DNA from: Dasania sp. GY-MA-18
GTDB taxonomy: Bacteria > Pseudomonadota > Gammaproteobacteria > Pseudomonadales > Dasaniaceae
DNA length: 64,000 nucleotides
NCBI RefSeq assembly: GCF_024734385.1
Contig: NZ_JANHAP010000002.1
Location: forward strand, 124,001 to 188,000
Direction: 5' to 3'
Positions within the stretch are counted from its first letter, which is position 1. Every line of letters starts with the position of its first letter. The notes below the pieces were generated by a model. It was given only the letters and a program-made list of their open reading frames with translations, did not search any database and was not told the origin of the DNA. A program made the translations under genes and the position numbers. This document shows positions 1 through 64,000 of this stretch, piece after piece.

Positions 1-1
1 A

Positions 2-1255
2 TTTCACGGTAGTAATACGATAGAGTTGGTTAACAATAATGAACCGGCAAAGAGCTATCAATACAGTATTATTCAAGAGCCCAATTACCGGCCCTGGCTG
101 TATACCTTGGCTGTCGCCTCTAGCAAGACTCCCAAGGTATTGGCTACCAGCGATTATAGGTTGCAATACCGGGAAGATATTGTCGAACGTATAGCTTACC
201 AAGTAGAAACGAACAGCCAGGCCATAATGGCCAGCACATTAAGTACCGTGCAACGGCACAAAGAAACCTTGTTAAATGGCGATAATAATCCACGAGCTAG
301 GGCTTTGGCCGCGCGGCTATATCAACAAAGTGCTAGCGACCAAGCTTATATACAAGCAGTGCTCAATTATTTTGCCCAGCAAAATTTTTTCTACACCTTA
401 ATGCCACCCTTATTGGGCGAAAATAATATAGACGAATTTTTATTAGATAGCCGGCGCGGTTTTTGTGGTCACTATGCCAGCAGTTTTGCTTTTTTAATAC
501 GCGCTGCAGGTATACCTGCGCGAGTGATAGGTGGCTACCAAGGTGGTGAATACAATCCCCTCACCGGCAGTGTATTAGTACATCAATTTGACGCCCATGC
601 CTGGGCAGAGGTATGGCTGCCGGGTAAGGGCTGGCAGCGCTTTGATCCTACCTTACAAGTGGCCCCCGATAGAATAGAAAATAGCGTGCAAGACTTACCC
701 GCTACTCAAGCCGATTATTTAAGCCAATCGGGCCTGTCGGTGATGCGTTTTAAACACATAGCTTTTTTTAACAAATTACGGCTAGAGCTGGATGCCATGG
801 AATACCGCTGGGCCAGTTGGGTATTGCAATACAAAGGCGAGCGCCAGTTTGCATTTATAGAAAAATGGCTGGGCGCTATTACTTTTACTCGTATTGCTTT
901 TCTATTGTTGTTGGTTAGCCTGCCCGTAGTACTGTGGTTGCTATGGTCAATATTACAAAACCGCAGTGCGCAAACACTAAAACCACAGGATGCCGATTAT
1001 CAAAAACTCTGCCAGTTAATGGGGCGTTATGATTTACACCGGCAGCCCAATGAGGGCCCCATAGCCTTTGCCCAAAGAGTAGAGCAAGCCGCTAATGGAC
1101 CTAGCGCAGCCATAAAGCAAAAGTTTTTAGCCGCTACCCGTTTATATGTGGCTTTGGCTTATGAGCCACAAGGTGGTGAGAGTGCGGCGCTATTAGCTAA
1201 ACAGTTGCGGGCGGAGCTTGGGGTTTTGAAGGGGATGATACATTCTCATTTTTAA
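2..1255 (+). CDS. tgpA: TgpA-type membrane transglutaminase, 5' truncated by window edge
   Basis: C-terminal part of a transglutaminase-like membrane protein (DUF3488/transglutaminase core/DUF4129 architecture). The frame is open back to base 2, so the gene starts upstream of the window and the TTG at 26 is not a real start. The papain-like core has its Cys codon at 464-466 in the context 'RRGFCGHYASSF', followed by 'HAWAEVW' (catalytic His) and 'RFDPT' (Asp). A transmembrane segment 'FLLLLVSLPVVLWLLW' follows, then a cytoplasmic tail like DUF4129. The 'EPNYRPWLY' motif is typical of TgpA. In relatives the gene follows a MoxR ATPase and a DUF58 gene; those would lie outside the window. The periplasmic substrate is unknown in most species. 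Confidence 0.9.
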   Translation, partial: FHGSNTIELVNNNEPAKSYQYSIIQEPNYRPWLYTLAVASSKTPKVLATSDYRLQYREDIVERIAYQVETNSQAIMASTLSTVQRHKETLLNGDNNPRARALAARLYQQSASDQAYIQAVLNYFAQQNFFYTLMPPLLGENNIDEFLLDSRRGFCGHYASSFAFLIRAAGIPARVIGGYQGGEYNPLTGSVLVHQFDAHAWAEVWLPGKGWQRFDPTLQVAPDRIENSVQDLPATQADYLSQSGLSVMRFKHIAFFNKLRLELDAMEYRWASWVLQYKGERQFAFIEKWLGAITFTRIAFLLLLVSLPVVLWLLWSILQNRSAQTLKPQDADYQKLCQLMGRYDLHRQPNEGPIAFAQRVEQAANGPSAAIKQKFLAATRLYVALAYEPQGGESAALLAKQLRAELGVLKGMIHSHF

Positions 1256-1419
1256 CTGGCGCTAAAGGTAGAAGTTAAGCCATCAGCAGAGGTGGTTTAG
1301 GGGGGTAACTGATTCTCATTTGTCACCGGCTTCTTTTAATTCATCATTGCCGCCCATTCAAACTATCCGTTAAACTGACCAAGTTTAGCCCCCTGTTGCT
1401 TGTAGAGTTGGAGTGCCTA

Positions 1420-2298
1420 ATGCCTCATCGCCTGCGTGGTGATTTACTGTTAGTGATTGTTACCTTGATTGCCGCTGCCGGATGGCTTTTTTCTAAAAAT
1501 GCCTTGGCGGTGGTGCCACCTTTTTTGTTTATTGCGGTACGCTTTTTGTTGGCGGGCTGTTTATTGATGTTATTTAGTCGCCGTCGCTTAGCTCAGCTTA
1601 GTGGCTTGCAGTGGTGGTCGGCGATTAAAACCGGCTTGTTGTTTGCTGTGGCTTTATTGTTGTGGATTTTGGGTTTGTTCCATAGTACTCATCTGGGTGA
1701 GGCGGCTTTTATTGCGAGTTTGGCGGTGATTGCAATTCCGGTTATGGGGCGAGTGGTGTATGGCCATAGTATTTCTAAAACCTTGTTGCTGCCGCTGTTG
1801 TTGGCTGTGTTGGGGCTTGCTGCACTTACTCTTGAGGGTAAGGTGAGTTTTGAGCGCTCTCAGTTGTACTTGTTACTGGCGGCAGTCTTTTTTGCTTTGC
1901 AGTTTGTGGTGACGGCCTCGCATGCGGCTAAAATGCCGCCGCTCACCTTGGCGGCGGTGCAAATGATGACAGTTGGCATAGTCGCTTTTATCGTTGCGCT
2001 GTTGACCGAGCCGGTTGCTTTTAATTGGAGTGCCGATATTTGGGGTTGGGTGTTAGCCAGCGGCTTAATTGCTTCGCTACTGCGGTTTAGCCTGCAAACT
2101 TATGCCTTGTCGTTAAGCACGGCTACGCATGCCGGTATGCTGATGGTGTTGGAGCCTGTGTGGGTTACGATTATTGGGGCTTATTACTTATCGGAAACGC
2201 TGGCGCTTAATCAGTGGTTGGGTTGTGGGCTTATTTTTTTGGCTATTATTATTTATCAGCTTAGTCAAATTAAGGCTTGGCGGTATCGTGGGTCTTAG
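1420..2298 (+). CDS. EamA/DMT-family transporter
   Basis: Drug/metabolite transporter superfamily membrane protein of about 292 residues with roughly ten hydrophobic segments, arranged as two EamA repeats. The first helix 'LLLVIVTLIAAAGWLFSKNA' and a late 'LEPVWVTIIGAYYLSE' motif are typical of the family. The frame is open from a TTG at 1396, but the ATG at 1420 (MPHRLRGD) puts the first helix at the usual distance and is preferred. The substrate cannot be told from sequence. The next feature downstream is a pair of tandem repeats and a tRNA on the other strand, so it appears to be a single-gene transcript. Confidence 0.88.
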   Translation: MPHRLRGDLLLVIVTLIAAAGWLFSKNALAVVPPFLFIAVRFLLAGCLLMLFSRRRLAQLSGLQWWSAIKTGLLFAVALLLWILGLFHSTHLGEAAFIASLAVIAIPVMGRVVYGHSISKTLLLPLLLAVLGLAALTLEGKVSFERSQLYLLLAAVFFALQFVVTASHAAKMPPLTLAAVQMMTVGIVAFIVALLTEPVAFNWSADIWGWVLASGLIASLLRFSLQTYALSLSTATHAGMLMVLEPVWVTIIGAYYLSETLALNQWLGCGLIFLAIIIYQLSQIKAWRYRGS

Positions 2299-2321
2299 GT
2301 GGTGGGTTTTGTCCATCCTAC

Positions 2322-2498
2322 GGTATTAATAAAAAAACGGTGCATTGGGTGCTGGTGGTTTTGTTTGTTGAATTCGTGAGGGATTAATCAGAATAGCTTT
2401 AGGCTATTCTGACCCTTCGGGCTTCGTCGCTGCGCGACTCGTAGCAAAATGCTATGCGCATTTTGTCGAACCGGCTCGGGTTCTCGTCCGTCCGGTAA
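2322..2498 (+). repeat. Family C repeat, copy 1 (177 bp)
   Basis: First of two head-to-tail 177-bp copies with no gap between them; I count about seven differences. It contains an inverted repeat CAGAATAGC/GCTATTCTG (2389-2411, 5-base loop) and a GC-rich section with 'CCCTTCGGGCTTCGTCG' and 'GAACCGGCTCGGGTTC'. No ORF with a ribosome site is visible. The bases just before it (2311-2321, GTCCATCCTAC) resemble the end of the unit (GTCCGTCCGGTAA), so a truncated third copy may precede it. Confidence 0.9.
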
Positions 2499-2675
2499 GG
2501 TGTCAATAAAAAAGCGGTGCATTGGGTGCTGGTGGTTTTGTTTGTTGAATCCGGGAGGGATTAATCAGAATAGCTTTAGGCTATTCTGACCCTTCGGGCT
2601 TCGTCGCTGCGCGACTCGTATCAAAATGCTATGCGCATTTTGTCGAACCGGCTCGGGTTCTCGTCCGTCCAGTAA
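2499..2675 (+). repeat. Family C repeat, copy 2 (177 bp)
   Basis: Second copy of the 177-bp unit, directly abutting copy 1. The hairpin lies at 2566-2588. It is followed within about ten bases by the bidirectional terminator of the facing tRNA gene. The pair fills the gap between the EamA gene (+) and tRNA-Ser (-). No coding potential was recognised. Confidence 0.9.
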
Positions 2676-2685
2676 CCGTATAAAT

Positions 2686-2714
2686 AAAAAACCCGGCATT
2701 TAGCCGGGTTTTTT
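2686..2714 (-). terminator. Bidirectional intrinsic terminator of tRNA-Ser
   Basis: Stem ACCCGGC/GCCGGGT with an ATTTA loop, flanked by six A on the left and six T on the right, so it can stop transcripts from either strand. It lies just after the 3' end of the minus-strand tRNA and after the plus-strand EamA/repeat region. Confidence 0.88.
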
Positions 2715-2719
2715 ATTTA

Positions 2720-2805
2720 TGGCGGTGAGGGAGGGATTCGAACCCTCGATACTTGCGTATACACACTTTCCAGGCGTGCTCCTTCAGCCACTCGGACACC
2801 TCACC
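2720..2805 (-). tRNA. tRNA-Ser (anticodon GGA)
   Basis: Read on the minus strand, the acceptor stem is GGTGAGG/CCTCACC, followed by discriminator G and an encoded CCA. The D-loop is TCCGAGTGGCTGAAGG, the anticodon loop reads CTGGAAA with anticodon GGA, a long variable arm (TATACGCAAGTAT) marks a class II tRNA, and the T-loop is GTTCGAATC. It closely resembles E. coli tRNA-Ser(GGA) as I remember it. Its own terminator follows at once. Confidence 0.97.
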
Positions 2806-2967
2806 TATGACTGTTTTGGCCGCTAAGCCAAGAGGGGCGCTAATGTATATGAGAACGTGGCGCTTGGCAACTCTAAGGGCTTGTTTTAGGTGGCTTTAGG
2901 CTTTTTTACTGACATTTATTATCGCCTTGCTATGATAGCGTTTTGTGCTCAGCCTAGAGAGTTGTCA

Positions 2968-3633
2968 TTGAATAAAAAAGCATCAGCTATCAAGTGTGTT
3001 GTCGTCCCTGTTACTCATTACCAGCAAAATTGTTCGGTGCTTATTTGTGAGGCCACCGGCAAGGCGGCGGTGGTAGACCCTGGCGGTGATCTGGCGCGCA
3101 TAGTGGCGGTGTTGCAGCAGCATCAGCTGACGCTGGAAAAAGTTTTTCTCACTCACGCCCATATGGATCATTGTGCTATTGCCGACGATATACGCCAGCA
3201 GTTTGCGGTGCCTATAGAGGGGCCCCATAAAGACGACCAGTTTTGGTTGGATCAGCTGCCCCAGTGGTGCGAAAAGGTGGGTTTTCCGCCAGGGCAGGTG
3301 TTTAGCCCCGACCGCTGGTTGCAGCAGGGCGATACGGTGAGTTTTGGTGAGCAGCAGTTGCAGGTGCTGCATTGCCCCGGCCACACGCCGGGCCATGTGG
3401 TGTTTTACCATGCCGAAAGCCAGTTGGCCTGGGTGGGGGATGTGTTGTTTAAAGGCTCTATAGGCCGCACGGATTTTCCGCGCGGCAATCGTGAGGATTT
3501 GCTGGCCGCCATTAAAACCAAGCTTTGGCCCTTGGGGGATGCGGTGACTTTTGTGCCCGGCCACGGCCCCAGCTCTACCTTTGGCGAGGAGCGGCGCAGC
3601 AACCCCTTTGTGGCCGATAAACATTACGGCTAG
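2968..3633 (+). CDS. MBL-fold metallo-hydrolase, YcbL/glyoxalase II-like
   Basis: Small metallo-beta-lactamase-fold hydrolase like E. coli YcbL (type II glyoxalase-like). It has the metal-binding motif 'THAHMDHC' (HxHxDH), a later 'HCPGHTPGH' and 'VGDVLFKGSIGRTDFP', and a final 'VPGHGP' histidine. The frame is open from GTG 2890, but family members start close to the 'VVPVT..QQNCS' strand. I therefore prefer TTG 2968 (about 221 residues), preceded by GAGAG seven bases upstream; ATG 2932 is another option. The large minus-strand frame over the same bases is a shadow. The physiological thioester substrate is unproven. Confidence 0.85.
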   Translation: MNKKASAIKCVVVPVTHYQQNCSVLICEATGKAAVVDPGGDLARIVAVLQQHQLTLEKVFLTHAHMDHCAIADDIRQQFAVPIEGPHKDDQFWLDQLPQWCEKVGFPPGQVFSPDRWLQQGDTVSFGEQQLQVLHCPGHTPGHVVFYHAESQLAWVGDVLFKGSIGRTDFPRGNREDLLAAIKTKLWPLGDAVTFVPGHGPSSTFGEERRSNPFVADKHYG

Positions 3634-3690
3634 TAAGCTGCTAGCCCCTGAATCGTTAAAAATATAACCAATAATAAAGAAGGATGGTTT

Positions 3691-4743
3691 ATGAAAAAGT
3701 TATTGCTACTGGCGCTGTTATTGTTCGCTTTATTGGCGGCTTGGAGTTACTGGCAGTTGGACGGCTTTCGCTCGGTGACACCTAAGGTGGCAGGCTCCTG
3801 CCAGATAATCAACGGTGTAGGGGCGGCGGCGGATATGGCCTTCAATTACCGCAGTGGCGTGGGCTATATGTCGGTGTATGACCGTTTGGGCGGCCTGCAG
3901 GGCGATAATCAAGCAAATGGCGATATTGTGGTGTTGGATACTCAGCAGCTGCCGGGCAGTTATACCATTAAAAACCGAGAGGGGCTGACCGACTTTAAAC
4001 CCGCTGGCATTAGCTTACATGTTAATGCCAAAGGCCAGGGGCGCTTGTATGTAGTCAATAACCGCGCCACCGGCCAAGACACCATAGAGGTGCTCAGCGT
4101 AGCGCCAGGTAATCAGCTGGTGTTTGAGAAAACCCTTAAAAGCGACTTATTCCAAGGTGCCATAGACGTGGCAGCGGTGGGCTATGATCAGTTTTATGTG
4201 CTCACCGGTCCTGCACCCAGCTCGGCAATTGCCCGCTATAAGGCCATGCTGGGTTTTGGTGCTAAATCGACGTTGCGCTACTTTGATAGGGGGAGCATTA
4301 AAACCGTGGTTGAGGGCCATAGCTTTTTAAGCTCGGTGGCAGCTACCGCCAACGGCCACAGTGTTTACCTTGCCAATGCAAAGGGCCGCAGCGTGATGAG
4401 CTACCAGCGCGATTTGCTAAGCGGTGAGCTAAGCTATAGTCAAACGGTAGCGCTGGCAGCAGCGCCTGAGCAGCTGCAACTGGATGAGCAGGGCGGCCTA
4501 TGGGTGGTGGGGGCATTAAGGCCGTTGGATTACCTGCGCCACCTAATGAGCAAAGGGCAAAAATCATCGGCCAGCGAGCTGTATTATATTGCCACCAACA
4601 ATGACCTTTTGGCGCAACCGGTGGTCAAAATGACCAGCCTAGGCTTTGAGCAATCAGCCATGAGTTCGGCAGTTAAATGGGGGTCGCAGGTGATTGTGGG
4701 TAGTACCACCGCCAGAAATATACAGCTATGCCCATACTTATAA
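3691..4743 (+). CDS. Arylesterase/paraoxonase-like beta-propeller protein
   Basis: 350-residue exported or membrane-anchored protein: an N-terminal hydrophobic segment (residues 3-22, LLLLALLLFALLAAWSYW) followed by a domain that looks like a six-bladed propeller of the paraoxonase/SMP-30 type. The pattern 'FKPAGISLH' followed by 'LYVVNNR', then 'TIEVL', matches the PON family blade that carries calcium-binding and catalytic residues. A good AAGGA site lies upstream of the ATG. The assignment is to fold and family only; a lactonase or esterase activity is inferred. Confidence 0.7.
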   Translation: MKKLLLLALLLFALLAAWSYWQLDGFRSVTPKVAGSCQIINGVGAAADMAFNYRSGVGYMSVYDRLGGLQGDNQANGDIVVLDTQQLPGSYTIKNREGLTDFKPAGISLHVNAKGQGRLYVVNNRATGQDTIEVLSVAPGNQLVFEKTLKSDLFQGAIDVAAVGYDQFYVLTGPAPSSAIARYKAMLGFGAKSTLRYFDRGSIKTVVEGHSFLSSVAATANGHSVYLANAKGRSVMSYQRDLLSGELSYSQTVALAAAPEQLQLDEQGGLWVVGALRPLDYLRHLMSKGQKSSASELYYIATNNDLLAQPVVKMTSLGFEQSAMSSAVKWGSQVIVGSTTARNIQLCPYL

Positions 4744-4824
4744 ATGGGCATAGGCGGCGCTAAAATACTAGCGCCGCAACATGGGCATGTGCGAATAGGC
4801 TGTAACTATAGGGAGAATGCAGTG

Positions 4825-5388
4825 ATGAAAATCTTATCAGGGTTAGTGTTATTAATAACGATGGCGGCCTGTAGTACGCAGTTGCGGGTGGCCACCGATT
4901 ATGATGTGAGCTATGGCTTTGCCGCAGTTAAAACTTACGCATGGTTGCCAGACACCGATAAAAAAACACCAGACCCGCACATGGATAACAGCCTAATGCA
5001 TCAGCGTTTGCATAGAGCAGTGGATCAGCAAATGGCGGCCCAGGGTTATGAAAAAGTGGCGTTTGAAAAGGCGGATGTTTTAATCACTTATCATTTAAGC
5101 TCTAACGAAAAGCTATCGGTAAAAAGCTATCACAATCATTTTGGTTACTACCCCTGCCATCATTGCTTTAATAGTTTTCATGGCGGCTTTCATCACGGCA
5201 ATGATGTAGAGGTAAAACAATATCGTTCTGGTTCTTTTATGATCGATGTAATTGAGCCTACAAAACGTGAGTTATTATGGCGTGGCATTAGCGAGCGACG
5301 TCTGCCCGGCGAGGTTACACCGCAGCAGCGCGATCAGTTTGTGAATGAAACGGTTACCGCGATAATTAATCGTTTTCCGCCTAAATAG
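4825..5388 (+). CDS. DUF4136 lipoprotein
   Basis: 187-residue lipoprotein: signal peptide 'MKILSGLVLLITMAAC' with a lipobox ending in Cys16, then a DUF4136 domain starting 'DYDVSYGFAAVKTYAWLP' and ending in the usual 'RREL-W-G' type strand ('KRELLWRGISERRL'). A His-rich patch (HNHFGYYPCHHC) lies in the middle. The frame is open from 4744, but ATG 4825 is preceded by GGGAG and gives the signal peptide. The function of DUF4136 proteins is unknown; they are exported envelope proteins. Confidence 0.85.
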   Translation: MKILSGLVLLITMAACSTQLRVATDYDVSYGFAAVKTYAWLPDTDKKTPDPHMDNSLMHQRLHRAVDQQMAAQGYEKVAFEKADVLITYHLSSNEKLSVKSYHNHFGYYPCHHCFNSFHGGFHHGNDVEVKQYRSGSFMIDVIEPTKRELLWRGISERRLPGEVTPQQRDQFVNETVTAIINRFPPK

Positions 5389-5453
5389 GCTTGCAAGTGC
5401 TGAACTTTTTCAGCACAATACGCGGCCTTTGAGCAAGCCCTCAAAGACGTTAT

Positions 5454-5566
5454 GGTGGTCCTTCCGGTCCTCCCGCAACGATAGATAGCAAACTCCGCCA
5501 GGCCCGGAAGGGAGCAACGGTAGTTATCAACTCGTGTGCCGGGATGTGGCTGGTTGGACTGCCACC
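5454..5566 (+). ncRNA. ffs: 4.5S RNA (bacterial SRP RNA)
   Basis: About 113 bases with closing GGTGG/CCACC ends and the conserved SRP core: the strand TCCCGCAACG, the apical tetraloop region AGGCCCGGAAGGGAGCA and the return strand GTGTGCCGGGATGT. These match the E. coli type 4.5S RNA that pairs with Ffh. Its position just upstream of dnaX is as in Pseudomonas. Confidence 0.96.
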
Positions 5567-5722
5567 TTAATCTCCTCTTATTTTCAATCTCTTTTACTAA
5601 ACACCAGCCCTTTGCAGCTTTTACAGCAGTTTATGTACAGCGGCGGCTAGTGTATGATCTCTGCATTTAGGCTCAGCATATTGCGGCCTTATTGCCACTT
5701 AACTTAATAACAGGCTTAGTGA

Positions 5723-7891
5723 ATGAGTTACCAGGTGTTGGCCCGTAAATGGCGCCCCAAAACCTTTAGGGAAATGGTAGGCCAAGAGCATGTGCTTAAA
5801 GCCCTAATTAATGCCTTAGATCACAACCGGCTGCACCATGCCTACCTATTTACCGGCACCCGTGGGGTGGGTAAAACCACTATTGCACGGATTTTGGCCA
5901 AGTGCCTTAATTGCGAGGTGGGAGTTAGCTCGGTGCCTTGCGGCCAGTGCTCGGCCTGTAATGAAATTAACGAGGGCCGCTTTGTCGATTTAATCGAAGT
6001 GGATGCGGCCTCGCGCACCAAGGTAGAGGACACCCGCGAGCTGCTAGAGAACGTGCAGTACGCGCCTACCGCTGGGCGTTATAAAGTGTATCTTATCGAT
6101 GAGGTGCACATGCTCTCTAACAGCTCGTTTAACGCGCTGTTAAAAACCTTAGAAGAGCCGCCGCCCCACGTTAAGTTTTTATTGGCCACTACCGATCCCC
6201 AAAAACTACCGGCCACGGTATTGTCGCGCTGCTTGCAGTTTAATTTAAAAAACATGAGCCCCGAGCGCATCGTAGGCCATTTGCAAAATGTGCTGCAGCA
6301 AGAGCTGGTAGAGTTTGAAGAGCCTGCCCTGTGGCAATTAGGTCGCGCCGCCGACGGCAGTATGCGCGATGCCTTGAGTTTAACGGATCAGGCCATAGCC
6401 TTTGGTTCGGGTAGCCTTAGCGAAACCGATGTTAGGCAAATGCTGGGCACTATAGATCAGCATTTTGTGGTGGATGTATTGCGCGGCCTCATGGCCCACG
6501 ATGGCGCCCAAGTGCTGGCCTCGGTAGATAAGCTCTCACAATTTGCCCCTGATTACAGCGGTGCGCTGGAAGAGATGCTCACCCTGTTGCACCGCATAGC
6601 CATAGCGCAAGTGGTGCCCGATGCCATAGATAACAGCTACGGCGATGCCGAATTAATAGGCGAGCTGGCGCGGGCAATTACCGGTGAAGATGCCCAATTG
6701 TTTTACCAAATGGCCTTGGTGGGGCGCAGGGATTTATCGCTAAGCCCTGACCCGCGCAGTGGCTTTGAAATGCTGATGTTGCGCATGCTGGCCTTTAAAC
6801 CCGCCGGTGTGCCTCAGGTAGGTGATATACAGTTGCAAAATAGCCCGGTGGCCGCTGCCCAGCCAGCCGCCAGTGCTGCGCCTGCACCAGCTATGGAGCA
6901 AGTGTCGCCTGCTGCCCCAGCGCAAGCAGCATCGCCGCAGGCTGACCCAGCGCCGCAGGCAAATAGCGCGGCACAAGCTGCCATGGCCGCACAAGGGCAG
7001 CCCCAGCAGGGCATGGCCCCGCAGGCTAATCAAGCAGCAGCGCCCAATTTACAGCCGCAGGCCGCGCCGCAAAGCCCGCCGCCAGCACCAGCTCAGCAAG
7101 CGGCAGCGCCACAGCAGCCAGCTCAAGTGCAGCCACAGGCCGAAGCACAGCCAGAGGCAGCAGAACCGGTAAAAAAGCCTGAAACCGCTGGGCTGGCAGC
7201 GGCAAAAGCAAGCTTAACCAGCCCGGCAGCCGCCGCGCCCAGCCCTGAACTGCCAGTTGTAGGTGAAGCAGAGGTTGCGGTTGAGGTTGAAGCACCCGAG
7301 GCTGAGTCGCAACAGCGGCCAGTCAATATGGCCTTAGCTGCGGCCAAGGCCGAATTGCTTAACCCTGCGGCTAAAGCGGCCAGTCCGGTAGCTAATCCGG
7401 CGGCCAGCCCTGAGCCAGCCCCAGAGCTTAGCGTTGTAGATGCCAATCCAACACCTGCAGCGCCTACCGCCAATACTGATGAGCAGCAGCCCCTGCGCAT
7501 AGAGGATATTAACGTTAGCAATTGGCCAGCGCTGTATCCACGTTTAGGTTTTGGTGGGGTAGTGGGCAATATTGCCGCGCATTGCGCCCTGGTAGAACGC
7601 AATGGCGAGCAGCTGTCATTTGTTTTAGATGAAAACAATGCCAGCCTTTATAATGAGGGCTATGCCGATAGGATGCAGCAGCACCTAACGGTAACGCTCA
7701 ATTGCCCGGTAAAGGTATCGGTAATGGTGACGCAGGTGGCCGGTGAAACTCCCGCCAGCTATAGCCACAAATGCCGTAATGAGCAAAAACAGCAGGCCAC
7801 CAGAGCCTTACAAAACGACCCCAATGTGCGTTTGTTAGTGGAAGATTTTGGTGCCAGTTTAGATTTAGATTCTGTGAGCGCGGTGCATTAA
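5723..7891 (+). CDS. dnaX: DNA polymerase III subunits tau and gamma
   Basis: Clamp-loader ATPase, 722 residues as tau. The N-terminal AAA+ domain has Walker A 'GTRGVGKTT', a four-Cys zinc module (C..CxxGQCSAC), Walker B 'YLIDEVHML', sensor 1 'LLATTDPQ' and the 'SRC' arginine finger. Residues about 370-600 are an Ala/Pro/Gln-rich linker in which the motif 'LAAAKA-L--PAA' occurs twice. The C-terminal tau domain (about 590-722) should bind DnaE and DnaB. A slippery A AAA AAG at 7171-7177 with a -1 stop at 7180-7182 and a downstream stem would yield a gamma form of about 486 residues. It starts the dnaX-ybaB-recR run. Confidence 0.97.
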   Translation: MSYQVLARKWRPKTFREMVGQEHVLKALINALDHNRLHHAYLFTGTRGVGKTTIARILAKCLNCEVGVSSVPCGQCSACNEINEGRFVDLIEVDAASRTKVEDTRELLENVQYAPTAGRYKVYLIDEVHMLSNSSFNALLKTLEEPPPHVKFLLATTDPQKLPATVLSRCLQFNLKNMSPERIVGHLQNVLQQELVEFEEPALWQLGRAADGSMRDALSLTDQAIAFGSGSLSETDVRQMLGTIDQHFVVDVLRGLMAHDGAQVLASVDKLSQFAPDYSGALEEMLTLLHRIAIAQVVPDAIDNSYGDAELIGELARAITGEDAQLFYQMALVGRRDLSLSPDPRSGFEMLMLRMLAFKPAGVPQVGDIQLQNSPVAAAQPAASAAPAPAMEQVSPAAPAQAASPQADPAPQANSAAQAAMAAQGQPQQGMAPQANQAAAPNLQPQAAPQSPPPAPAQQAAAPQQPAQVQPQAEAQPEAAEPVKKPETAGLAAAKASLTSPAAAAPSPELPVVGEAEVAVEVEAPEAESQQRPVNMALAAAKAELLNPAAKAASPVANPAASPEPAPELSVVDANPTPAAPTANTDEQQPLRIEDINVSNWPALYPRLGFGGVVGNIAAHCALVERNGEQLSFVLDENNASLYNEGYADRMQQHLTVTLNCPVKVSVMVTQVAGETPASYSHKCRNEQKQQATRALQNDPNVRLLVEDFGASLDLDSVSAVH
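7171..7227 (+). promoter_or_regulatory. dnaX programmed -1 frameshift signal
   Basis: In frame, codons GTA AAA AAG carry the heptamer A AAA AAG (7171-7177). Slipping back one base gives GCC then TGA (7180-7182), so translation would stop one codon after the slip, as in E. coli dnaX. Downstream, GCTGGGCTGG (7187-7196) can pair with CCAGCCCGGC (7218-7227), nine Watson-Crick pairs and one G-U. A smaller alternative is CCGCTG/CAGCGG (7185-7202). An AGAGG at 7153-7157 may act as the upstream Shine-Dalgarno-like stimulator. The elements are read directly; frameshifting itself is inferred from the E. coli precedent. Confidence 0.8.
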
Positions 7892-7940
7892 TTATTCAGC
7901 ACCCCAGCTAAACAGGTAAGCAACGCGATAGAGAAATATT

Positions 7941-8261
7941 ATGACTCCCAATTTAAATGATCTTATGAAGCAAGCGCAGCAAATGCAGGAAAAAATGAAG
8001 CAGGCGCAAGAAGATTTAGCCAAGGCAGAAGTTGAAGGCGAGTCAGGCGCAGGCTTAGTAAAAGTGTTAATGAATGGCCGCCACGATGTGCGCCGCGTCA
8101 GTATAGATGACAGCTTGATGTCAGAGAGCAAAGAAATTTTAGAAGATTTATTAGCCGCTGCGGTGAACGATGCGGTGCGCAAAGTTGAAGCCAGCAATCA
8201 GCAAGCCATGAAAAATATGACCGGCGGTTTAGATATCCCCGGTTTTAAAATGCCGTTTTAA
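7941..8261 (+). CDS. ybaB: YbaB/EbfC nucleoid-associated protein
   Basis: 106-residue DNA-binding protein of the YbaB/EbfC family. The N-terminal helix is rich in Met, Gln and Lys ([15 protein letters not shown]), followed by '[16 protein letters not shown]' and the C-terminal '[12 protein letters not shown]', all typical. It sits between dnaX and recR as in most gammaproteobacteria, with only five bases to recR, so it is almost certainly cotranscribed. Dimeric tweezer-like binding to DNA is known for the family. Confidence 0.95.
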
Positions 8262-8266
8262 TTACT

Positions 8267-8866
8267 ATGGCTTATAGTCCCTTAATTGATCAGTTAGTCG
8301 ATGCCCTGCGTTGCCTGCCTGGCGTAGGCCCCAAGTCTGCGCAGCGCATGGCCTTTCATTTATTAGAGCGCGACCGCGAAGGTGGTTTTAAGCTGGCCCA
8401 GCATTTAGAGCAGGCCATGCAAGGGGTTAACCGCTGCGAGCAGTGCCGCACCTTAACCGAACAGCCTAAGTGCGCAATTTGCGCCAATACTAAGCGCGAT
8501 CATGAAACCATTTGTGTGGTTGAGGCTCCCAGCGATGTGGTGGCCTTGGAACAGTCAGGGCAGTACCGCGGTACCTATTTTGTATTGATGGGTAAACTCT
8601 CGCCTATAGATGGCATAGGCCCCGAAGAAATTGGTGTCAGCCATTTATTAACCCGCATACAACAGCAACAAGTTAAAGAGGTGATACTAGCAACCAACCC
8701 TACGGTTGAGGGCGAGGCCACCGCTTATTATATTACCGCCCAGTTAAAAGCCTTGGGTGTTACCGTTTCACGTATTGCTCATGGCGTGCCCTTAGGTGGC
8801 GAGCTGGAGTTTGTCGATGTGGGCACACTTGCTCACGCTTTAGAAGGCCGCCAGGTAATTGCCTAA
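8267..8866 (+). CDS. recR: Recombination mediator protein RecR
   Basis: 199-residue RecR of the RecFOR pathway, which helps load RecA on SSB-coated gaps. It has the N-terminal helix-hairpin-helix '[17 protein letters not shown]', a four-Cys zinc finger '[16 protein letters not shown]', a Toprim domain starting '[14 protein letters not shown]', and the C-terminal '[13 protein letters not shown]' with a Walker B-like strand. Length and order are standard. It lies between ybaB and rnd and its TAA is two bases before the rnd ATG. Confidence 0.97.
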
Positions 8867-8867
8867 T

Positions 8868-9989
8868 ATGACTAGCAGCACCACCGATAATTATATTTAT
8901 ATAGCGAGTAATGAACAGTTGGCGCAGCGTTGCCAGCAGTGGCAAAGCGCAAGTTTTTTAGCCTTAGATACCGAGTTTATCCGCACCGATACCTTTTACC
9001 CTATAGCGGGTTTGCTGCAGCTTTCAGCCGGTGAAGAGAACTATTTAATCGACCCTTTAAGCATAGATGACTGGCAACCCTTGGTGGCTTTACTGCAGCA
9101 GCCTAGTATTGTGAAGGTGTTGCACTCCTGCAGTGAGGACCTAGAGGTTTTCGATAGATTGTTTGGGGTGTTGCCTGCGCCGTTATTTGATACCCAGTTA
9201 GCCGCTGCCATGTTGGGCTATGGTTTTAGCTTGAGCTATCAAAACTTGGTGGCCGCAATTTTAGATATACATGTGGAAAAGGGCGAGACGCGATCCAACT
9301 GGTTACGGCGCCCCTTAAGCCCATCGCAATGCCATTATGCGGCTTTGGATGTGGAGTATTTACCCGAAATTTATCAACAAATGCACGACAGCTTAGTGGC
9401 CAAAGGGCGCCTAACGTGGCTGCAACAGGAATGTGCCGAGCAAATTTCTGGTTTTAATAATGGCGAGCCCTATTACAAAAAAGTGAAGTCGGCATGGAAG
9501 TTGGCCCCTAAACAATTGCAAGTGTTAGCTGTGTTAACGAGCTGGCGCGAGCAACAGGCGCGCCAGCGCAATGTGCCCAGGGGTAGGGTGGTTAAAGATA
9601 AAAGCTGTTTTGAAATTGCCAGCATAATGCCTGAGCAACTTAATCAGCTAGCTAAAGTCAGTGAGTTAGGCCCTAAAACCCTACGAGTCGATGGCGAAAC
9701 AATATTGGCTTTGGTAGCTGAAGCCAAAACCGCTAGCGAGCTGCCTGCGGCCTTGCCTAAGCCCCTGCCTATGCAAACGGGTACGGTATTAAAACAATTA
9801 AAGGCGCTGGTAAAACAAGTGGCGCAAGACTTGGATGTGGCCAGCGAAATTTTAGTCAAAAAACGCGACTACGAAAGCTTGTTGCGTTCGGGTATGTCAG
9901 GTCAGCCCTATCAATTACCTGCTTCTTTATTAGGTTGGCGCAAAGCCGTTATCGGCGATGCATTATTAAAGCTGCTCACTAAGAGCTAG
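8868..9989 (+). CDS. rnd: Ribonuclease D
   Basis: 3'-5' exoribonuclease that trims tRNA precursors, about 373 residues. The DEDD nuclease motifs are visible: 'FLALDTEFIRTDTFYP' (Exo I), 'KVLHSCSEDLEVF' (Exo II) and 'HYAALDVEYLPEIY' (Exo III with the Tyr). HRDC-type helices follow ('VLTSWREQQARQRNVPRGRVV'). The frame is open from TTG 8859 inside recR, but ATG 8868 directly after the recR stop is the better start. It is likely translated by coupling with recR. Confidence 0.94.
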   Translation: MTSSTTDNYIYIASNEQLAQRCQQWQSASFLALDTEFIRTDTFYPIAGLLQLSAGEENYLIDPLSIDDWQPLVALLQQPSIVKVLHSCSEDLEVFDRLFGVLPAPLFDTQLAAAMLGYGFSLSYQNLVAAILDIHVEKGETRSNWLRRPLSPSQCHYAALDVEYLPEIYQQMHDSLVAKGRLTWLQQECAEQISGFNNGEPYYKKVKSAWKLAPKQLQVLAVLTSWREQQARQRNVPRGRVVKDKSCFEIASIMPEQLNQLAKVSELGPKTLRVDGETILALVAEAKTASELPAALPKPLPMQTGTVLKQLKALVKQVAQDLDVASEILVKKRDYESLLRSGMSGQPYQLPASLLGWRKAVIGDALLKLLTKS

Positions 9990-10003
9990 CCGGCGAGTTA
10001 AGC

Positions 10004-10297
10004 ATGAAAAAGATTTGTACTATTTATCGCAGCCCCAAAAAAGAGGGCATGTACTTGTATGTTGATAAGGCTGAAGATTTAACCCGTGTGCCCGAGGCTT
10101 TATTAAAACAATTCGGCAAGCCCGAGCATGCCATGGTGCTGGTGCTGCACCCCGAGCGTGAATTGGCGCGGGTAGATGTAAAAAAAGTGCTCAATGAAAT
10201 AGGTGAAAATGGTTTTTTTCTGCAGTTGCCGCCAAGCACTTCAGAGGATGAGTATATGAAATCCATACACCAAAAAAACAGTAAAATGGGTGGCTGA
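10004..10297 (+). CDS. ycgL: YcgL family protein
   Basis: 97-residue protein of the YcgL family. It begins 'CTIYRSPKKEGMYLYVDK', has 'LPEALL..FGKPEHAMVLVL'-type core residues and a middle 'GFFLQLPPS'. The biochemical role is not established. It follows rnd by 14 bases and its TGA overlaps the ATG of ycgN, the same order as in many Pseudomonas-like genomes. Confidence 0.92.
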   Translation: MKKICTIYRSPKKEGMYLYVDKAEDLTRVPEALLKQFGKPEHAMVLVLHPERELARVDVKKVLNEIGENGFFLQLPPSTSEDEYMKSIHQKNSKMGG

Positions 10298-10740
10298 TGA
10301 CTGCCGTAAAACCCTTTTGGGAAACCGTACCCCTGGCTGAAATGAGCCGCGAGCAGTGGGAGTCGCTGTGTGATGGCTGTGCCAAGTGTTGCCTGCACAA
10401 GCTAGAGGACGAAGATGACGGCCAGGTTTATTACACCAAGGTGGTGTGCCGTTATATGGATGATGATTGCCGCTGTACCGAATACCAGCGCCGCAACGAG
10501 TTGGTGCCCAACTGTGTGTGGCTTAGGCCTGAAGATGTAGAGAGCTTTCACTGGCTGCCTTCCACCTGCGCTTATCGCTTGGTGTATGAGGGCCAGCCCT
10601 TGCCGCAGTGGCACCCTTTGGTTAGCGGTAATGCCGAGTCTGTGCATGAGGCTGGGGTGTCGATTAAGGGGCGGGCGCTGAGCGAGGAGTTTGTGCACCC
10701 CGATGGCTACGAAGAGCATATTATTCACTGGGTGGAATAA
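10297..10740 (+). CDS. ycgN: YcgN family cysteine-cluster protein
   Basis: 147-residue protein of the YcgN/UPF0260 family with a cysteine-rich signature 'CDGCAKCCLHK', then 'VVCRYMDDDCRCTEY' and 'NCVWL', probably a metal or Fe-S site. The start ATG overlaps the stop of ycgL (ATGA), so translation is coupled. The end 'EEHIIHWVE' is typical. The function is unknown. Confidence 0.92.
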   Translation: MTAVKPFWETVPLAEMSREQWESLCDGCAKCCLHKLEDEDDGQVYYTKVVCRYMDDDCRCTEYQRRNELVPNCVWLRPEDVESFHWLPSTCAYRLVYEGQPLPQWHPLVSGNAESVHEAGVSIKGRALSEEFVHPDGYEEHIIHWVE

Positions 10741-10768
10741 ATGCCGACAATAACGAGTAGGAGATCTT

Positions 10769-11113
10769 ATGGCGGGTGATTATTTATTGGCGTGGGGCAG
10801 CTATGTTACCGCGGCTTTGCTGCTGTTGCTGTTGTTATGGCGTATGACGGCGGCGATTAAGCTTATCGACCTGCGTATTATTTTAGTGATATTGGCTGCG
10901 GCGCTGTTATTTACCCCGGTGCCGGTAGAGCCGGGCTCGGCGTATTGGGCCCCCGCTTTTATGGCGGCGTTAATTGATGCGGTGACTATAGGGGCTGAGG
11001 CCGGTATTAAGCGTTTATGGCCTATTCTTATTGTGATGCTGCTATTGGTAGTGCTTTCACTCATTGCCCGAGTGTTGCGGCATAGGCAAAAATCGGCGGC
11101 TACGCCAAAGTAA
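10769..11113 (+). CDS. Small inner-membrane protein of unknown function
   Basis: 114 residues with three likely membrane segments: about residues 8-25 (SYVTAALLLLLLLW), 34-48 (LRIILVILAAALLF) and 85-105 (LWPILIVMLLLVVLSLIARV). A basic C-terminus follows. I recognise it only as a conserved hypothetical protein found beside vWA genes in gammaproteobacteria. It has a good AGGAGA ribosome site and lies 28 bases after ycgN, so it may be the last gene of the dnaX transcript. Confidence 0.75.
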   Translation: MAGDYLLAWGSYVTAALLLLLLLWRMTAAIKLIDLRIILVILAAALLFTPVPVEPGSAYWAPAFMAALIDAVTIGAEAGIKRLWPILIVMLLLVVLSLIARVLRHRQKSAATPK

Positions 11114-11265
11114 AACTGCATTTGGCGTACTTAAGGCCTTGATTATAATCATAAAAGCCTGTTGTTAATTGTCAGAAACCTGCTATAAATGTTTGTTAAT
11201 AAAACAAATTTTCTAATTGGGTGGGCTGCCTAGCTCGCTCAAACATTCTATTTAGAGCTTACAAC

Positions 11266-13413
11266 ATGATGGCGATTGCACGCGGCTTAATCACTTTATG
11301 GATTTTATTGGGCGTTAACCTGGCGGTTAATGCGCAAAGCATGGAGGCAGCCCTAGCCGATGCTGCCAAAGCCCCCGACGTGCGGGTGGTAATAGATATA
11401 TCGGGCAGCATGAAAAGCAATGATCCCGAAAACCTGCGCAGGCCTGCCTTAGAGTTATTGGTCAAATTATTCCCCGAGCAGGCTAAAGCCGGTGTCTGGA
11501 CCTTTGGCCAGTGGGTCAACATGCTGGTTAAGCATGGCCAGGTGGATGATAAATGGCGCGATAATGCTATTTTGGCGGCGCAAAAAATCAACTCAGTAGC
11601 GCTGCATACTAATATCCCCCTAGCCCTAGAAAAAGCGGCTATGGACCTCACTAAGCTAGACCCTAACTACGCCACCCATATGATACTGCTTACCGATGGT
11701 ATGGTGGATGTGTCTAAGTCCAAGCAAGAAAACCTAGCCGCTAGGGATAAAATCATTAATGAGATTTTACCCAAGCTGCGCGATGCCGGTATCACCATAC
11801 ACACCGTGGCCCTGTCTAAAAATGCCGATAGCGAGTTGATGGAGCGCCTGGCGGTAGAAACCAACGGCCTTACCGCAGTAGCTGAAACCGCTGAAGAGTT
11901 GATGGCGGTATTTTTACAGGCCTTTGATGCCGCCGCCCCTGCAGAGCAACTGCCCTTAGAGGGCAATCGCTTTATGGTGGATTCCAGCATAGAAGAGTTT
12001 ACCGCGCTGATTTTTAAAAAGCCGGGCAGTGACCCCGCCATCTTAGTGGCACCCGATAATAAGCGCAGCACTGAGGCCAAGCACGACAGTGATACCAGCT
12101 GGTTTAGCGATAAAAACTACGAATTAATCACTGTGAAATCGCCCTATGAAGGTGAGTGGCAGTTGGCGGCAGATTTAGAGCCCGGCAGCCGCGTCACCAT
12201 AGTGAGCAATCTCAGCTTGGTGGTGTCGCGTTTGCCTGCCAGTATGTTTGTGGGCACTGATAGCGAGCTATCCGTGCTGTTACAGGAGCAGGGTAAAACT
12301 ATTATGGACCCCAACCTGTTATCGCTAGTGGATGTAGAGGTAAATATTAAACGCCGCGATGATGAGCAATCTTGGCAGTTATCCTTAAGCGATAACGGCG
12401 CCCCCAATAACGGCTTATTTAGCCGGGAGTTGGCCATGCTGGCCGAGGCAGGGGTGTACGATATTAGCGTACGGGCCGATGGCAAAAGTTTTCAGCGTGA
12501 GCAAAAACAAACCATAGCCGTTAGGGAAACCTTTGATATACGGCAGCTGACCAGCGATGATATGCCGCCCAATCATAGTGTGAGCTTATTTGCCCAAAAC
12601 CCCGCAATAGATACTGAAGGCTCTACCGTATTAGCCAAGGTTAAAAGCCCTGATGGCAGTACTGCGCTTAAGGCCGTTAAGGTGATTAAAGACCGTACTT
12701 GGCAATTGGATCTGGTTGGTGTTGAGCAGTCAGGTAGTTATTGGGTTAACTTCGAGGCAACGGGGCAGTATAAAACCGGTGGTCGTTTTGACTATGCCTC
12801 AGATGTCATAGAAATTGTGCATACCGTGCCCGGTTCACCACTCCTAGCAGCACCTGAGCCTGTAGTAGAGCCTGAACCCGAGCCAGAACCAGAGCCCGTC
12901 AAACCAGAAACACCGGTTGTAGACCAGCAACCTCCAGCTGAGCAAGGGCTTAGCATGGCGGATATATTACTGTATGTAGGCATAGCACTGGGTAATATCA
13001 TCACCATAGCGCTGGGTTATTTTGCTTATAAAATGGTGATGGGGGCAGACAAGTCCGAAGTGTTGGGCCAATCCGATGATATAGAGCCAGAGGCCACAGC
13101 CGAGCAAGAGAGCCCAAGTGAGCCGGAGCCCGCCGTGGAGCCAGAATCAGAACCAGAACCAGAACCAGAACCGCAAGCTAGCCCTGAGCCCGATACTGGT
13201 GATATGGACTTAGACCTAGGTGAACCCGCCGATTTAGAAGAGGCCCCTGCCGATGCTGCAGAGCCCGAGCCAGCAGCTGAAGAGGCTGGCATAGAGGTAG
13301 ATTTAGAAAGCGAAATAGAGCTGGATGATGAAGACCTAGAAGATTTGGCCGACGTTGATGACATCTTGGACCTGCCCGATGAGGCCATAGATATAGAACC
13401 CGATAAAAAATAA
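11266..13413 (+). CDS. vWA-domain membrane protein with acidic cytoplasmic tail (TIGR03503-like)
   Basis: About 715 residues. A signal peptide (ending near 'NLAVNAQS') is followed by a von Willebrand factor A domain: MIDAS motif 'DISGSMKS', then 'HTNIPLALEKA' and 'LLTDGMVDVS'. Beta-rich segments follow, then a Pro-Glu repeat 'EPEPEPEPEPVKPE', one transmembrane helix (about residues 565-590, ILLYVGIALGNIITIALGYF) and a very acidic tail of about 120 residues rich in Glu, Asp, Pro and Ala. The double ATG at 11266/11269 gives the signal peptide; the upstream extension to 11221 does not. The overall plan resembles the uncharacterised TIGR03503 family. A strong terminator follows. Confidence 0.8.
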   Translation: MMAIARGLITLWILLGVNLAVNAQSMEAALADAAKAPDVRVVIDISGSMKSNDPENLRRPALELLVKLFPEQAKAGVWTFGQWVNMLVKHGQVDDKWRDNAILAAQKINSVALHTNIPLALEKAAMDLTKLDPNYATHMILLTDGMVDVSKSKQENLAARDKIINEILPKLRDAGITIHTVALSKNADSELMERLAVETNGLTAVAETAEELMAVFLQAFDAAAPAEQLPLEGNRFMVDSSIEEFTALIFKKPGSDPAILVAPDNKRSTEAKHDSDTSWFSDKNYELITVKSPYEGEWQLAADLEPGSRVTIVSNLSLVVSRLPASMFVGTDSELSVLLQEQGKTIMDPNLLSLVDVEVNIKRRDDEQSWQLSLSDNGAPNNGLFSRELAMLAEAGVYDISVRADGKSFQREQKQTIAVRETFDIRQLTSDDMPPNHSVSLFAQNPAIDTEGSTVLAKVKSPDGSTALKAVKVIKDRTWQLDLVGVEQSGSYWVNFEATGQYKTGGRFDYASDVIEIVHTVPGSPLLAAPEPVVEPEPEPEPEPVKPETPVVDQQPPAEQGLSMADILLYVGIALGNIITIALGYFAYKMVMGADKSEVLGQSDDIEPEATAEQESPSEPEPAVEPESEPEPEPEPQASPEPDTGDMDLDLGEPADLEEAPADAAEPEPAAEEAGIEVDLESEIELDDEDLEDLADVDDILDLPDEAIDIEPDKK

Positions 13414-13428
13414 TCGCGCAGCCTCGTT

Positions 13429-13478
13429 ACGCCCCAGTTATAAAGCTTATTAAATAAGCACTATAGCTGGGGCGTTTT
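13429..13478 (+). terminator. Intrinsic terminator after vWA gene
   Basis: Long stem: ACGCCCCAGTTATA pairs with TATAGCTGGGGCGT (one G-U), enclosing a second hairpin GCTTATT/AATAAGC, and followed by TTTT. It separates the vWA gene from the MoxR/CoxE pair. Confidence 0.87.
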
Positions 13479-13559
13479 AGCTTGTGTTAAAGCAAAATGT
13501 TGCCAGCCCTAAGAGGAATGGTTAGGCTGGTGCTAATCAATAAACTGTTGGATAGCTGT

Positions 13560-14405
13560 ATGAAATTTCAAGGCACAAATACTTATATTGCCACCGATGA
13601 TTTGCAAACTGCCGTTAACGCCGCTGTGACTCTGCAACGCCCTTTATTAATTAAAGGTGAGCCGGGTACAGGCAAAACCCTATTGGCCGAGCAGGTGGCC
13701 GAGTCTTTAGGTTTAGAGCTTATTCAGTGGCATATAAAATCTACCACTAAGGCGCAGCAGGGCTTATACGAATACGATGCGGTTTCGCGTTTACGCGACT
13801 CACAGCTAGGCGATGAGCGTGTGCATGATATTAAGCATTACATACGCAAAGGTAAGCTGTGGCAGGCTTTTGAAGCTGAGCAGCAAGTGGTTCTGCTAAT
13901 TGATGAAGTGGATAAGGCCGATATAGAGTTTCCCAATGATTTATTGGTGGAGCTGGATAAGATGGAGTTCTTTGTTTATGAAACCGGGCAAACCATTAAA
14001 GCCAAGCACCGTCCCATTATTATTATCACCAGTAATAATGAAAAAGAATTGCCGGACGCTTTTTTAAGGCGCTGCTTTTTTCATTTTATTAGCTTCCCCG
14101 ACAGGGAAACCATGAAGCGTATCGTAGACGTACATTTCCCTAATGTGCAGCTGGATTTAGTCAACCAAGCCATGGATATGTTTTTTGAGGTGCGGGATAT
14201 ACCGGGCTTAAGAAAAAAACCTTCCACCTCGGAGCTGATTGATTGGTTAAAGTTATTGATGGCTGATGATATGCCTGATGAAATTTTAAAAAATCACGAT
14301 AGCAGTAAGGCCATACCTCCACTGTATGGTGCGCTGTTAAAAAATGAGCAAGATGTGCATATGTTAGAGCGCTTGGCCTTTTTACAGCGCCGGGAACAGC
14401 GTTAA
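13560..14405 (+). CDS. MoxR-type AAA+ ATPase
   Basis: 281-residue AAA+ ATPase of the MoxR class, which typically works with vWA proteins as a chaperone for metal-cofactor or complex assembly. Walker A 'KGEPGTGKTLLAE' (Lys39), Walker B 'VVLLIDEVDKAD', sensor 1 'IIIITSNNEKELPDAFLRRC' region and a late 'KKPSTSELIDWLKLL' motif are visible. The frame is open from 13497, but relatives begin at 'MKFQGT-Y', ATG 13560. Its stop overlaps the next ATG by one base, so the two proteins are made together. Confidence 0.93.
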   Translation: MKFQGTNTYIATDDLQTAVNAAVTLQRPLLIKGEPGTGKTLLAEQVAESLGLELIQWHIKSTTKAQQGLYEYDAVSRLRDSQLGDERVHDIKHYIRKGKLWQAFEAEQQVVLLIDEVDKADIEFPNDLLVELDKMEFFVYETGQTIKAKHRPIIIITSNNEKELPDAFLRRCFFHFISFPDRETMKRIVDVHFPNVQLDLVNQAMDMFFEVRDIPGLRKKPSTSELIDWLKLLMADDMPDEILKNHDSSKAIPPLYGALLKNEQDVHMLERLAFLQRREQR

Positions 14406-15580
14406 TGCTGATTAATTTTTTTCAGTTACTAAAAAGCCAAGGTGTACCGGTTTCAACCAAAGAGTTGCTGGATTTAATTTTGGCTTTAAAAAATCATCTG
14501 GCTTTTGCTGATATGGATGAGTTTTATTACTTAAGCCGTGCAGTTTTGGTTAAAGATGAAAAACACTACGATCGTTTTGATCGCTCATTTGCCCTGTACT
14601 TTCAGCAACTGGAAAATATAGACGATATTATCGACGCCCTAATCCCCGAGGAGTGGCTGCGTAAAGAGTTTGAAAAAACACTGAGCGAAGAAGATAAAAA
14701 GAAGATACAGTCGCTAGGTGGTCTAGAAGAGTTAATCAAAGCCTTTAAGGAGCGCATGGAAGAGCAAAAAAAACGCCACCAAGGTGGTAATAAATGGATA
14801 GGCACCGGCGGCACCTCACCCTTTGGCCACAGTGGCTATAATCCCGAGGGCATAAGAATAGGCGGTGAAAGCCGCAACAAAAGTGCTGTTAAAGTATGGG
14901 AAAAGCGCGAGTTTAAAAACCTAGATGATGACGTAGAGCTAGGTACCCGTAATATTAAAGTGGCACTGCGGCGGCTGCGACAATTTGCCCGCACCGGAGC
15001 CAGTGAAGAACTGGATTTAAACGACACCATACGCAGCACCGCCAATAATGCCGGCTTATTAGATATTAAAATGGTGCCTGAACGCCACAATGCAGTGAAA
15101 GTGTTGCTGTTTTTTGATGTGGGCGGCTCTATGGATTTTTATATTAAAAACTGTGAAGAGCTATTTTCAGCAGCGCGTTCAGAATTTAAGCATATGGAAT
15201 ATTTTTATTTCCATAATTTTATTTATGAGTCGCTGTGGGATGATAACCAGCGCCGCCGCGACCAGCGTACAGACTTAAACGATATACTGCATAAATACGG
15301 CAGCGACTATAAAGTGATTATCGTAGGGGATGCCTCTATGTCGCCTTACGAAATCAGCTACCCAGGCGGCAGCATAGAGCACTGGAATGAAGAGGCGGGC
15401 GAAGCTTATTTTAAGCGGCTCACAGCCGTTTACGATAAAGTCGTTTGGCTCAACCCCGTAGCGGAAAAATCTTGGCGCTACACCCAAACTATAGCTTATT
15501 GCCAGCAGCTGGTAGAGGGCCATATGTACCCGCTAACCGTAAATGGTTTAGAGCGGGCTATGCGATATCTTTCAGCCTAG
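14405..15580 (+). CDS. CoxE-like vWA-domain protein
   Basis: 391-residue cytoplasmic protein with a C-terminal vWA-like domain of the CoxE type. 'VLLFFDVGGSMDFY' sits at the MIDAS position but reads DxGGS instead of the usual DxSxS, so metal binding may differ. 'IIVGDASMSPYEI' follows at the third MIDAS position. The N-terminal half is helical and charged ('EEQKKRHQGGNKWIGTGG'). It is translationally coupled to the MoxR ATPase and likely its partner. The client complex is unknown; no carbon monoxide dehydrogenase genes are near. Confidence 0.88.
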   Translation: MLINFFQLLKSQGVPVSTKELLDLILALKNHLAFADMDEFYYLSRAVLVKDEKHYDRFDRSFALYFQQLENIDDIIDALIPEEWLRKEFEKTLSEEDKKKIQSLGGLEELIKAFKERMEEQKKRHQGGNKWIGTGGTSPFGHSGYNPEGIRIGGESRNKSAVKVWEKREFKNLDDDVELGTRNIKVALRRLRQFARTGASEELDLNDTIRSTANNAGLLDIKMVPERHNAVKVLLFFDVGGSMDFYIKNCEELFSAARSEFKHMEYFYFHNFIYESLWDDNQRRRDQRTDLNDILHKYGSDYKVIIVGDASMSPYEISYPGGSIEHWNEEAGEAYFKRLTAVYDKVVWLNPVAEKSWRYTQTIAYCQQLVEGHMYPLTVNGLERAMRYLSA

Positions 15581-15742
15581 CTTGGGTGTTGGGTTTTCTT
15601 ACACAATATGGGCAGCTGATATTGTTTGTTTTTTCAGCTGGTTGATTTTTGGTCAGTTTGTTTTGTTGGTCTGGAATTTGCTCTTGTATTAAACACTATT
15701 ATTTTGTGATTTTTAATTGTTTATTATAAGGGGAAGAGGTCA

Positions 15743-16273
15743 ATGATTTCAGTCAAAACTGTAATAACCAATGCTGTGGCGGGGGCGTTACTTGCTCTGT
15801 CATCAATATCAGCGTTTGCTCATCCGGTAGAGTATATTTTTGAAGACAATCTAGATAATACTTTCACTTTCAGTGCCATGACGATTGTGCATGGTTCTGC
15901 TGCTGGTGCGGGTACTGGCTTTTTGCTTAATGGCAATGCTGTTAGCTTTGATAATGAATATGGCATTTCCGATGCTGCCTGGGATGCCAAAAGAGCGGCC
16001 GCAGATGGCGTAAGTGCTGGCGGTGGCTTTAATTTGGATGATTTCTCTGCTCAGCTGGTGTTGGATGTCACCCTAGATTTAGCAACCTTGGCAAGCTATG
16101 GCTTTAGTCAGGGAGTGGCTTTCACTATCGATACATTTGATGCCAGCCTTCGTTGGGCTAGTGGTAATGATGGCAGTATGGTGTTCACTACTTCGGTAGC
16201 AGAGCCAGCCACTTTGTCTTTATTAGCTTTGGGCTTGATGGGGTTGGGCTTCTCTAGACGACGTCAACAATAG
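15743..16273 (+). CDS. PEP-CTERM sorting domain protein
   Basis: 176-residue secreted protein. It has a signal peptide (to about residue 27, ending 'SISAFAHP') and a C-terminal sorting tag: 'AEPATLSLLALGLMGLGFS' followed by RRRQQ, i.e. a Pro-bearing motif, membrane helix and Arg cluster as recognised by exosortases. The middle is Gly/Ala/Asp rich with no enzyme motif. A strong AGGGGAAGAGG ribosome site lies upstream and a terminator downstream, so it is monocistronic. No exosortase gene is in the window. The family suggests an exopolysaccharide-associated or surface role. Confidence 0.86.
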   Translation: MISVKTVITNAVAGALLALSSISAFAHPVEYIFEDNLDNTFTFSAMTIVHGSAAGAGTGFLLNGNAVSFDNEYGISDAAWDAKRAAADGVSAGGGFNLDDFSAQLVLDVTLDLATLASYGFSQGVAFTIDTFDASLRWASGNDGSMVFTTSVAEPATLSLLALGLMGLGFSRRRQQ

Positions 16274-16297
16274 TTTAGTTGGCCGAGGGTTATAAAA

Positions 16298-16326
16298 GCG
16301 AGGTTGCTAGGCAGCCTCACTTTTTT
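16298..16326 (+). terminator. Intrinsic terminator after PEP-CTERM gene
   Basis: Stem GAGGTTGC (16300-16307) / GCAGCCTC (16311-16318) with a TAG loop and one G-U, followed by A C and six T. It lies between the convergent PEP-CTERM and TrmH-like genes. Confidence 0.85.
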
Positions 16327-16342
16327 ATGGGCATTGAAAAAG

Positions 16343-17128
16343 TTAGTGCTTAAAGGCAATTAAAGCTGCGGTAATGGCCACATTTAAAGACTCCACCTCA
16401 TTATTCATAGGGATGCAAAGTTGGTGCTGGGACAAAGCCTGCACCGCTGGGCTAACCCCTTCGGTTTCGTTGCCTAGTACGTAGACTGTGGTGCCTTTAG
16501 CCTGGTAATCAAACAGTGATGTGCTGGCGTGGGAGGATAAGGTGCAAATAGTTGCGCCGGTGTTGCTTAATAACTCCAGCGCCTGTTCTATGCTGTCGCT
16601 ATAGATTAGCGGTGTTTTAAAGACTGTGCCGGTACTGGCTTTAATCACTAAGGGTGATAGGGCGGCGCAGCCTTTTTGCGGCAGTATTAAGCCGTCTATA
16701 TAGCCTGCACAAACCGAGCGTATAATCATGCCCAGGTTCTGTGGGTTGGTAATGCGGTCTAGGGCTATTAGCGAGCAGTTGCCTTGGGGTTTATTACTAA
16801 TAAATTCTTCCACCGAAATATATTGTTTGAGCTGTATGTCGGCGGCGACCCCTTGATCTTGCTTGGCGTTTTTAGAGATGCGCGATAAGGCTTTTTTATC
16901 GTGATACTGTATTTCTATGCCGCGCTGTTCAGCTATGGCGATGATTTCGGCAATAATGCCCTGGGGTTTGTTAGAGTCAGCTAGGTGTAGTTTGAAAAAA
17001 CGCAACTGTGGATTTTGCAGTGCTTCGAGTACGGGCTTGCGGCCGTAAATGGTCAGTAGGCTTTTAAAAAAACGCTGCTTTTTTTTGTATTGTTCAGAGT
17101 CTTGAGTATGTTCGGCTGCTGGCTTCAT
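16343..17128 (-). CDS. TrmH/SpoU-family RNA methyltransferase
   Basis: 261-residue SPOUT-class methyltransferase. It has the N-terminal substrate-binding part 'IYGRKPVLEALQNPQLRFFKLHL' and the three SpoU motifs: 'LIALDRITNPQNLGMIIRSV', 'VLGNETEGVSP' and 'CIPMNNEVESLNVAITAAL'. It resembles RlmB-type 2'-O-methyltransferases, but the substrate nucleotide cannot be set here. It is the last gene of a minus-strand group after the response regulator and kinase. Confidence 0.9.
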   Translation of the reverse strand: MKPAAEHTQDSEQYKKKQRFFKSLLTIYGRKPVLEALQNPQLRFFKLHLADSNKPQGIIAEIIAIAEQRGIEIQYHDKKALSRISKNAKQDQGVAADIQLKQYISVEEFISNKPQGNCSLIALDRITNPQNLGMIIRSVCAGYIDGLILPQKGCAALSPLVIKASTGTVFKTPLIYSDSIEQALELLSNTGATICTLSSHASTSLFDYQAKGTTVYVLGNETEGVSPAVQALSQHQLCIPMNNEVESLNVAITAALIAFKH

Positions 17129-17158
17129 TGCAGGTAGGGAGACCTAGGTTAGGGATAA

Positions 17159-17836
17159 TTACGGCAATGATAAAGTAAAGCAGCCGCCGTTGTCGTGGTT
17201 TGATAGGCTGATGGAACCGGTTTTTTCCTTGCAGCGGTGCAGTTTGGCGATTTCTGCGGCAAAAAATAAGCCCAGGTTGGTGCTGCCGGTATTAAAATCT
17301 AAGCTGCGCTCGTTATTGGATAGCTTGTCAATAATGCTTTGCGGATAGCCCGAGCCATTGTCTTTGATTTGTATAACTATGCCTGCATCGACTTTGTCGC
17401 AATAAATATCTATACGGTCTTGAGTGTATTTTGCACAGTTCACTAAAATATTGCCTACTACGCCTGCGATTAAGTTCTCATCAAAATAGCCACTGAGATT
17501 AGGGTCGCAGTGTATGTTTAGCTTTATATTGTTGATGTCGAACAGTAGTTGCTGACTGGCGGCTTGCTCTTCTAAAAAGTCCTCTAAGTAGACTTCTTGG
17601 TTGTTGATAGAAAGCTGATTGTTATCCAGCCTATATAGACCAAGTAAATGTATTAGTGAGTGGTTAATACGAGAGGCTTCACCGTGTAAAACACTAAACT
17701 GATGGCGCTTTTCAGTATCGCTATCATTAATGTCTATCATGCTTTCCAATGAGTTGAGTAGCATGCCTAATGAATTTTTTATGTCGTGTACCGAAGAGGC
17801 CAGTAACATAGGAAAGTCAATTTTATTATTAGACAC
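17159..17836 (-). CDS. Small soluble sensor histidine kinase
   Basis: 225-residue kinase without a membrane segment or sensor domain. The phosphoacceptor H-box is at the very N-terminus, 'LASSVHDIKNSLGMLL' (His17). The HATPase_c domain shows the N-box 'VVGNILVNCAKYTQ', G1 'IQIKDNGSGYP' and G2 'TGSTNLGLFFAAEI'. It lies 13 bases downstream of the TPR response regulator and is probably cotranscribed. With so little sensory sequence it probably takes its signal through a partner protein, possibly the TPR regulator. Confidence 0.9.
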   Translation of the reverse strand: MSNNKIDFPMLLASSVHDIKNSLGMLLNSLESMIDINDSDTEKRHQFSVLHGEASRINHSLIHLLGLYRLDNNQLSINNQEVYLEDFLEEQAASQQLLFDINNIKLNIHCDPNLSGYFDENLIAGVVGNILVNCAKYTQDRIDIYCDKVDAGIVIQIKDNGSGYPQSIIDKLSNNERSLDFNTGSTNLGLFFAAEIAKLHRCKEKTGSISLSNHDNGGCFTLSLP

Positions 17837-17849
17837 TGGGTTTCCTTGT

Positions 17850-19493
17850 TTAGCTATTTTGCGCCAGTTTTTCTAAGTGGGCATTTACCGCTTGAAAGCG
17901 ATCGTATAACACGTGATCGCTTTCTAAGTGCTCCAGTTTTGAAGCTGCTTCACGGCCACGGCTAATGCCTTTAGGGCTGACGCCATCTACATTCATTTTT
18001 TTCACTAGTGCCAGCATCAGGTTAAGGTTTAGGCCTGCATTATTGGGGTAGTGCATTAGCGCCTGGCTAAATAGTTGTATGGCTTTATTAAACTCTTTGT
18101 TGCCAAAGAGTTTTTTGCCGGTTTGGTTAAGTTCTATGGCTTTGCGCTTGCCGTGCTCGGTAATAGGCTCATCAGACATGGCATCAATTTTCATGCAAAT
18201 GTCGGGGTCGTCAGCATATTTCTTAGCTAGATCAGTCAATAGCTCCATGGATTTTTTGTCGTCGCCTATGGCTTTAAAGGTTTTGGCCATGTCTAGGCTG
18301 AGCTGTACAGATTTGTTTTCCGCTTGTTCTATACGTGCTTGGCTGGCGGCTACTTTTTCCTTGGCTTTTTGCTCGTCACCTGCGTCGGCGTATACACCGG
18401 CTTCTATAATGTCTGACTGTAAATGGATGTTGTCGTGATTTTTATATTTACGGCGTGCGCGGCGTAATATTTCTTGGGCGTCTTTTATCCGTTGTGCGGG
18501 TTTATCTTTGCTGTGTTTAAGTTCAGCTGAGATACAGCGGGCTAAATTAAAATGGTGTTCGGGGGTTTCGTATACTGAATTATTGCCTAGTCGAATAACT
18601 TTTTTGTGGGCGGCTTCGGCGCTGGCCCAATCGTGGTTGGCTTCGGCTAGCTCGGCGATTTTTTCTTGCCTGAGTATGGCGTTAGGGGATATAGCGGCGG
18701 CTTTTTCCAGCAGTAACTGGGCCTGCTCGGCTTCACCTTTACGTACTTTAATATCGGCCATGCAATCATAAATTTCTAAGCATTGGCAGCCGTTATCGAT
18801 GAGTTTGCCAAAAATTTCTTCAGCTTCTTCCAGTTCGTTTAAGGCCATTAGGCTTTTGCCTAGGCCTATGCTAGCCCATTCCACATCACGCTCAGATAAA
18901 ACATTTTTATACAGCTCTTTGGCTTGGCTGTATTTATGTTTTTTGTAAAAACAGCTGCCCATAATGCGGTGGCAGCGGCTTTCATATTTGTCGTGCAGGG
19001 CAATGCGGTTTTTGCATAGCTCTATGGCTAAATCAAAATCCAGCATGTCCATAGCTTTGTATATTTCGTGCAAGGCTTCTTTTTCTAATACCATGCGGCC
19101 CAGGCGTTTTTGCAAAACACTTTGGGTGAAGGGTTTGGTGAGGTAATCGTCGGGCTGGTATTCCAAGGCGCCAAATACCATGCTTTTGGTGGTTTCGGCA
19201 GTAATCATCATATACAGGCTGGTTTGTTTTAATGTGCCTTTGTAGCGCATTTCTTCCAAAATTTGTTGGCCTGATTTGCCATCGCCTAAGTTGTAATCGG
19301 CCAGTATAATGTCGTAGCGATTGTCGTCGCATTTAAGTATGGCTTCATCGCCATTGGATGCAGTGTCTATACTCTCCACGCCAAAGTTAACCAGCATACG
19401 CCTGATAGACCCCCGCATATCCGGGTAATCATCAATGATAAGTGCTGTTTTTTGTTTAAACAGTTTAAAAAGGGCGAGCTGAGGGGAAACCAT
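17850..19493 (-). CDS. Response regulator with C-terminal TPR repeats
   Basis: 547 residues. The N-terminal receiver domain has the acidic pair 'IIDDYPDM' (Asp21-Asp22), phosphoacceptor 'ILADYNLGDGKSG' (Asp66) and 'LTKPFTQ'. The remainder is a helical scaffold of TPR repeats, for example 'AKELYKNVLSERDVEWASIG', 'AEEIFGKLIDNGCQCLEIYD' and 'AIQLFSQALMHYPNNAGLNL'. It has no DNA-binding or enzyme domain, so output is likely by protein-protein contact. It is the first gene of the regulator-kinase-TrmH group. Confidence 0.9.
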   Translation of the reverse strand: MVSPQLALFKLFKQKTALIIDDYPDMRGSIRRMLVNFGVESIDTASNGDEAILKCDDNRYDIILADYNLGDGKSGQQILEEMRYKGTLKQTSLYMMITAETTKSMVFGALEYQPDDYLTKPFTQSVLQKRLGRMVLEKEALHEIYKAMDMLDFDLAIELCKNRIALHDKYESRCHRIMGSCFYKKHKYSQAKELYKNVLSERDVEWASIGLGKSLMALNELEEAEEIFGKLIDNGCQCLEIYDCMADIKVRKGEAEQAQLLLEKAAAISPNAILRQEKIAELAEANHDWASAEAAHKKVIRLGNNSVYETPEHHFNLARCISAELKHSKDKPAQRIKDAQEILRRARRKYKNHDNIHLQSDIIEAGVYADAGDEQKAKEKVAASQARIEQAENKSVQLSLDMAKTFKAIGDDKKSMELLTDLAKKYADDPDICMKIDAMSDEPITEHGKRKAIELNQTGKKLFGNKEFNKAIQLFSQALMHYPNNAGLNLNLMLALVKKMNVDGVSPKGISRGREAASKLEHLESDHVLYDRFQAVNAHLEKLAQNS

Positions 19494-19631
19494 GCTGTTG
19501 TATATGTCTCACTGTGAGATAAATAATATCGTTATTGATCAATATGTTACTTAATTAAGCTGATAGTATAGTTTAGTTTGGGTATTTTACTGTAATTTAT
19601 TATTAGCCGCTGGCTAAGAGCGTGAAATTTG

Positions 19632-20198
19632 ATGAAATTTGAGAACTTATTAGCTACTAGCTGGCGCGATATCGCCTATTGTACGGCCTTGTTAGAGCGC
19701 ATGTACCCCAATTATTGTTTGTTTTCTGAGCTAACCGAAAGCGGTGATGCCAAGGTACTAAGAAATGGCTTGGATACGCTGTGGGCCAGTTGTGCCGGCC
19801 ACGAGCAAACCGTTGATTTTAATAAGCAGCTAGAAAAGTTAGAGCCAGTAATGCCAGATAGCGAAAACTGCGAGTTCTTTGGTGTTAGGCCCGCTGCTGA
19901 TGCCTGTGTGGCTTTGGCCATGTTATTTGATTGCTGTGCGGGCAATCAGCCGCTAGAGACAGAAGCTTTTGAAAAGCTATATTGCTCAACCATTATGGCC
20001 TACTTAGAGTTTGTCCAACCTGAACTCAATGCCGAGCAAGCTCAGCAGCATGAGCTTATGGTCGATGCCGAGGCTTATTTTGCTGAGTTACGGCAGCGCT
20101 TGGCGGAGGATGCGCTACCGCAAAAAGATAGTGTAAAGGCCTTGAAGAGCTTTGCTGGCAGCATTGCGGTGAGCAATATAGGCATAGCAACGCAATAG
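19632..20198 (+). CDS. yjaG: YjaG family protein (DUF416)
   Basis: 188-residue protein of the DUF416/YjaG family. Typical residues are 'WRDIAYCTALLERMYPNYCLFSE' at the start, 'LWASCAGHE' and 'PAADACVALAMLFDCC'. The start is ATG 19632 rather than the TTG one codon before. The function is unknown. It is divergent from the response regulator and eight bases before the glutaredoxin-like gene, so those two are probably one transcript. Confidence 0.9.
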   Translation: MKFENLLATSWRDIAYCTALLERMYPNYCLFSELTESGDAKVLRNGLDTLWASCAGHEQTVDFNKQLEKLEPVMPDSENCEFFGVRPAADACVALAMLFDCCAGNQPLETEAFEKLYCSTIMAYLEFVQPELNAEQAQQHELMVDAEAYFAELRQRLAEDALPQKDSVKALKSFAGSIAVSNIGIATQ

Positions 20199-20206
20199 GT
20201 CGATTT

Positions 20207-20458
20207 ATGCAAAAAACCACTTTACAGCTATACGGCACTTTGGGCTGCCATTTGTGTGAGCAGGCCAAGGCCATGGTAATTGCTGGCTTGCCGGCCGATG
20301 GCTATGTCTTGCAAGAGTTAGATATTAGCGAGTCCGCTGAGCTAATGTCGCTGTATGCGCTGCGTATACCGGTGCTGTACCGGCCTGATTTACAGCTGGA
20401 GCTGGATTGGCCTTTTGATGAGGCCTTATTACAGGCCTTTATGTCCGCAGAGGCTTAG
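20207..20458 (+). CDS. Glutaredoxin-like protein (DUF836)
   Basis: 83-residue thioredoxin-fold protein. It begins 'LQLYGTLGCHLCEQAKAMV' with a CxxC pair (CHLC), followed by 'LDISESAELMSLYALRIPVLY' with the cis-Pro position (RIPV). It belongs to the DUF836/glutaredoxin-like group. Its final 20 bases overlap the 3' end of tatD on the other strand. Redox activity is inferred. Confidence 0.88.
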   Translation: MQKTTLQLYGTLGCHLCEQAKAMVIAGLPADGYVLQELDISESAELMSLYALRIPVLYRPDLQLELDWPFDEALLQAFMSAEA

Positions 20459-21296
20459 CCTCAGCCTTGGCCTGCAAGCCCAAACCAAAAAACAGTCTAC
20501 TCGTGGCTGCGGTTTGTTGTATTACCTCATCAATTTCTCGTTGGCTACAGCGCGCCACAGCTTCCGCTACGTAGTTGAGCGTGCAGGGCTCGTTACGGCC
20601 CTTGCGAGCTAGCTTGGGCTTGGGTTGAGTCTTGGGGCTAAGATAAGGGGCGTCGGTTTCTATCATCAGCCTGTGCGGGGGGATGGCTGCTACACACTCC
20701 CGCAAGGCCTGGCCACGTTGTTCATCGCAGATCCAGCCAGTAACACCTATATGTAAATCTAAATCCAGATAGTTAAAGCATTGCTGCTTATCGCCGGTGA
20801 AGCAGTGTATTACCGCGTTTACCAGCTGGGGGCGGTAGTATTTGAGTATGTCTAGTTGCTTCTCGTGGGCGTCGCGCTCGTGCAAAAATAAGGGTGGCTG
20901 TAGCTCTATAGCCAGGGCTATTTGCTGCTCAAAGGCATGTATTTGTTGCTGGGGGCTGGAAAAATTACGGTTAAAATCTAGCCCCGTTTCACCTATGGCC
21001 CGCACACAGGGCTGGCTGGCCAGTTGTTTGAGTTGTTCATAGTTATGGGCGTCAAACTGGCTGGCGTCATGGGGATGTATACCCGCGGTGCAGTAGAGGT
21101 AATGGGGGTACTGCTGGCATAGGGCGATAGCGGCGGTGGACTCCGCTATGCTGGTGCCAGTGACCACGATATGGCTGATATGGGCCTGCTGCGCCCGGCT
21201 GATCACTTGTGCTAGGTCTTTGGCAAAGCGTGCGTGAGTAAGGTTGGCGCCTATATCTATACTGGCGTGCAGAGTTTGGGCTAAGGGCTGAGTCAT
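20439..21296 (-). CDS. tatD: TatD-family metal-dependent nuclease
   Basis: About 285 residues of the TatD DNase family, close to E. coli TatD itself: 'SIDIGANLTHARFAKDL', 'AGIHPHDASQF', 'AIGETGLDFNRNFS', 'VIHCFTGDKQQC', 'GVTGWICDEQRG' and 'IETDAPYL' provide the metal ligands. As in TatD proper, the first HxH site is replaced by DIGANL. The frame opens at 21341, but the ATG at 21296 (MTQPLAQ) is preferred. It converges with and slightly overlaps the glutaredoxin-like gene. The known role is 3'-5' exonuclease activity in DNA repair. Confidence 0.92.
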   Translation of the reverse strand: MTQPLAQTLHASIDIGANLTHARFAKDLAQVISRAQQAHISHIVVTGTSIAESTAAIALCQQYPHYLYCTAGIHPHDASQFDAHNYEQLKQLASQPCVRAIGETGLDFNRNFSSPQQQIHAFEQQIALAIELQPPLFLHERDAHEKQLDILKYYRPQLVNAVIHCFTGDKQQCFNYLDLDLHIGVTGWICDEQRGQALRECVAAIPPHRLMIETDAPYLSPKTQPKPKLARKGRNEPCTLNYVAEAVARCSQREIDEVIQQTAATSRLFFGLGLQAKAEAKPLRT

Positions 21297-21522
21297 AGCG
21301 GCTGTCGTGTTAGTGGTAAGCTTGCTAGTATATCGCTGCAACTGTTTGAAAGTAATCTTGTTTCGCTTTTAGTGCAGCTGCGGGCTAGGCTGATTATGTA
21401 TAGCCGGTGTAGTAGTGCCCATGGGAGAATTATTTTCCTATCTATAGAATCTTCTATTACACTGCCCATAGCACTAATGGATAACCTTTATTCATACTCC
21501 CTTTGGTAAAGCGGTAAGGTTT

Positions 21523-22464
21523 ATGTCTGATCTTTTAAAAAATGTTGATTCACGTACTAATCTTGTAGGCCGCAACCGCCTAGAGTTGCTAACGTTTAGG
21601 CTTAAAGGTTCGCAGCTTTTTGCTATTAATGTGTTTAAGGTGCAGGAAGTACAAGAAATACAAAAGGTACCCCGTTTTACCTCCTTGCCTAAAAGTAACC
21701 CCGTGGTTGTGGGTGTGACAACGGTACGTGGTCAAACCATCCCGGTGATTGATTTGAGCTTGGCTATAGGGCGTAGTGCTATCCCTTTAGACGGCAATGC
21801 CGCCATGATAGTGACGGAGTACAACCGCACATTGCAGGCTTTTGTGGTGGGATCGGTAGATAGAATTGTTAACTTAAACTGGGAAGAAGTTATGCCGCCG
21901 CCAGCAGCCTCAGGCAGGGACAATTTCTTAACGGCCATTACGCGTGTTGACGGAAAAATTGTAGAAATCATCGATGTGGAGAAAGTATTGGCCACGGTGG
22001 TGAATTTTGATACTCATGTTTCTGAAGAGGTGCTACAACAAGAGGTATTGGAGTTCGCTAAGGGTATGGAAGTGCTGCTAGTCGATGATTCGCGCTTAGC
22101 TATAGAGCAGGCCTCTACCACATTGCGGCAGCTAGGCCTGGAAGTTATTGTTGAAATGGACGGCTTAAAAGCTTTGCGTCGCCTACAGAGTTGGCGTGAC
22201 CAAGGCATAGATGTGACTAAAAAACTTTTAATGGTGATTACTGATGCCGAAATGCCAGAAATGGATGGCTATCGTTTAACTACAGAGATTAAACGTGACC
22301 CAGCATTGAAAGATTTATTTGTGGTATTACATACTTCTTTAAGTGGTAACTTTAATCACGCCATGGTTAAAAAAGTAGGTTGCGATGGCTTCTTATCAAA
22401 ATTTCAACCTGATAAATTAGCCGAAGAAGTACAAGAGCGCGTTAAAATGCTTATGCAGCAGTAG
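21523..22464 (+). CDS. cheV: Chemotaxis coupling protein CheV
   Basis: 313 residues: an N-terminal CheW-like domain ('NRLELLTFRLKGSQLFAINVFKV', then 'VVGVTTVRGQTIPVIDL') and a C-terminal receiver domain ('EVLLVDDSRLA', phosphoacceptor Asp in 'VITDAEMPEMDGYRL', and Lys in 'FLSKFQPD'). CheV links chemoreceptors to CheA and can dampen signalling when phosphorylated. No other chemotaxis gene is nearby. It converges with slt with only one base between stops. Confidence 0.95.
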   Translation: MSDLLKNVDSRTNLVGRNRLELLTFRLKGSQLFAINVFKVQEVQEIQKVPRFTSLPKSNPVVVGVTTVRGQTIPVIDLSLAIGRSAIPLDGNAAMIVTEYNRTLQAFVVGSVDRIVNLNWEEVMPPPAASGRDNFLTAITRVDGKIVEIIDVEKVLATVVNFDTHVSEEVLQQEVLEFAKGMEVLLVDDSRLAIEQASTTLRQLGLEVIVEMDGLKALRRLQSWRDQGIDVTKKLLMVITDAEMPEMDGYRLTTEIKRDPALKDLFVVLHTSLSGNFNHAMVKKVGCDGFLSKFQPDKLAEEVQERVKMLMQQ

Positions 22465-22465
22465 C

Positions 22466-24490
22466 CTATAGTGCAGTGCTGGCTGCATTGCTGGGCAGTG
22501 CAATTTTTTGTTCGTGGCTATCTACTAAACTGCGGCTGTTACCCATAAGGTGGCTGTAGATTAGTGATGAAGCTAAAACATTTTTTATATAGTTGCGAGT
22601 TTCATAATAGGGCAGAGTATCTATCCAAATATCGTAGTCCATTGCTTCTACCTGCTGGTTTAGCCAGCGTTTCACTCTATAAGGCCCGGCGTTAAAGGCG
22701 GCTGTAGCTAAAATTTTATTTCCCTCAAAAGTATCCAGTAGTTGCTGCAGGTAGTGGCTGCCTAATAGAAGATTGGTATCAGCTTGGTATAGATCTTTAC
22801 GTTTAAAGCTTAAGCCCGCCAGCTGTGCCACATCTTTGGCTGTACCCGGCCGCAATTGCATTAGGCCTTTGGCGCCTGCGCTGGAGGTTGCGTCTGCGGC
22901 AAAGGCGCTTTCTTGCCTGGTCACTGCATAAATCCAAGCAGGTTGCACGGCGGTGGCTTTGGCGACAGGCATAATAGTTTGTTGATAAGCCATGGGAAAA
23001 CGCAGTTCTAAGTCATCTTTATAATCAGACTTTGCTGCTGACATTATGGCTTGTTGATGCCAGCCCCATTGGTGAGCCAGTAAGCTGGCGTTGATATGTT
23101 GCTGGGGCGTGAAGTGGCGGGTAGCGTGGTGCCATTCGCGTCTGGCGGCTATGGATTCACCCAATAAATAAAAAACCTTAGCGCGTTGTATAGCGGGCCG
23201 TTGTTGCAAGTCGTGGGTGTCTATATGGCTGGGGGTTCGGTTATGCTCAAAAACGTAGGGCTGGCCCAGTAATTCGGCCGCTAAAAAACCATAATAGTGG
23301 CGCTGTTGGGATAAGGCTTGTAGTTTTTCTAAGCTGTTGTACTGATTGTTTTGTAATTTTATTGCCGCACGTGCCTGCCAGTATTGCCATTGTGGTTGTT
23401 GCTGATGTTCGCTGGGTAATAAGCCTAGCCAGCGTTGCGCCTGCTGCCACTGTTGGTTTTTTATAGCCAGTAATATGCGCCATTCTAATAAAAATACATC
23501 GTCACCATTGGGGTCATTTTTAATTAACCAGCTCAGGGCCTGGCTGTCGCCGCTGGCGATCAGCTGGCGGGCAATAATTTGTTTTAGTTGTTGCTGTTGC
23601 TGGGTATTAAATACAAATTGTTGTTGATAGCTAGGCCAGTGTTTAAGCACCAGCGCTAAATTTTTATCCGCTAAGCGTTCGATGCCGTACAGAGCTATAG
23701 CTTGCTGATAATGTAATTCCAGCTTTGCATTGGCCTGTAATATTGCTAAGTCTTGAGGTTGCCTGTGGATATGGCGTAATTGCTGGACCACCGCTTGTAA
23801 GCCTGGGTTGGCGCGGCGGTGTAAATAATTTACCAAGCTGTGATTATCATGCTTAATCGCCAAGATAATCCGCTGCCACATAAGATCATCTGTTAACAGC
23901 CCCGCCTGTTGCCAGCGTTGCAGCGGTAGGTCACAGGCATCGGGTAAAGAACGGGCGCTTAACCATAGCGGCTGGGTTTGTTGCAGGGCTGTATCTTGCT
24001 TGCCGCTATGATGTAAGGCGCTGAGGTATTGGCAGTGCAGGGCGGTGGAGCTTTGCGTGGGCACATAAAAGGATAAAAAATCCTGCCAGCGCTGTTGTTT
24101 GGCTAAATGGCTTAGCCATTTCTGACGAAATTGCTGGGCTACCACCGAGCCCTGATGGCGATTTAAAAAGCTTAAGGCCTGAGTGCTAGAGAGCTGATGC
24201 ATGCGCTTATAAAGCAGGTGTTTTTCTATATAGGGCGCTAGGGGGAAATCTTTTAGTTGGTACAGGCCTTTTTCAGCCTGTTTGAGCTGGCCTTTGCGTA
24301 TTGCGATTAAGGTGTCTTGGTAAAGTTGGATTTGCGCGGGAGCTAATTCGGCTTTGACGTCTGGGCTGGCTGCTACAGGGCTGGCATAGCTGCCGCTGCT
24401 TAAGCCTAAGAGCAAAGCGCCGCTGGCTAGACTTATCCAGTGTTTGACTTTAATCCTGTTTAGCGACAATAACGCTAGACGCTGAGCCAT
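22466..24490 (-). CDS. slt: Soluble lytic murein transglycosylase
   Basis: 674 residues of the Slt70 type. A signal peptide (ending near 'GLSSGSYASP') is followed by a long alpha-helical superhelix rich in Gln, His and Trp, and a C-terminal SLT domain: 'AVTRQESAFAADATSSAGAKGL' region with the catalytic Glu, 'LMQLRPGTAKDVA' and 'AAFNAGPYRVKRWL'. The frame opens at 24592, but ATG 24490 (MAQRLALL) gives the signal peptide. It cleaves peptidoglycan to anhydro-muropeptides in the periplasm. Confidence 0.93.
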   Translation of the reverse strand: MAQRLALLSLNRIKVKHWISLASGALLLGLSSGSYASPVAASPDVKAELAPAQIQLYQDTLIAIRKGQLKQAEKGLYQLKDFPLAPYIEKHLLYKRMHQLSSTQALSFLNRHQGSVVAQQFRQKWLSHLAKQQRWQDFLSFYVPTQSSTALHCQYLSALHHSGKQDTALQQTQPLWLSARSLPDACDLPLQRWQQAGLLTDDLMWQRIILAIKHDNHSLVNYLHRRANPGLQAVVQQLRHIHRQPQDLAILQANAKLELHYQQAIALYGIERLADKNLALVLKHWPSYQQQFVFNTQQQQQLKQIIARQLIASGDSQALSWLIKNDPNGDDVFLLEWRILLAIKNQQWQQAQRWLGLLPSEHQQQPQWQYWQARAAIKLQNNQYNSLEKLQALSQQRHYYGFLAAELLGQPYVFEHNRTPSHIDTHDLQQRPAIQRAKVFYLLGESIAARREWHHATRHFTPQQHINASLLAHQWGWHQQAIMSAAKSDYKDDLELRFPMAYQQTIMPVAKATAVQPAWIYAVTRQESAFAADATSSAGAKGLMQLRPGTAKDVAQLAGLSFKRKDLYQADTNLLLGSHYLQQLLDTFEGNKILATAAFNAGPYRVKRWLNQQVEAMDYDIWIDTLPYYETRNYIKNVLASSLIYSHLMGNSRSLVDSHEQKIALPSNAASTAL

Positions 24491-24676
24491 AATCGGCAGC
24501 CTAAATCCTGATGTGGGTGAAAAAATGCTGTGCAGTACAGTATGTGCTGCTATTCCAGCCCTGCTCTGTAGTATAATCCAGCCCCCATTCAAGACTAGTT
24601 TTTATTGTTATATACAAGCAACATCTTGTTTTAAGATCAGTTTTTGTGCGTTTAGTCGCACGTTTTAAGGTGGTAT

Positions 24677-26578
24677 ATGCCGTTAATACGGATAGATAAC
24701 TTGGGCCTGTCCTTTGGCCCCCATGTGATACTCGAAGACGCTAATTTACAGTTATACAAAGGCGATAGAGTTTGTTTAATCGGCCGCAATGGAGCGGGTA
24801 AGTCGACATTGATGAAGCTGGTGGCCCAGCAAATACAGCCCGATGCGGGCTCTATTTGGTTTCGCCCCGGTATTAAAATTGCGCGCTTAGAGCAGGAGTT
24901 ACCGCCGGCGGATCACCGCACAGTGCTAGAGTTTGTTAGCGAGGGCTTGGCCGAAACAGCTGCCTTGCTGGAACAGTACGATACCTTGGCCAGCCAGGCC
25001 ATGGATGAAAAAAGCCTGGAGCGCCTAGCCCGCCTACAGCACCAGCTAGAGGCGGTGGATGGCTGGTCGCTACAGCAAAAGGTAGACGAGGTTATCACTC
25101 GCTTAGGACTGCCCAGCGAGCAGCGTATGGATGCTCTATCGGGCGGCTGGCGTCGCCGGGTAGCCTTAGGGCAGGCGCTAGTGACCAACCCCGACATACT
25201 GTTGCTGGACGAGCCTACCAACCACCTGGATATAGAAACCATAGAGTGGCTGGAAAAGCACTTATTAGAATTTAACGGCGCGATACTGTTTATCACCCAC
25301 GATAGATCCTTAGTAAGACGCTTGGCCACCAAGGTGGTAGAGCTAGATAGGGGCAACTTGCAGCTATTCCCCTCCGATTACGATAACTACCTTACTGAAA
25401 AAGAGCATCAGCTAGAGGTAGAAGAGCAGCAAAATGCCTTGTTTGATAAGCGCTTGGCGCAGGAAGAGGTGTGGATAAGGCAGGGCATTAAAGCTAGGCG
25501 CACCCGTAACGAGGGCCGGGTAAGGGCTTTAAAAAGATTGCGCGAAGAACGTTCACAGCGCCGCGAGCGGGTGGGGTCAGCCAATATACAAGTAGAGCAA
25601 TCCAGCCTGTCGGGCAAAATTGTGGCAGAGCTGACGGATGTTAGCTTTGGTTACGGCGACAAAAAACTGTTTGAGCACGTGAGCACCCGCGTGATGCGCG
25701 GTGACAAAATAGGCCTTATAGGTCCTAACGGAGTGGGTAAAACCACCTTGTTAAAAATCATCTTAGGTGAACTAGAAGCCACTAGCGGCAAGGTGCAATT
25801 AGGCACCAAGCAAGATGTGGTTTACTTCGACCAAATGCGCGATCACTTGGAAGATGATAAAACCATCGTCGACACCGTAGGCCAAGGCCGCGACAGCATT
25901 ACCATTAATGGCAAAGATCGCCATATTATGAGCTACCTCAGCGACTTTTTGTTTTCGCCAGAGCGTGCGCGCACTCCTTTAAAAGCGTTGTCAGGGGGCG
26001 AGCGCAATCGGGTGCAGCTGGCTTGTTTGTTTAGCCAACCCGCTAATATTTTGGTGTTGGATGAGCCCACTAACGACCTGGATGTGGAAACGCTGGAATT
26101 ATTAGAGTCCATCTTTATTGATTTTGGCGGCACTATTTTATTGGTCAGCCACGATAGGGAGTTTATGGATAATGTGGTTAGCAGCACCCTGGTCTTCGAA
26201 GGCGACGGCGTGGTGAACGACTATATAGGCGGCTACGAAGATTGGATTAGGCAAACCGGAGGCTTTGCTGCCATACGCGAAAAACGCGCGCAGCAGCAAA
26301 AACGCCTACAAGAAAAACAAGCCGCAGAGCAAAAGGCCGCTGCTGTTAGCGAGAGCAAGCCGAAAAAGCTGAGTTATAAATTACAGCGCGAGTTGGACGA
26401 GTTACCGGAGCTAATAGAAGGCCTGGAAACGCAACAGCAAGAGCTGCAAGCGATAACCGGCTCGGCGGATTTTTACCAGCAAGATAAAACAGAGGTGGCG
26501 GCTAAATTACAACAGCTAGCCGATTTAGATCAGCGCTTGCAGCAGGCCTACCAGCGCTGGGAAGAATTGGCCGATTAA
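24677..26578 (+). CDS. uup: ABC-F ATPase Uup
   Basis: 633 residues with two ABC ATPase domains and no membrane part. Walker A 'GRNGAGKSTLM' and 'GPNGVGKTTLL', signatures 'LSGGWRRRVALG' and 'LSGGERNRVQLA', and Walker B 'LLLDEPTNHLDIE' and 'LVLDEPTNDLDVE' are clear. The linker of ABC-F type is rich in Arg (RRTRNEGRVRALKRLREER). The C-terminal coiled coil starting 'KKLSYKLQRELDELPEL' distinguishes Uup from other ABC-F proteins. It acts on ribosomes and affects transposon excision in E. coli. Its stop overlaps the UspA gene by four bases. Confidence 0.95.
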   Translation: MPLIRIDNLGLSFGPHVILEDANLQLYKGDRVCLIGRNGAGKSTLMKLVAQQIQPDAGSIWFRPGIKIARLEQELPPADHRTVLEFVSEGLAETAALLEQYDTLASQAMDEKSLERLARLQHQLEAVDGWSLQQKVDEVITRLGLPSEQRMDALSGGWRRRVALGQALVTNPDILLLDEPTNHLDIETIEWLEKHLLEFNGAILFITHDRSLVRRLATKVVELDRGNLQLFPSDYDNYLTEKEHQLEVEEQQNALFDKRLAQEEVWIRQGIKARRTRNEGRVRALKRLREERSQRRERVGSANIQVEQSSLSGKIVAELTDVSFGYGDKKLFEHVSTRVMRGDKIGLIGPNGVGKTTLLKIILGELEATSGKVQLGTKQDVVYFDQMRDHLEDDKTIVDTVGQGRDSITINGKDRHIMSYLSDFLFSPERARTPLKALSGGERNRVQLACLFSQPANILVLDEPTNDLDVETLELLESIFIDFGGTILLVSHDREFMDNVVSSTLVFEGDGVVNDYIGGYEDWIRQTGGFAAIREKRAQQQKRLQEKQAAEQKAAAVSESKPKKLSYKLQRELDELPELIEGLETQQQELQAITGSADFYQQDKTEVAAKLQQLADLDQRLQQAYQRWEELAD

Positions 26579-27012
26579 TCCTCACGGCCTACACGCACGG
26601 CTAGCACATCACATTTTGCGCCGTGCAACACGCTGTTGGCAGTGGAGCCCAGCAGCAGGGCTAAACCGTGGCGGCCGTGGCTGCCTATCACGATAACATC
26701 GGCATTAAGCTCTTCGGCGGCGTTGTGGATTTCGGTTTCAGGGCGGCCCATCACTATGTGTTGGTGGCTGGCGGCTATGTTATGGCGCTGGCCCAGCTCG
26801 CTAAGCTGTTGTTTGGCCTGTTGCTGTATGTCGTCCTGGATGGTGGAAAAATCCATAGGGATATCACCGCCATAGGCAAAACTGATGGGTTCCACCACAT
26901 GTATCATGTGCAAGGTGCTGCCTTCAGTTTGTATGCTCTGGGCTTTGGTTATTACCTGTTCAGCTTCATCGGTGAGATCGACTGCTAACAGTATATTTTT
27001 ATAATGGCTCAT
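26575..27012 (-). CDS. Universal stress protein (UspA family)
   Basis: 145-residue UspA-fold protein: 'NILLAVDLTDEAEQVI' at the start and the nucleotide-binding signature 'VIVIGSHGRHGLALLLGSTANSVL' region (G-2x-G-9x-G-S/T) near the end. It resembles E. coli UspA in length and pattern. It converges with uup and shares four bases with its end. Stress role inferred from family. Confidence 0.93.
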   Translation of the reverse strand: MSHYKNILLAVDLTDEAEQVITKAQSIQTEGSTLHMIHVVEPISFAYGGDIPMDFSTIQDDIQQQAKQQLSELGQRHNIAASHQHIVMGRPETEIHNAAEELNADVIVIGSHGRHGLALLLGSTANSVLHGAKCDVLAVRVGRED

Positions 27013-27120
27013 TGCTAGTCCTTCTAGTTTGGGCGTTTGCTGGTGTAATTAAGGTATAAAATTGCAGTTTCGTCTAGTGATATGGGTCAAAAAAGTGCGC
27101 GATAGCGCCGAGCTTAAACT

Positions 27121-27633
27121 ATGAACTACCTGATTATTGTTATCATTATGGCCGTGGTTATAGGCCCCATTATGTGGATGATGCCCAGTGCTAGGCAACG
27201 TCAGCAAATGGCCGTTAGGCAATATGCTTTGGCGCAGGGCTTTACGATTAAAGTGACTGACCTACCACAAAGCCACCGGCAGCGTGTTCGTAAAGAGCCT
27301 GTTAAGCAAGGGGTGGTTTATCGTTTGCCACTACAGCAGGATAGGCCACTGGTCATGTCGCAAGTTTATTGTTTAAGCCGAGGCATAATAGATGATGTGC
27401 AGGAGCCGCAAAGCACCGATTATGAGTGGCAGGGCCAACCCTTAAACGAGGCCGAGACGTGGTTTACTGAGGCCTTGCAGCAGTGCCCGCGTACTGCCGT
27501 AGCCATTGAATACAGTGCCGCAGGGGTGGGCTGTTATTGGCAAGAGCGTGGCGGCGAGGCTGCTGTTGAGCAAATTAAAGTGGCGTTACAGCAATTACGA
27601 AAGCAATTAAAACAACTTAAGGTTAGCCCGTGA
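27121..27633 (+). CDS. Conserved hypothetical membrane-anchored protein
   Basis: 170 residues. An N-terminal membrane helix (residues 3-20, YLIIVIIMAVVIGPIMWM) is followed by a basic stretch and a soluble domain with no motif I recognise. The C-terminus is Gln/Leu/Lys rich (QQLRKQLKQLK) and probably helical. Its TGA overlaps the GTG start of the next gene by four bases, so the two are coupled. Function unknown. Confidence 0.75.
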   Translation: MNYLIIVIIMAVVIGPIMWMMPSARQRQQMAVRQYALAQGFTIKVTDLPQSHRQRVRKEPVKQGVVYRLPLQQDRPLVMSQVYCLSRGIIDDVQEPQSTDYEWQGQPLNEAETWFTEALQQCPRTAVAIEYSAAGVGCYWQERGGEAAVEQIKVALQQLRKQLKQLKVSP

Positions 27634-27869
27634 AAACAATAAAACCCGGCATCTATCGGCATTATAAAGGTCAAAACTATCAGGTCTATGAAGTGGCTAC
27701 CCATTCAGAAACCGAAGAGCTCTTGGTGGTTTATCGACCGCTGTACGGTGATAAGGCCCTATGGGTAAGGCCCTTGACTATGTTTACAGAAACGGTTTGC
27801 ATAGAGGGCAAGAGCCTGCCACGCTTTGCCTGGCTGGCCGCTAGTGAAGCAGAGGCCCAGCAATTATAA
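27630..27869 (+). CDS. DUF1653 domain protein
   Basis: 79-residue single-domain protein of the DUF1653 family: 'IKPGIYRHYKGQNYQVYEVA', 'HSETEELLVVYRPLYG' and 'LWVRPLTMFTETV' are typical. The start is GTG 27630, overlapping the upstream stop (GTGA). DUF1653 is a small beta-barrel-like domain of unknown function. Confidence 0.9.
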   Translation: MKTIKPGIYRHYKGQNYQVYEVATHSETEELLVVYRPLYGDKALWVRPLTMFTETVCIEGKSLPRFAWLAASEAEAQQL

Positions 27870-27957
27870 GCTTAAAAAGTAGGCTGTTTTTTGCGCAGAA
27901 TCGTTCGCAGGCAGGGTGATTTTGCGCGGCAGAATTATAAAAAATAAAATCTTCTTC

Positions 27958-27986
27958 TTGACCCTTGTGCTTTCAGCACTTATATA
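27958..27986 (+). promoter_or_regulatory. Sigma-70 promoter of topA
   Basis: -35 TTGACC (27958-27963), a 17-base spacer and -10 TATATA (27981-27986), about 45 bases upstream of the topA start. This is the best promoter match I noticed in the window. An AGAAGGA ribosome site follows at 28020-28026. Confidence 0.75.
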
Positions 27987-28031
27987 TGTCGCAATTAAAC
28001 ATTCCCGTTATCCCCCCTACAGAAGGACAGT

Positions 28032-30686
28032 ATGGCAAAGTCATTAGTAATAGTTGAGTCGCCGGCTAAAGCAAAAACGATTAATAAGTACCTAGGAAAG
28101 GACTTCGTCGTTAAATCCAGTGTGGGTCATATACGGGATTTACCCACCGCGGGCAGCAGCAAATCTGATCCTAAAGAGCGGGCTAAACAAGCGGCTAAAA
28201 CCCGCAAAATGACCCCCAAGGCCAAAGAAACTTATAAAAAGAAGAAGGCCACCGAGCAATTAATTAAGCGCATGGGTATTAACCCAGAACAAAACTGGGA
28301 GGCGCATTATGAAATATTGCCTGGCAAAGAAAAGGTGGTTAACGAATTAAAACAATTAGCGAAAGACGCCGATCACATCTATCTCGCAACCGATTTGGAC
28401 CGCGAGGGAGAGGCCATAGCCTGGCATTTGCGTGAAGCTATAGGTGGCGACGAAAGCCGTTACCGCCGCGTAGTGTTTAATGAAATTACCAAAAAGGCCA
28501 TACAAGAGGCCTTTGAAAAGCCCGGCGCTTTGGACATTAGCCGGGTTAATGCCCAGCAGGCCAGACGCTTTTTAGATCGTGTAGTTGGCTATATGGTATC
28601 GCCCTTATTATGGGCAAAAGTCGCCAGAGGCCTATCGGCGGGCCGTGTGCAATCGGTGGCCACGCGTTTGGTGGTAGAGCGTGAGCAAGAGATACGCGCC
28701 TTTGTGCCTGAAGAGTATTGGCAGGTCTTTGTCGATGCTGAAGCTAAAGCCGGTGAGTTGTGCCTGGAATTAAAAAAACAAGGCGATAATAATTTCCGCC
28801 CTAATAGCGAGCAGCAAACTAACGAGGCTTTAGCTTTATTAAAGCAGCATGACTTTGTAGTAGCGCAGCGCAATGATAAGCCTACCACTTCAAAACCCAG
28901 TGCCCCCTATATTACCTCTACCTTGCAACAGGCGGCCAGTACCCGTTTAGGCTTTGGCGTTAAGAAAACCATGATGATGGCGCAGCGTTTATACGAGGCG
29001 GGTTACATCACCTATATGCGTACAGACTCGACCAACCTCAGCGCTGAAGCAGTTGCCAATTGCCGCGACTATATAGGCGAACGTTACGGCAAGCGTTATT
29101 TACCCGATGCGGCTATTTCTTATAGCAGCAAAGAGGGCGCGCAAGAGGCGCACGAAGCGATACGCCCCTCCGATGTAAGCGTAGAAACCAAAAACCTTAA
29201 AAATATGGAGCGCGATGCCGAGCGCCTATATGAACTTATTTGGCGTCAGTTTGTAGCCTGCCAAATGACTCCCGCTGAATTCACCAGTACTAGCATTATT
29301 GTTAAGGCGGGTGAATTCGAGCTGCGTACTCGTGGTAGAATTTTGCGCTTTGATGGCTTTTTAAAAGCACAGCCGCCAGCAGCGAAAAAAGACGAAGATG
29401 TCATCATTCCCGATGTAAAAGTGCAGGACGTACTGGCTGTTAAAAAAATAGAGCCCAGCCAACATTTTACTAAACCTACTGCCCGCTATGGCGAAGCCAG
29501 CTTGGTAAAAGAGCTGGAGAAGCGTGGTATAGGTAGACCTTCTACTTACGCCTCGATTATTTCTACTATCCAAGATAGGGGCTATGTGCGGGTAGAGAAC
29601 CGGCGTTTTTACGCTGAAAAAATGGGCGATATTGTTACCGAGCGTTTGGTAGAAAGCTTTGACGATTTATTGGATTACAGCTTTACCGCTACTATGGAAG
29701 AGTCGCTAGATAAAGTGGCCGAAGGCGAAACCGATTGGATAGCCCTGTTAAATCAATTTTATGATGGCTTTAAAGCTAAGCTAGAGCTGGCCAGTAGTGC
29801 CGAAGGTGGTATGCGCGAAAACGCCCCCACCGAAACGAATATAGAATGCCCCAAGTGTGGCCGTCATATGCAAGTACGCACGGCTAGTACGGGGGTGTTT
29901 TTAGGTTGTTCGGGTTATTCCCTGCCACCTAAAGAGCGCTGTAAAAGCACGATTAATTTGGTGTCTGGCGATGAGGTCGTTAGTGCCGATGATAATGATG
30001 ACGAAGCTGAATCCCGCTTACTGATTAATAAGCGCCGCTGTGGTATTTGTAATACCGCCATGGATAGCTATTTAATTGATGAGAGTCGCAAGCTGCATGT
30101 GTGTGGTAATAACCCCGATTGCGCTGGCTACGAAGTAGAAACGGGCTCCTTTAAAATTAAAGGCTATGAAGGTCCGGTGCTGGAGTGTGATAAGTGCTCT
30201 GCCGAGATGCAATTAAAAACCGGCCGCTTTGGTAAGTACTTTGGTTGCACCAATGAAGAGTGTAAAAACACCCGCAAATTATTGCGCAACGGTGAAGCGG
30301 CGCCACCAAAAATGGACCCCGTGCCTATGCCAGAGCTAAAGTGCGTGAAAGTAGACGACCATTATATTTTGCGCGACGGTGCTTCTGGCTTGTTTTTAGC
30401 CGCCAGTAATTTCCCTAAAAATCGCGAAACCCGTGCGCCTTTAGTGGAAGAACTAATACCTCATAAAGACGAAATTGATATTAAGTACGCGCATATTATG
30501 AAAGCGCCTACTGAAGATAATAATGGCATTAAAACCGTCGTGCGCTTTAGCCGTAAAACCAAAGAGCAATATGTGCAATCCGAAGTCGATGGCAAGGCCA
30601 CTGGTTGGAAGGCTTTTTACAGCAAGGGCAAATGGCAAGTAGAAGAGCCCCCGGCTAAACGCAAAGCTGCGACTAAAAAGAAATAA
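28032..30686 (+). CDS. topA: DNA topoisomerase I
   Basis: 884-residue type IA topoisomerase that relaxes negative supercoils. It has the Toprim domain ('[18 protein letters not shown]' and '[15 protein letters not shown]'), the active-site Tyr in '[13 protein letters not shown]', '[13 protein letters not shown]' and '[20 protein letters not shown]'. C-terminal zinc fingers follow: '[21 protein letters not shown]' region, '[10 protein letters not shown]' and '[21 protein letters not shown]' region. The basic tail ends KRKAATKKK. Domain order and length are normal for gammaproteobacteria. Confidence 0.97.
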
Positions 30687-30689
30687 ATT

Positions 30690-31187
30690 ATGGCTAATAC
30701 GCTGCGCGATGAGGTTAATTTACGGCTTTATTGTTGTCGCCTGCAATTAGAGCAATATCAGCAATATCTTAACGCCGCCGAGCTGCCCCTTACTGTGATT
30801 CGTCATTTAGCGGGGGAGGCGGCCTGCATACACTTACAACGCTGCTACCAAGCTTATCTGTTAGAGCTGGGCCAGGCTTATAATGTCAGCGCCGCTGGCT
30901 GCTGTAGTGCTCAGTCCTTAGCAGCATTAATGGCCGCGCAGGGGATTAGCGCGGCTGAAATTACCCAGCTCTGTGAGCTGGAGTCTGACGCGGCTAGCTG
31001 GTTGTCGGCCTTATTGGCGGCAGCGGGGCCTGTGAGCGCTCCTGCAGAGGTCAAGCAGCAGCCCCCTGCGCAGATAAGGCTAACAGCCTTGGAGCCCAGT
31101 ATGCTGGATTTAGAGGCCTTGCAAACGGCCTATGAGTCCTTAAGACAGCTAATTGAAGGTCAGCGCAGCTTGACGCAAGAGTGGTAG
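30690..31187 (+). CDS. DUF6586-like conserved hypothetical protein
   Basis: 165 residues, mostly helical, beginning 'ANTLRDEVNLRLYCCRLQLEQYQQY'. It starts three bases after topA ends, so it is probably cotranscribed. It looks like the small conserved gene that follows topA in Pseudomonas (DUF6586 family, by memory of the family pattern). No catalytic motif is visible. The C-terminal half carries an Ala-rich helical region and 'LDLEALQTAYESLRQLIEGQ'. Confidence 0.75.
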   Translation: MANTLRDEVNLRLYCCRLQLEQYQQYLNAAELPLTVIRHLAGEAACIHLQRCYQAYLLELGQAYNVSAAGCCSAQSLAALMAAQGISAAEITQLCELESDAASWLSALLAAAGPVSAPAEVKQQPPAQIRLTALEPSMLDLEALQTAYESLRQLIEGQRSLTQEW

Positions 31188-31243
31188 TCTGAGGGTCTGG
31201 CTGTTACCATAGACGGCAGATTCACAGTGTTAGGTTTGTTATC

Positions 31244-31495
31244 GTGCCCTCATCCGTATTAGAAATTATTGAATTAGCCAACGGCGATATAGTCTTAAAG
31301 CGCGCAGAACATGGCGATGATGCTTTAGTAACTATACGATTTTCCGACGAGGCCAAAGCATTTATAGACGATGGCACTATAGACGTGGCCAAAGCTATGA
31401 TACAGGCTGGCATAGAGGCCGCCTCAGCCATAGCAGATGAACGTGGCGTGGCCAAGGCTGAAATTATTGATAGTGCAGAGCACACTTTGCACTGA
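31244..31495 (+). CDS. Conserved hypothetical protein, 83 aa
   Basis: 83 residues from a GTG start: 'SSVLEIIELANGDIVLKRAE', 'LVTIRFSDEAKAFI' and a helical C-terminus 'VAKAMIQAGIEAASAIAD'. It is acidic, soluble and without known motifs. It resembles the second small gene after topA in pseudomonads. The reading frame ends just before the first A/B repeat array. Confidence 0.78.
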   Translation: MPSSVLEIIELANGDIVLKRAEHGDDALVTIRFSDEAKAFIDDGTIDVAKAMIQAGIEAASAIADERGVAKAEIIDSAEHTLH

Positions 31496-31594
31496 CGCTT
31501 TTAGCTGCTGTGCAGCTATTAAATTCTTGGTTATTCCTAAATCATCTTCTTTAGTTAGCGCGATTTTGCGGGTATTAAACAAAGACGTTTCCGC

Positions 31595-31795
31595 GTTGGC
31601 ATTATTAGAAGTTTTAAATCCGGCAATGCCACAAGCTCATTGCTCCATGATGGCGGCGCTGTTCTGCAGGTGGCGGGCTACCCTCACTCCCACCTGAGCC
31701 CGTCTCCCCTGAGGGGAAAGCAGCCGGTCTCAGTCGCTCACTCAGCGCTCATCTTTTATATTCCGCAATAACCTTCAGCCATTATCTGCCTATCG
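31595..31795 (+). repeat. Repeat module A, copy 1
   Basis: 201 bp, from GTTGGCATTATTAGAAG to TATCG. It matches A2-A4 through most of its length but has a longer, divergent hairpin section after GGCGGC. Recognisable parts: hairpin GCAATG/CATTGC, long stem CCTGAGCCCG/CGGTCTCAG enclosing TCCCC/GGGGA, hairpin near CTCAGCGC, and tail ATCTTTTATATTCCGCAATAA. Confidence 0.9.
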
Positions 31796-31839
31796 CATGG
31801 TATTAGAGTACAGTTTTCTTAACTGCAGAGTCAGAATTC

Positions 31840-31997
31840 GCACGATAGCAGAGGGCTGAGCCGGGTGCTGTCGCGAAATATAAGAGGGCTGGCCGTGGTA
31901 GCGGATGAGACAGCGTAGTGCTTTAAGGCTCAGTAGCGGACACGGGTACCCCGGAGGGGCCAGACCATGTAGCGACAGTATCCGGCTCAGCCATCGG
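31840..31997 (+). repeat. Repeat module B, copy 1 (short form)
   Basis: 158 bp, GCACGAT to CCATCGG. Basal stem 31854-31874 pairs with 31972-31992 over 21 positions. An inner stem CTGGCC/GGCCAG follows. The apical part has the short hairpin form CCCCGGAGGGG. Confidence 0.9.
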
Positions 31998-32053
31998 AGG
32001 TTAATAAACTATTGTGTGGCTTAAGTTGTTCTTGGCAAAAAAGAATCTTACCT

Positions 32054-32242
32054 GTTGGCATAATTAGAAGTTTTAAATCCGGCAATGGCACAAGGTCATT
32101 GCTCCATGATGGCGGCCTTCCAGGCTACCTTCACTCCCGCCTGAGCCCGTCTCCCCTGCGGGGAAAGCAGTCGGTCTCAGGCGCTCCTTCAGCGCTCATC
32201 TTTTATATTCCGCAATAACCTTCTGCCATTACCTGCCTATCG
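32054..32242 (+). repeat. Repeat module A, copy 2
   Basis: 189 bp. Starts GTTGGCATAATTAGAAG, starts 459 bases after A1. Contains hairpins GCAATG/CATTGC, GGCGGCC/GGCTACC (one mismatch), GCCTGAGCCCG/CGGTCTCAGGC around TCCCC/GGGGA, and GCGCT/AGCGC. Confidence 0.9.
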
Positions 32243-32287
32243 TAGTACATCAAAGTACATATTTTTTACCGGAAGCAGTAAACGCTA

Positions 32288-32459
32288 GCACGATGCACGA
32301 GGGTTGAGCCGGGTGCTGTCGCGAAATATAAGAGGGCTGGCCGGGGTAGCGGATGAGACAGCGTAGCGCCTTAAGGCTCAGTAGCGGACGCGGGCGTCTT
32401 TTTAGATAAAGGGCGGAGGGGCCAGGCTATGTAGCGGCGGCATCCGGCTCAGCCATCGG
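32288..32459 (+). repeat. Repeat module B, copy 2 (long form)
   Basis: 172 bp. Basal stem 32302-32322 with 32434-32454, all 21 positions pairing when G-U is allowed. Here the apical hairpin is the long form CGTCTTTTTAGATAAAGGGCG instead of CCCCGGAGGGG. Followed by GCAAGTAAACCACTT, a tail shared with copy 5. Confidence 0.9.
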
Positions 32460-32496
32460 TGCAAGTAAACCACTTATTAAGCAAAGATTTCCAAGC

Positions 32497-32525
32497 AAAA
32501 AAAGCCCTTAGCTAAGTAAGGGCTT
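32497..32525 (-). terminator. Intrinsic terminator of ETF-QO
   Basis: On the minus strand: AAGCCCTTA, CTTAGC loop, TAAGGGCTT and a run of T (seven A on the plus strand at 32497-32503). It lies 15 bases beyond the ETF-QO stop. Confidence 0.88.
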
Positions 32526-32539
32526 CATCAAGATTGAGC

Positions 32540-34195
32540 TTACATATTAGGGTAATTGGGGCCGCCTAGGCCTTCGGGGGTTACCCATACGATATTTTGA
32601 CTAGGGTCTTTAATATCGCAGGTCTTGCAGTGTACGCAGTTTTGGCCGTTGATCTGAAAACGCTGTTCGCCATTGTCGTCACTCACTACCTCATAGACGC
32701 CGGCCGGGCAGTAGCGCTGCGCAGGCTCGTCGTATAAGGGCAGGTTATAGCTAATGGGTATGCTGGCATCTTTTAAGGTTAGATGGCAGGGCTGGTCTTC
32801 TTCGTGGTTGGTGTTGGACAAAAACACCGAGCTTAAGCGGTCAAAGCTAATGACGCCATCGGGTTTGGGGTAATCGATTTTTTTGCTCTGGGCTGCGGGC
32901 TTCATCTGTTCGTGGTCAGGCTTGCTGTCTGACAGGGTCCAGGGCAGGCTGCCGTTAAACAGGTTGATGTCGATAAAAGCGTAAGCCGAACCGACTAAAT
33001 TACCCCATTTGTGCTGAGCGGGGCCAAAGTTGCGCTGGGCTTTGAGCTCTTTATACAGCCAAGAGCTTTCAAAAGCTTGGGTGTATTCGGTCAATTCTTG
33101 GCCGTCTTTTTGCTCTTGGGTGATGGCTGCGTGTACAGTTTCCGCAGCAATCATGCCTGATTTCATGGCGGTGTGGCTGCCTTTGATTTTGGCGAAATTC
33201 AATGTGCCAGCGTCACAGCCAATTAATAAGCCGCCGGGAAAAGTCATCTTGGGTAGCGACTGCAGGCCGCCCTTGGCGATGGCTCTGGCGCCATAAGATA
33301 GCCGTTCGCCGCCCTCCAAAATGCTCTTAACCGCAGGGTGCTGCTTAAAGCGCTGAAACTCTTCGAAAGGGCTAACATGGGGATTGCTATAACCTAAATC
33401 GGTGATTAGGCCTAGCGAGACCTGATTGTCTTCTACGTGGTAGAGAAAGCCGCCACCAAAACTACCGCTTTCGGTGAGTGGCCAGCCGGTGGAGTGAAAC
33501 ACCTTACCTTGCTGGTGTTTGTCGTCCGCTATTTTCCAGATCTCTTTAATGCCTAGGCCGTAGTGCTGGGGGTCTTTGCCGGCATCTAGCTGAAACTGCT
33601 CAATGATTTGCTTGCCTAAATGGCCTCGGCAGCCTTCGGAGAATAGGGTGTATTTGGCGTGTAGTTCCATGCCTTCGGTGTAGCTGTCTTTATGGCTGCC
33701 ATCTTCGGCTACGCCCATATCGCCGGTGGCTATACCTTTAACGCGGCCATCTTCGTGGTAGAGCACCTCGGCGGCGGCAAAGCCGGGGTAAATCTCGGCA
33801 CCCAGCTCTTCGGCTTGTTCTGCCAGCCAGCGGCAGAGGTTACCCAGGCTGATAATATAATTGCCTTCATTGTGCATGGTTTTGGGTACGGCCCAGCCCG
33901 GTACGCCTATGCTTTTCTCGGCGCTGGTCATATAGCAAATTTCGTCGTGGCTGACCTTGGTGTGCAAGGGCGCGCCTTTGTCGCTCCAGTCAGGGAATAG
34001 TTCATTGAGGGCTGTGGGTTCAAAGACCGCACCAGAGAGTATATGGGCACCAACCTCTGAACCTTTCTCAACCACGCAAACGCTAATATCGTTGCCGGTC
34101 TCTAAGCTAAGCTGGCGTATGCGGCAGGCTGCTGATAGGCCAGCAGGGCCTGCGCCGACGATGACAACGTCGAACTCCATTGATTCTCTTTCCAC
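32540..34195 (-). CDS. Electron transfer flavoprotein-ubiquinone oxidoreductase
   Basis: 551-residue ETF-QO, which passes electrons from ETF to ubiquinone at the inner membrane. FAD motif 'DVVIVGAGPAGLSAACRI', 'GAHILSGAVFEP' and the 4Fe-4S ferredoxin-like end with 'YCPAGVYEV' and 'NCVHCKTCDIKDPSQNIVW' are clear. I prefer GTG 34195 (protein starts MERESMEFDVV, as in Pseudomonas) because an AGAGGA site sits seven bases upstream; ATG 34180 and 34219 are alternatives. It is divergent from etfBA, which encode its electron donor. Confidence 0.95.
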   Translation of the reverse strand: MERESMEFDVVIVGAGPAGLSAACRIRQLSLETGNDISVCVVEKGSEVGAHILSGAVFEPTALNELFPDWSDKGAPLHTKVSHDEICYMTSAEKSIGVPGWAVPKTMHNEGNYIISLGNLCRWLAEQAEELGAEIYPGFAAAEVLYHEDGRVKGIATGDMGVAEDGSHKDSYTEGMELHAKYTLFSEGCRGHLGKQIIEQFQLDAGKDPQHYGLGIKEIWKIADDKHQQGKVFHSTGWPLTESGSFGGGFLYHVEDNQVSLGLITDLGYSNPHVSPFEEFQRFKQHPAVKSILEGGERLSYGARAIAKGGLQSLPKMTFPGGLLIGCDAGTLNFAKIKGSHTAMKSGMIAAETVHAAITQEQKDGQELTEYTQAFESSWLYKELKAQRNFGPAQHKWGNLVGSAYAFIDINLFNGSLPWTLSDSKPDHEQMKPAAQSKKIDYPKPDGVISFDRLSSVFLSNTNHEEDQPCHLTLKDASIPISYNLPLYDEPAQRYCPAGVYEVVSDDNGEQRFQINGQNCVHCKTCDIKDPSQNIVWVTPEGLGGPNYPNM

Positions 34196-34485
34196 GAAAT
34201 AGTCCTCTTGCTTACACATGGGGGGCGCTACAATGCTGTCAGCGATTTAATAGCGCTCGATTATATAGCGGGTGAAAATGAAACCGCAATGCTAAAACCC
34301 CTTGATTTGCCTATGTTTTAGCCTAATTGTCACAATGGGCATAAATGTTAATAGGCGTGGGCAGATTGGACTATTGACCCCATATTCAATAATGGTCACT
34401 ATGGCTGCCCCTCGTTGGGGGTATAGCAAAAGTTAATCTATGCTTGCTATAGTCACAAATCCATAACGAATAAAACGGTGAGTCT

Positions 34486-35235
34486 ATGAAGGTTCTTGTT
34501 GCTGTCAAACGAGTAGCAGACTACAACGTTAAGGTTAGGCCAAAAGCCGACGGCACAGGTGCAGACCTTAACAATGTGAAAATGGCGATTAACCCTTTTT
34601 GTGAAATCGCAGTTGAAGAAGCGGTACGCTTAAAGGAAAAGGGTATAGCCACTGAGGTGGTCGCAGTTTCTATAGGTGATAAAGCCTGTCAGGAGCAAAT
34701 CCGCACTGCTTTAGCCTTAGGTGCTGACCGCGGTATACATGTTGAAAGCAGCGAGACACTGCAGCCTTTAGCCATAGCCAAATTACTAAAAGCCGTGGTT
34801 GATAAAGAGCAGCCCGAGCTGGTGCTTATGGGCAAGCAGGCCATCGATGGTGATAACAACCAAACGGGTCAAATGCTAGGTGCCTTGGCGAATATGCCGC
34901 AGGGTACTTTTGCCTCTGAGGTGAATATTGCCGATGGTAAGGTAGCCGTTACCCGTGAAATAGACGGCGGCTTGCAAACCTTGAGCTTAACGCTGCCAGC
35001 CATAGTGACTACCGACCTGCGTTTAAACGAGCCCCGTTACGCTAAGCTACCTAATATCATGAAGGCGAAAAAGAAGCCTTTGGATGTGTTAACCCCTGAA
35101 GAGTTGGCAGTTGATGTAGCACCACGTTTAACCACGGTTAAAGTTGAGCCACCTGCCGAGCGCGCTGCCGGTATTAAGGTAGAGTCTGTGGCTGAATTGG
35201 TTGATAAATTAAAAAATGAGGCGAAGGTGATCTAA
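34486..35235 (+). CDS. etfB: Electron transfer flavoprotein beta subunit
   Basis: 249-residue EtfB: '[18 protein letters not shown]', '[19 protein letters not shown]' and the signature '[21 protein letters not shown]', which contacts AMP and the partner. It forms a heterodimer with EtfA that carries FAD and takes electrons from acyl-CoA dehydrogenases. The TAA overlaps the ATG of etfA by one base, so the two are cotranslated. Confidence 0.97.
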
Positions 35236-36164
35236 TGAGTATTTTAATCTTAGCTGAACACGATAACGCTTCTATTAATGCGGCCACTTTAAATACTGTT
35301 GCCTGTGCGCAACAAATCGGTGGTGATATTACTTTATTGGTTGCCGGTGCTGATTGCGGCGCGGCGGCCGAGCAAGCGGCAAAAATTAACGGCGTAGCTA
35401 AAGTGTTAGTGGCTGACAATGCTGCCTATGCACATCAATTAGCAGAAAACGTCAGCCTGTTAATGGCTGAAGTTGCCAAAGATTATGGCTACGTATTAGC
35501 GGCAGCCACCACTACAGGTAAAAACATTTTGCCTCGCGTTGCGGCTTTACTGGATGTGGCACAAATATCCGATGTTACTGGCGTAGTTAGTGCCGATACG
35601 TTTAAGCACCCCATTTATGCGGGCAATATGATAGAGACGGTACAGTCTGCCGATGCGATTAAGGTCTTAACCGTACGCGGTACAGCCTTTGATGCGGTAG
35701 CTGCTGAAGGCGGCTCTGCCAGTGTAGAGAGTTTATCTGCAGTTCACGATGCCGGTATTTCTAGCTTTGTGGGTGAAGAGTTAGCGGTTAGCGATAGGCC
35801 AGAATTAACAGCGGCCTCTATCGTTATTTCCGGCGGTCGCGGTATGCAAAATGGCGAAAACTTTGCGCTGCTAGAGTCGGTTGCTGATAAGCTTGGTGCT
35901 GCGGTAGGTGCTTCACGCGCAGCAGTAGACGCAGGCTTTGTACCTAACGATATGCAAGTTGGCCAAACCGGTAAAATCGTGGCGCCTAATCTGTATATTG
36001 CTGTAGGTATCTCTGGTGCTATTCAACATTTAGCCGGTATGAAAGACAGCAAGGTGATTGTTGCTATCAATAAAGATGAAGATGCACCGATTTTTCAGGT
36101 AGCCGATTACGGTTTAGTGGCTGATTTATTTGAGGCAGTGCCTGAGTTAAACAACGCTTTATAA
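35235..36164 (+). CDS. etfA: Electron transfer flavoprotein alpha subunit
   Basis: 309-residue EtfA: '[20 protein letters not shown]' at the start, and the C-terminal FAD-binding signature '[18 protein letters not shown]' followed by '[21 protein letters not shown]' region. It is coupled to etfB by a one-base overlap. A strong terminator follows at 36183-36222. Confidence 0.97.
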
Positions 36165-36182
36165 GCTTTGGTTTACTGTTTA

Positions 36183-36222
36183 AAAAAACCGCCCAGCTTT
36201 TAACAAAAGCTGGGCGGTTTTT
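36183..36222 (+). terminator. Intrinsic terminator of etfBA
   Basis: Near-perfect stem AACCGCCCAGCTTTT / AAAAGCTGGGCGGTT with an AAC loop, A-rich before and T-rich after. Usable in both directions. Confidence 0.93.
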
Positions 36223-36302
36223 GTTTGTGGGTTTTAAATCTAATAATCCTCTGTGATTACGCGCTTCGTAGTGCATATTTATTTTAATAATCTTAAAAAA
36301 TA

Positions 36303-36475
36303 GCACGATGCGAGAGGGCTGGGCCGGGTGCTGTCGCGAAATATAAGAGGGCTGGCCGGGGTAGCGGATGAGACAGCGTAGCGCCTTAAGGCTCAGTAGC
36401 GGACACGGGCGTCTTTTTAGATAAAGGGGGGGAGGGGCCAGACCATGCAGCGGCGGCATCCGGATCAGCCGTCGG
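36303..36475 (+). repeat. Repeat module B, copy 3 (long form)
   Basis: 173 bp from GCACGATGCGAGAGG to GTCGG. The basal stem GGCTGGGCCGGGTGCTGTCGC region pairs with GCGGCGGCATCCGGATCAGCC region, 20 of 21 positions. It carries the long apical form CGTCTTTTTAGATAAAGG. Confidence 0.9.
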
Positions 36476-36539
36476 AGTTAGTAAGCCACTGTGCTGGTCT
36501 AGAACGTTCCCAGAAAAAACAAAACCGGAAGCTTAGCTG

Positions 36540-36727
36540 CTGGGATAGTTAGAAGTTCTTAATCCGGCAATGGCACAAGGTCATTGCTCCATGATGGCGG
36601 CCCTCCGGGCTGCCTTCACTCCCGCCTGAGCCCGTCTCCCCTGCGGTGAAAACAGTCGGTCTCAGGAGCTCACTCAGCGCTCATCTTTTATATTCCGCAA
36701 TAACCTTCTGCCATTACCTGCCTATCG
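36540..36727 (+). repeat. Repeat module A, copy 3
   Basis: 188 bp. Hairpins GCAATG/CATTGC, GGCGGCC/GGCTGCC, and the CCTGAGCCCG/CGGTCTCAGG stem are kept. The A-to-B spacer that follows is of the TTAGAGTRNAGTTTTCTTAACTG type. Confidence 0.9.
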
Positions 36728-36773
36728 CGGTGGCATTAGAGTGAAGTTTTCTTAACTGAAAAAATAATAATTA

Positions 36774-36945
36774 GCACGATGCCAGAGGGCTGAGCCGGGT
36801 GCTGTCGCGGAATATAAGAGGGCTGGCCGTGGTAGCGGATGAGACAGCGCAGCGCTTTAAGGCTCAGTAGCGGACACGGGCGTCTTTTTAGATAAAGGGG
36901 GGAGGGGACAGACCATGTAGCGACAGTATCCGGCTCAGCCATCGG
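36774..36945 (+). repeat. Repeat module B, copy 4 (long form)
   Basis: 172 bp, starting GCACGATGCCAGAGG. Basal stem fully paired as in copy 1, but the apical hairpin is the long form, so it combines the stem type of copy 1 with the loop type of copies 2 and 3. Confidence 0.9.
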
Positions 36946-36971
36946 GGCTAACAAACAATACATGCCGTTTC

Positions 36972-37004
36972 AAAAAAAAGCCCTCACCTAGATATAAGGG
37001 CTTT
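36972..37004 (-). terminator. Intrinsic terminator of antiporter gene
   Basis: Minus strand: AAAGCCCT, 12-base loop, AGGGCTTT and further T residues (eight A on the plus strand at 36972-36979). It lies about 15 bases beyond the antiporter stop. Confidence 0.85.
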
Positions 37005-37018
37005 ACCATTACTACCGT

Positions 37019-38188
37019 TTAATCCCGCCGTAGTTTGTCGTTTAAGGCGATAGGGGTGGGGTAGTTAAATATCACTATATAAGAAGAAATTAAGAAAGTG
37101 ATAATGGCTGTGGCCTGTATCAAGTGAGAGGCATTTTTGCCCAGTAGTGCGGCGTCAAAAGCAACAAAGGCGATAAGCAGTGAGAACTCGCTAATGGAGC
37201 CCAGGCGGAAGCCTATATCCCAGGCTAATACTTTTTTCTCGCTGGCGTTGCGTAATAAAAACTGAAAAATCACCGGCTTTAAAGTCAGCATTAAAGCGGC
37301 CAATACTACAGCAGGAATAATAATGTCGGCGAGCAGTGCTAAGTCAAAGCGTGCCCCCAGCGAAAAGAAAAACAAGATCAAGAAAAAATCCCGCAGTGGC
37401 TTTAAGTTAACTGCAATATATTGCGAGATGGGGCTGGTAGCTAAAGAAATACCGGCAATAAAAGCGCCTATTTCGGCAGAGAGGCCAACTTGGTGGGCGG
37501 CCTCGGCCAAGCCTAGGCACCAGCCCAGCGCTAATAAGAAAATGTATTCATGAAAGCGGTCAAATTTTTGTATGAGTTTAAGCAGCCCGTACTTAACAAA
37601 TAGCATGGATAGGGCGATAAATACCGGTAGTGCAGCAATGGTTTTTAACATCATGGTGATGTCAAACTGGCCCACGTCACCACTTAATAACACCAATAAA
37701 ACAAAAATGGCGATCACATCTTGCAGCAATAATAAGCTGATCATCATCTCGCCCATATGGCGGTGGTGCAGTATGGTGGTGGGTAATAATTTTATGCCTA
37801 TGATGGTGCTGGAAAACATCATGGCGGCACCAATAATAATTGACTCAGCTTGGCTAAAGCCAAAAGCGATGCTGACTACATAGCCTATGCCCATAAATGC
37901 CAATGAGCTGATGATGGCTATAGGCGTGGCTTTTTTCATGGTGCTAACTAGCGCTTGGGGTTGCATATCCAGCCCCAGTAAAAATAATAAAAAGATAATA
38001 CCTACATGGGAGATATCAGAGAGTAAGGCCAAGTCATTAACAAAATTCAGGCCGTAGGGGCCGATGATAGCGCCTAGAGCAATATAAGCGATCAGCAGAG
38101 GCTGCCGGGAGTACAGGGCTAGGGTGGCTAAAATAGCTGCACCGGTAAAAATCAAAAAGAAGGAAAAGGTGATACTGCTGGCATCCAT
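37019..38188 (-). CDS. CPA2-family cation:proton antiporter (Kef-like)
   Basis: 389-residue membrane protein with about twelve hydrophobic segments and the monovalent cation:proton antiporter-2 fold. 'YIALGAIIGPYGLNFV', 'LFLLGLDMQPQAL' and 'SAEIGAFIAGISLATSPI' are typical. It lacks the C-terminal TrkA-N/RCK regulatory domain found in KefB and KefC, so it is a membrane-only member. Ion specificity (K+ or Na+) is not shown. Confidence 0.9.
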   Translation of the reverse strand: MDASSITFSFFLIFTGAAILATLALYSRQPLLIAYIALGAIIGPYGLNFVNDLALLSDISHVGIIFLLFLLGLDMQPQALVSTMKKATPIAIISSLAFMGIGYVVSIAFGFSQAESIIIGAAMMFSSTIIGIKLLPTTILHHRHMGEMMISLLLLQDVIAIFVLLVLLSGDVGQFDITMMLKTIAALPVFIALSMLFVKYGLLKLIQKFDRFHEYIFLLALGWCLGLAEAAHQVGLSAEIGAFIAGISLATSPISQYIAVNLKPLRDFFLILFFFSLGARFDLALLADIIIPAVVLAALMLTLKPVIFQFLLRNASEKKVLAWDIGFRLGSISEFSLLIAFVAFDAALLGKNASHLIQATAIITFLISSYIVIFNYPTPIALNDKLRRD

Positions 38189-38378
38189 TGTATAGATGGT
38201 CCTACTGGCTAGTTTTTGGGGGCTATTTCAGGCCATGGTGGCTGGAATATGGTGATTTTTTGTTATAGGTGTATAGATATTAGCTAATTTTATGGATAGT
38301 ATGTGAACAAATTGTTTCCAAGTGAGTCTTAAGATACCAGATAGTAACCGTTAATAATAAATTAAAAGAGGAATAACC

Positions 38379-38498
38379 ATGTCAGACAATAGCCAGCACA
38401 AAGCGCAGTACAACGATAGCTTGGCCGATGCCATAGCAGCAACGGCGGTAGTGGCCTTGGTGGTATTTACCGTGGTATTTTGGTTAAGCGGCCAGTAA
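38379..38498 (+). CDS. 39-residue single-span membrane protein
   Basis: Small ORF preceded by an AAAGAGG ribosome site. A hydrophilic N-terminus (MSDNSQHKAQYNDSLADA) is followed by one membrane helix (AATAVVALVVFTVVFWL) and SGQ. It is followed by a terminator shared with the facing DUF2970 gene. The ribosome site, the clean amphitopic layout and the terminator suggest a real gene. Family and function not recognised. Confidence 0.7.
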   Translation: MSDNSQHKAQYNDSLADAIAATAVVALVVFTVVFWLSGQ

Positions 38499-38518
38499 TT
38501 TAAGTAAGAGTTTTAGCA

Positions 38519-38541
38519 AAAAGGCGGGTTATCCCGCCTTT
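38519..38541. terminator. Bidirectional terminator between small genes
   Basis: Stem AAAGGCGGG/CCCGCCTTT with TTAT loop. The loop contains the stop codon (TTA on plus, TAA on minus) of the DUF2970 gene, so the coding sequence ends inside its own terminator. Confidence 0.8.
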
Positions 38542-38768
38542 GTTATATGTAAAACAAACTGCACAAGCAAGGCGATAGAGCCTATAAACACCGCCGTGGC
38601 CACCAGTCCCATAATAATAAAGACCTTGTGGTTACCGTGTTTAAAATCCCGCTCTTTATTTTTACTGCTTTGCACACCAAAAAAGGCTGCCATTACACTG
38701 GCCGTAACTTGGCCTATGCTGGGCTTTTTATCAGCGGGCTTATCATTATTATGCTCTTGCTCTGCCAT
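38529..38768 (-). CDS. DUF2970 family membrane protein
   Basis: 79 residues: polar N-terminus, 'PSIGQVTASVMAAFFGVQSS' typical of DUF2970, a basic patch (KNKERDFKHGNHK) and one membrane helix (VFIIMGLVATAVFIGSIALL). Function unknown. It starts 17 bases after metH ends and probably shares its transcript. Confidence 0.88.
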   Translation of the reverse strand: MAEQEHNNDKPADKKPSIGQVTASVMAAFFGVQSSKNKERDFKHGNHKVFIIMGLVATAVFIGSIALLVQFVLHITKAG

Positions 38769-38784
38769 CCTTATTCCTCAATGT

Positions 38785-41700
38785 TTACGCAGGGTCATAA
38801 TCCAATACTGGCATTAGCCAGCGCTCTAGCTCTGGCAGGGTCATAGCTTTACGTTCGGCTAGGGACTCTACTTGGTCTTTGCTGATTTTGCCGGTGGCAA
38901 AATAACTGGACTCAGGGTGAGAAAAGTAGAAACCACTCACCGAGGCCGCAGGTGACATAGCAAAATGCTCAGTCAGCTCTACCCCTATGTTTTCTTCGCT
39001 GTTTAGCAGTTTAAACAAGGTGGCCTTTTCCGTGTGATCGGGGCAGGCGGGGTAGCCGGGGGCTGGGCGTATGCCGCGATAGCGCTCTTTAATAAGCTCT
39101 TCGTTGCTTAGTTGTTCGTCGCTGTCGTAGCCCCATAGCTCTTTGCGTACGCGCAAGTGCATATGCTCGGCAAAGGATTCAGCCAGGCGGTCTGCCAGCG
39201 CTTTTATCATGATGGCGTTATAGTCATCGCCGTTGTCCTGGTATTGTTTGGCTAGCTCATCGGCACCCAAGCCTGCGGTGACAGTAAAGCCGCCTATATA
39301 ATCTTGGCATAGGCTTTCTTTAGGGGCGATAAAGTCTGCCAAGCTCATATTGGCTTTGCCGTTGGGCTTATCTATTTGTTGGCGTATGTGGTGCAACAAG
39401 GCTATAGCTTGCCCTTGCTCGTCATAAACCTCTATATCATCGCTATTAACACGGGCGGCAGGCCAGAAACCGACTACTGCATTGGCGGTTAATAGTTTTT
39501 CATCAACAATTTTTTGCAATAGTTTCTGCGCGTCAGCAAACAAGGCTCTAGCCGCTTCGCCTACGGTTTCATCGTCGAGAATTTTGGGGTATTTACCCGC
39601 TAAATCCCAAGAGATAAAAAACGGCGTCCAATCTATAGTGTCGACTAAGGTTTGCAGCGGGTACTCGTTAAACACTTTTACGCCGGTAAAGCTGGGCTTG
39701 GGTGCTTGGTAAGTATTCCAGTCAAACTTTAGGCCACGGCTAATCGCGTTACTATAGCTAATGGGTTTGGTTTTGGGTTTGCGGTTGGCATTGCGCACGC
39801 GGATTTTTTCGTATTCTTCTTTACGATCATTCCACAGTGTTTGCCTGTGCTCGGGGTGTACCAAATCGGCAACCACCGAAACACTGCGCGAGGCATCGGC
39901 CACATACACCGTAGGGGCGTTTTTATATTGCGGCTCTACCTTAACGGCCGTATGTGCTTTTGAGGTAGTAGCACCACCAATTAATAAGGGTAGGTTAAAG
40001 CCCTGGCGCTGCATTTCACGGCCCACGTAAACCATTTCGTCTAGTGAAGGTGTAATCAACCCACTCAAACCTATAATGTCAGCGTTGTGCTCTTTGGCGG
40101 CGTTTAAAATATCCTGGCAGGCCACCATCACACCTAGGTCTACAACTTCAAAATTATTACATTGTAGAACTACACCGACGATGTTTTTACCTATGTCATG
40201 CACGTCGCCTTTAACGGTGGCCATAATCACCTTGCCGTTACTTTTACTGACGCCGGAGTTGCTGGCCTCTATATAGGGCGTTAAATAGGCTACTGCTTGT
40301 TTCATAACGCGGGCGCTTTTTACCACCTGGGGTAAAAACATTTTGCCGCTGCCAAATAAATCACCCACTACGTTCATGCCATCCATGAGCGGGCCTTCAA
40401 TCACCTCTATGGGTTGATCGGCTTGTAGGCGTGCGGCTTCGGTGTCTTCTTGTATATAGGCGTTGATGCCTTTAACCAGTGAATACTCTAAGCGTTTGTT
40501 AACATCCAGCTCGCGCCAGCTTAAATCTTCCTCTTGGTTTTGCGAGCCTTTACCGGCAAATTCTGCGGCGATATCCAGCATGCGCTCGGTGGCATCTTCG
40601 CGGCGGTTTAAGACTATATCTTCAACGCCTTCGCGTAATTTTTCTGGGATGTCGTCGTATATTGCCAGCTGGCCAGCATTGACTATGCCCATGCTTAGGC
40701 CTGCGTTGATGGCGTGGTATAAAAATACCGCGTGTATGGCTTCACGCACGGCATCGTTACCGCGGAAGGAGAAGCTAACATTACTCACGCCGCCAGAAAT
40801 TTTGGCGTAGGGCAGTTGTTCGCGTATATAACGGCAGGATTCAATAAAATCTACCGCGTAGTTGTTGTGTTCCTCTATGCCGGTGGCGATGGCAAAAATA
40901 TTGGGGTCGAAAATAATGTCCTGGGGCGGGAAGCCCACCACATCAACCAAAATATCATAGGAGCGTTTACAAATTTCATTTTTGCGTGCCACGGTATCGG
41001 CTTGACCATCTTCATCAAAGGCCATAACCACTACGGCCGCACCATAACGCATGCATAATTTGGCCTTGTCTATAAACTCCTGCTCGCCTTCTTTTAGGCT
41101 GATGGAGTTAACGACTGACTTGCCTTGTATGCATTTTAAGCCTGCTTCCATGACTTCCCATTTAGAGGAGTCCACCATAATAGGCACGCGGGAAATTTCA
41201 GGCTCGGAGGCAATAAGATTGAGGAAGCGCACCATGGCGGCTTCCGAATCCAGCATGCCTTCATCCATGTTGATATCTATAATCTGCGCGCCGTTTTGCA
41301 CCTGCTGCAGGGCTACCTCTAAAGCGGTGTCGTAATCTTCTTCTAAGATTAGCCGTTTAAAACGGGCCGAACCGGTGATGTTACAGCGCTCGCCTACGTT
41401 AACAAACAGCGAGTCATCGTCTATAACAAAAGGCTCTAGGCCGCTTAGGCGACAGGCGGGCTTTTGCTCGGGGATGATACGGGGCTTAATATCGGCCACG
41501 ATATCGGCAATAGCTTTGATGTGCTCAGGGGAGGTGCCACAGCAGCCGCCAACAATATTTAAAAAGCCGCTTTCAGCAAACTCTTTAATAATGACTGCCA
41601 TTTCTTCGGGGGTTTGGTCGTATTCGCCAAACTCATTGGGCAGGCCTGCATTGGGGTGGGCGCTGACGTGGGTGTTGGTGCAGTTGGCCAGTGCTTGTAC

Positions 41701-42480
41701 ATAGGGGCGTAGCTCTTGCGCGCCTAGAGCACAGTTTAGGCCTACGCTAATGGGCTTGGCGTGGGCCACGGAGTACCAGAAGGCCTCGGTGGTTTGCCCC
41801 GACAGGGTGCGGCCACTGGCATCGGTGATGGTGCCCGAAATCATAATGGGCAGTTCTACGTCCAGCTCTTCAAACACGCCTTGGGTGGCGAAAATCGCCG
41901 CTTTGGCGTTGAGGGTGTCGAAACTGGTTTCTATCAGGATAATATCTGAGCCGCCTTCGATTAAGCCTTTAACCGATTCAGAGTAATCTTCTACCAGCTG
42001 ATCAAAGGTCACGTTGCGGTAGCCGGGGTCGTTAACATCCGGTGAGATGGTGGCAGTGCGGCTAGTGGGGCCTATAACACCGGCAACAAAACGGGGTTTT
42101 TCCGGGGTGAGGGCGGTCATGGCATCGGCCGCCTCACGGGCGACGCGGGCACCTGCTACGTTGATTTCATAGGCGATAGACTGCAGGTCGTAGTCGCTTT
42201 GCGAGACTTTGGTGGCATTAAAGGTGTTGGTTTCCAGTATGTCGGCACCCGCCTTGAGGTAGGCGGTGTGTATGTCCTTGATGATTTTGGGCTGGGTAAT
42301 AGCCAGTAAATCATTATTACCCTTAATATCCATGTGGTAATTGCTAAAGCGCTCACCGCGGTAATCGGCTTCTTGTAGCTTATAAGACTGAATCATGGTG
42401 CCCATGGCGCCATCAAGAATTAAAATTCTCTCTTGTAGGGCTTGTTGCAGGGCGTTAATTCTAGTGCTTCTATCCGTCAT
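38785..42480 (-). CDS. metH: Cobalamin-dependent methionine synthase
   Basis: 1231 residues with all four modules in order: homocysteine-binding ('[14 protein letters not shown]', zinc Cys in '[15 protein letters not shown]' and '[11 protein letters not shown]'), pterin-binding ('[16 protein letters not shown]'), cobalamin-binding ('[15 protein letters not shown]' with the cobalt-ligand His) and the C-terminal AdoMet activation domain ('[18 protein letters not shown]'). It transfers a methyl group from methyltetrahydrofolate to homocysteine. Length and domain order are standard. I see no cobalamin riboswitch in the 185 bases upstream. Confidence 0.98.
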
Positions 42481-42665
42481 ATTGGTTCCGAGTACTGTCT
42501 AAATGTTGGCCAACTAATACTTGACTGTGGCAGTTGGGCTTTAACTTGTGGTAAATTGGCGAATTGTAACAAACTTGACGCTGCGCTGCGGTACTAATGC
42601 AGTGAAAAGGCGATAAATTCAGCTCTATTTTATCGGGTAGGGCCATTATAAGGTTGTAGTAATAG

Positions 42666-43280
42666 ATGTCGGAAGCAAACCCTGAATTAAAGTTAACCAT
42701 TACCGAATCGGCGCAGGCCTACTTGGCGGAGCTATTGGCCGGCCAGGATGAAGAGGTAAAGGGTATACGTTTATTTATTAGCCAGCCGGGTACGCCTAAG
42801 GCCGAAACCTGCATTGCTTATTGCCGTGAGGATGATGAGCAGGACGACGATATTATTGTTCAGTACGAAAATCTATTGGCCCGCGTAGAGTTGCGCAGTG
42901 TGCCATTTTTAGAAGATGCTTTTGTCGACTATGCTAAAGATCGTATGGGTGGCCAGCTGACTATTAAAGCGCCCAATGCCAAGTTGCCTAAAGTTAATGA
43001 AAACAGTTCTATAGAAGATCAAATCAACTATGTGTTGTATAACGAGGTCAATCCTTCGTTAGCCGCGCACGGCGGTGAAGTGTCGCTGGTGGAAGTGGCC
43101 GAAGAGGACGATAAAAAAATCGCGGTATTGCGTTTTGGTGGTGGTTGCCAAGGCTGCGGTATGGTTGATATGACCTTAAAAGACGGGGTGGAGAAGTCTT
43201 TATTAGAGCAGGTGCCGGGTTTGGCGGCAGTGCGTGATATGACGGACCATACCGATACTTCGCAGGCTTATTTTAAGTAA
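42666..43280 (+). CDS. nfuA: Fe-S biogenesis protein NfuA
   Basis: 204 residues: an N-terminal degenerate A-type scaffold domain ('[19 protein letters not shown]', '[17 protein letters not shown]') and a C-terminal Nfu domain with the cluster motif '[19 protein letters not shown]'. NfuA carries a 4Fe-4S cluster at a dimer interface and hands it to apo-proteins. It is divergent from metH and followed by a terminator. Confidence 0.96.
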
Positions 43281-43372
43281 TAAGTCTGGCTATCACATTA
43301 TGCATTTATTAACGGCGCTGCGATTGGCTGTTGTTTATTGAATGCAAGGTTTGGATCGCGTAGCGATGATGA

Positions 43373-43399
43373 AGCTCTTGCCTTGGTGAGGGCTTTTTT
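43373..43399 (+). terminator. Intrinsic terminator of nfuA
   Basis: AGCTCTTG pairs with TGAGGGCT (several G-U) around a CCTTGG loop, followed by six T. About 95 bases beyond the nfuA stop. Confidence 0.7.
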
Positions 43400-43444
43400 A
43401 TTGCTTGGTGAAAGGCTCTAGCGGTAAGTTTGGTTTACTTGCAT

Positions 43445-43601
43445 CGACGGCTGAGCCGGATGCTGTCGCTACATGGTCTGGCCTCTCCGGGGTGCCCGTG
43501 TCCGCTACTGAGCCTTAAAGCGCTGCGCTGTCTCATCCGCTACCACGGCCAGCCCTTTTATATTTCGCGACATCACCCGGCCCAGCCCTCTCGCATCGTG
43601 C
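43445..43601 (-). repeat. Repeat module B, copy 5 (short form, inverted)
   Basis: 157 bp on the minus strand, GCACGATGCGAGAGG to the GTCG end. Basal stem 20 of 21 paired. Short apical form CCCCGGAGAGG. Its 3' flank GCAAGTAAACCA matches the flank of copy 2. Confidence 0.9.
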
Positions 43602-43647
43602 TAGATTTTAGTTTTGCTGATAAAAAAATATGTACTTTGATGTACTA

Positions 43648-43836
43648 CGGTAGGCAGGTGATGGCAGAAGGTTATTGCGGAATATAAAAGATGAGCGCTG
43701 AGTGAGCGCCTGAGACCGGCTGCTTTCCCCGCAGGGGTGTCGGGCTCAGGCGGGAGTGAAGGCAGCCTGGAAGGCCGCCATCATGGAGCAATGACCTTGT
43801 GCCATTGCCAGATTTAAAGCTTCTAACTATGCCAAC
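43648..43836 (-). repeat. Repeat module A, copy 4 (inverted)
   Basis: 189 bp on the minus strand. Same hairpin set as A2. The following spacer (TAGTACATCAAAGTACAT then a T run) is nearly identical to that after A2 for its first half. Confidence 0.9.
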
Positions 43837-43892
43837 GGGTAAGCTTCTTTTTTACTGCGAGAAGCTTAGGTCAAAACAGCGGCTTACTAACC

Positions 43893-44050
43893 CCGATGGC
43901 TGAGCCGGATGCCGCCGCTACATGGTCTGTCCCCTCCGGGGTACCCGCGTCCGCTACTGAGCCTTAAGGCGCTACGCTGTCTCATCCGCTACCCCGGCCA
44001 GCCCTCTTATATTTCGCGACAGCACCCGGCTCACCCCTCTGGCATCGTGC
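43893..44050 (-). repeat. Repeat module B, copy 6 (short form, inverted)
   Basis: 158 bp on the minus strand, GCACGATGCCAGAGG to ATCGG. Basal stem 20 of 21 paired. Short apical form CCCCGGAGGGG. Its 3' flank GTTAGTAAGCCGCTG matches the flank of copy 3. Confidence 0.9.
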
Positions 44051-44162
44051 CAGTCTTTAGGTCGTCGGGTAGGGGAGGGATGTTGAGGTGAGGCGAGAGC
44101 TAAGGCAGCTCTAGGAGCTGCCTTACTGGAGTTGTTGCCGGTATTACCTAACCTGCAAAGCT

Positions 44163-45236
44163 TTAAGAGCGTCTGCCCGGTAGCACGCTTTTTAATTTTT
44201 CATGCATGGATAATATGGCGGCTTCGGTGGTTTCCCAGCTGATACAGCCATCGGTAACCGAAACGCCGTATTGTAATTGGCTAAGGTCGGCGGGGATGCT
44301 TTGGTTGCCTTCATGGATGTTGCTTTCAACCATTAGGCCAACAATAGACTTGTTGCCTTCTAAAATTTGGTTGGCTACGTTATCCATAACCAGTGGTTGT
44401 AGGCTAGGGTCTTTATTGGAGTTAGCGTGCGAGCAATCCACCATAATGTTTTTGCTAATGCCTGCTTTTTCGAGCGCAGCTTCACACAGGGCTATGTGCA
44501 CAGAGTCGTAATTGGGGCCGTTAGAGCCGCCGCGCAATACCATGTGAGCGTAAGCATTGCCCTTGGTTTGAATGATGGATACCTGGCCTTGGCCGTTAAT
44601 ACCTAAAAAGCGGTGTGGCTTGGCAGCTGATTTAATGGCGTTGGTCGCTACTTCCAGGCCGCCGTCGGTGCCATTTTTAAAACCTACCGATGAGGATAGG
44701 CCGCTGGCCATTTCGCGGTGGGTTTGTGATTCGGTAGTGCGTGCGCCTATGGCTGACCAGGAAATACAGTCTTGTATGTATTGTGGTGAGATTGGGTCCA
44801 ATGCCTCGGTAGAGGTGGGTAGGCCCATTTCAGCTATTTGTAGTAACAGTTTGCGGCCTATGCTTAAACCCTCTTCAATTTTAAAGGTGTCATTGAGGTA
44901 GGGATCGTTAATTAAGCCTTTCCAGCCCACCGTGGTGCGCGGCTTTTCAAAGTACACGCGCATGACTATGTAGAGGGTGTCGGCGACTTTGTCGGATAGT
45001 TGTTTTAGGCGTTGTGCATAGTCCAAGGCGGCATCAACATCATGTATAGAGCAGGGGCCTATCACCACAAATAAACGGTGGTCTTTGCCATCTAAAATAT
45101 TGCGTATCACCTCACGGCTTTCGGCGACGGTGTTGGTAGCCGCTTCAGACATAGGGGTGGCGGCTTTTAGTTGCTCAGGTGTGATCAGAATCTCCTGAGA
45201 TTCAACATTGATGTTGTCTACTGCCTTGCTGCTCAT
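44163..45236 (-). CDS. 3-deoxy-7-phosphoheptulonate (DAHP) synthase, class I
   Basis: 357-residue first enzyme of the shikimate pathway, joining phosphoenolpyruvate and erythrose 4-phosphate. 'VVIGPCSIHDVDAALDYA', 'KPRTTVGWKGLINDP', 'GARTTESQTHREMASGLS' and 'VDCSHANSNKDP' carry substrate and metal residues. It is of the AroF/AroG/AroH type; which feedback class (Tyr, Phe or Trp) cannot be told safely. An AGGA site sits seven bases before the ATG. It converges with nfuA across repeat array 3. Confidence 0.95.
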   Translation of the reverse strand: MSSKAVDNINVESQEILITPEQLKAATPMSEAATNTVAESREVIRNILDGKDHRLFVVIGPCSIHDVDAALDYAQRLKQLSDKVADTLYIVMRVYFEKPRTTVGWKGLINDPYLNDTFKIEEGLSIGRKLLLQIAEMGLPTSTEALDPISPQYIQDCISWSAIGARTTESQTHREMASGLSSSVGFKNGTDGGLEVATNAIKSAAKPHRFLGINGQGQVSIIQTKGNAYAHMVLRGGSNGPNYDSVHIALCEAALEKAGISKNIMVDCSHANSNKDPSLQPLVMDNVANQILEGNKSIVGLMVESNIHEGNQSIPADLSQLQYGVSVTDGCISWETTEAAILSMHEKLKSVLPGRRS

Positions 45237-45506
45237 TGCTCAATCCTAAAATGTGCCGTACTTCATGCGAGGTGCGAAATGCAGAGTACTAAATAGATGT
45301 TATGGTATGCGTTAATAATTTGACCAGAGATTGTAGCTTAATTCCACTGTTAAATGTGTATCTATAGGCTGTGGCAGCAAAATCTTAATTATTTAGGCCG
45401 CGATACATTTCTTAGTGGCTATTGAGCAGTTAGAATGGGGCCGCAGTTAGGATGAGATTGCAATTAGCCTAGCCCTAATAATGAAACTGGACGACCCCGC
45501 CACCCC

Positions 45507-48278
45507 ATGACCCAGCTGATTTCTTTATACGATATAGCCCCCCTAGCCGCCGATTTAGCCAGTGGCGAATTATTGCTTACCCCCAATCAGCGTTTGGCTA
45601 GCCGCATGAGCAATGCCTATGCGATTTTTTGCCGCGATAACCATCACCCAGTGGTGGCAGCGCCCAATATACAATCTATTAACCAATGGTTAGCGGCTAG
45701 CTGGCAACAACTGCTACTGGCAGCTTATCCGCCAGCGATAGAGCGGCAGTTGCTGAGTTCGGCAGAGCAGCTGATAATTGTTGAACGTATCATTAGTGAG
45801 TCAGAGCAGGGCCAGCAGTTGCTTAGGCCTAGGGCAACCGCTCAACATGTTGTCAATGCTTATGATAGTTTTCAGCACTGGTTGCTGGATAAACAGAGCT
45901 CAGAAATACAACAATATTTTTCTGGCGATGACGCGCAAATTTTATTGCAATGGTTTCAGCAGTTTGATGATTACTGCCAGCAAAAAGCCTATTTAGCCCC
46001 CATACAGCAACACCACATAGTAATAGCGGCCTTTGAGGCTGGGGTGTTAAAAAAACAACAGACCATAGCCAGTGTTGCTTTAGATAAGCCTACACCTCTG
46101 CAAAAAAAATTAATCAATAGCGCCTGTGAGCATTGGCGCGTAATTGATAATAACAGGCCCGCTGCTGCGCAGCAGGTGGCCGTTGCCTGTGAGAATAGTG
46201 AGCAAGAAATTGTAGTTGCCGCCCTGTGGGCCAAGCAGCAATTAAAAAATGCCATCAACCCCAATCAGCTACCCACTATAGCCATAGTGATACCTAGCCT
46301 AGGTCAGCAGCGCGATAAAGTGGTGCGTATTTTTCAAGAGGTGTTTTGCCCCGAGTTTCAAAACCCTAATTACCAGCGCAATAATCTGCCTTTTAATATT
46401 TCTGCCGGTAGTCCTTTAGGCGATGAGCCTATTATTGCTGCCAGCTTTTTAGCTTTGGCAATGAACGCAGCACAGTTAGATTGCGATCAAATTATTAACT
46501 GCTTGCTGTCACCGTTTTTTTTATTAAGCGAGCAAGATGAAAACGCGTTAGCGCGCTTAATTAGTTTGTTGCGCGAAGAGCAGCGCGCCACGATTAGCAG
46601 CGCCAGAGTGCGCCAATTAGTTGAAAAGGTTAGTGCCGAGTTTTTTGCGGAAGATAGCCCTTGGCCATTGTTAAGCGCTTTGATAGAGCAGGCTAATTTA
46701 GCCCGCGCCATGGGCCTTAGCAAAAAACAGCCGCTGAGTGAGTGGGCAGTGTTTTTTAAACAATCACTGTTTGCCCTAGCTTGGCCGGGGCGGCGAAAAA
46801 TAGACAGCATAGAGTATCAGGCCTTAAAACAATGGCAGCAGGCCTTACAGCTTTTTGTTAGCCAAAGCGGGGTGTTAGGTAATGTGGATTTTAACGATGC
46901 GCTAAACCTGTTTAAGCAGCAATTGGCTGGCACGGTATTCCAGGCGCAAACGGTTGATTCCCCCATACAAATACTGGGTGCCTTAGAGGCAGCGGGTTTG
47001 CATTTTGATTATCTATGGCTAAGTGGCATGTCCTCTAAAGAGTGGCCGGCAGCGCCAGCGCCCAACCCCTTGTTGCCTATTAGTTTGCAGCGTGCCTATG
47101 CCATGCCCAATGCTACCGCCGAAGGCGAGCTGGAATATGCCCGTTTATTGAGCCAGGGCTTTATTCATAGCACAGATAACTTGTGCGTAAGCTATGCCAA
47201 GGTAATTGATGATAACCCCGCCAGTGTTAGTGGTTTATTTGCAGAGTTTGAGCAGTGCTCACCCGAACAATTATTGAAAAAAAGCATAGATGTTTTACTA
47301 CCTCATAGTGAGTTGCGCCGCCGTTATTTTAGCCAGAAAAAACTACAACCTTACGAGGCTTATAAAACACGGCCGTTATCAGCCGAAGAGCTGGTAAAAG
47401 GGGGGAGCTCTTTATTTGCCAATCAGGCGGCTTGCCCCTTTAAGGCTTTTGCCACCCATCGTTTAGCGTTAGTGGCCTTGGCTGAGCCGGTACTGGGTTT
47501 GGATCATGCCAGCCGTGGTAATTTGCTGCATAGGGCGTTGGAATTAATTTGGAAGCAGCTGGAGCATTCGCAGGCATTAATCGATTTAACTCAGGATGAG
47601 CAGAGCAAACTCTGCCAGGATTATGCTGAGTATGCTCTTAATGAAATGAATCATCGCCAAGGCAATAGCATAGGCCCCAGGCAGTTGCGCATAGAGCGCG
47701 ACAGATTATCCGCCTTGTTATCAGCTTGGCTGGCAGTGGAGCGTGAGCGCGCTGCGTTTACTGTGGTTTCCAGAGAGGAGCGTAAAGTGTTTCGCTTTTC
47801 GCAGTTAGAGTTGGTAGCCAGGGTTGATAGGGTGGATCAATTAAGCGATGGCTCGCAGTTAGTTATCGATTACAAAACGGGTAAGAGCTCCATCAACAGT
47901 TGGTGGGGTGACAGGCCGGAGCAGCCGCAATTACCTTTATATAGTTCCTTGTTAGAGCAAGAAGGGCGCGAGGTCTCGGCAGTATGCTTTGCCCAGGTGC
48001 ATATAGATGGCTGCGAGTTAAAAGGCGTAGGTGGGCAAGAGTGCCCCCAGCCTACACTGCAATGGAATAGTAAAATACAAAGCAGCAGCGGGGCCATAGA
48101 TTGGCCACAATTAAAACAGCACTGGCAACAAACCTTAACCGCCTTGGCGCAAGATTTTATAGCAGGTAAATCCTTGGTAGATCCTAAAGATAAAGTAAAA
48201 AGCTGTCAGTACTGCGACTTGGCCAGCGTATGCCGTATTAATCATCAAGGCAGTAACGCTATGGAGTTGTCGGAATGA
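45507..48278 (+). CDS. AddB-like PD-(D/E)XK nuclease (probable DNA repair protein)
   Basis: 923 residues. The N-terminal two thirds resemble an inactive helicase scaffold. The C-terminal third is a PD-(D/E)XK nuclease with 'GNLLHRALELIW', 'LVARVDRVDQLSDGSQLVIDYK' region and 'DYKTGKSS'. Four Cys likely bind a 4Fe-4S 'iron staple': 'AACPFKAF' and the terminal 'CQYCDLASVC'. This matches the AddB plan and the TIGR03623 'probable DNA repair protein' group. Its stop overlaps the helicase gene by four bases. The pair should process double-strand breaks like AddAB. Confidence 0.88.
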   Translation: MTQLISLYDIAPLAADLASGELLLTPNQRLASRMSNAYAIFCRDNHHPVVAAPNIQSINQWLAASWQQLLLAAYPPAIERQLLSSAEQLIIVERIISESEQGQQLLRPRATAQHVVNAYDSFQHWLLDKQSSEIQQYFSGDDAQILLQWFQQFDDYCQQKAYLAPIQQHHIVIAAFEAGVLKKQQTIASVALDKPTPLQKKLINSACEHWRVIDNNRPAAAQQVAVACENSEQEIVVAALWAKQQLKNAINPNQLPTIAIVIPSLGQQRDKVVRIFQEVFCPEFQNPNYQRNNLPFNISAGSPLGDEPIIAASFLALAMNAAQLDCDQIINCLLSPFFLLSEQDENALARLISLLREEQRATISSARVRQLVEKVSAEFFAEDSPWPLLSALIEQANLARAMGLSKKQPLSEWAVFFKQSLFALAWPGRRKIDSIEYQALKQWQQALQLFVSQSGVLGNVDFNDALNLFKQQLAGTVFQAQTVDSPIQILGALEAAGLHFDYLWLSGMSSKEWPAAPAPNPLLPISLQRAYAMPNATAEGELEYARLLSQGFIHSTDNLCVSYAKVIDDNPASVSGLFAEFEQCSPEQLLKKSIDVLLPHSELRRRYFSQKKLQPYEAYKTRPLSAEELVKGGSSLFANQAACPFKAFATHRLALVALAEPVLGLDHASRGNLLHRALELIWKQLEHSQALIDLTQDEQSKLCQDYAEYALNEMNHRQGNSIGPRQLRIERDRLSALLSAWLAVERERAAFTVVSREERKVFRFSQLELVARVDRVDQLSDGSQLVIDYKTGKSSINSWWGDRPEQPQLPLYSSLLEQEGREVSAVCFAQVHIDGCELKGVGGQECPQPTLQWNSKIQSSSGAIDWPQLKQHWQQTLTALAQDFIAGKSLVDPKDKVKSCQYCDLASVCRINHQGSNAMELSE

Positions 48279-51200
48279 GCGCGCCTATAGATCAGGCGCA
48301 ACGTATTGCCGCATTAGATCCATTGCAATCGGCCTGTGTTACCGCACCTGCCGGTTCGGGAAAAACAGAATTACTAAGCCAGCGTGTATTAACGCTGTTA
48401 GCCAGGGTGGATAAGCCAGAAGAAATCTTGGCGATTACTTTTACCCGCAAAGCTGCGGCTGAAATGCATCACCGTATTATTCAGGCGCTGTTATTTGCCA
48501 GAGATAACGACGAACCCGAAGAAGAGTACAAGCAGCTAACCTGGCGTTTAGCGCGAGCAGCTTTAGCACGCGATAAAGCCTGCGAGTGGAATTTGTTGGT
48601 TAATACCAGCCGCTTAAAAATCCAAACCATCGATAGCCTATGTGCCAGCTTAACCCGGCAAATGCCTTTGCTGGCCAGCTTTGGTGCTCAACCTAAAATC
48701 ACCGATAATGCCGAGCCACTATACCAACGCGCGGTGGCCAATTTATTAAAATACTTAGAAACAGACAGTGAACTGGCCCAGCATTTAGAAGCGCTGCTGC
48801 GCCATGTTGATAACGATTGGAGCAAAACCGAAAAGCTATTAATGGATTTATTGCGCTGCCGCGATCAGTGGTTGTTTCATATATTTATCCATCAGCAGGA
48901 GCAACCCAGAGATATTTTAGAATCGGGCTTGCAAGCGGTAGTGCAGGATCATCTAACAAAGTTACAGCATAGCTTATTGCCTTGGGCTGCAGAGTTGGCG
49001 CCATTACTGGATTATGCTGGCCATAGTTTGCAGCAAGAACATAGTGACTCCATTGTTGCGCAACTAGCTGGCTGTACAGCTTTGCCTGGCCCTAAAGGGG
49101 ATGACTTAGCGGCTTGGCAAGCGGTAGCGGAATTGCTACTAACTGCCAAAGGTGAGTTTCGTAAAACCGTTAATAAAAATACCGGTTTCCCGGCACAAAC
49201 AGCCACTGGCGATAAGGCTGAAGCCAAGCAGCGCAAAGAGGCTATGCTGCAATTACTGGCTCAGCTGGCAGAAGATACAGCTCTGCCCACCTTACTGCAT
49301 GAGTTGCGCAGTATGCCCGCACTACACTATCCGGACGAGCAATGGCATTTTCTAGCGGCGCTAACCAGCTTGCTGCCGTATTTGGTTGCCGAGCTGATGT
49401 TGGAGTTTCAACATGCAGGTGAGGTTGATCACTCACAAATTGCCTTGGCAGCAATACAGTCTTTAGGTGATAGCCTTAACCCCACTGAGTTGCGTTTAAA
49501 ATTGGATTATCAGCTCAAGCATATTTTAATTGATGAATTTCAAGATACCGCCTCCACCCAATTTGAATTGCTTAAATCTTTGCTAGAGGGCTGGCAGGAA
49601 CATAACCAGGCTAACCCAGAAACACCTAACACCTTGTTTATTGTGGGTGATGGTATGCAGTCCATTTATGGCTTTCGCGAGGCCAATGTGGGGCTGTTTT
49701 TAGAGGCCAGACGGCAGGGGGTAAACAAGTTGCCCTTGCAGGCTTTGTCGTTGCAGGTGAATTTTAGGTCAACCCCTGCGATAGTCGATTGGGTTAATAA
49801 AACTTTTAAGCAGGCATTTCCGCAAACTGAAAACTTAGGCCGTGGCGCGGTGCGCTATGAAAACTCCAGCGCTTACCAAGAGGCTAGCGATAGTTCGCAA
49901 GTAAAAGCGTTTGGGCTATTAGGTGATGACGTTAGGCAGCAAGAGGCATTAAAAGTTGTAGAACTGGTGCAGCAGCATATGACTGATAAGCCCAAGGCCA
50001 GCATTGCGATACTGGTGCGCACGCGCAATCACCTCAATGATATTTTGCCAGCTTTATTTGCCGCGGGCATAGAGTGGCAGGCCACAGATATTAATCCCTT
50101 ATCTAAAAATGGCACTATTATCGATTTATTATCGCTAACTAAAGCGCTATTAAATAGTGCCGACCGCATAGCTTGGGCGGCTTTATTGCGGGCTCCTTTT
50201 ATAGGCTTAGATAACAGCGACCTGCATATTTTATTGGGTGAACAGCAAAGACAGGTTACCGTTAAGCAGGCGATTAATAATACGGACTTATGCAAATGCC
50301 TGTCTCGCTATGGCCAGCAGCGCATGGCTACGGTTAGGGCTATTTTACGGGCGGTAGAGCTACAGCGCGGCAGGCAGTCCTTACGGGTGCAAGTGCATGG
50401 CGTGTGGATGGCCTTGGGCGGTCCAGCCTGTGTGGCGGACTCGGCGGAATATTTGGCGGTAGATGATTATCTAAATTTATTAGAGCAGCATGAGCAATCG
50501 GGTTTGCTGCCGTCTATAAAACAGTTCGAGGCGGCGGTGGCGCGCTTATATGCCGCGCCCTTAGTTAATGATAGTTGCCTGCAGGTTATGACCATACATA
50601 AATCCAAGGGCTTGGAATTTGATACGGTTATTTTGCCCGCCTTAGAGCGGCGGCCGCGCTCCGATGATAAATCACTGCTGATGTGGCGTGAATACCTGTC
50701 GGCAGCAGGCGATAACTGTTTGCTAATGTCGCCCTTATCAGCCACTGGCAGCAGTGATGCTATTTACGATTATTTACGTTATGAGCAAGACGAAAGCCGC
50801 CGCCTAGAAAACACTCGTTTGCTTTACGTGGCGGCCACTAGAGCCATAGATACTTTATATATTACTTTCAGCCAGGCTGGGGTGTACGAGCCCGAGTCGG
50901 TTAAAGCACCCAGTAAACAATCTTTATTAAATAGCATATGGGCCAGTGTTAAAGACGAAGCTATTTATTCGGTGCATCACGAGCACGGCGATGATGATCA
51001 ATTAATGATTGCCTTTGATCAGGTTGATCAAGGCTCAGCTAATTTCCGCTTGGCTGATGATTGGCGGCCGCCGCATTGGTCTTTTGCTAACCCTTTGGCG
51101 GATTTTTATATTAAACAATCTGCCGAAGGGGATAATAATATCCCGGATTTTTTTGAAGATCATTTCCCCAGGCAGCTAGGCAATATTGCCCACGCCATTT

Positions 51201-51697
51201 TGGAACACTGCGTAGCCGCGGGCGTCAGCTATGTGGATAGATTATCGGATGAGCAAAAAGTGTTATGGGTAAGGCGTTTATGTCACAGCGAAGGAGTGAG
51301 TAAGGATCGCTGGGGCGATGTTAATGTTTATATAGATAATATGATGACAAATATAAGCAATGACCCCAAGGCACGTTGGTTGTTATCCTCGCAACATAAA
51401 CGCTCTGATGTGGAGTATGCGCTGCTCAGTTGCAGTGCAGATACGGTCTCGAAACGGGTGATTGATAGATCTTTTGTCGACGAAGAAGGGACGCGCTGGA
51501 TTGTGGATTATAAAACTTCTGCGCCTCTGCACGGTGAGCCGCTGGCCGATTTTATTGCCAAAGAGTTAGCGCTTTATAGCCCACAGCTACAGCAGTACCA
51601 ACTATTAATGCAGGCTTTAAATCAGGATGCGGGCTTGGACATGCCGGTTAAAACGGCGCTGTACTTCCCCGCCATACCGCATTGGCAGGAGTTGTGA
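48275..51697 (+). CDS. AddA-like UvrD-family helicase-nuclease
   Basis: 1140 residues. Superfamily 1 helicase motifs: Walker A 'TAPAGSGKTELLSQR', 'ITFTRKAAAEM', motif II 'ILIDEFQDTAST', 'FIVGDGMQSIYGFREANVGLF' region, 'VNFRSTPAIVDWVN', 'VMTIHKSKGLEFD' and 'RLLYVAATRAIDTLY'. The C-terminus has a RecB-like nuclease domain: 'GNIAHAILEHCV' and 'WIVDYKTSAPLHG'. It is coupled to the AddB-like gene upstream (4-base overlap) and to the small secreted protein downstream (1-base overlap). Confidence 0.93.
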   Translation: MSAPIDQAQRIAALDPLQSACVTAPAGSGKTELLSQRVLTLLARVDKPEEILAITFTRKAAAEMHHRIIQALLFARDNDEPEEEYKQLTWRLARAALARDKACEWNLLVNTSRLKIQTIDSLCASLTRQMPLLASFGAQPKITDNAEPLYQRAVANLLKYLETDSELAQHLEALLRHVDNDWSKTEKLLMDLLRCRDQWLFHIFIHQQEQPRDILESGLQAVVQDHLTKLQHSLLPWAAELAPLLDYAGHSLQQEHSDSIVAQLAGCTALPGPKGDDLAAWQAVAELLLTAKGEFRKTVNKNTGFPAQTATGDKAEAKQRKEAMLQLLAQLAEDTALPTLLHELRSMPALHYPDEQWHFLAALTSLLPYLVAELMLEFQHAGEVDHSQIALAAIQSLGDSLNPTELRLKLDYQLKHILIDEFQDTASTQFELLKSLLEGWQEHNQANPETPNTLFIVGDGMQSIYGFREANVGLFLEARRQGVNKLPLQALSLQVNFRSTPAIVDWVNKTFKQAFPQTENLGRGAVRYENSSAYQEASDSSQVKAFGLLGDDVRQQEALKVVELVQQHMTDKPKASIAILVRTRNHLNDILPALFAAGIEWQATDINPLSKNGTIIDLLSLTKALLNSADRIAWAALLRAPFIGLDNSDLHILLGEQQRQVTVKQAINNTDLCKCLSRYGQQRMATVRAILRAVELQRGRQSLRVQVHGVWMALGGPACVADSAEYLAVDDYLNLLEQHEQSGLLPSIKQFEAAVARLYAAPLVNDSCLQVMTIHKSKGLEFDTVILPALERRPRSDDKSLLMWREYLSAAGDNCLLMSPLSATGSSDAIYDYLRYEQDESRRLENTRLLYVAATRAIDTLYITFSQAGVYEPESVKAPSKQSLLNSIWASVKDEAIYSVHHEHGDDDQLMIAFDQVDQGSANFRLADDWRPPHWSFANPLADFYIKQSAEGDNNIPDFFEDHFPRQLGNIAHAILEHCVAAGVSYVDRLSDEQKVLWVRRLCHSEGVSKDRWGDVNVYIDNMMTNISNDPKARWLLSSQHKRSDVEYALLSCSADTVSKRVIDRSFVDEEGTRWIVDYKTSAPLHGEPLADFIAKELALYSPQLQQYQLLMQALNQDAGLDMPVKTALYFPAIPHWQEL

Positions 51698-51954
51698 TGA
51701 GTAAGCAAAGTATTTTATGTTTGTTAGCTGTTGGTTTTAGTGCGCAAATTAGCGCACAGCCTGTAACCACAGATGAACAGCCGCAGCCCAAGATGCGAGC
51801 CATAGACAGAGATTGGGAATACTTTAAGGCCGTGCCCTGCGAGCGCATTAATAAAGAGGTATTTCATTCCCGCAGTGAAGAGTTACTACTGGCAAAACGA
51901 AAATCTCAATGTGTTAACCGCTATAAAGCATTTTTACCCAAGCCGCTAAGCTAA
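51697..51954 (+). CDS. Small secreted protein, unknown function
   Basis: 85 residues with a signal peptide ('SILCLLAVGFSAQISAQ') and a short charged mature part with two Cys ('AVPCERINKEVF' and 'KSQCVNRYKAF'), probably disulfide-bonded in the periplasm. The ATG overlaps the helicase stop (TGATG), so it is the third member of that operon by position; a functional tie to DNA repair is doubtful. rlmD starts nine bases later. Not recognised as any family. Confidence 0.78.
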   Translation: MSKQSILCLLAVGFSAQISAQPVTTDEQPQPKMRAIDRDWEYFKAVPCERINKEVFHSRSEELLLAKRKSQCVNRYKAFLPKPLS

Positions 51955-51962
51955 GAGCTGAC

Positions 51963-53309
51963 ATGCCTAAACCAAGCGCCAATCTTAGAGTTTTTAAACC
52001 CAAACAACGCCTTGCAGTACCGGGTAAGCATGAGCTGACGATTAGCAGTATTAGCAGCGATGGCCGCGGTATCGCCAAGTTTAACGGTAAAACGGTATTT
52101 GTTAGCGGCGCGTTACCGGGTGAACAAGTGTTGGCACGTTTTACTGCCAGCCGTAAAAACTATGATGAGGCTGCATGCCTAAAGGTATTGCAGACATCAC
52201 CGGATAGGGTACAGCCAGCCTGTGAATATTATGGCAGCTGTGGTGGTTGCAGCTTTCAGCATTTTCATTATCAGGGTCAAGTTAGCGCCAAGCAGCAGCA
52301 ATTGCAGCAACTTTTTAAACCGCACGAACAACGCCAAGGGCAGGCTATAGCTTGGCAGCCACCGCTAGTTGCCGAAGCCTATCACTACCGTCACAGAGTG
52401 CGCTTTGCGATTCAGGCCAAAGGTAAGCAGTTTAGTTTGGGGTTCAGGCAGGCGGGGAGCCATGATGTTATTGCTGTGGATAGCTGCGCTATCGCAGATC
52501 AGGCCATTAATCGCAGTTTAGCTGCGGTAAAAATTTTACTTAGTGGTTTAAGTAAACGATCACTGCTAGTTGAGTGTGCCATTGCGGTGGATGCGCAAAA
52601 CAAACTCTCTATGCTGCTTAGCGCCAAGGCGGATTTGCCCGAGCAAGATTACCAGCAGCTGCAGGATTTTTCTCAGCGGCAGGCTATGGCGGTTACTGTG
52701 GTGCATAGTGAGCAGCCCTATGCCGCGGCACTGTTTAGCTCGCCGGAGCAAACACGGCGGTATTATTTAAACGAGGCCATGAGTATAGAGTATCAAGCCG
52801 GTGACTTTACTCAGGTTAATAGCGCTATCAACCAGCAAATGATTAAGCAGTTAATCGCTTGGCTGCAACTCAGCGGCCAAGATGTGGTAGCAGATTATTT
52901 TTGTGGTATAGGTAACTTAAGCTTGCCTATGGCGGCGGGTTGCCAGCAGGTGCAGGCCTATGAGTTAGTGGAATCCATGGTGGCTAAGGCTAGCGCTAAT
53001 GCTGTGGCCAATGGTTTAACTAATATCGAATTTATCTGTGCCGATTTATTTTCCCCACAACTATCGCCAGTCCGTACAGCTAATAAAATTGTGCTGGACC
53101 CACCCCGTGCGGGTGCCAAGCAATTGTGCGAATTATTGGCGCAGCAAAAGGCGGATAAGTTGCTGTATATTTCCTGCAATCCAGCCACCTTAGCCAGAGA
53201 TGCGGAGTTATTACAGCAGGGGGGCTATGTGCTAAGCCGGGCGGCATTAATTGATATGTTCCCACAGACCAAGCATATGGAGTGCATGGTATTGCTGGAA
53301 AAAACATAG
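51963..53309 (+). CDS. rlmD: 23S rRNA (uracil-1939-C5)-methyltransferase
   Basis: 448 residues of the RlmD/RumA type: N-terminal TRAM domain ('ISSISSDGRGIAKFNGKTVF'), Fe-S cluster Cys 'CEYYGSCGGCSFQHF', and the methyltransferase core with 'DYFCGIGNLSLPMA', 'DPPRAGAKQLC' and 'YISCNPATLARD' holding the catalytic Cys. The short hairpin TAGCCGCT/AGCGGCTA overlaps its stop and may slow transcription, but no T tract follows. Confidence 0.95.
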   Translation: MPKPSANLRVFKPKQRLAVPGKHELTISSISSDGRGIAKFNGKTVFVSGALPGEQVLARFTASRKNYDEAACLKVLQTSPDRVQPACEYYGSCGGCSFQHFHYQGQVSAKQQQLQQLFKPHEQRQGQAIAWQPPLVAEAYHYRHRVRFAIQAKGKQFSLGFRQAGSHDVIAVDSCAIADQAINRSLAAVKILLSGLSKRSLLVECAIAVDAQNKLSMLLSAKADLPEQDYQQLQDFSQRQAMAVTVVHSEQPYAAALFSSPEQTRRYYLNEAMSIEYQAGDFTQVNSAINQQMIKQLIAWLQLSGQDVVADYFCGIGNLSLPMAAGCQQVQAYELVESMVAKASANAVANGLTNIEFICADLFSPQLSPVRTANKIVLDPPRAGAKQLCELLAQQKADKLLYISCNPATLARDAELLQQGGYVLSRAALIDMFPQTKHMECMVLLEKT

Positions 53310-53378
53310 CCGCTATGGCTTAGCGGCTATTGCTAGAACATGCTTACTGCGATTATTAGTCGCTATAAGCGCTATTGC

Positions 53379-53564
53379 TTAGGCTTTGATGTTGATATGT
53401 GCGCCTAGGTTGCCTGTGGCGGCGGGGCTGTCAATGCTGGCTGACTCTAGTAGTTTTAAGGCGGCTTCACCTTCGGCGACCTGCTGTTTTTTGGCGAGTT
53501 TAGCGCCTACTAGTTCTTGGCTGTTTGTGACTAGCTGGCTGCTAGTTGATGAACCTATTTCCAT
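53379..53564 (-). CDS. Small conserved protein, 61 aa, unknown function
   Basis: 61 residues preceded by a good AAAGAGG site on the minus strand. Ser/Thr-rich start (EIGSSTSSQLVTNSQEL), Lys/Ala/Glu-rich middle likely helical, and the end 'GNLGAHINIKA'. The ending resembles other small proteins of marine gammaproteobacteria that finish in a short 'G-x-INI/L-K' strand. The overlapping plus-strand frame lacks a ribosome site and is rejected. Function unknown. Confidence 0.72.
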   Translation of the reverse strand: MEIGSSTSSQLVTNSQELVGAKLAKKQQVAEGEAALKLLESASIDSPAATGNLGAHINIKA

Positions 53565-53650
53565 GCTATGACCTCTTTACTGCGAAATAATATATGCGCT
53601 AATGATATAGCTCTAGCTAGTATATCGGCCGTTTGCTTGCAAACTTTAGC

Positions 53651-54178
53651 TCAACCGGTTTTGCGTTTATGAGGCTGCGTTATGCTATGAAGTTTTTTGA
53701 TGGCGTTAGCGGTGGTGACTCGATTGATACGCTCATACAGTTTGTCTATGACCTGCAGGGCATAGTCTATAGCCAGGGCCATTTTGCTTAAATCTGCTGC
53801 ACTTTGTAGTTGCAGGCTGATATAGCTGGTGCCAAAACTGGCGCTTAATTCAAAGTCCTTACAGGCATACTGTAGGCTGGGGTCATTAAAAATATATTGT
53901 AGTCGGCAGCCTGATTGCTCTTTTTTATAAGACGGCAGTGTGACCGGTACAAAGTGCTCGGTTTGTAGCACATCGGCATATAAGCTGGGGTTGTCTAGTA
54001 GTGAGCGACCATTAGCTGTATGTATGTCTATTTTGGCAAGCAGACAAATTGGGTTGGTAAAAAAAGTAGGATGTAAATGGGCATAGGCCTCGCCCAGCTT
54101 TTGGGTGATGTTTGCGAACTGCTGTAAATCTGCGCTGCTGGCTGCTGGGCTGGTGGTGCTGGTAGGGGGACGCGACAT
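53651..54178 (-). CDS. Uncharacterised protein, about 175 aa
   Basis: Soluble protein without known motif. The frame opens at 54217, but ATG 54178 (MSRPPTS) has an AAGGA site seven bases upstream and is preferred. Ser/Thr/Pro-rich start, then 'LQQFANITQKLGEAYAHL', a beta-like middle and a C-terminal helix 'ALAIDYALQVIDKLYERI' before a basic tail (KRKTG). It stands alone between the 61-aa gene and rlmG. Not recognised. Confidence 0.75.
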   Translation of the reverse strand: MSRPPTSTTSPAASSADLQQFANITQKLGEAYAHLHPTFFTNPICLLAKIDIHTANGRSLLDNPSLYADVLQTEHFVPVTLPSYKKEQSGCRLQYIFNDPSLQYACKDFELSASFGTSYISLQLQSAADLSKMALAIDYALQVIDKLYERINRVTTANAIKKLHSITQPHKRKTG

Positions 54179-54324
54179 GGTTCCATCCTTAGTACATACT
54201 TCGAGAAAGTATTCCATTTCCCTGAATAGTAGCCGAAAACTAGGATTTTGCTATACGCATTTGCGCTTATGCGCAGTGCTGAAATGCTTATTATCAGTGC
54301 TTCTGCGCTGTTTATAAGTCATGT

Positions 54325-55479
54325 TTATTGTTTTATGGCTTGATAGATCACAAATTTCTTATTGCTGGCAATCTTGGTGCAGTGGCCAAAAAGATTCTTT
54401 AAATAGGGGGCATAGGGCAGTTGCTTGTTGGCTACTACCCACAGCTGGCCCTGTGGCTTGAGGCTGCTATAGCTGTGTTTAAACATGCGCTTGGCTAGGT
54501 AGTCACCAACCGTATGCTGCTGGTGAAAAGGCGGGTTGCACAGTATTAAATCAGCGCTTATGTCGGCTAGTTGGCTCAGGCATTCACTGTGGTGAAAGCT
54601 GCAGTTGTCCAGGTTGTGATAAGCCTGTTGGTAGTTAAGCTGTGCTGAAGCAACAGCCATATAGGACTCATCTACAAAATGTATCTGACTGTTTACCCCT
54701 TGTTGCTGCATAAAGCGCCTGGCCATAATGCCCAGCACGCCATTACCACAGCCCAAGTCGATAATATGTTCGGCACTGGGTAACTGCTTGAAGTGCTGGA
54801 TAAAAAAACGAGCACCTATATCTAAGCTTTCTTTAGAAAAAACATTGGCGTGATTGCTTAGCGTTAGCCCTAGGCTGGGCTCGGTAAAAGTTATTGGGTA
54901 GGGCAGGGGTTGCGCTTGTTGATGCACGGCCTGGGGGAAAATTAGGCGCGCTTTTTTTTCGGCTTTGGATGTGGTGGTGGGGCCTACTAAGCGTTCGAAA
55001 ATACGGTAGCTAGACATAGGCATATGCTTGCACATACCTGCCGCAATGATTTGGCCCTTAGCTGTCAGCTGTGCCGCTAAGCCGTTTAGCTGTGTTTCAA
55101 GTAAGGCGCTCACTTTGGGTAGCTTAATCACTATCAAATCGTAGCAGTCACTAAGTGATTGTACCGAGCTAAGATAATGAATTGGCGTAGTTAACTGATT
55201 GAGTTTTAAATTATGCGCCGTGGCTAACTGGCTAATATGTGAGTCGCCCCAATGGCTAAGCTGTTCAATGCTGGCTGCGGCTAAGCTAACACTTAAGGCA
55301 CCAAAGTGATCATTGATAACTAGCACTTTGCTGTGTGGCTGTGCTAGTTGTTGTTGGGCAATATGCTTAAGCAATAATTCATCGGCAGCATCCCAAGCTC
55401 TTAAGCTTTGGTGATGCTGTAAGGGCAGGCGCTGAAGTTGTACGCGGGCTAGGGCGTTGTTAAATATTTCTGTGTTCAA
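54325..55479 (-). CDS. rlmG: 23S rRNA (guanine-1835-N2)-methyltransferase
   Basis: 384 residues with two methyltransferase-like halves as in RlmG/RsmC. The C-terminal half has the AdoMet loop 'IIDLGCGNGVLGIMARRF', 'HFVDESYMAVASAQLN' and the catalytic 'LILCNPPFHQQHTVGDYLAKRM' region. 'NPPFHQQH' is the motif used by RlmG. It lies two bases downstream of yejF, which may place it on the same transcript. Confidence 0.93.
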   Translation of the reverse strand: MNTEIFNNALARVQLQRLPLQHHQSLRAWDAADELLLKHIAQQQLAQPHSKVLVINDHFGALSVSLAAASIEQLSHWGDSHISQLATAHNLKLNQLTTPIHYLSSVQSLSDCYDLIVIKLPKVSALLETQLNGLAAQLTAKGQIIAAGMCKHMPMSSYRIFERLVGPTTTSKAEKKARLIFPQAVHQQAQPLPYPITFTEPSLGLTLSNHANVFSKESLDIGARFFIQHFKQLPSAEHIIDLGCGNGVLGIMARRFMQQQGVNSQIHFVDESYMAVASAQLNYQQAYHNLDNCSFHHSECLSQLADISADLILCNPPFHQQHTVGDYLAKRMFKHSYSSLKPQGQLWVVANKQLPYAPYLKNLFGHCTKIASNKKFVIYQAIKQ

Positions 55480-55481
55480 AT

Positions 55482-57068
55482 TTAATTTAATCCGGCCTGT
55501 AGTAATTGTTGGGTGTAGGGGTGTTGCGGTTGGTTAAACAGGCTGGCGCTAGTGCCGGCTTCTACCACGGCGCCTTCTTTCATCACTATCAGTTGATGGC
55601 TGATAGAGCGTACTACGGTTAAATCGTGGCTAATAAATACATAGCTAAGCTGGTGGCGGCGCTGTAAATCTTTTAATAAATCTAAGATCTGAATTTGCAC
55701 TGATCTATCCAATGCCGAAGTGGGTTCGTCCAAAATAATAATTTTAGGTTTAAGTATAATTGCCCGCGCTATGGCTATACGCTGGCGCTGCCCCCCCGAA
55801 CATTCATGGGGGTAGCGGTGGCGCAACTCTGGGTCTAGCTTAACTTCTTGTAATACCGCTATAACTTGTTGTTCGCATTGCTGCGGTGTTAGTTTTTGAA
55901 ACACCTTTAAGCCTTCACTGATAATTTCGGCTATGGATTGCCTAGGGCTAAGGCTGCTAAAAGGATCTTGAAACACTACCTGTATCTCTTGTCGCAGCGG
56001 CCTAAAGGCGCGTTCGGATAGAGTATTAATCTCTTGGCCTTGGTAGTAAATCTGGCCACTGGCTTGCTGTAGTTTTAGTAAGGCCATAGCCAAAGTGCTT
56101 TTACCTGAGCCACTTTCACCGACTATGCCTAGGGTTTGCCCGGGGTATAGTTGCAAGTCTATAGCTTGTAAAGCGCTGAAGTATTGTTGGCGGCTAAAAA
56201 ACCAAGATTTAGCAATAGGGTAATCAACCGCTAATTGCTTAGTGCTAAGCAGTGCGGGCAGATTCGCATTGGTAATAGCAACGGGATTTAAGTCAGGCTG
56301 TGCCTGTAATAAATGTTGGGTGCAGGGGTGTTGGGGCTGGCTAAATAATTGCTGGGTAGTTTGTGTTTCTACAATTTCGCCTTGATGGATGACATAGCTG
56401 CGCTGTGCCATTTTTTTTACTATACGTAAATCATGGCTGATTAATAATATAGCCATGCCCATCTCATTTTGTATTTCTAGCAGTAAGTCTAATATCTCAC
56501 TTTGCACGGTCACGTCTAAGGCCGTGGTGGGCTCATCGGCAATCAGCAACTTGGGTTTATTGGCAATGGCCATGGCTATCATTACCCGCTGGCGTTGACC
56601 GCCGGATAGCTCATGGGGGTAGCTATTTATTTTACTCTGAGCATCTTTTATTTTGACCCTGTTTAATAGCTCTACTGTCTGTTGTTGTAAATCGCGGCGA
56701 TGCTGTTGATGCAGGCTAATCACTTCGGCAATTTGCTTGCCTATGGTCTGCAAGGGGTTTAAGGCGGTGAGCGGCTCTTGAAAAATCATGGCGATGTCAT
56801 TACCACGCAGTGCTCGTAATTGCTTTTGGGGCAGGCTTAAAATATCTGTGCCCTCAAACATTATTTTGCCACTGGGGTGGCTGGCTAAGGGGTAGGGCAG
56901 CAAACGCATAATGGCATGGGCGGTGATCGATTTCCCCGAACCGCTCTCGCCCACTAGTGCGACAGTTTCACCGGCATTAATACTGAGGTTGAGCTTGTTC
57001 ACCGTGCAATCAGCCTGGTTGTTAAAGGTGATGGATAGCTCTTCTATGTTGAGTAAGGGGTGGCTCAT
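55482..57068 (-). CDS. yejF: Peptide ABC transporter ATP-binding protein (YejF)
   Basis: 528 residues with two ABC domains fused, as in YejF. Walker A 'GESGSGKSITAH' and 'GESGSGKSTLAM', signatures 'LSGGQRQRVMIA' and 'CSGGQRQRIAIA', Walker B 'LLIADEPTTALDV' and 'IIILDEPTSALDR'. Each ends in the oligopeptide-transporter C-terminal motif ('QPQHPCTQHLL', 'QPQHPYTQQLL'). It energises import through YejB and YejE. The start overlaps the yejE stop by four bases. Confidence 0.95.
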   Translation of the reverse strand: MSHPLLNIEELSITFNNQADCTVNKLNLSINAGETVALVGESGSGKSITAHAIMRLLPYPLASHPSGKIMFEGTDILSLPQKQLRALRGNDIAMIFQEPLTALNPLQTIGKQIAEVISLHQQHRRDLQQQTVELLNRVKIKDAQSKINSYPHELSGGQRQRVMIAMAIANKPKLLIADEPTTALDVTVQSEILDLLLEIQNEMGMAILLISHDLRIVKKMAQRSYVIHQGEIVETQTTQQLFSQPQHPCTQHLLQAQPDLNPVAITNANLPALLSTKQLAVDYPIAKSWFFSRQQYFSALQAIDLQLYPGQTLGIVGESGSGKSTLAMALLKLQQASGQIYYQGQEINTLSERAFRPLRQEIQVVFQDPFSSLSPRQSIAEIISEGLKVFQKLTPQQCEQQVIAVLQEVKLDPELRHRYPHECSGGQRQRIAIARAIILKPKIIILDEPTSALDRSVQIQILDLLKDLQRRHQLSYVFISHDLTVVRSISHQLIVMKEGAVVEAGTSASLFNQPQHPYTQQLLQAGLN

Positions 57069-58102
57069 AGACTGTTTAACCTTGGGTCCAGGGCATCGCG
57101 TACGGCTTCACCAATAAACACCAGTAAGCTCAGCATGGCGGCGAGTACGATAAAGGCACTGAGGCCTAGCCAGGGCGCGTGCAAATTAGCTTTGGCCTGC
57201 GCTACTAGCTCTCCTAAGGAAGCTGATCCCGGAGGGAGACCAAAGCCTAAAAAGTCCAGTGAAGTTAAGGTAGTGATGGCGGCAGTAATAATAAAAGGCA
57301 TATAGGTGAGGGTGGCAACCATGGCATTGGGTAAAATATGACGCAGCATAATGGTTCTGTTATTTACTCCCATGGCTCTAGCGGCTTTCACGTAATCTAG
57401 GTTACGGCCGCGTAAAAACTCTGCCCGCACCACATCCACTAATTGAGTCCAACTAAATAGCAGCATGATGCCCAGCAGCCACCAAATGCTGGGGGTAATC
57501 ATGCTGGCCAGTATGATCAGTAAAAACAGTACCGGCAGGCCAGACCATATTTCAATAAAGCGCTGGCCTAGTAAATCCACCTTGCCGCCAAAATAACCTT
57601 GCAGTGCACCCGCTGCTACACCTATTAGTGAACTGCCCAGGCTGAGGCTAAGAGCAAACAGTACGGAAATTCTAAAACCATAAATTATACGAGCTAATAC
57701 ATCCCTGGCTTGATCATCGGTGCCTAGCCAGTTGTTGCTGTCGGGGGCAGATGGGGCTGGGCTGCTCAGTTGATCTATGTGGGTGTCGTAGCTATAGGGG
57801 ATTAGTGGCCACAGCACCCAACCGTTACTTTCTAATAAATCCACTACATAGGGGTCGCTGTAGTCAGCTTCGGTTTCAAATACACCACCAAAGGTTGTTT
57901 CCGGGTAGGAAAATAGCGCAGGCGCATACAGCTCACCCTTATGGCTAAGAATAAAAGGCTTGTCATTGGCGATTAGTTCAGCAAATAAACTGAGGCCAAA
58001 CAGCAGGCTAAAAATTATAAGGCTGTAAAAGCCTCGGCGGTGAGCGCGGAATATAGCCCAGCGGCGTTGGTTAATAGGGCTTAGTGTTGAAAGTTTAGTC
58101 AC
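57065..58102 (-). CDS. yejE: Peptide ABC transporter permease (YejE)
   Basis: 345-residue inner-membrane permease: N-terminal 'INQRRWAIFRAHRRGFYSLI', a large periplasmic loop with 'NWLGTDDQARDVLARIIYGF', and the BPD transport motif region 'EFLRGRNLDYVKAARAMGV' with 'NNRTIMLRHILPNAM'. Overlaps yejF; 12 bases after yejB. Confidence 0.95.
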   Translation of the reverse strand: MTKLSTLSPINQRRWAIFRAHRRGFYSLIIFSLLFGLSLFAELIANDKPFILSHKGELYAPALFSYPETTFGGVFETEADYSDPYVVDLLESNGWVLWPLIPYSYDTHIDQLSSPAPSAPDSNNWLGTDDQARDVLARIIYGFRISVLFALSLSLGSSLIGVAAGALQGYFGGKVDLLGQRFIEIWSGLPVLFLLIILASMITPSIWWLLGIMLLFSWTQLVDVVRAEFLRGRNLDYVKAARAMGVNNRTIMLRHILPNAMVATLTYMPFIITAAITTLTSLDFLGFGLPPGSASLGELVAQAKANLHAPWLGLSAFIVLAAMLSLLVFIGEAVRDALDPRLNSL

Positions 58103-58114
58103 GTCTTAAGCCTG

Positions 58115-59176
58115 TTAGCGTTGCGCGTTAAAGTTGATGCGTGGGTCTACCAAGATATAGGTAAGGTCACTAATTAGTTTGAGCAATAAGCCCAGTAGGC
58201 TAAAAATAAATAGGGTGGCAAAAATAACTGGGTAGTCGCGGTTAATTACCGATTCATATCCCAGTAGGCCCAAACCGTCTAGCGAAAAAATTACCTCTAT
58301 TAACATAGAACCGGTAAAGAACATGCTTAAAAAAGCAGCTGGAAAGCCCGCAATAATAATTAACATGCCATTGCGAAATACATGGCCGTATAATATTTTT
58401 TGCTCGGTTAAGCCCTTGGCTCTGGCGGTGATGACATATTGCTTATTAATTTCATCTAAAAAGGAGTTTTTAGTGAGCATAGTCAAGGTGGCAAAGCCGC
58501 CTATGGTGTAAGCGGTAAGCGGCAACGCCAGGTGCCAAAAATAATCTTTGATTTGCCCCCAGAGGCTGAGTTGTTGATAATCGTTAGAATGCAAGCCGCG
58601 TAGAGGGAACCAATCTAAAAAACTGCCGCCGGCAAAAATCACAATTAAAAATATCGCTAACAAAAATCCGGGTATGGCGTAGCTCACGGTAATAATAGCA
58701 CTGCTAATAATATCGAAGCGGCTGTTGTGGCTAATGGCTTTTTTAATGCCCAGGGGTATGGAAATTAAATACACCAATAAGGTGCTCCATAAACCCAGTG
58801 AGATAGAAACGGGGAGTTTTTCTTTAATTAAATCAATAACAGAGCTGTTTCTATAAAAACTTTCGCCAAAATTCAATTGGCTATAGTCCACCAGCATGTC
58901 GATAAAACGGCTGTGGGCGGGTTTGTCAAAACCATACATTTGCTCGATTTTGGCCAGCGTTTCAGCTGATAGGCCGTGGCTGCTGTAGTTTTGAGTTTCA
59001 CCATCACTGGCATTACTCACCCTTGCGGTGGCGCTATCGCCCAGACCTTGTAGCTTGGCTATCATTTGGTCCACAGGGCCGCCAGGGGCAGCTTGAATAA
59101 TAATAAAATTAAGCAGCATAATGCCTAATAAAGTGGGGATAATAAGCGCTATACGCTTTAAAAAATAATTGAGCAT
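58115..59176 (-). CDS. yejB: Peptide ABC transporter permease (YejB)
   Basis: 353-residue inner-membrane permease with the typical start '[20 protein letters not shown]' and the EAA-like loop '[21 protein letters not shown]'. Partner of YejE. Its ATG overlaps the yejA stop by one base. Confidence 0.95.
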
Positions 59177-61026
59177 TAGCGCTGGCCCTTAAGATATTCA
59201 GGTTTAAGCCACCAAGTCAGTATGCTGTTTTGATAGCCGTAATCATATTTTGCGCTAATGGCCGGCCGCTGAAATTTGTTCCAATAGGCGATGCGGTGGC
59301 TGGCTATATAATATTGTGGGATAACATAGTGGTTATGCAATAGCACTCGATCCAATGCTCGGGTTCTTGTGACTAGGCTGGCCCTGTCGGGGGCGTTAAT
59401 GACTAGATCCACTAAGTCATCTATCACAGGATTTTTAATGCCGATCAAATTACGGCTAGCTGGAGTATCGGCGGTACTGGAGTGCCAGTACTCTTTTTGT
59501 TCATTGCCTGGTGAAAGCGATTGTCCAAAACCACCCACGATCATATCGTAGTCAAAATTACGCAATCGATTGATATACTGTGACACCTCACTGTGGCGTA
59601 TATGGGCTGTGATACCCAGTTTTTTTAAGGCCTTGATATAGGGGTTAACGATGCGCTCAAAGCTAGGTTGTACCAGGGTGATTTCAAAGCTAAAGGGCTG
59701 GTTATTGCTATCGACTAATTGATTGTCGACCACGCGCCAACCCGCCTCTTTGAGCAAATGCATGGCGCGAATTAAATTTTTGCGATTATATTTATCGCCA
59801 TCGGATACTGGTGCTTTGTAGGGCTGGTTAAAAACGCTGCTAGGTAGCTGATCTTTATAAGGTGTAAGTATGGCAAGTTCAGCTGCGGAGGGTAGGCCAG
59901 TGGCGGCTAACTCAGAGTTAGAAAAATAACTCTGGCTGCGGGTATAGGCATTGTAAAATAAGTTTTTATTACTCCACTCAAAATTAAAAGCCAGGCCTAA
60001 GGCTTGCCTGACGCGCATATCCTGAAATAAAGGCTTACGCAAATTCATTAAAAAAGCCTGCATGCCTTTGGGTAGTTGATGGGGGATTTCTTCCTGTATC
60101 AACTCTCGTTTTGTTAGTGCCTCACCGGTATAGCCGGTAGCCCATTGTTTGGATGAGTATTCCACCCGAAAATCGTATTGCTTGGCTTTTAAACCCTCTA
60201 ATAGCACATTGCCATCTTTATAATAATCAATAATGATGCGATCAAAATTATAATGGCCAGCATTGACCGCTAAATCTTTGCCCCAGTAATCGGATACACG
60301 TTGATAGCTTATGCTTCTGCCTGGATCTATGCTGTCCAATTTATAGGGGCCGCTGCCCAAGGGGGGCTCTAAACTACTGCTGGCGAAATCTTTATCTTGC
60401 CAATAATGTTTAGGCAAAATGGCCAGTTGCCCCACGATTAGGGCCAGCTCTTGATTGAGCTTGTTTTTAAAATTAAAACGCACTCGTTTGTTGCTCAGGG
60501 CAACGACTGACTCTACATCGCCGTATAGGCTTTGATAAAAGGGGTTACCTTTTTCCATTAGGGTATTAAAGGTGAACACCACATCGTCGGCCGTGACTGC
60601 AACACCATCATGGAAAGTAGCATGCGGATGCAAGTTGAATATTATCCAGGATCTATCCTCAGGGTATTCCATGCTTTCAGCCAGCAAGCCGTATTGGGTA
60701 AAGGCCTCGTCTTTAGAGCTGACGGTAAGCGTGTCATAAATAAGGCCCAAATAGGCCGCGCTATTGCCCTTGGCAATAAAGGGGTTGAGGCTGTCATAGC
60801 CACCTTGCTGGCCTAGGCGCAGTTCACCACCTTTTACGGCTAGGCTGGAGCTGTAATCAAAACGACTAAAGCCCGAGGGGTATTTGGCCTCACCATGCAT
60901 GGCGATAGCATGGCTGTGGATAATCGTTTGCTGGTCTGTGCTGCTATAGCTGAGCTGGCAGCAGAATATTAGGCTTAGCAGTACAATAATCTGCCTGCAG
61001 TTAAAGTAGGGGCAATATGGGCTCAT
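59176..61026 (-). CDS. yejA: Peptide ABC transporter substrate-binding protein (YejA)
   Basis: 616-residue periplasmic binding protein (SBP family 5) with a signal peptide ending near 'CCQLSYSS'. '[16 protein letters not shown]' region, '[22 protein letters not shown]' region, '[22 protein letters not shown]' region and '[13 protein letters not shown]' are typical of YejA. It is the first gene of yejABEF, which in E. coli imports microcin C and other peptides. Confidence 0.95.
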
Positions 61027-61226
61027 GGATGATACTTAACGGCTGTTTGCGTTGGTGAACAATGGGTCAGGCGATTACTGGGCTGCTAAATTGCAGAGTA
61101 AAGAGTAATAGCGCACTTATTGTTGGCTCATAGTCTTAAAATTGTTTGATTTTTATGCACTTATTGCCTTGCGGTATAACAAAGTTATCAAGAAGTTGTT
61201 AGCTATGGAAGGGTTCACGCTATAAT

Positions 61227-62765
61227 ATGTGGCCATTAAATAACGACAACAACAATAATCCAAGATTTATGGTATTAGGGGTAGGTGTGGAGAGCAAAGA
61301 CACAGAGTATTGGGTGCGGCAGCTAAATAATGTACAGCTGCCGGTGCTGTCTGGCGTGATGCAGGAGATTAATGCGGTTACGCAATGCAGTGAATCCTCA
61401 GCCGAGCAGCTATCTGAGTTAATTATGCGCGACTCTGCGCTTACCGCCAAAGTTCTACGTTTAGCCAATAGTGTTACCAATACCCGAGGCAGCAATAAAA
61501 TCAATACCATAAGCCGCGCTGTAGTGCAGTTGGGGTTTAAGGGGATTAAAGCGATTTCTCTGTCCATTATGCTGGTGGACTCGCTGCTAAAAAATAAAGA
61601 TAAAGAGCGCATGATGCAGTGGATGGCGCGCGGCTTTCACACCGCAGTACAGGCCGAAAACCTGATGCAGCAAGTTGATAATCAAGCTGACGAAGAAGTG
61701 TTTATCACCGCTTTATTATTGCATGTTGGCGACATGGCTTTTTGGAGCATGAAGGGCGAGCATGCCAAGCTCTTAGATGGCGCCTTAGACAATTGCGGGG
61801 AGTTTTCCAACCCCAAGCTAGAGCAAAAAGTGTTGGGCACTACCTTAAAAGAGGTAGGGGTAGCCCTAGCCGATAAATGGAATTTAGGGGAAGACTTAAA
61901 AGAAGTGCTTAGCCCGGGCCATAAGCCCAGCCTGCGTACCCAAGCCGTGCTATTAGGTGAGAAAATCAGTGCGGCCGCCGAGAAGGGCTGGGATTCACCA
62001 GAATTTACCGACGTATTAGTTGATGCCTCTATGTTTACCGGTGTGGGGCTGCAGGATATGCGGGCCAAGATCACTCAGGGGGCTGAGCGCGCTGCAGGGG
62101 TGGCCAATACCTATGGTGCCGAAAGTATTACTCGTTATATTCCCAAGGTAGATGCGACAGCATCTGCGCCGCAAGCGTCTGCCACTACAGAAGAGGCAGC
62201 TGTTGTGGCTACCGCACCTGTCAATGACGGGGTACATGCCGATGCCAAGCTGCAACTAGAGATATTGCGCGAAATGGGCAATATGGTAGAGCACAACATA
62301 GACGTCAATACCTTGTTTACCATGCTGACGGAAGGCATACATAAAGGGGTAGGCTTTGAGCGCGTGGCGCTGTGCTTGATAGACCCAAAGGTCACTATGA
62401 TGACGGCCAAATATATCTTGGGTGAAAAAACCGATATTTGGCGTGAAGACTTAAAAATGCCGGTTAAGGCGCAGCAAGATAATTTATTTGCTTATTGCTT
62501 GCACAAGCAGGTAACGGTGTGGATGAAGCGTCGCAGCAGCTGTGGCTTGGAGCACTTAGTGAATAAGCGCATGCAAAACCTTATCGATACCGACAATTGT
62601 GTTATTGCCGCTATTTATACCGGCAAGCGCACCATAGGTTTGCTATTGGCCGACAGGGGTATTAAAGGCCCCGATATTACCCAAGAGCAGTTTGATAGCT
62701 ACTCACATTTTGTGCAGCAGGCCAATAGTTCTTTGGCAATGTTGGCGGCAAAGTCTAAGCGTTAG
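61227..62765 (+). CDS. HDOD-domain signalling protein with GAF-like C-terminus
   Basis: 512 residues. The N-terminal HDOD domain (about 25-240) has 'LSELIMRDSALTAKVLRLAN' and 'ISRAVVQLGFKGIKAISLSIML'. A low-complexity linker (SAPQASATTEEAA) leads to a GAF-like domain (about 335-505: 'MLTEGIHKGVGFERVALCLID'). HDOD proteins are HD-like regulators without the catalytic pair; targets are unknown. ATG 61227 is chosen, but a TATAAT lies directly before it (61221-61226), so ATG 61269 could be the real start. Its last four bases overlap mltD on the other strand. Confidence 0.85.
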   Translation: MWPLNNDNNNNPRFMVLGVGVESKDTEYWVRQLNNVQLPVLSGVMQEINAVTQCSESSAEQLSELIMRDSALTAKVLRLANSVTNTRGSNKINTISRAVVQLGFKGIKAISLSIMLVDSLLKNKDKERMMQWMARGFHTAVQAENLMQQVDNQADEEVFITALLLHVGDMAFWSMKGEHAKLLDGALDNCGEFSNPKLEQKVLGTTLKEVGVALADKWNLGEDLKEVLSPGHKPSLRTQAVLLGEKISAAAEKGWDSPEFTDVLVDASMFTGVGLQDMRAKITQGAERAAGVANTYGAESITRYIPKVDATASAPQASATTEEAAVVATAPVNDGVHADAKLQLEILREMGNMVEHNIDVNTLFTMLTEGIHKGVGFERVALCLIDPKVTMMTAKYILGEKTDIWREDLKMPVKAQQDNLFAYCLHKQVTVWMKRRSSCGLEHLVNKRMQNLIDTDNCVIAAIYTGKRTIGLLLADRGIKGPDITQEQFDSYSHFVQQANSSLAMLAAKSKR

Positions 62766-64000
62766 TGGCGATTCATCACATCTACATACAAGGTTAAGCG
62801 TTGCCCTGGCTGTAAGTACTTTTTAGGGTTAACGCTATTCCAAGTAATAATATCTTCCAGTTTGACTTTAAACTTGTCAGCTATACCTGCCAGTGAGTCA
62901 CCACTGCGCACGGTATAGCCTAGTTTTTTCATCACCGCTTCACGTTGCTGGGCTTTGGCCAGAGCCAGGCTGGCGACTTTTTCTGCCGCCGGTTTAGCTT
63001 TTACCCATAGGCTGAGCTTTTGCCCGGGGCGAATTAAATCCTTGGGGGCAAAGCCGTTCCAGTGGGCAATTTGTTTGCTGCTTACCCCGTGTTTGCGGGC
63101 AATGGTCCACAGGCTTTCACCGTTTTGTACTTGGTGAAATATCTGTACGGTACCGGCTGCACCTTTACGGCTGGTTTTAATTTTTTCACTTCTTTGTTTG
63201 GCGCTATAGGCATAGTGGTGGCTTTGCTGTGAGGCCATGGGGATCATCAGCTTTTGGCCGCTACGTATAATATTGCCTTTGATATCGTTAACCTGGCGTA
63301 TGGTTTCCACGCCGGTGTTAAAGCGTTTGGCCAACAGCAATAAAGAGTCACCACTTTTTACCGTGTAGCGCTGCCAGTGTAGGCGTTCTGTTTTGCTGAG
63401 CTGGCTAACCTTGTCGCTAAAAGCGCTGGCACTGCCAGTAGGCACTAATAAGCGATGGGGACCCTCTGGGTCGGTGGCCCAGCGATTAAAACCGGGGTTG
63501 AGTTTATAAATTTCCTCTATATCTACTTCCGCCATTTCTGCCGCTTGGGCTAAATCAATTTGCGAGCCTACTTCCACCACTGCAAAATAGGGCTGGTTGG
63601 CAACCGGGTGTAATTTGAGGCCATAGCGTTGTGGGTGCTCTATCAATTTGGCTAGTGCCAGTAGCTTGGGCACATAGCTGCGGGTTTCGCGGGGCAGGTC
63701 CAGCGCCCAAAAATCGGTAGCCTTGCCTTTTTTGCGGTTTTTTCTAATCGCTTTGTTGACCGTGCCTTGGCCAGAGTTATAGGCCGCCAAGGCCAGCAGC
63801 CAATCGCCATCGTAGCTATTGGCTAAATACTCTAAATAGTCCAGTGCTGCTTGGGTAGAATCGAGGGTGTCGCGCCTGCCGTCATACCACCAGTTACTTT
63901 TTAGCTTAAACATCTTGGCGGTGCCGGGGATAAACTGCCACATACCGGAGGCGCGGCCATGGGAATAGGCAAAGGGGTCGAAGGCGCTTTCTACTATGGG
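62762..64000 (-). CDS. mltD: Membrane-bound lytic transglycosylase D, 5' truncated by window edge
   Basis: Minus-strand frame open to base 64000, so the N-terminus with signal and catalytic Glu region lies at or beyond the edge: the first codons read 'ESAFDPFAYSHGRASGMWQF', which includes the catalytic Glu of the SLT domain. Further SLT motifs are 'LALAAYNSGQGTVNKAIR' and 'RETRSYVPKLLAL'. Three LysM repeats follow: 'YTVKSGDSLLLLAKRF', 'HQVQNGESLWTIARKH' and 'YTVRSGDSLAGIADKF'. The enzyme cuts peptidoglycan in the periplasm, with LysM anchoring it to glycan. Compared with E. coli MltD it has at least one LysM more than I would expect of short forms. Confidence 0.94.
   Translation of the reverse strand, partial: PIVESAFDPFAYSHGRASGMWQFIPGTAKMFKLKSNWWYDGRRDTLDSTQAALDYLEYLANSYDGDWLLALAAYNSGQGTVNKAIRKNRKKGKATDFWALDLPRETRSYVPKLLALAKLIEHPQRYGLKLHPVANQPYFAVVEVGSQIDLAQAAEMAEVDIEEIYKLNPGFNRWATDPEGPHRLLVPTGSASAFSDKVSQLSKTERLHWQRYTVKSGDSLLLLAKRFNTGVETIRQVNDIKGNIIRSGQKLMIPMASQQSHHYAYSAKQRSEKIKTSRKGAAGTVQIFHQVQNGESLWTIARKHGVSSKQIAHWNGFAPKDLIRPGQKLSLWVKAKPAAEKVASLALAKAQQREAVMKKLGYTVRSGDSLAGIADKFKVKLEDIITWNSVNPKKYLQPGQRLTLYVDVMNRH

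Follow-up and report, generated by a model that had tools for sequence, protein, structure and literature searches.

The window analysed here, a 64,000-nucleotide stretch of a Dasania sp. GY-MA-18 contig, contains three clusters of two kinds of repeated module, A and B, whose strands read −+−+, +−+ and −+− along the sequence. Modules were scored with model R1, which contained A-type rows, and, because of that inclusion, also with R3, a covariance model built from B and its foreign relatives with zero A-type rows. Cluster 1 begins with A1 (31623..31786, A-type in reverse orientation, minus strand; R1 80.9 bits, R3 31.3 bits with E 1.1e-4), followed by B1 (31853..31992, plus strand; R1 135 bits), A2 (32082..32233, minus strand, on which it forms its own ~22-bp basal stem; R3 65.7 bits) and B2 (32301..32454, plus strand; R1 111.7 bits). 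Cluster 2 consists of two plus-strand B modules (36316..36470 and 36787..36940) on either side of a minus-strand A module (36567..36718; R3 64.0 bits), and in cluster 3 two minus-strand B modules (43449..43588 and 43898..44037) enclose a plus-strand A module (43657..43808; R3 63.1 bits). In these two clusters the B modules were recognised by stem pairing and R1, and the A modules by their basal stem, R1 and R3.

Each B module is closed by a long basal stem. In B1, positions 31854-31874 pair with 31972-31992 at 21 of 21 positions, two of the pairs being G-T, and in B2 32302-32322 pair with 32434-32454, again at 21 of 21, with four G-T pairs. The remaining four copies in the window retain 20, 21, 20 and 20 of 21 pairs, which bears out the claim of the initial annotation that all six keep at least 20. 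Summed over these six copies, the stems contain 17 G-T and 0 A-C oppositions. The window's genome (3.8 Mb, 21 contigs) yields 20 alignable B copies from 11 places, one of them with an internal deletion; 403 of their 420 basal-stem cells are paired (345 Watson-Crick and 58 G-T), with 2 A-C and 15 other combinations, and the number of paired cells falls to 130-210 when the partner is shifted by 1-3 columns. One transition is enough to turn a Watson-Crick pair into either G-T or A-C, and the 29:1 ratio of the two in these stems points to selection for pairing on one strand. On that strand B1 folds at -74.6 kcal/mol (z -5.6), as opposed to -59.2 (z -4.8) on the other; for a 150-nt part of B2 the values are -68.6 (z -3.7) and -42.4 (z -1.5). 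An 18-base core pattern, with at most three mismatches allowed, is found at six places in the window, where 0.02 would be expected. These observations support selection on one strand, that of the B orientation, in its folded single-stranded form. The covariation suggested as a check on genome-wide B copies is thin inside this genome (3 of 39 predicted pairs) and strong only across genera.

The annotation had further held that G-U pairs fit only the strand read from A to B. This is right for B, but an equivalent bias appears in the A modules when the other strand is read, where their own ~22-bp basal stem (15 copies, 330 cells) contains 279 Watson-Crick pairs, 26 G-T, 3 A-C and 22 other combinations. 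R3 detects all four window A modules at the scores given above, each on the strand opposite its B neighbours, and scores the six B modules at 103-135 bits in sense; for the three of these six with a listed antisense match, the values are 110-129 bits sense versus 19.5-26.4 antisense. The A copy at L049 retains the B core, reversed. A and B therefore represent two subtypes of a single element whose orientation alternates, with the halves of a unit using opposite strands. The idea of A as the second module of a single A-to-B RNA is thereby ruled out, A being an inverted member of B's own structured family, and each pair consequently presents one native fold per strand. The cautious form of the earlier structural inference was right; its anatomy was wrong.

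Across this scattered family, found in marine bacteria, the elements (112-169 nt; 158 used) combine a basal stem of ~21 bp with an internal loop, a second stem, which is short, and a junction bearing a G.A-stepped arm and a GGA-triloop hairpin; for counting, the structure was treated as five stems, with the P5 hairpin entered as two. Conservation is highest in the internal part and not at the ends. Basal-stem sequences are wholly different between genera through compensatory changes, while the G.A step and the GGA-triloop hairpin are retained. In this way the core persists beside unrelated basal stems in G004 and G005, from another genus of the window's family, and in members from f32 and f41; the stem at L088, 28 bp long, is perfect. 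Among 13 diverse members, 97.3% of cells are paired and 23 of 32 pairs have changed on both sides, compared with 72.6% and 16.0 in shuffles. Among 150 matches, whose alignment was fitted to a related structure, 92.9% of 5418 cells are paired versus 60.5% after shuffling (94.2% in the basal stem), 1702 cells versus 513 have changed on both sides, the covariation score is 0.782 versus 0.203, and pairing drops to 38-49% when the partner is slid. The count of pairs with two-sided changes, 35 of 37 against a shuffled mean of 32.7 (5 of 500 shuffles reach 35), is uninformative here because 150 diverse rows saturate the measure. The fold is conserved under near-total sequence turnover.

A non-redundant set was obtained by removing three A7 rows (two antisense duplicates and one truncated) and then 77 by redundancy, which reduced 147 members to 70 at <85% identity. 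In this set the columns with the highest covariation scores fall mostly within the basal stem and inner helices, and the G.A/A.G step is flanked by conserved pairs. The G-T:A-C polarity is 94:19 in the basal stem, 37:6 in P3 and 14:3 in P4; a larger untrimmed count of 151:15 includes three antisense duplicates. Polarity is absent from P2 (13 G-T versus 18 A-C), and the P5 column pairs as listed give 18 G-T versus 61 A-C, of which two pairs contributing 10:60 were left out as unpaired and the four kept give 8:1. In 59 of the 70 members the P5 hairpin has a four-bp, three-nt shape, with 18 different stems and with the loop GGA in 55, GCA in one and GAA in one (57 of GNA type) and AGA in two; the other 11 adopt another shape. 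The P4 apical loop follows no single GNA rule. The earlier proposal named an RNA as the selected molecule and, failing that, any folded single strand; these polarities and the covariation score sustain the second, weaker half, and the strand may be RNA or DNA.

Elements usually come as head-to-head doublets, a reversed A-type with a forward B-type element, each ~140 nt, with 5′ ends 27-260 bp apart; tandem B-A-B-A-B arrays and single elements also occur. When the window genus and HTCC2143 are set aside, 30 pairs of neighbours lie within 450 bp of each other: 28 are arranged (−)(+) with their 5′ ends inward, none (+)(−), and two on the same strand; in the window genus and HTCC2143, 50 close pairs divide into 30 (−)(+), 19 (+)(−) array junctions and one same-strand pair. 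The two subtypes are joined in 11 of 11 doublets of Mangrovimicrobium sediminis (12 loci, one with a single element) and in 5 of 5 of G370, a wide pair at L184 included. In HTCC2143, A-like and B-like elements group with those of the window genus and two others do not; the tree, from which elements <110 nt and overlapping antisense matches were omitted, leaves the subtypes unseparated in f4, f40 and G353. More long hairpins stand ~90-110 bp outside the elements at eleven M. sediminis loci (L247, L254, L257-L259, L261, L262, L267, L270, L272 and L273), and while their stems vary, their loops are conserved, GAGCTTTTCGAAC on the outer side of one subtype and GAGCTTTTGGAGC-like on that of the other; the flank listing has the wrong subtype label for at least one row (L247_3136). 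Their exact motif has 9 occurrences, among the loci scanned only in M. sediminis.

Sites of the family lie preferentially between convergent genes: 48 of 67, compared with 57 of 373 for the remaining gaps of those loci. That figure counts orthologous sites of the window's genome and its congener G001 twice; it becomes 40 of 59 versus 55 of 337 without G001, and 31 of 48 versus 49 of 257 without both congeners. The counts also depend on the ORF rules, another count giving 34 of 51 convergent with two undecidable. Of 19 clusters in the two congeners, 9 have a terminator-like hairpin no more than 170 bp away on one or both sides (no control run), among them those in the window regions 31500-32540 and 36164-37019; such hairpins were also seen at two array-free G001 sites, L082 and L144. 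The arrays may be placed beside bidirectional terminators.

With R1, the family is found in at least 14 of 381 genomes of the window's order, the window's own included and the weakest being G244 with one match of 32.9 bits, and the remaining 367 have no match. In the class-wide search of 369 genomes with a wider model, R2, the listed matches fall in the window genome and one other; both searches applied strict filters and scored at most 8 candidates per genome, so that element counts are lower bounds. Within genus g3 elements occur in 2 of 7 genomes, and congener G001 has 13 matches to B. A core pattern with 19 fixed bases retrieves 37 stretches from a species-genome collection, all from HTCC2143, Mangrovimicrobium, Haliea, Oceanicoccus, Seongchinamella or a Cellvibrionales MAG. 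Eight matches to a pattern allowing three mismatches were rescanned with R2, which confirmed none of them; they look like chance. A single member of 68.7 bits in another order of the same class (G479:C19:100292-100425, L277) makes horizontal transfer possible. Viral, phage and plasmid collections yielded no copy at the DNA level, either by exact patterns or by blastn with B, which leaves an origin from phage, plasmid or virus unsupported. The covariance models of Rfam 15 give no match inside the element, apart from one at chance level (MIR1858, 20.6 bits versus 137 needed), and no description of this element family was found in the open-access literature. At L130-L132 and L134-L137, in G004 and G005, many copies sit at or near contig ends, which suggests that recent amplification left near-identical copies at which the assemblies broke.

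The location between convergent genes brings in the most serious competitor to a DNA-level explanation, a structured non-coding RNA or 3′-UTR element. Transcripts that leave the convergent genes, or that start at promoters in the spacers (read by eye only, in about twenty doublets), would carry folded B, or A, which would bind a protein, block exonucleases or stop antisense transcription. G-T tolerance and compensatory changes suit an RNA, and sites so placed would be passed by read-through; the distribution, however, is patchy even inside one genus, and no Rfam family corresponds. Tandem G.A steps are common in RNA; the conserved GGA triloop is a DNA-type loop. No reading direction is favoured, because the doublet has one copy on each strand. 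We consider such an RNA possible, although we doubt it.

Comparison of the window's genome with G001 shows that seven of its 11 clusters have a counterpart at the orthologous place, often with a different copy number. At the G001 sites of window clusters 1 and 3 and of L048 the flanks align with no element match listed between them, leaving 70, 103 and 272 bp between the alignable parts; the flanks of clusters 1 and 3 enclose a terminator-like hairpin, as judged by eye. No exact boundary or target duplication is readable in this comparison, because the intergenic DNA is too diverged, and the absence of the arrays from G001 may reflect loss there. Different array copy numbers at orthologous sites would also be expected of a BIME-like repeat of chromosome-architecture or transcription-insulator type that works through gyrase, IHF or termination, has multiplied by recombination, is held at gene ends by selection and is not mobile today. 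The convergent location and the nearby terminator-like hairpins agree with this, but basal stems that differ wholly between genera while the structure is retained do not, nor does the lack of a match, in the capped search, in 367 of 381 genomes of the order, and we judge the explanation improbable. An ordinary MITE, whose long inverted repeat would be a terminal inverted repeat bound as double-stranded DNA with its two ends co-evolving, is very improbable: a near-perfect inverted repeat covaries anyway, as 94.2% pairing of the basal stem illustrates, but double-strand selection predicts equal numbers of G-T and A-C instead of 94:19 and 58:2, and here the internal part rather than the ends is most conserved and the inner helices covary too.

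One locus may carry cargo. In G370, L184:1183-5129 is an AT-rich segment of 3.9 kb delimited by one element of each subtype; the two are head to head and 3.4 kb apart. Between them the GC content is 41.7%, versus 55% and 53% in the neighbouring genes, and three ORFs are present, none with a Pfam family at its cut-off. In the congener G353, the only one of nine genomes searched with both neighbour genes on one contig, these genes are ~110 bp apart without the segment. This one case may represent foreign DNA inserted into an existing spacer, or loss in G353. A second candidate, two elements around a hydrolase-like gene at L181 (G056), proved uninformative, as only one flanking gene was matched in G012 and the GC content is not deviant.

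The search for a mobilising enzyme gave no recurring mobility gene among the 40 largest clusters of ORFs near elements, which by eye comprised element-overlapping ORFs and large families (ORFs of at least 80 aa, loci under 19 genome labels, all against all). A RAYT/Y1 transposase as the mover is unsupported. Y1 genes were sought in 32 genomes and 48 Y1 places listed; 31 Y1 stretches, representing 30 distinct loci (L079 and L089 are the same gene of the window's genome), 16 of the 30 in genomes with an R1 match, were scanned for elements and gave one weak match of 21.9 bits, not repeated by R2 at E<=0.1. The draft genomes G002, G004, G005 and G383 bear elements and have no Y1_Tnp match. The window's genome itself encodes a 237-aa, RAYT-like Y1 transposase with its own inverted ends (L089:3700-4760, contig C9), and by eye these ends look unlike the A and B modules.

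The literature on REPINs and BIMEs describes inverted, spaced, extragenic doublets with compensatory folding, alternating arrays and singlets as likely remnants, with a preference for convergent or unidirectional gaps and with G-T pairs in the stems (PMC3116915, PMC2817692, PMC6006769, PMC3733652). The present family likewise has inverted, extragenic doublets of related elements with a spacer, folds maintained by compensatory changes, alternating arrays, singlets, a preference for convergent gaps and stem G-T pairs. Unlike the 21-65-nt hairpin of a REP or REPIN, each half is 112-169 nt long with several helices, and each doublet combines two subtypes. A 5′ GT[AG]G foot is not above chance (GTAG in 11 and GTGG in 6 of 158 elements; shuffled means 12.2 and 15.9), and no tnpA_REP/RAYT was found beside family elements in the 30 distinct Y1 loci scanned. 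The missing foot is not decisive alone, because some RAYT subclasses have atypical structures or other feet, according to one of these sources. We report the family as a variant of REPINs and not as a member: it works like a REPIN yet departs from typical REP/RAYT systems in size, guide tetranucleotide and attached transposase.

Other known repeats and hairpins resemble it in part. ERIC/RU-type MITE-like repeats are intergenic units of 103-168 bp (PMC2759123). The present family is also intergenic, with a similar unit length. To our knowledge, ERIC/RU and other MITE-like repeats are not strand-polar hetero-doublets with a conserved multi-helix core. The Streptomyces telomere and parvovirus hairpins are DNA hairpins closed by sheared G-A pairing, with GCA loops and a 'rabbit ear' shape (PMC4513846); these are ends of linear replicons whereas our elements are chromosomal and dispersed, and the analogy is one of folding only. 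The ends of IS200/IS605 carry subterminal secondary structures recognised in single-stranded DNA (PMC6006769). In our family, unlike IS200/IS605, the halves are inverted relative to each other and no Y1 transposase was found attached. Nor was a transposase gene found between the ends: no mobility gene recurs in the 40 largest ORF clusters, and the three ORFs of the long-spaced L184 pair lack a Pfam family at its cut-off.

Based on the above data, we propose, with a confidence that is about even, that B1 and B2 are half-units of a REPIN-like mobile repeat recognised as folded single-stranded DNA. The doublet would be the moving unit, now or formerly. A nuclease acting in trans would recognise the hairpins as folded single strands, for example during replication, and the gaps between convergent genes would be places where insertions are tolerated or favoured. 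GGA and GNA triloops with G.A steps are also stable DNA motifs, and their presence, by analogy with Streptomyces telomeres (PMC4513846), favours DNA here without proving it. A doublet moved as a unit by an enzyme acting in trans has been proposed for REPINs (PMC3116915). Counting against the proposal are the unsuccessful search for such an enzyme in the loci and clusters scanned, the unreadable boundaries and target duplications, the missing polarity of P2, the existence of single elements and the lack of copies in the viral, phage and plasmid collections. More tentatively, and we think this unlikely, the doublet could be the end pair of a class of single-stranded-DNA mobile element not yet described, consisting of two different branched hairpins with GGA triloops and G.A steps, usually a cargo-less miniature, able to carry genes as in the 3.9-kb insert at L184, and moved by a nuclease other than a known Y1 transposase.

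What stands out in this family is a large folded-strand architecture that persists through the exchange of nearly every letter of its main stem, and whose strand polarity is not explained by simple recognition of double strands. If the repeat is mobile, it points to a trans-acting enzyme working on branched single-stranded hairpins, and whether REP-like repeats act as RNA or as single-stranded DNA could be tested with marine strains in culture, for instance Mangrovimicrobium sediminis SAOS 164 and HTCC2143.
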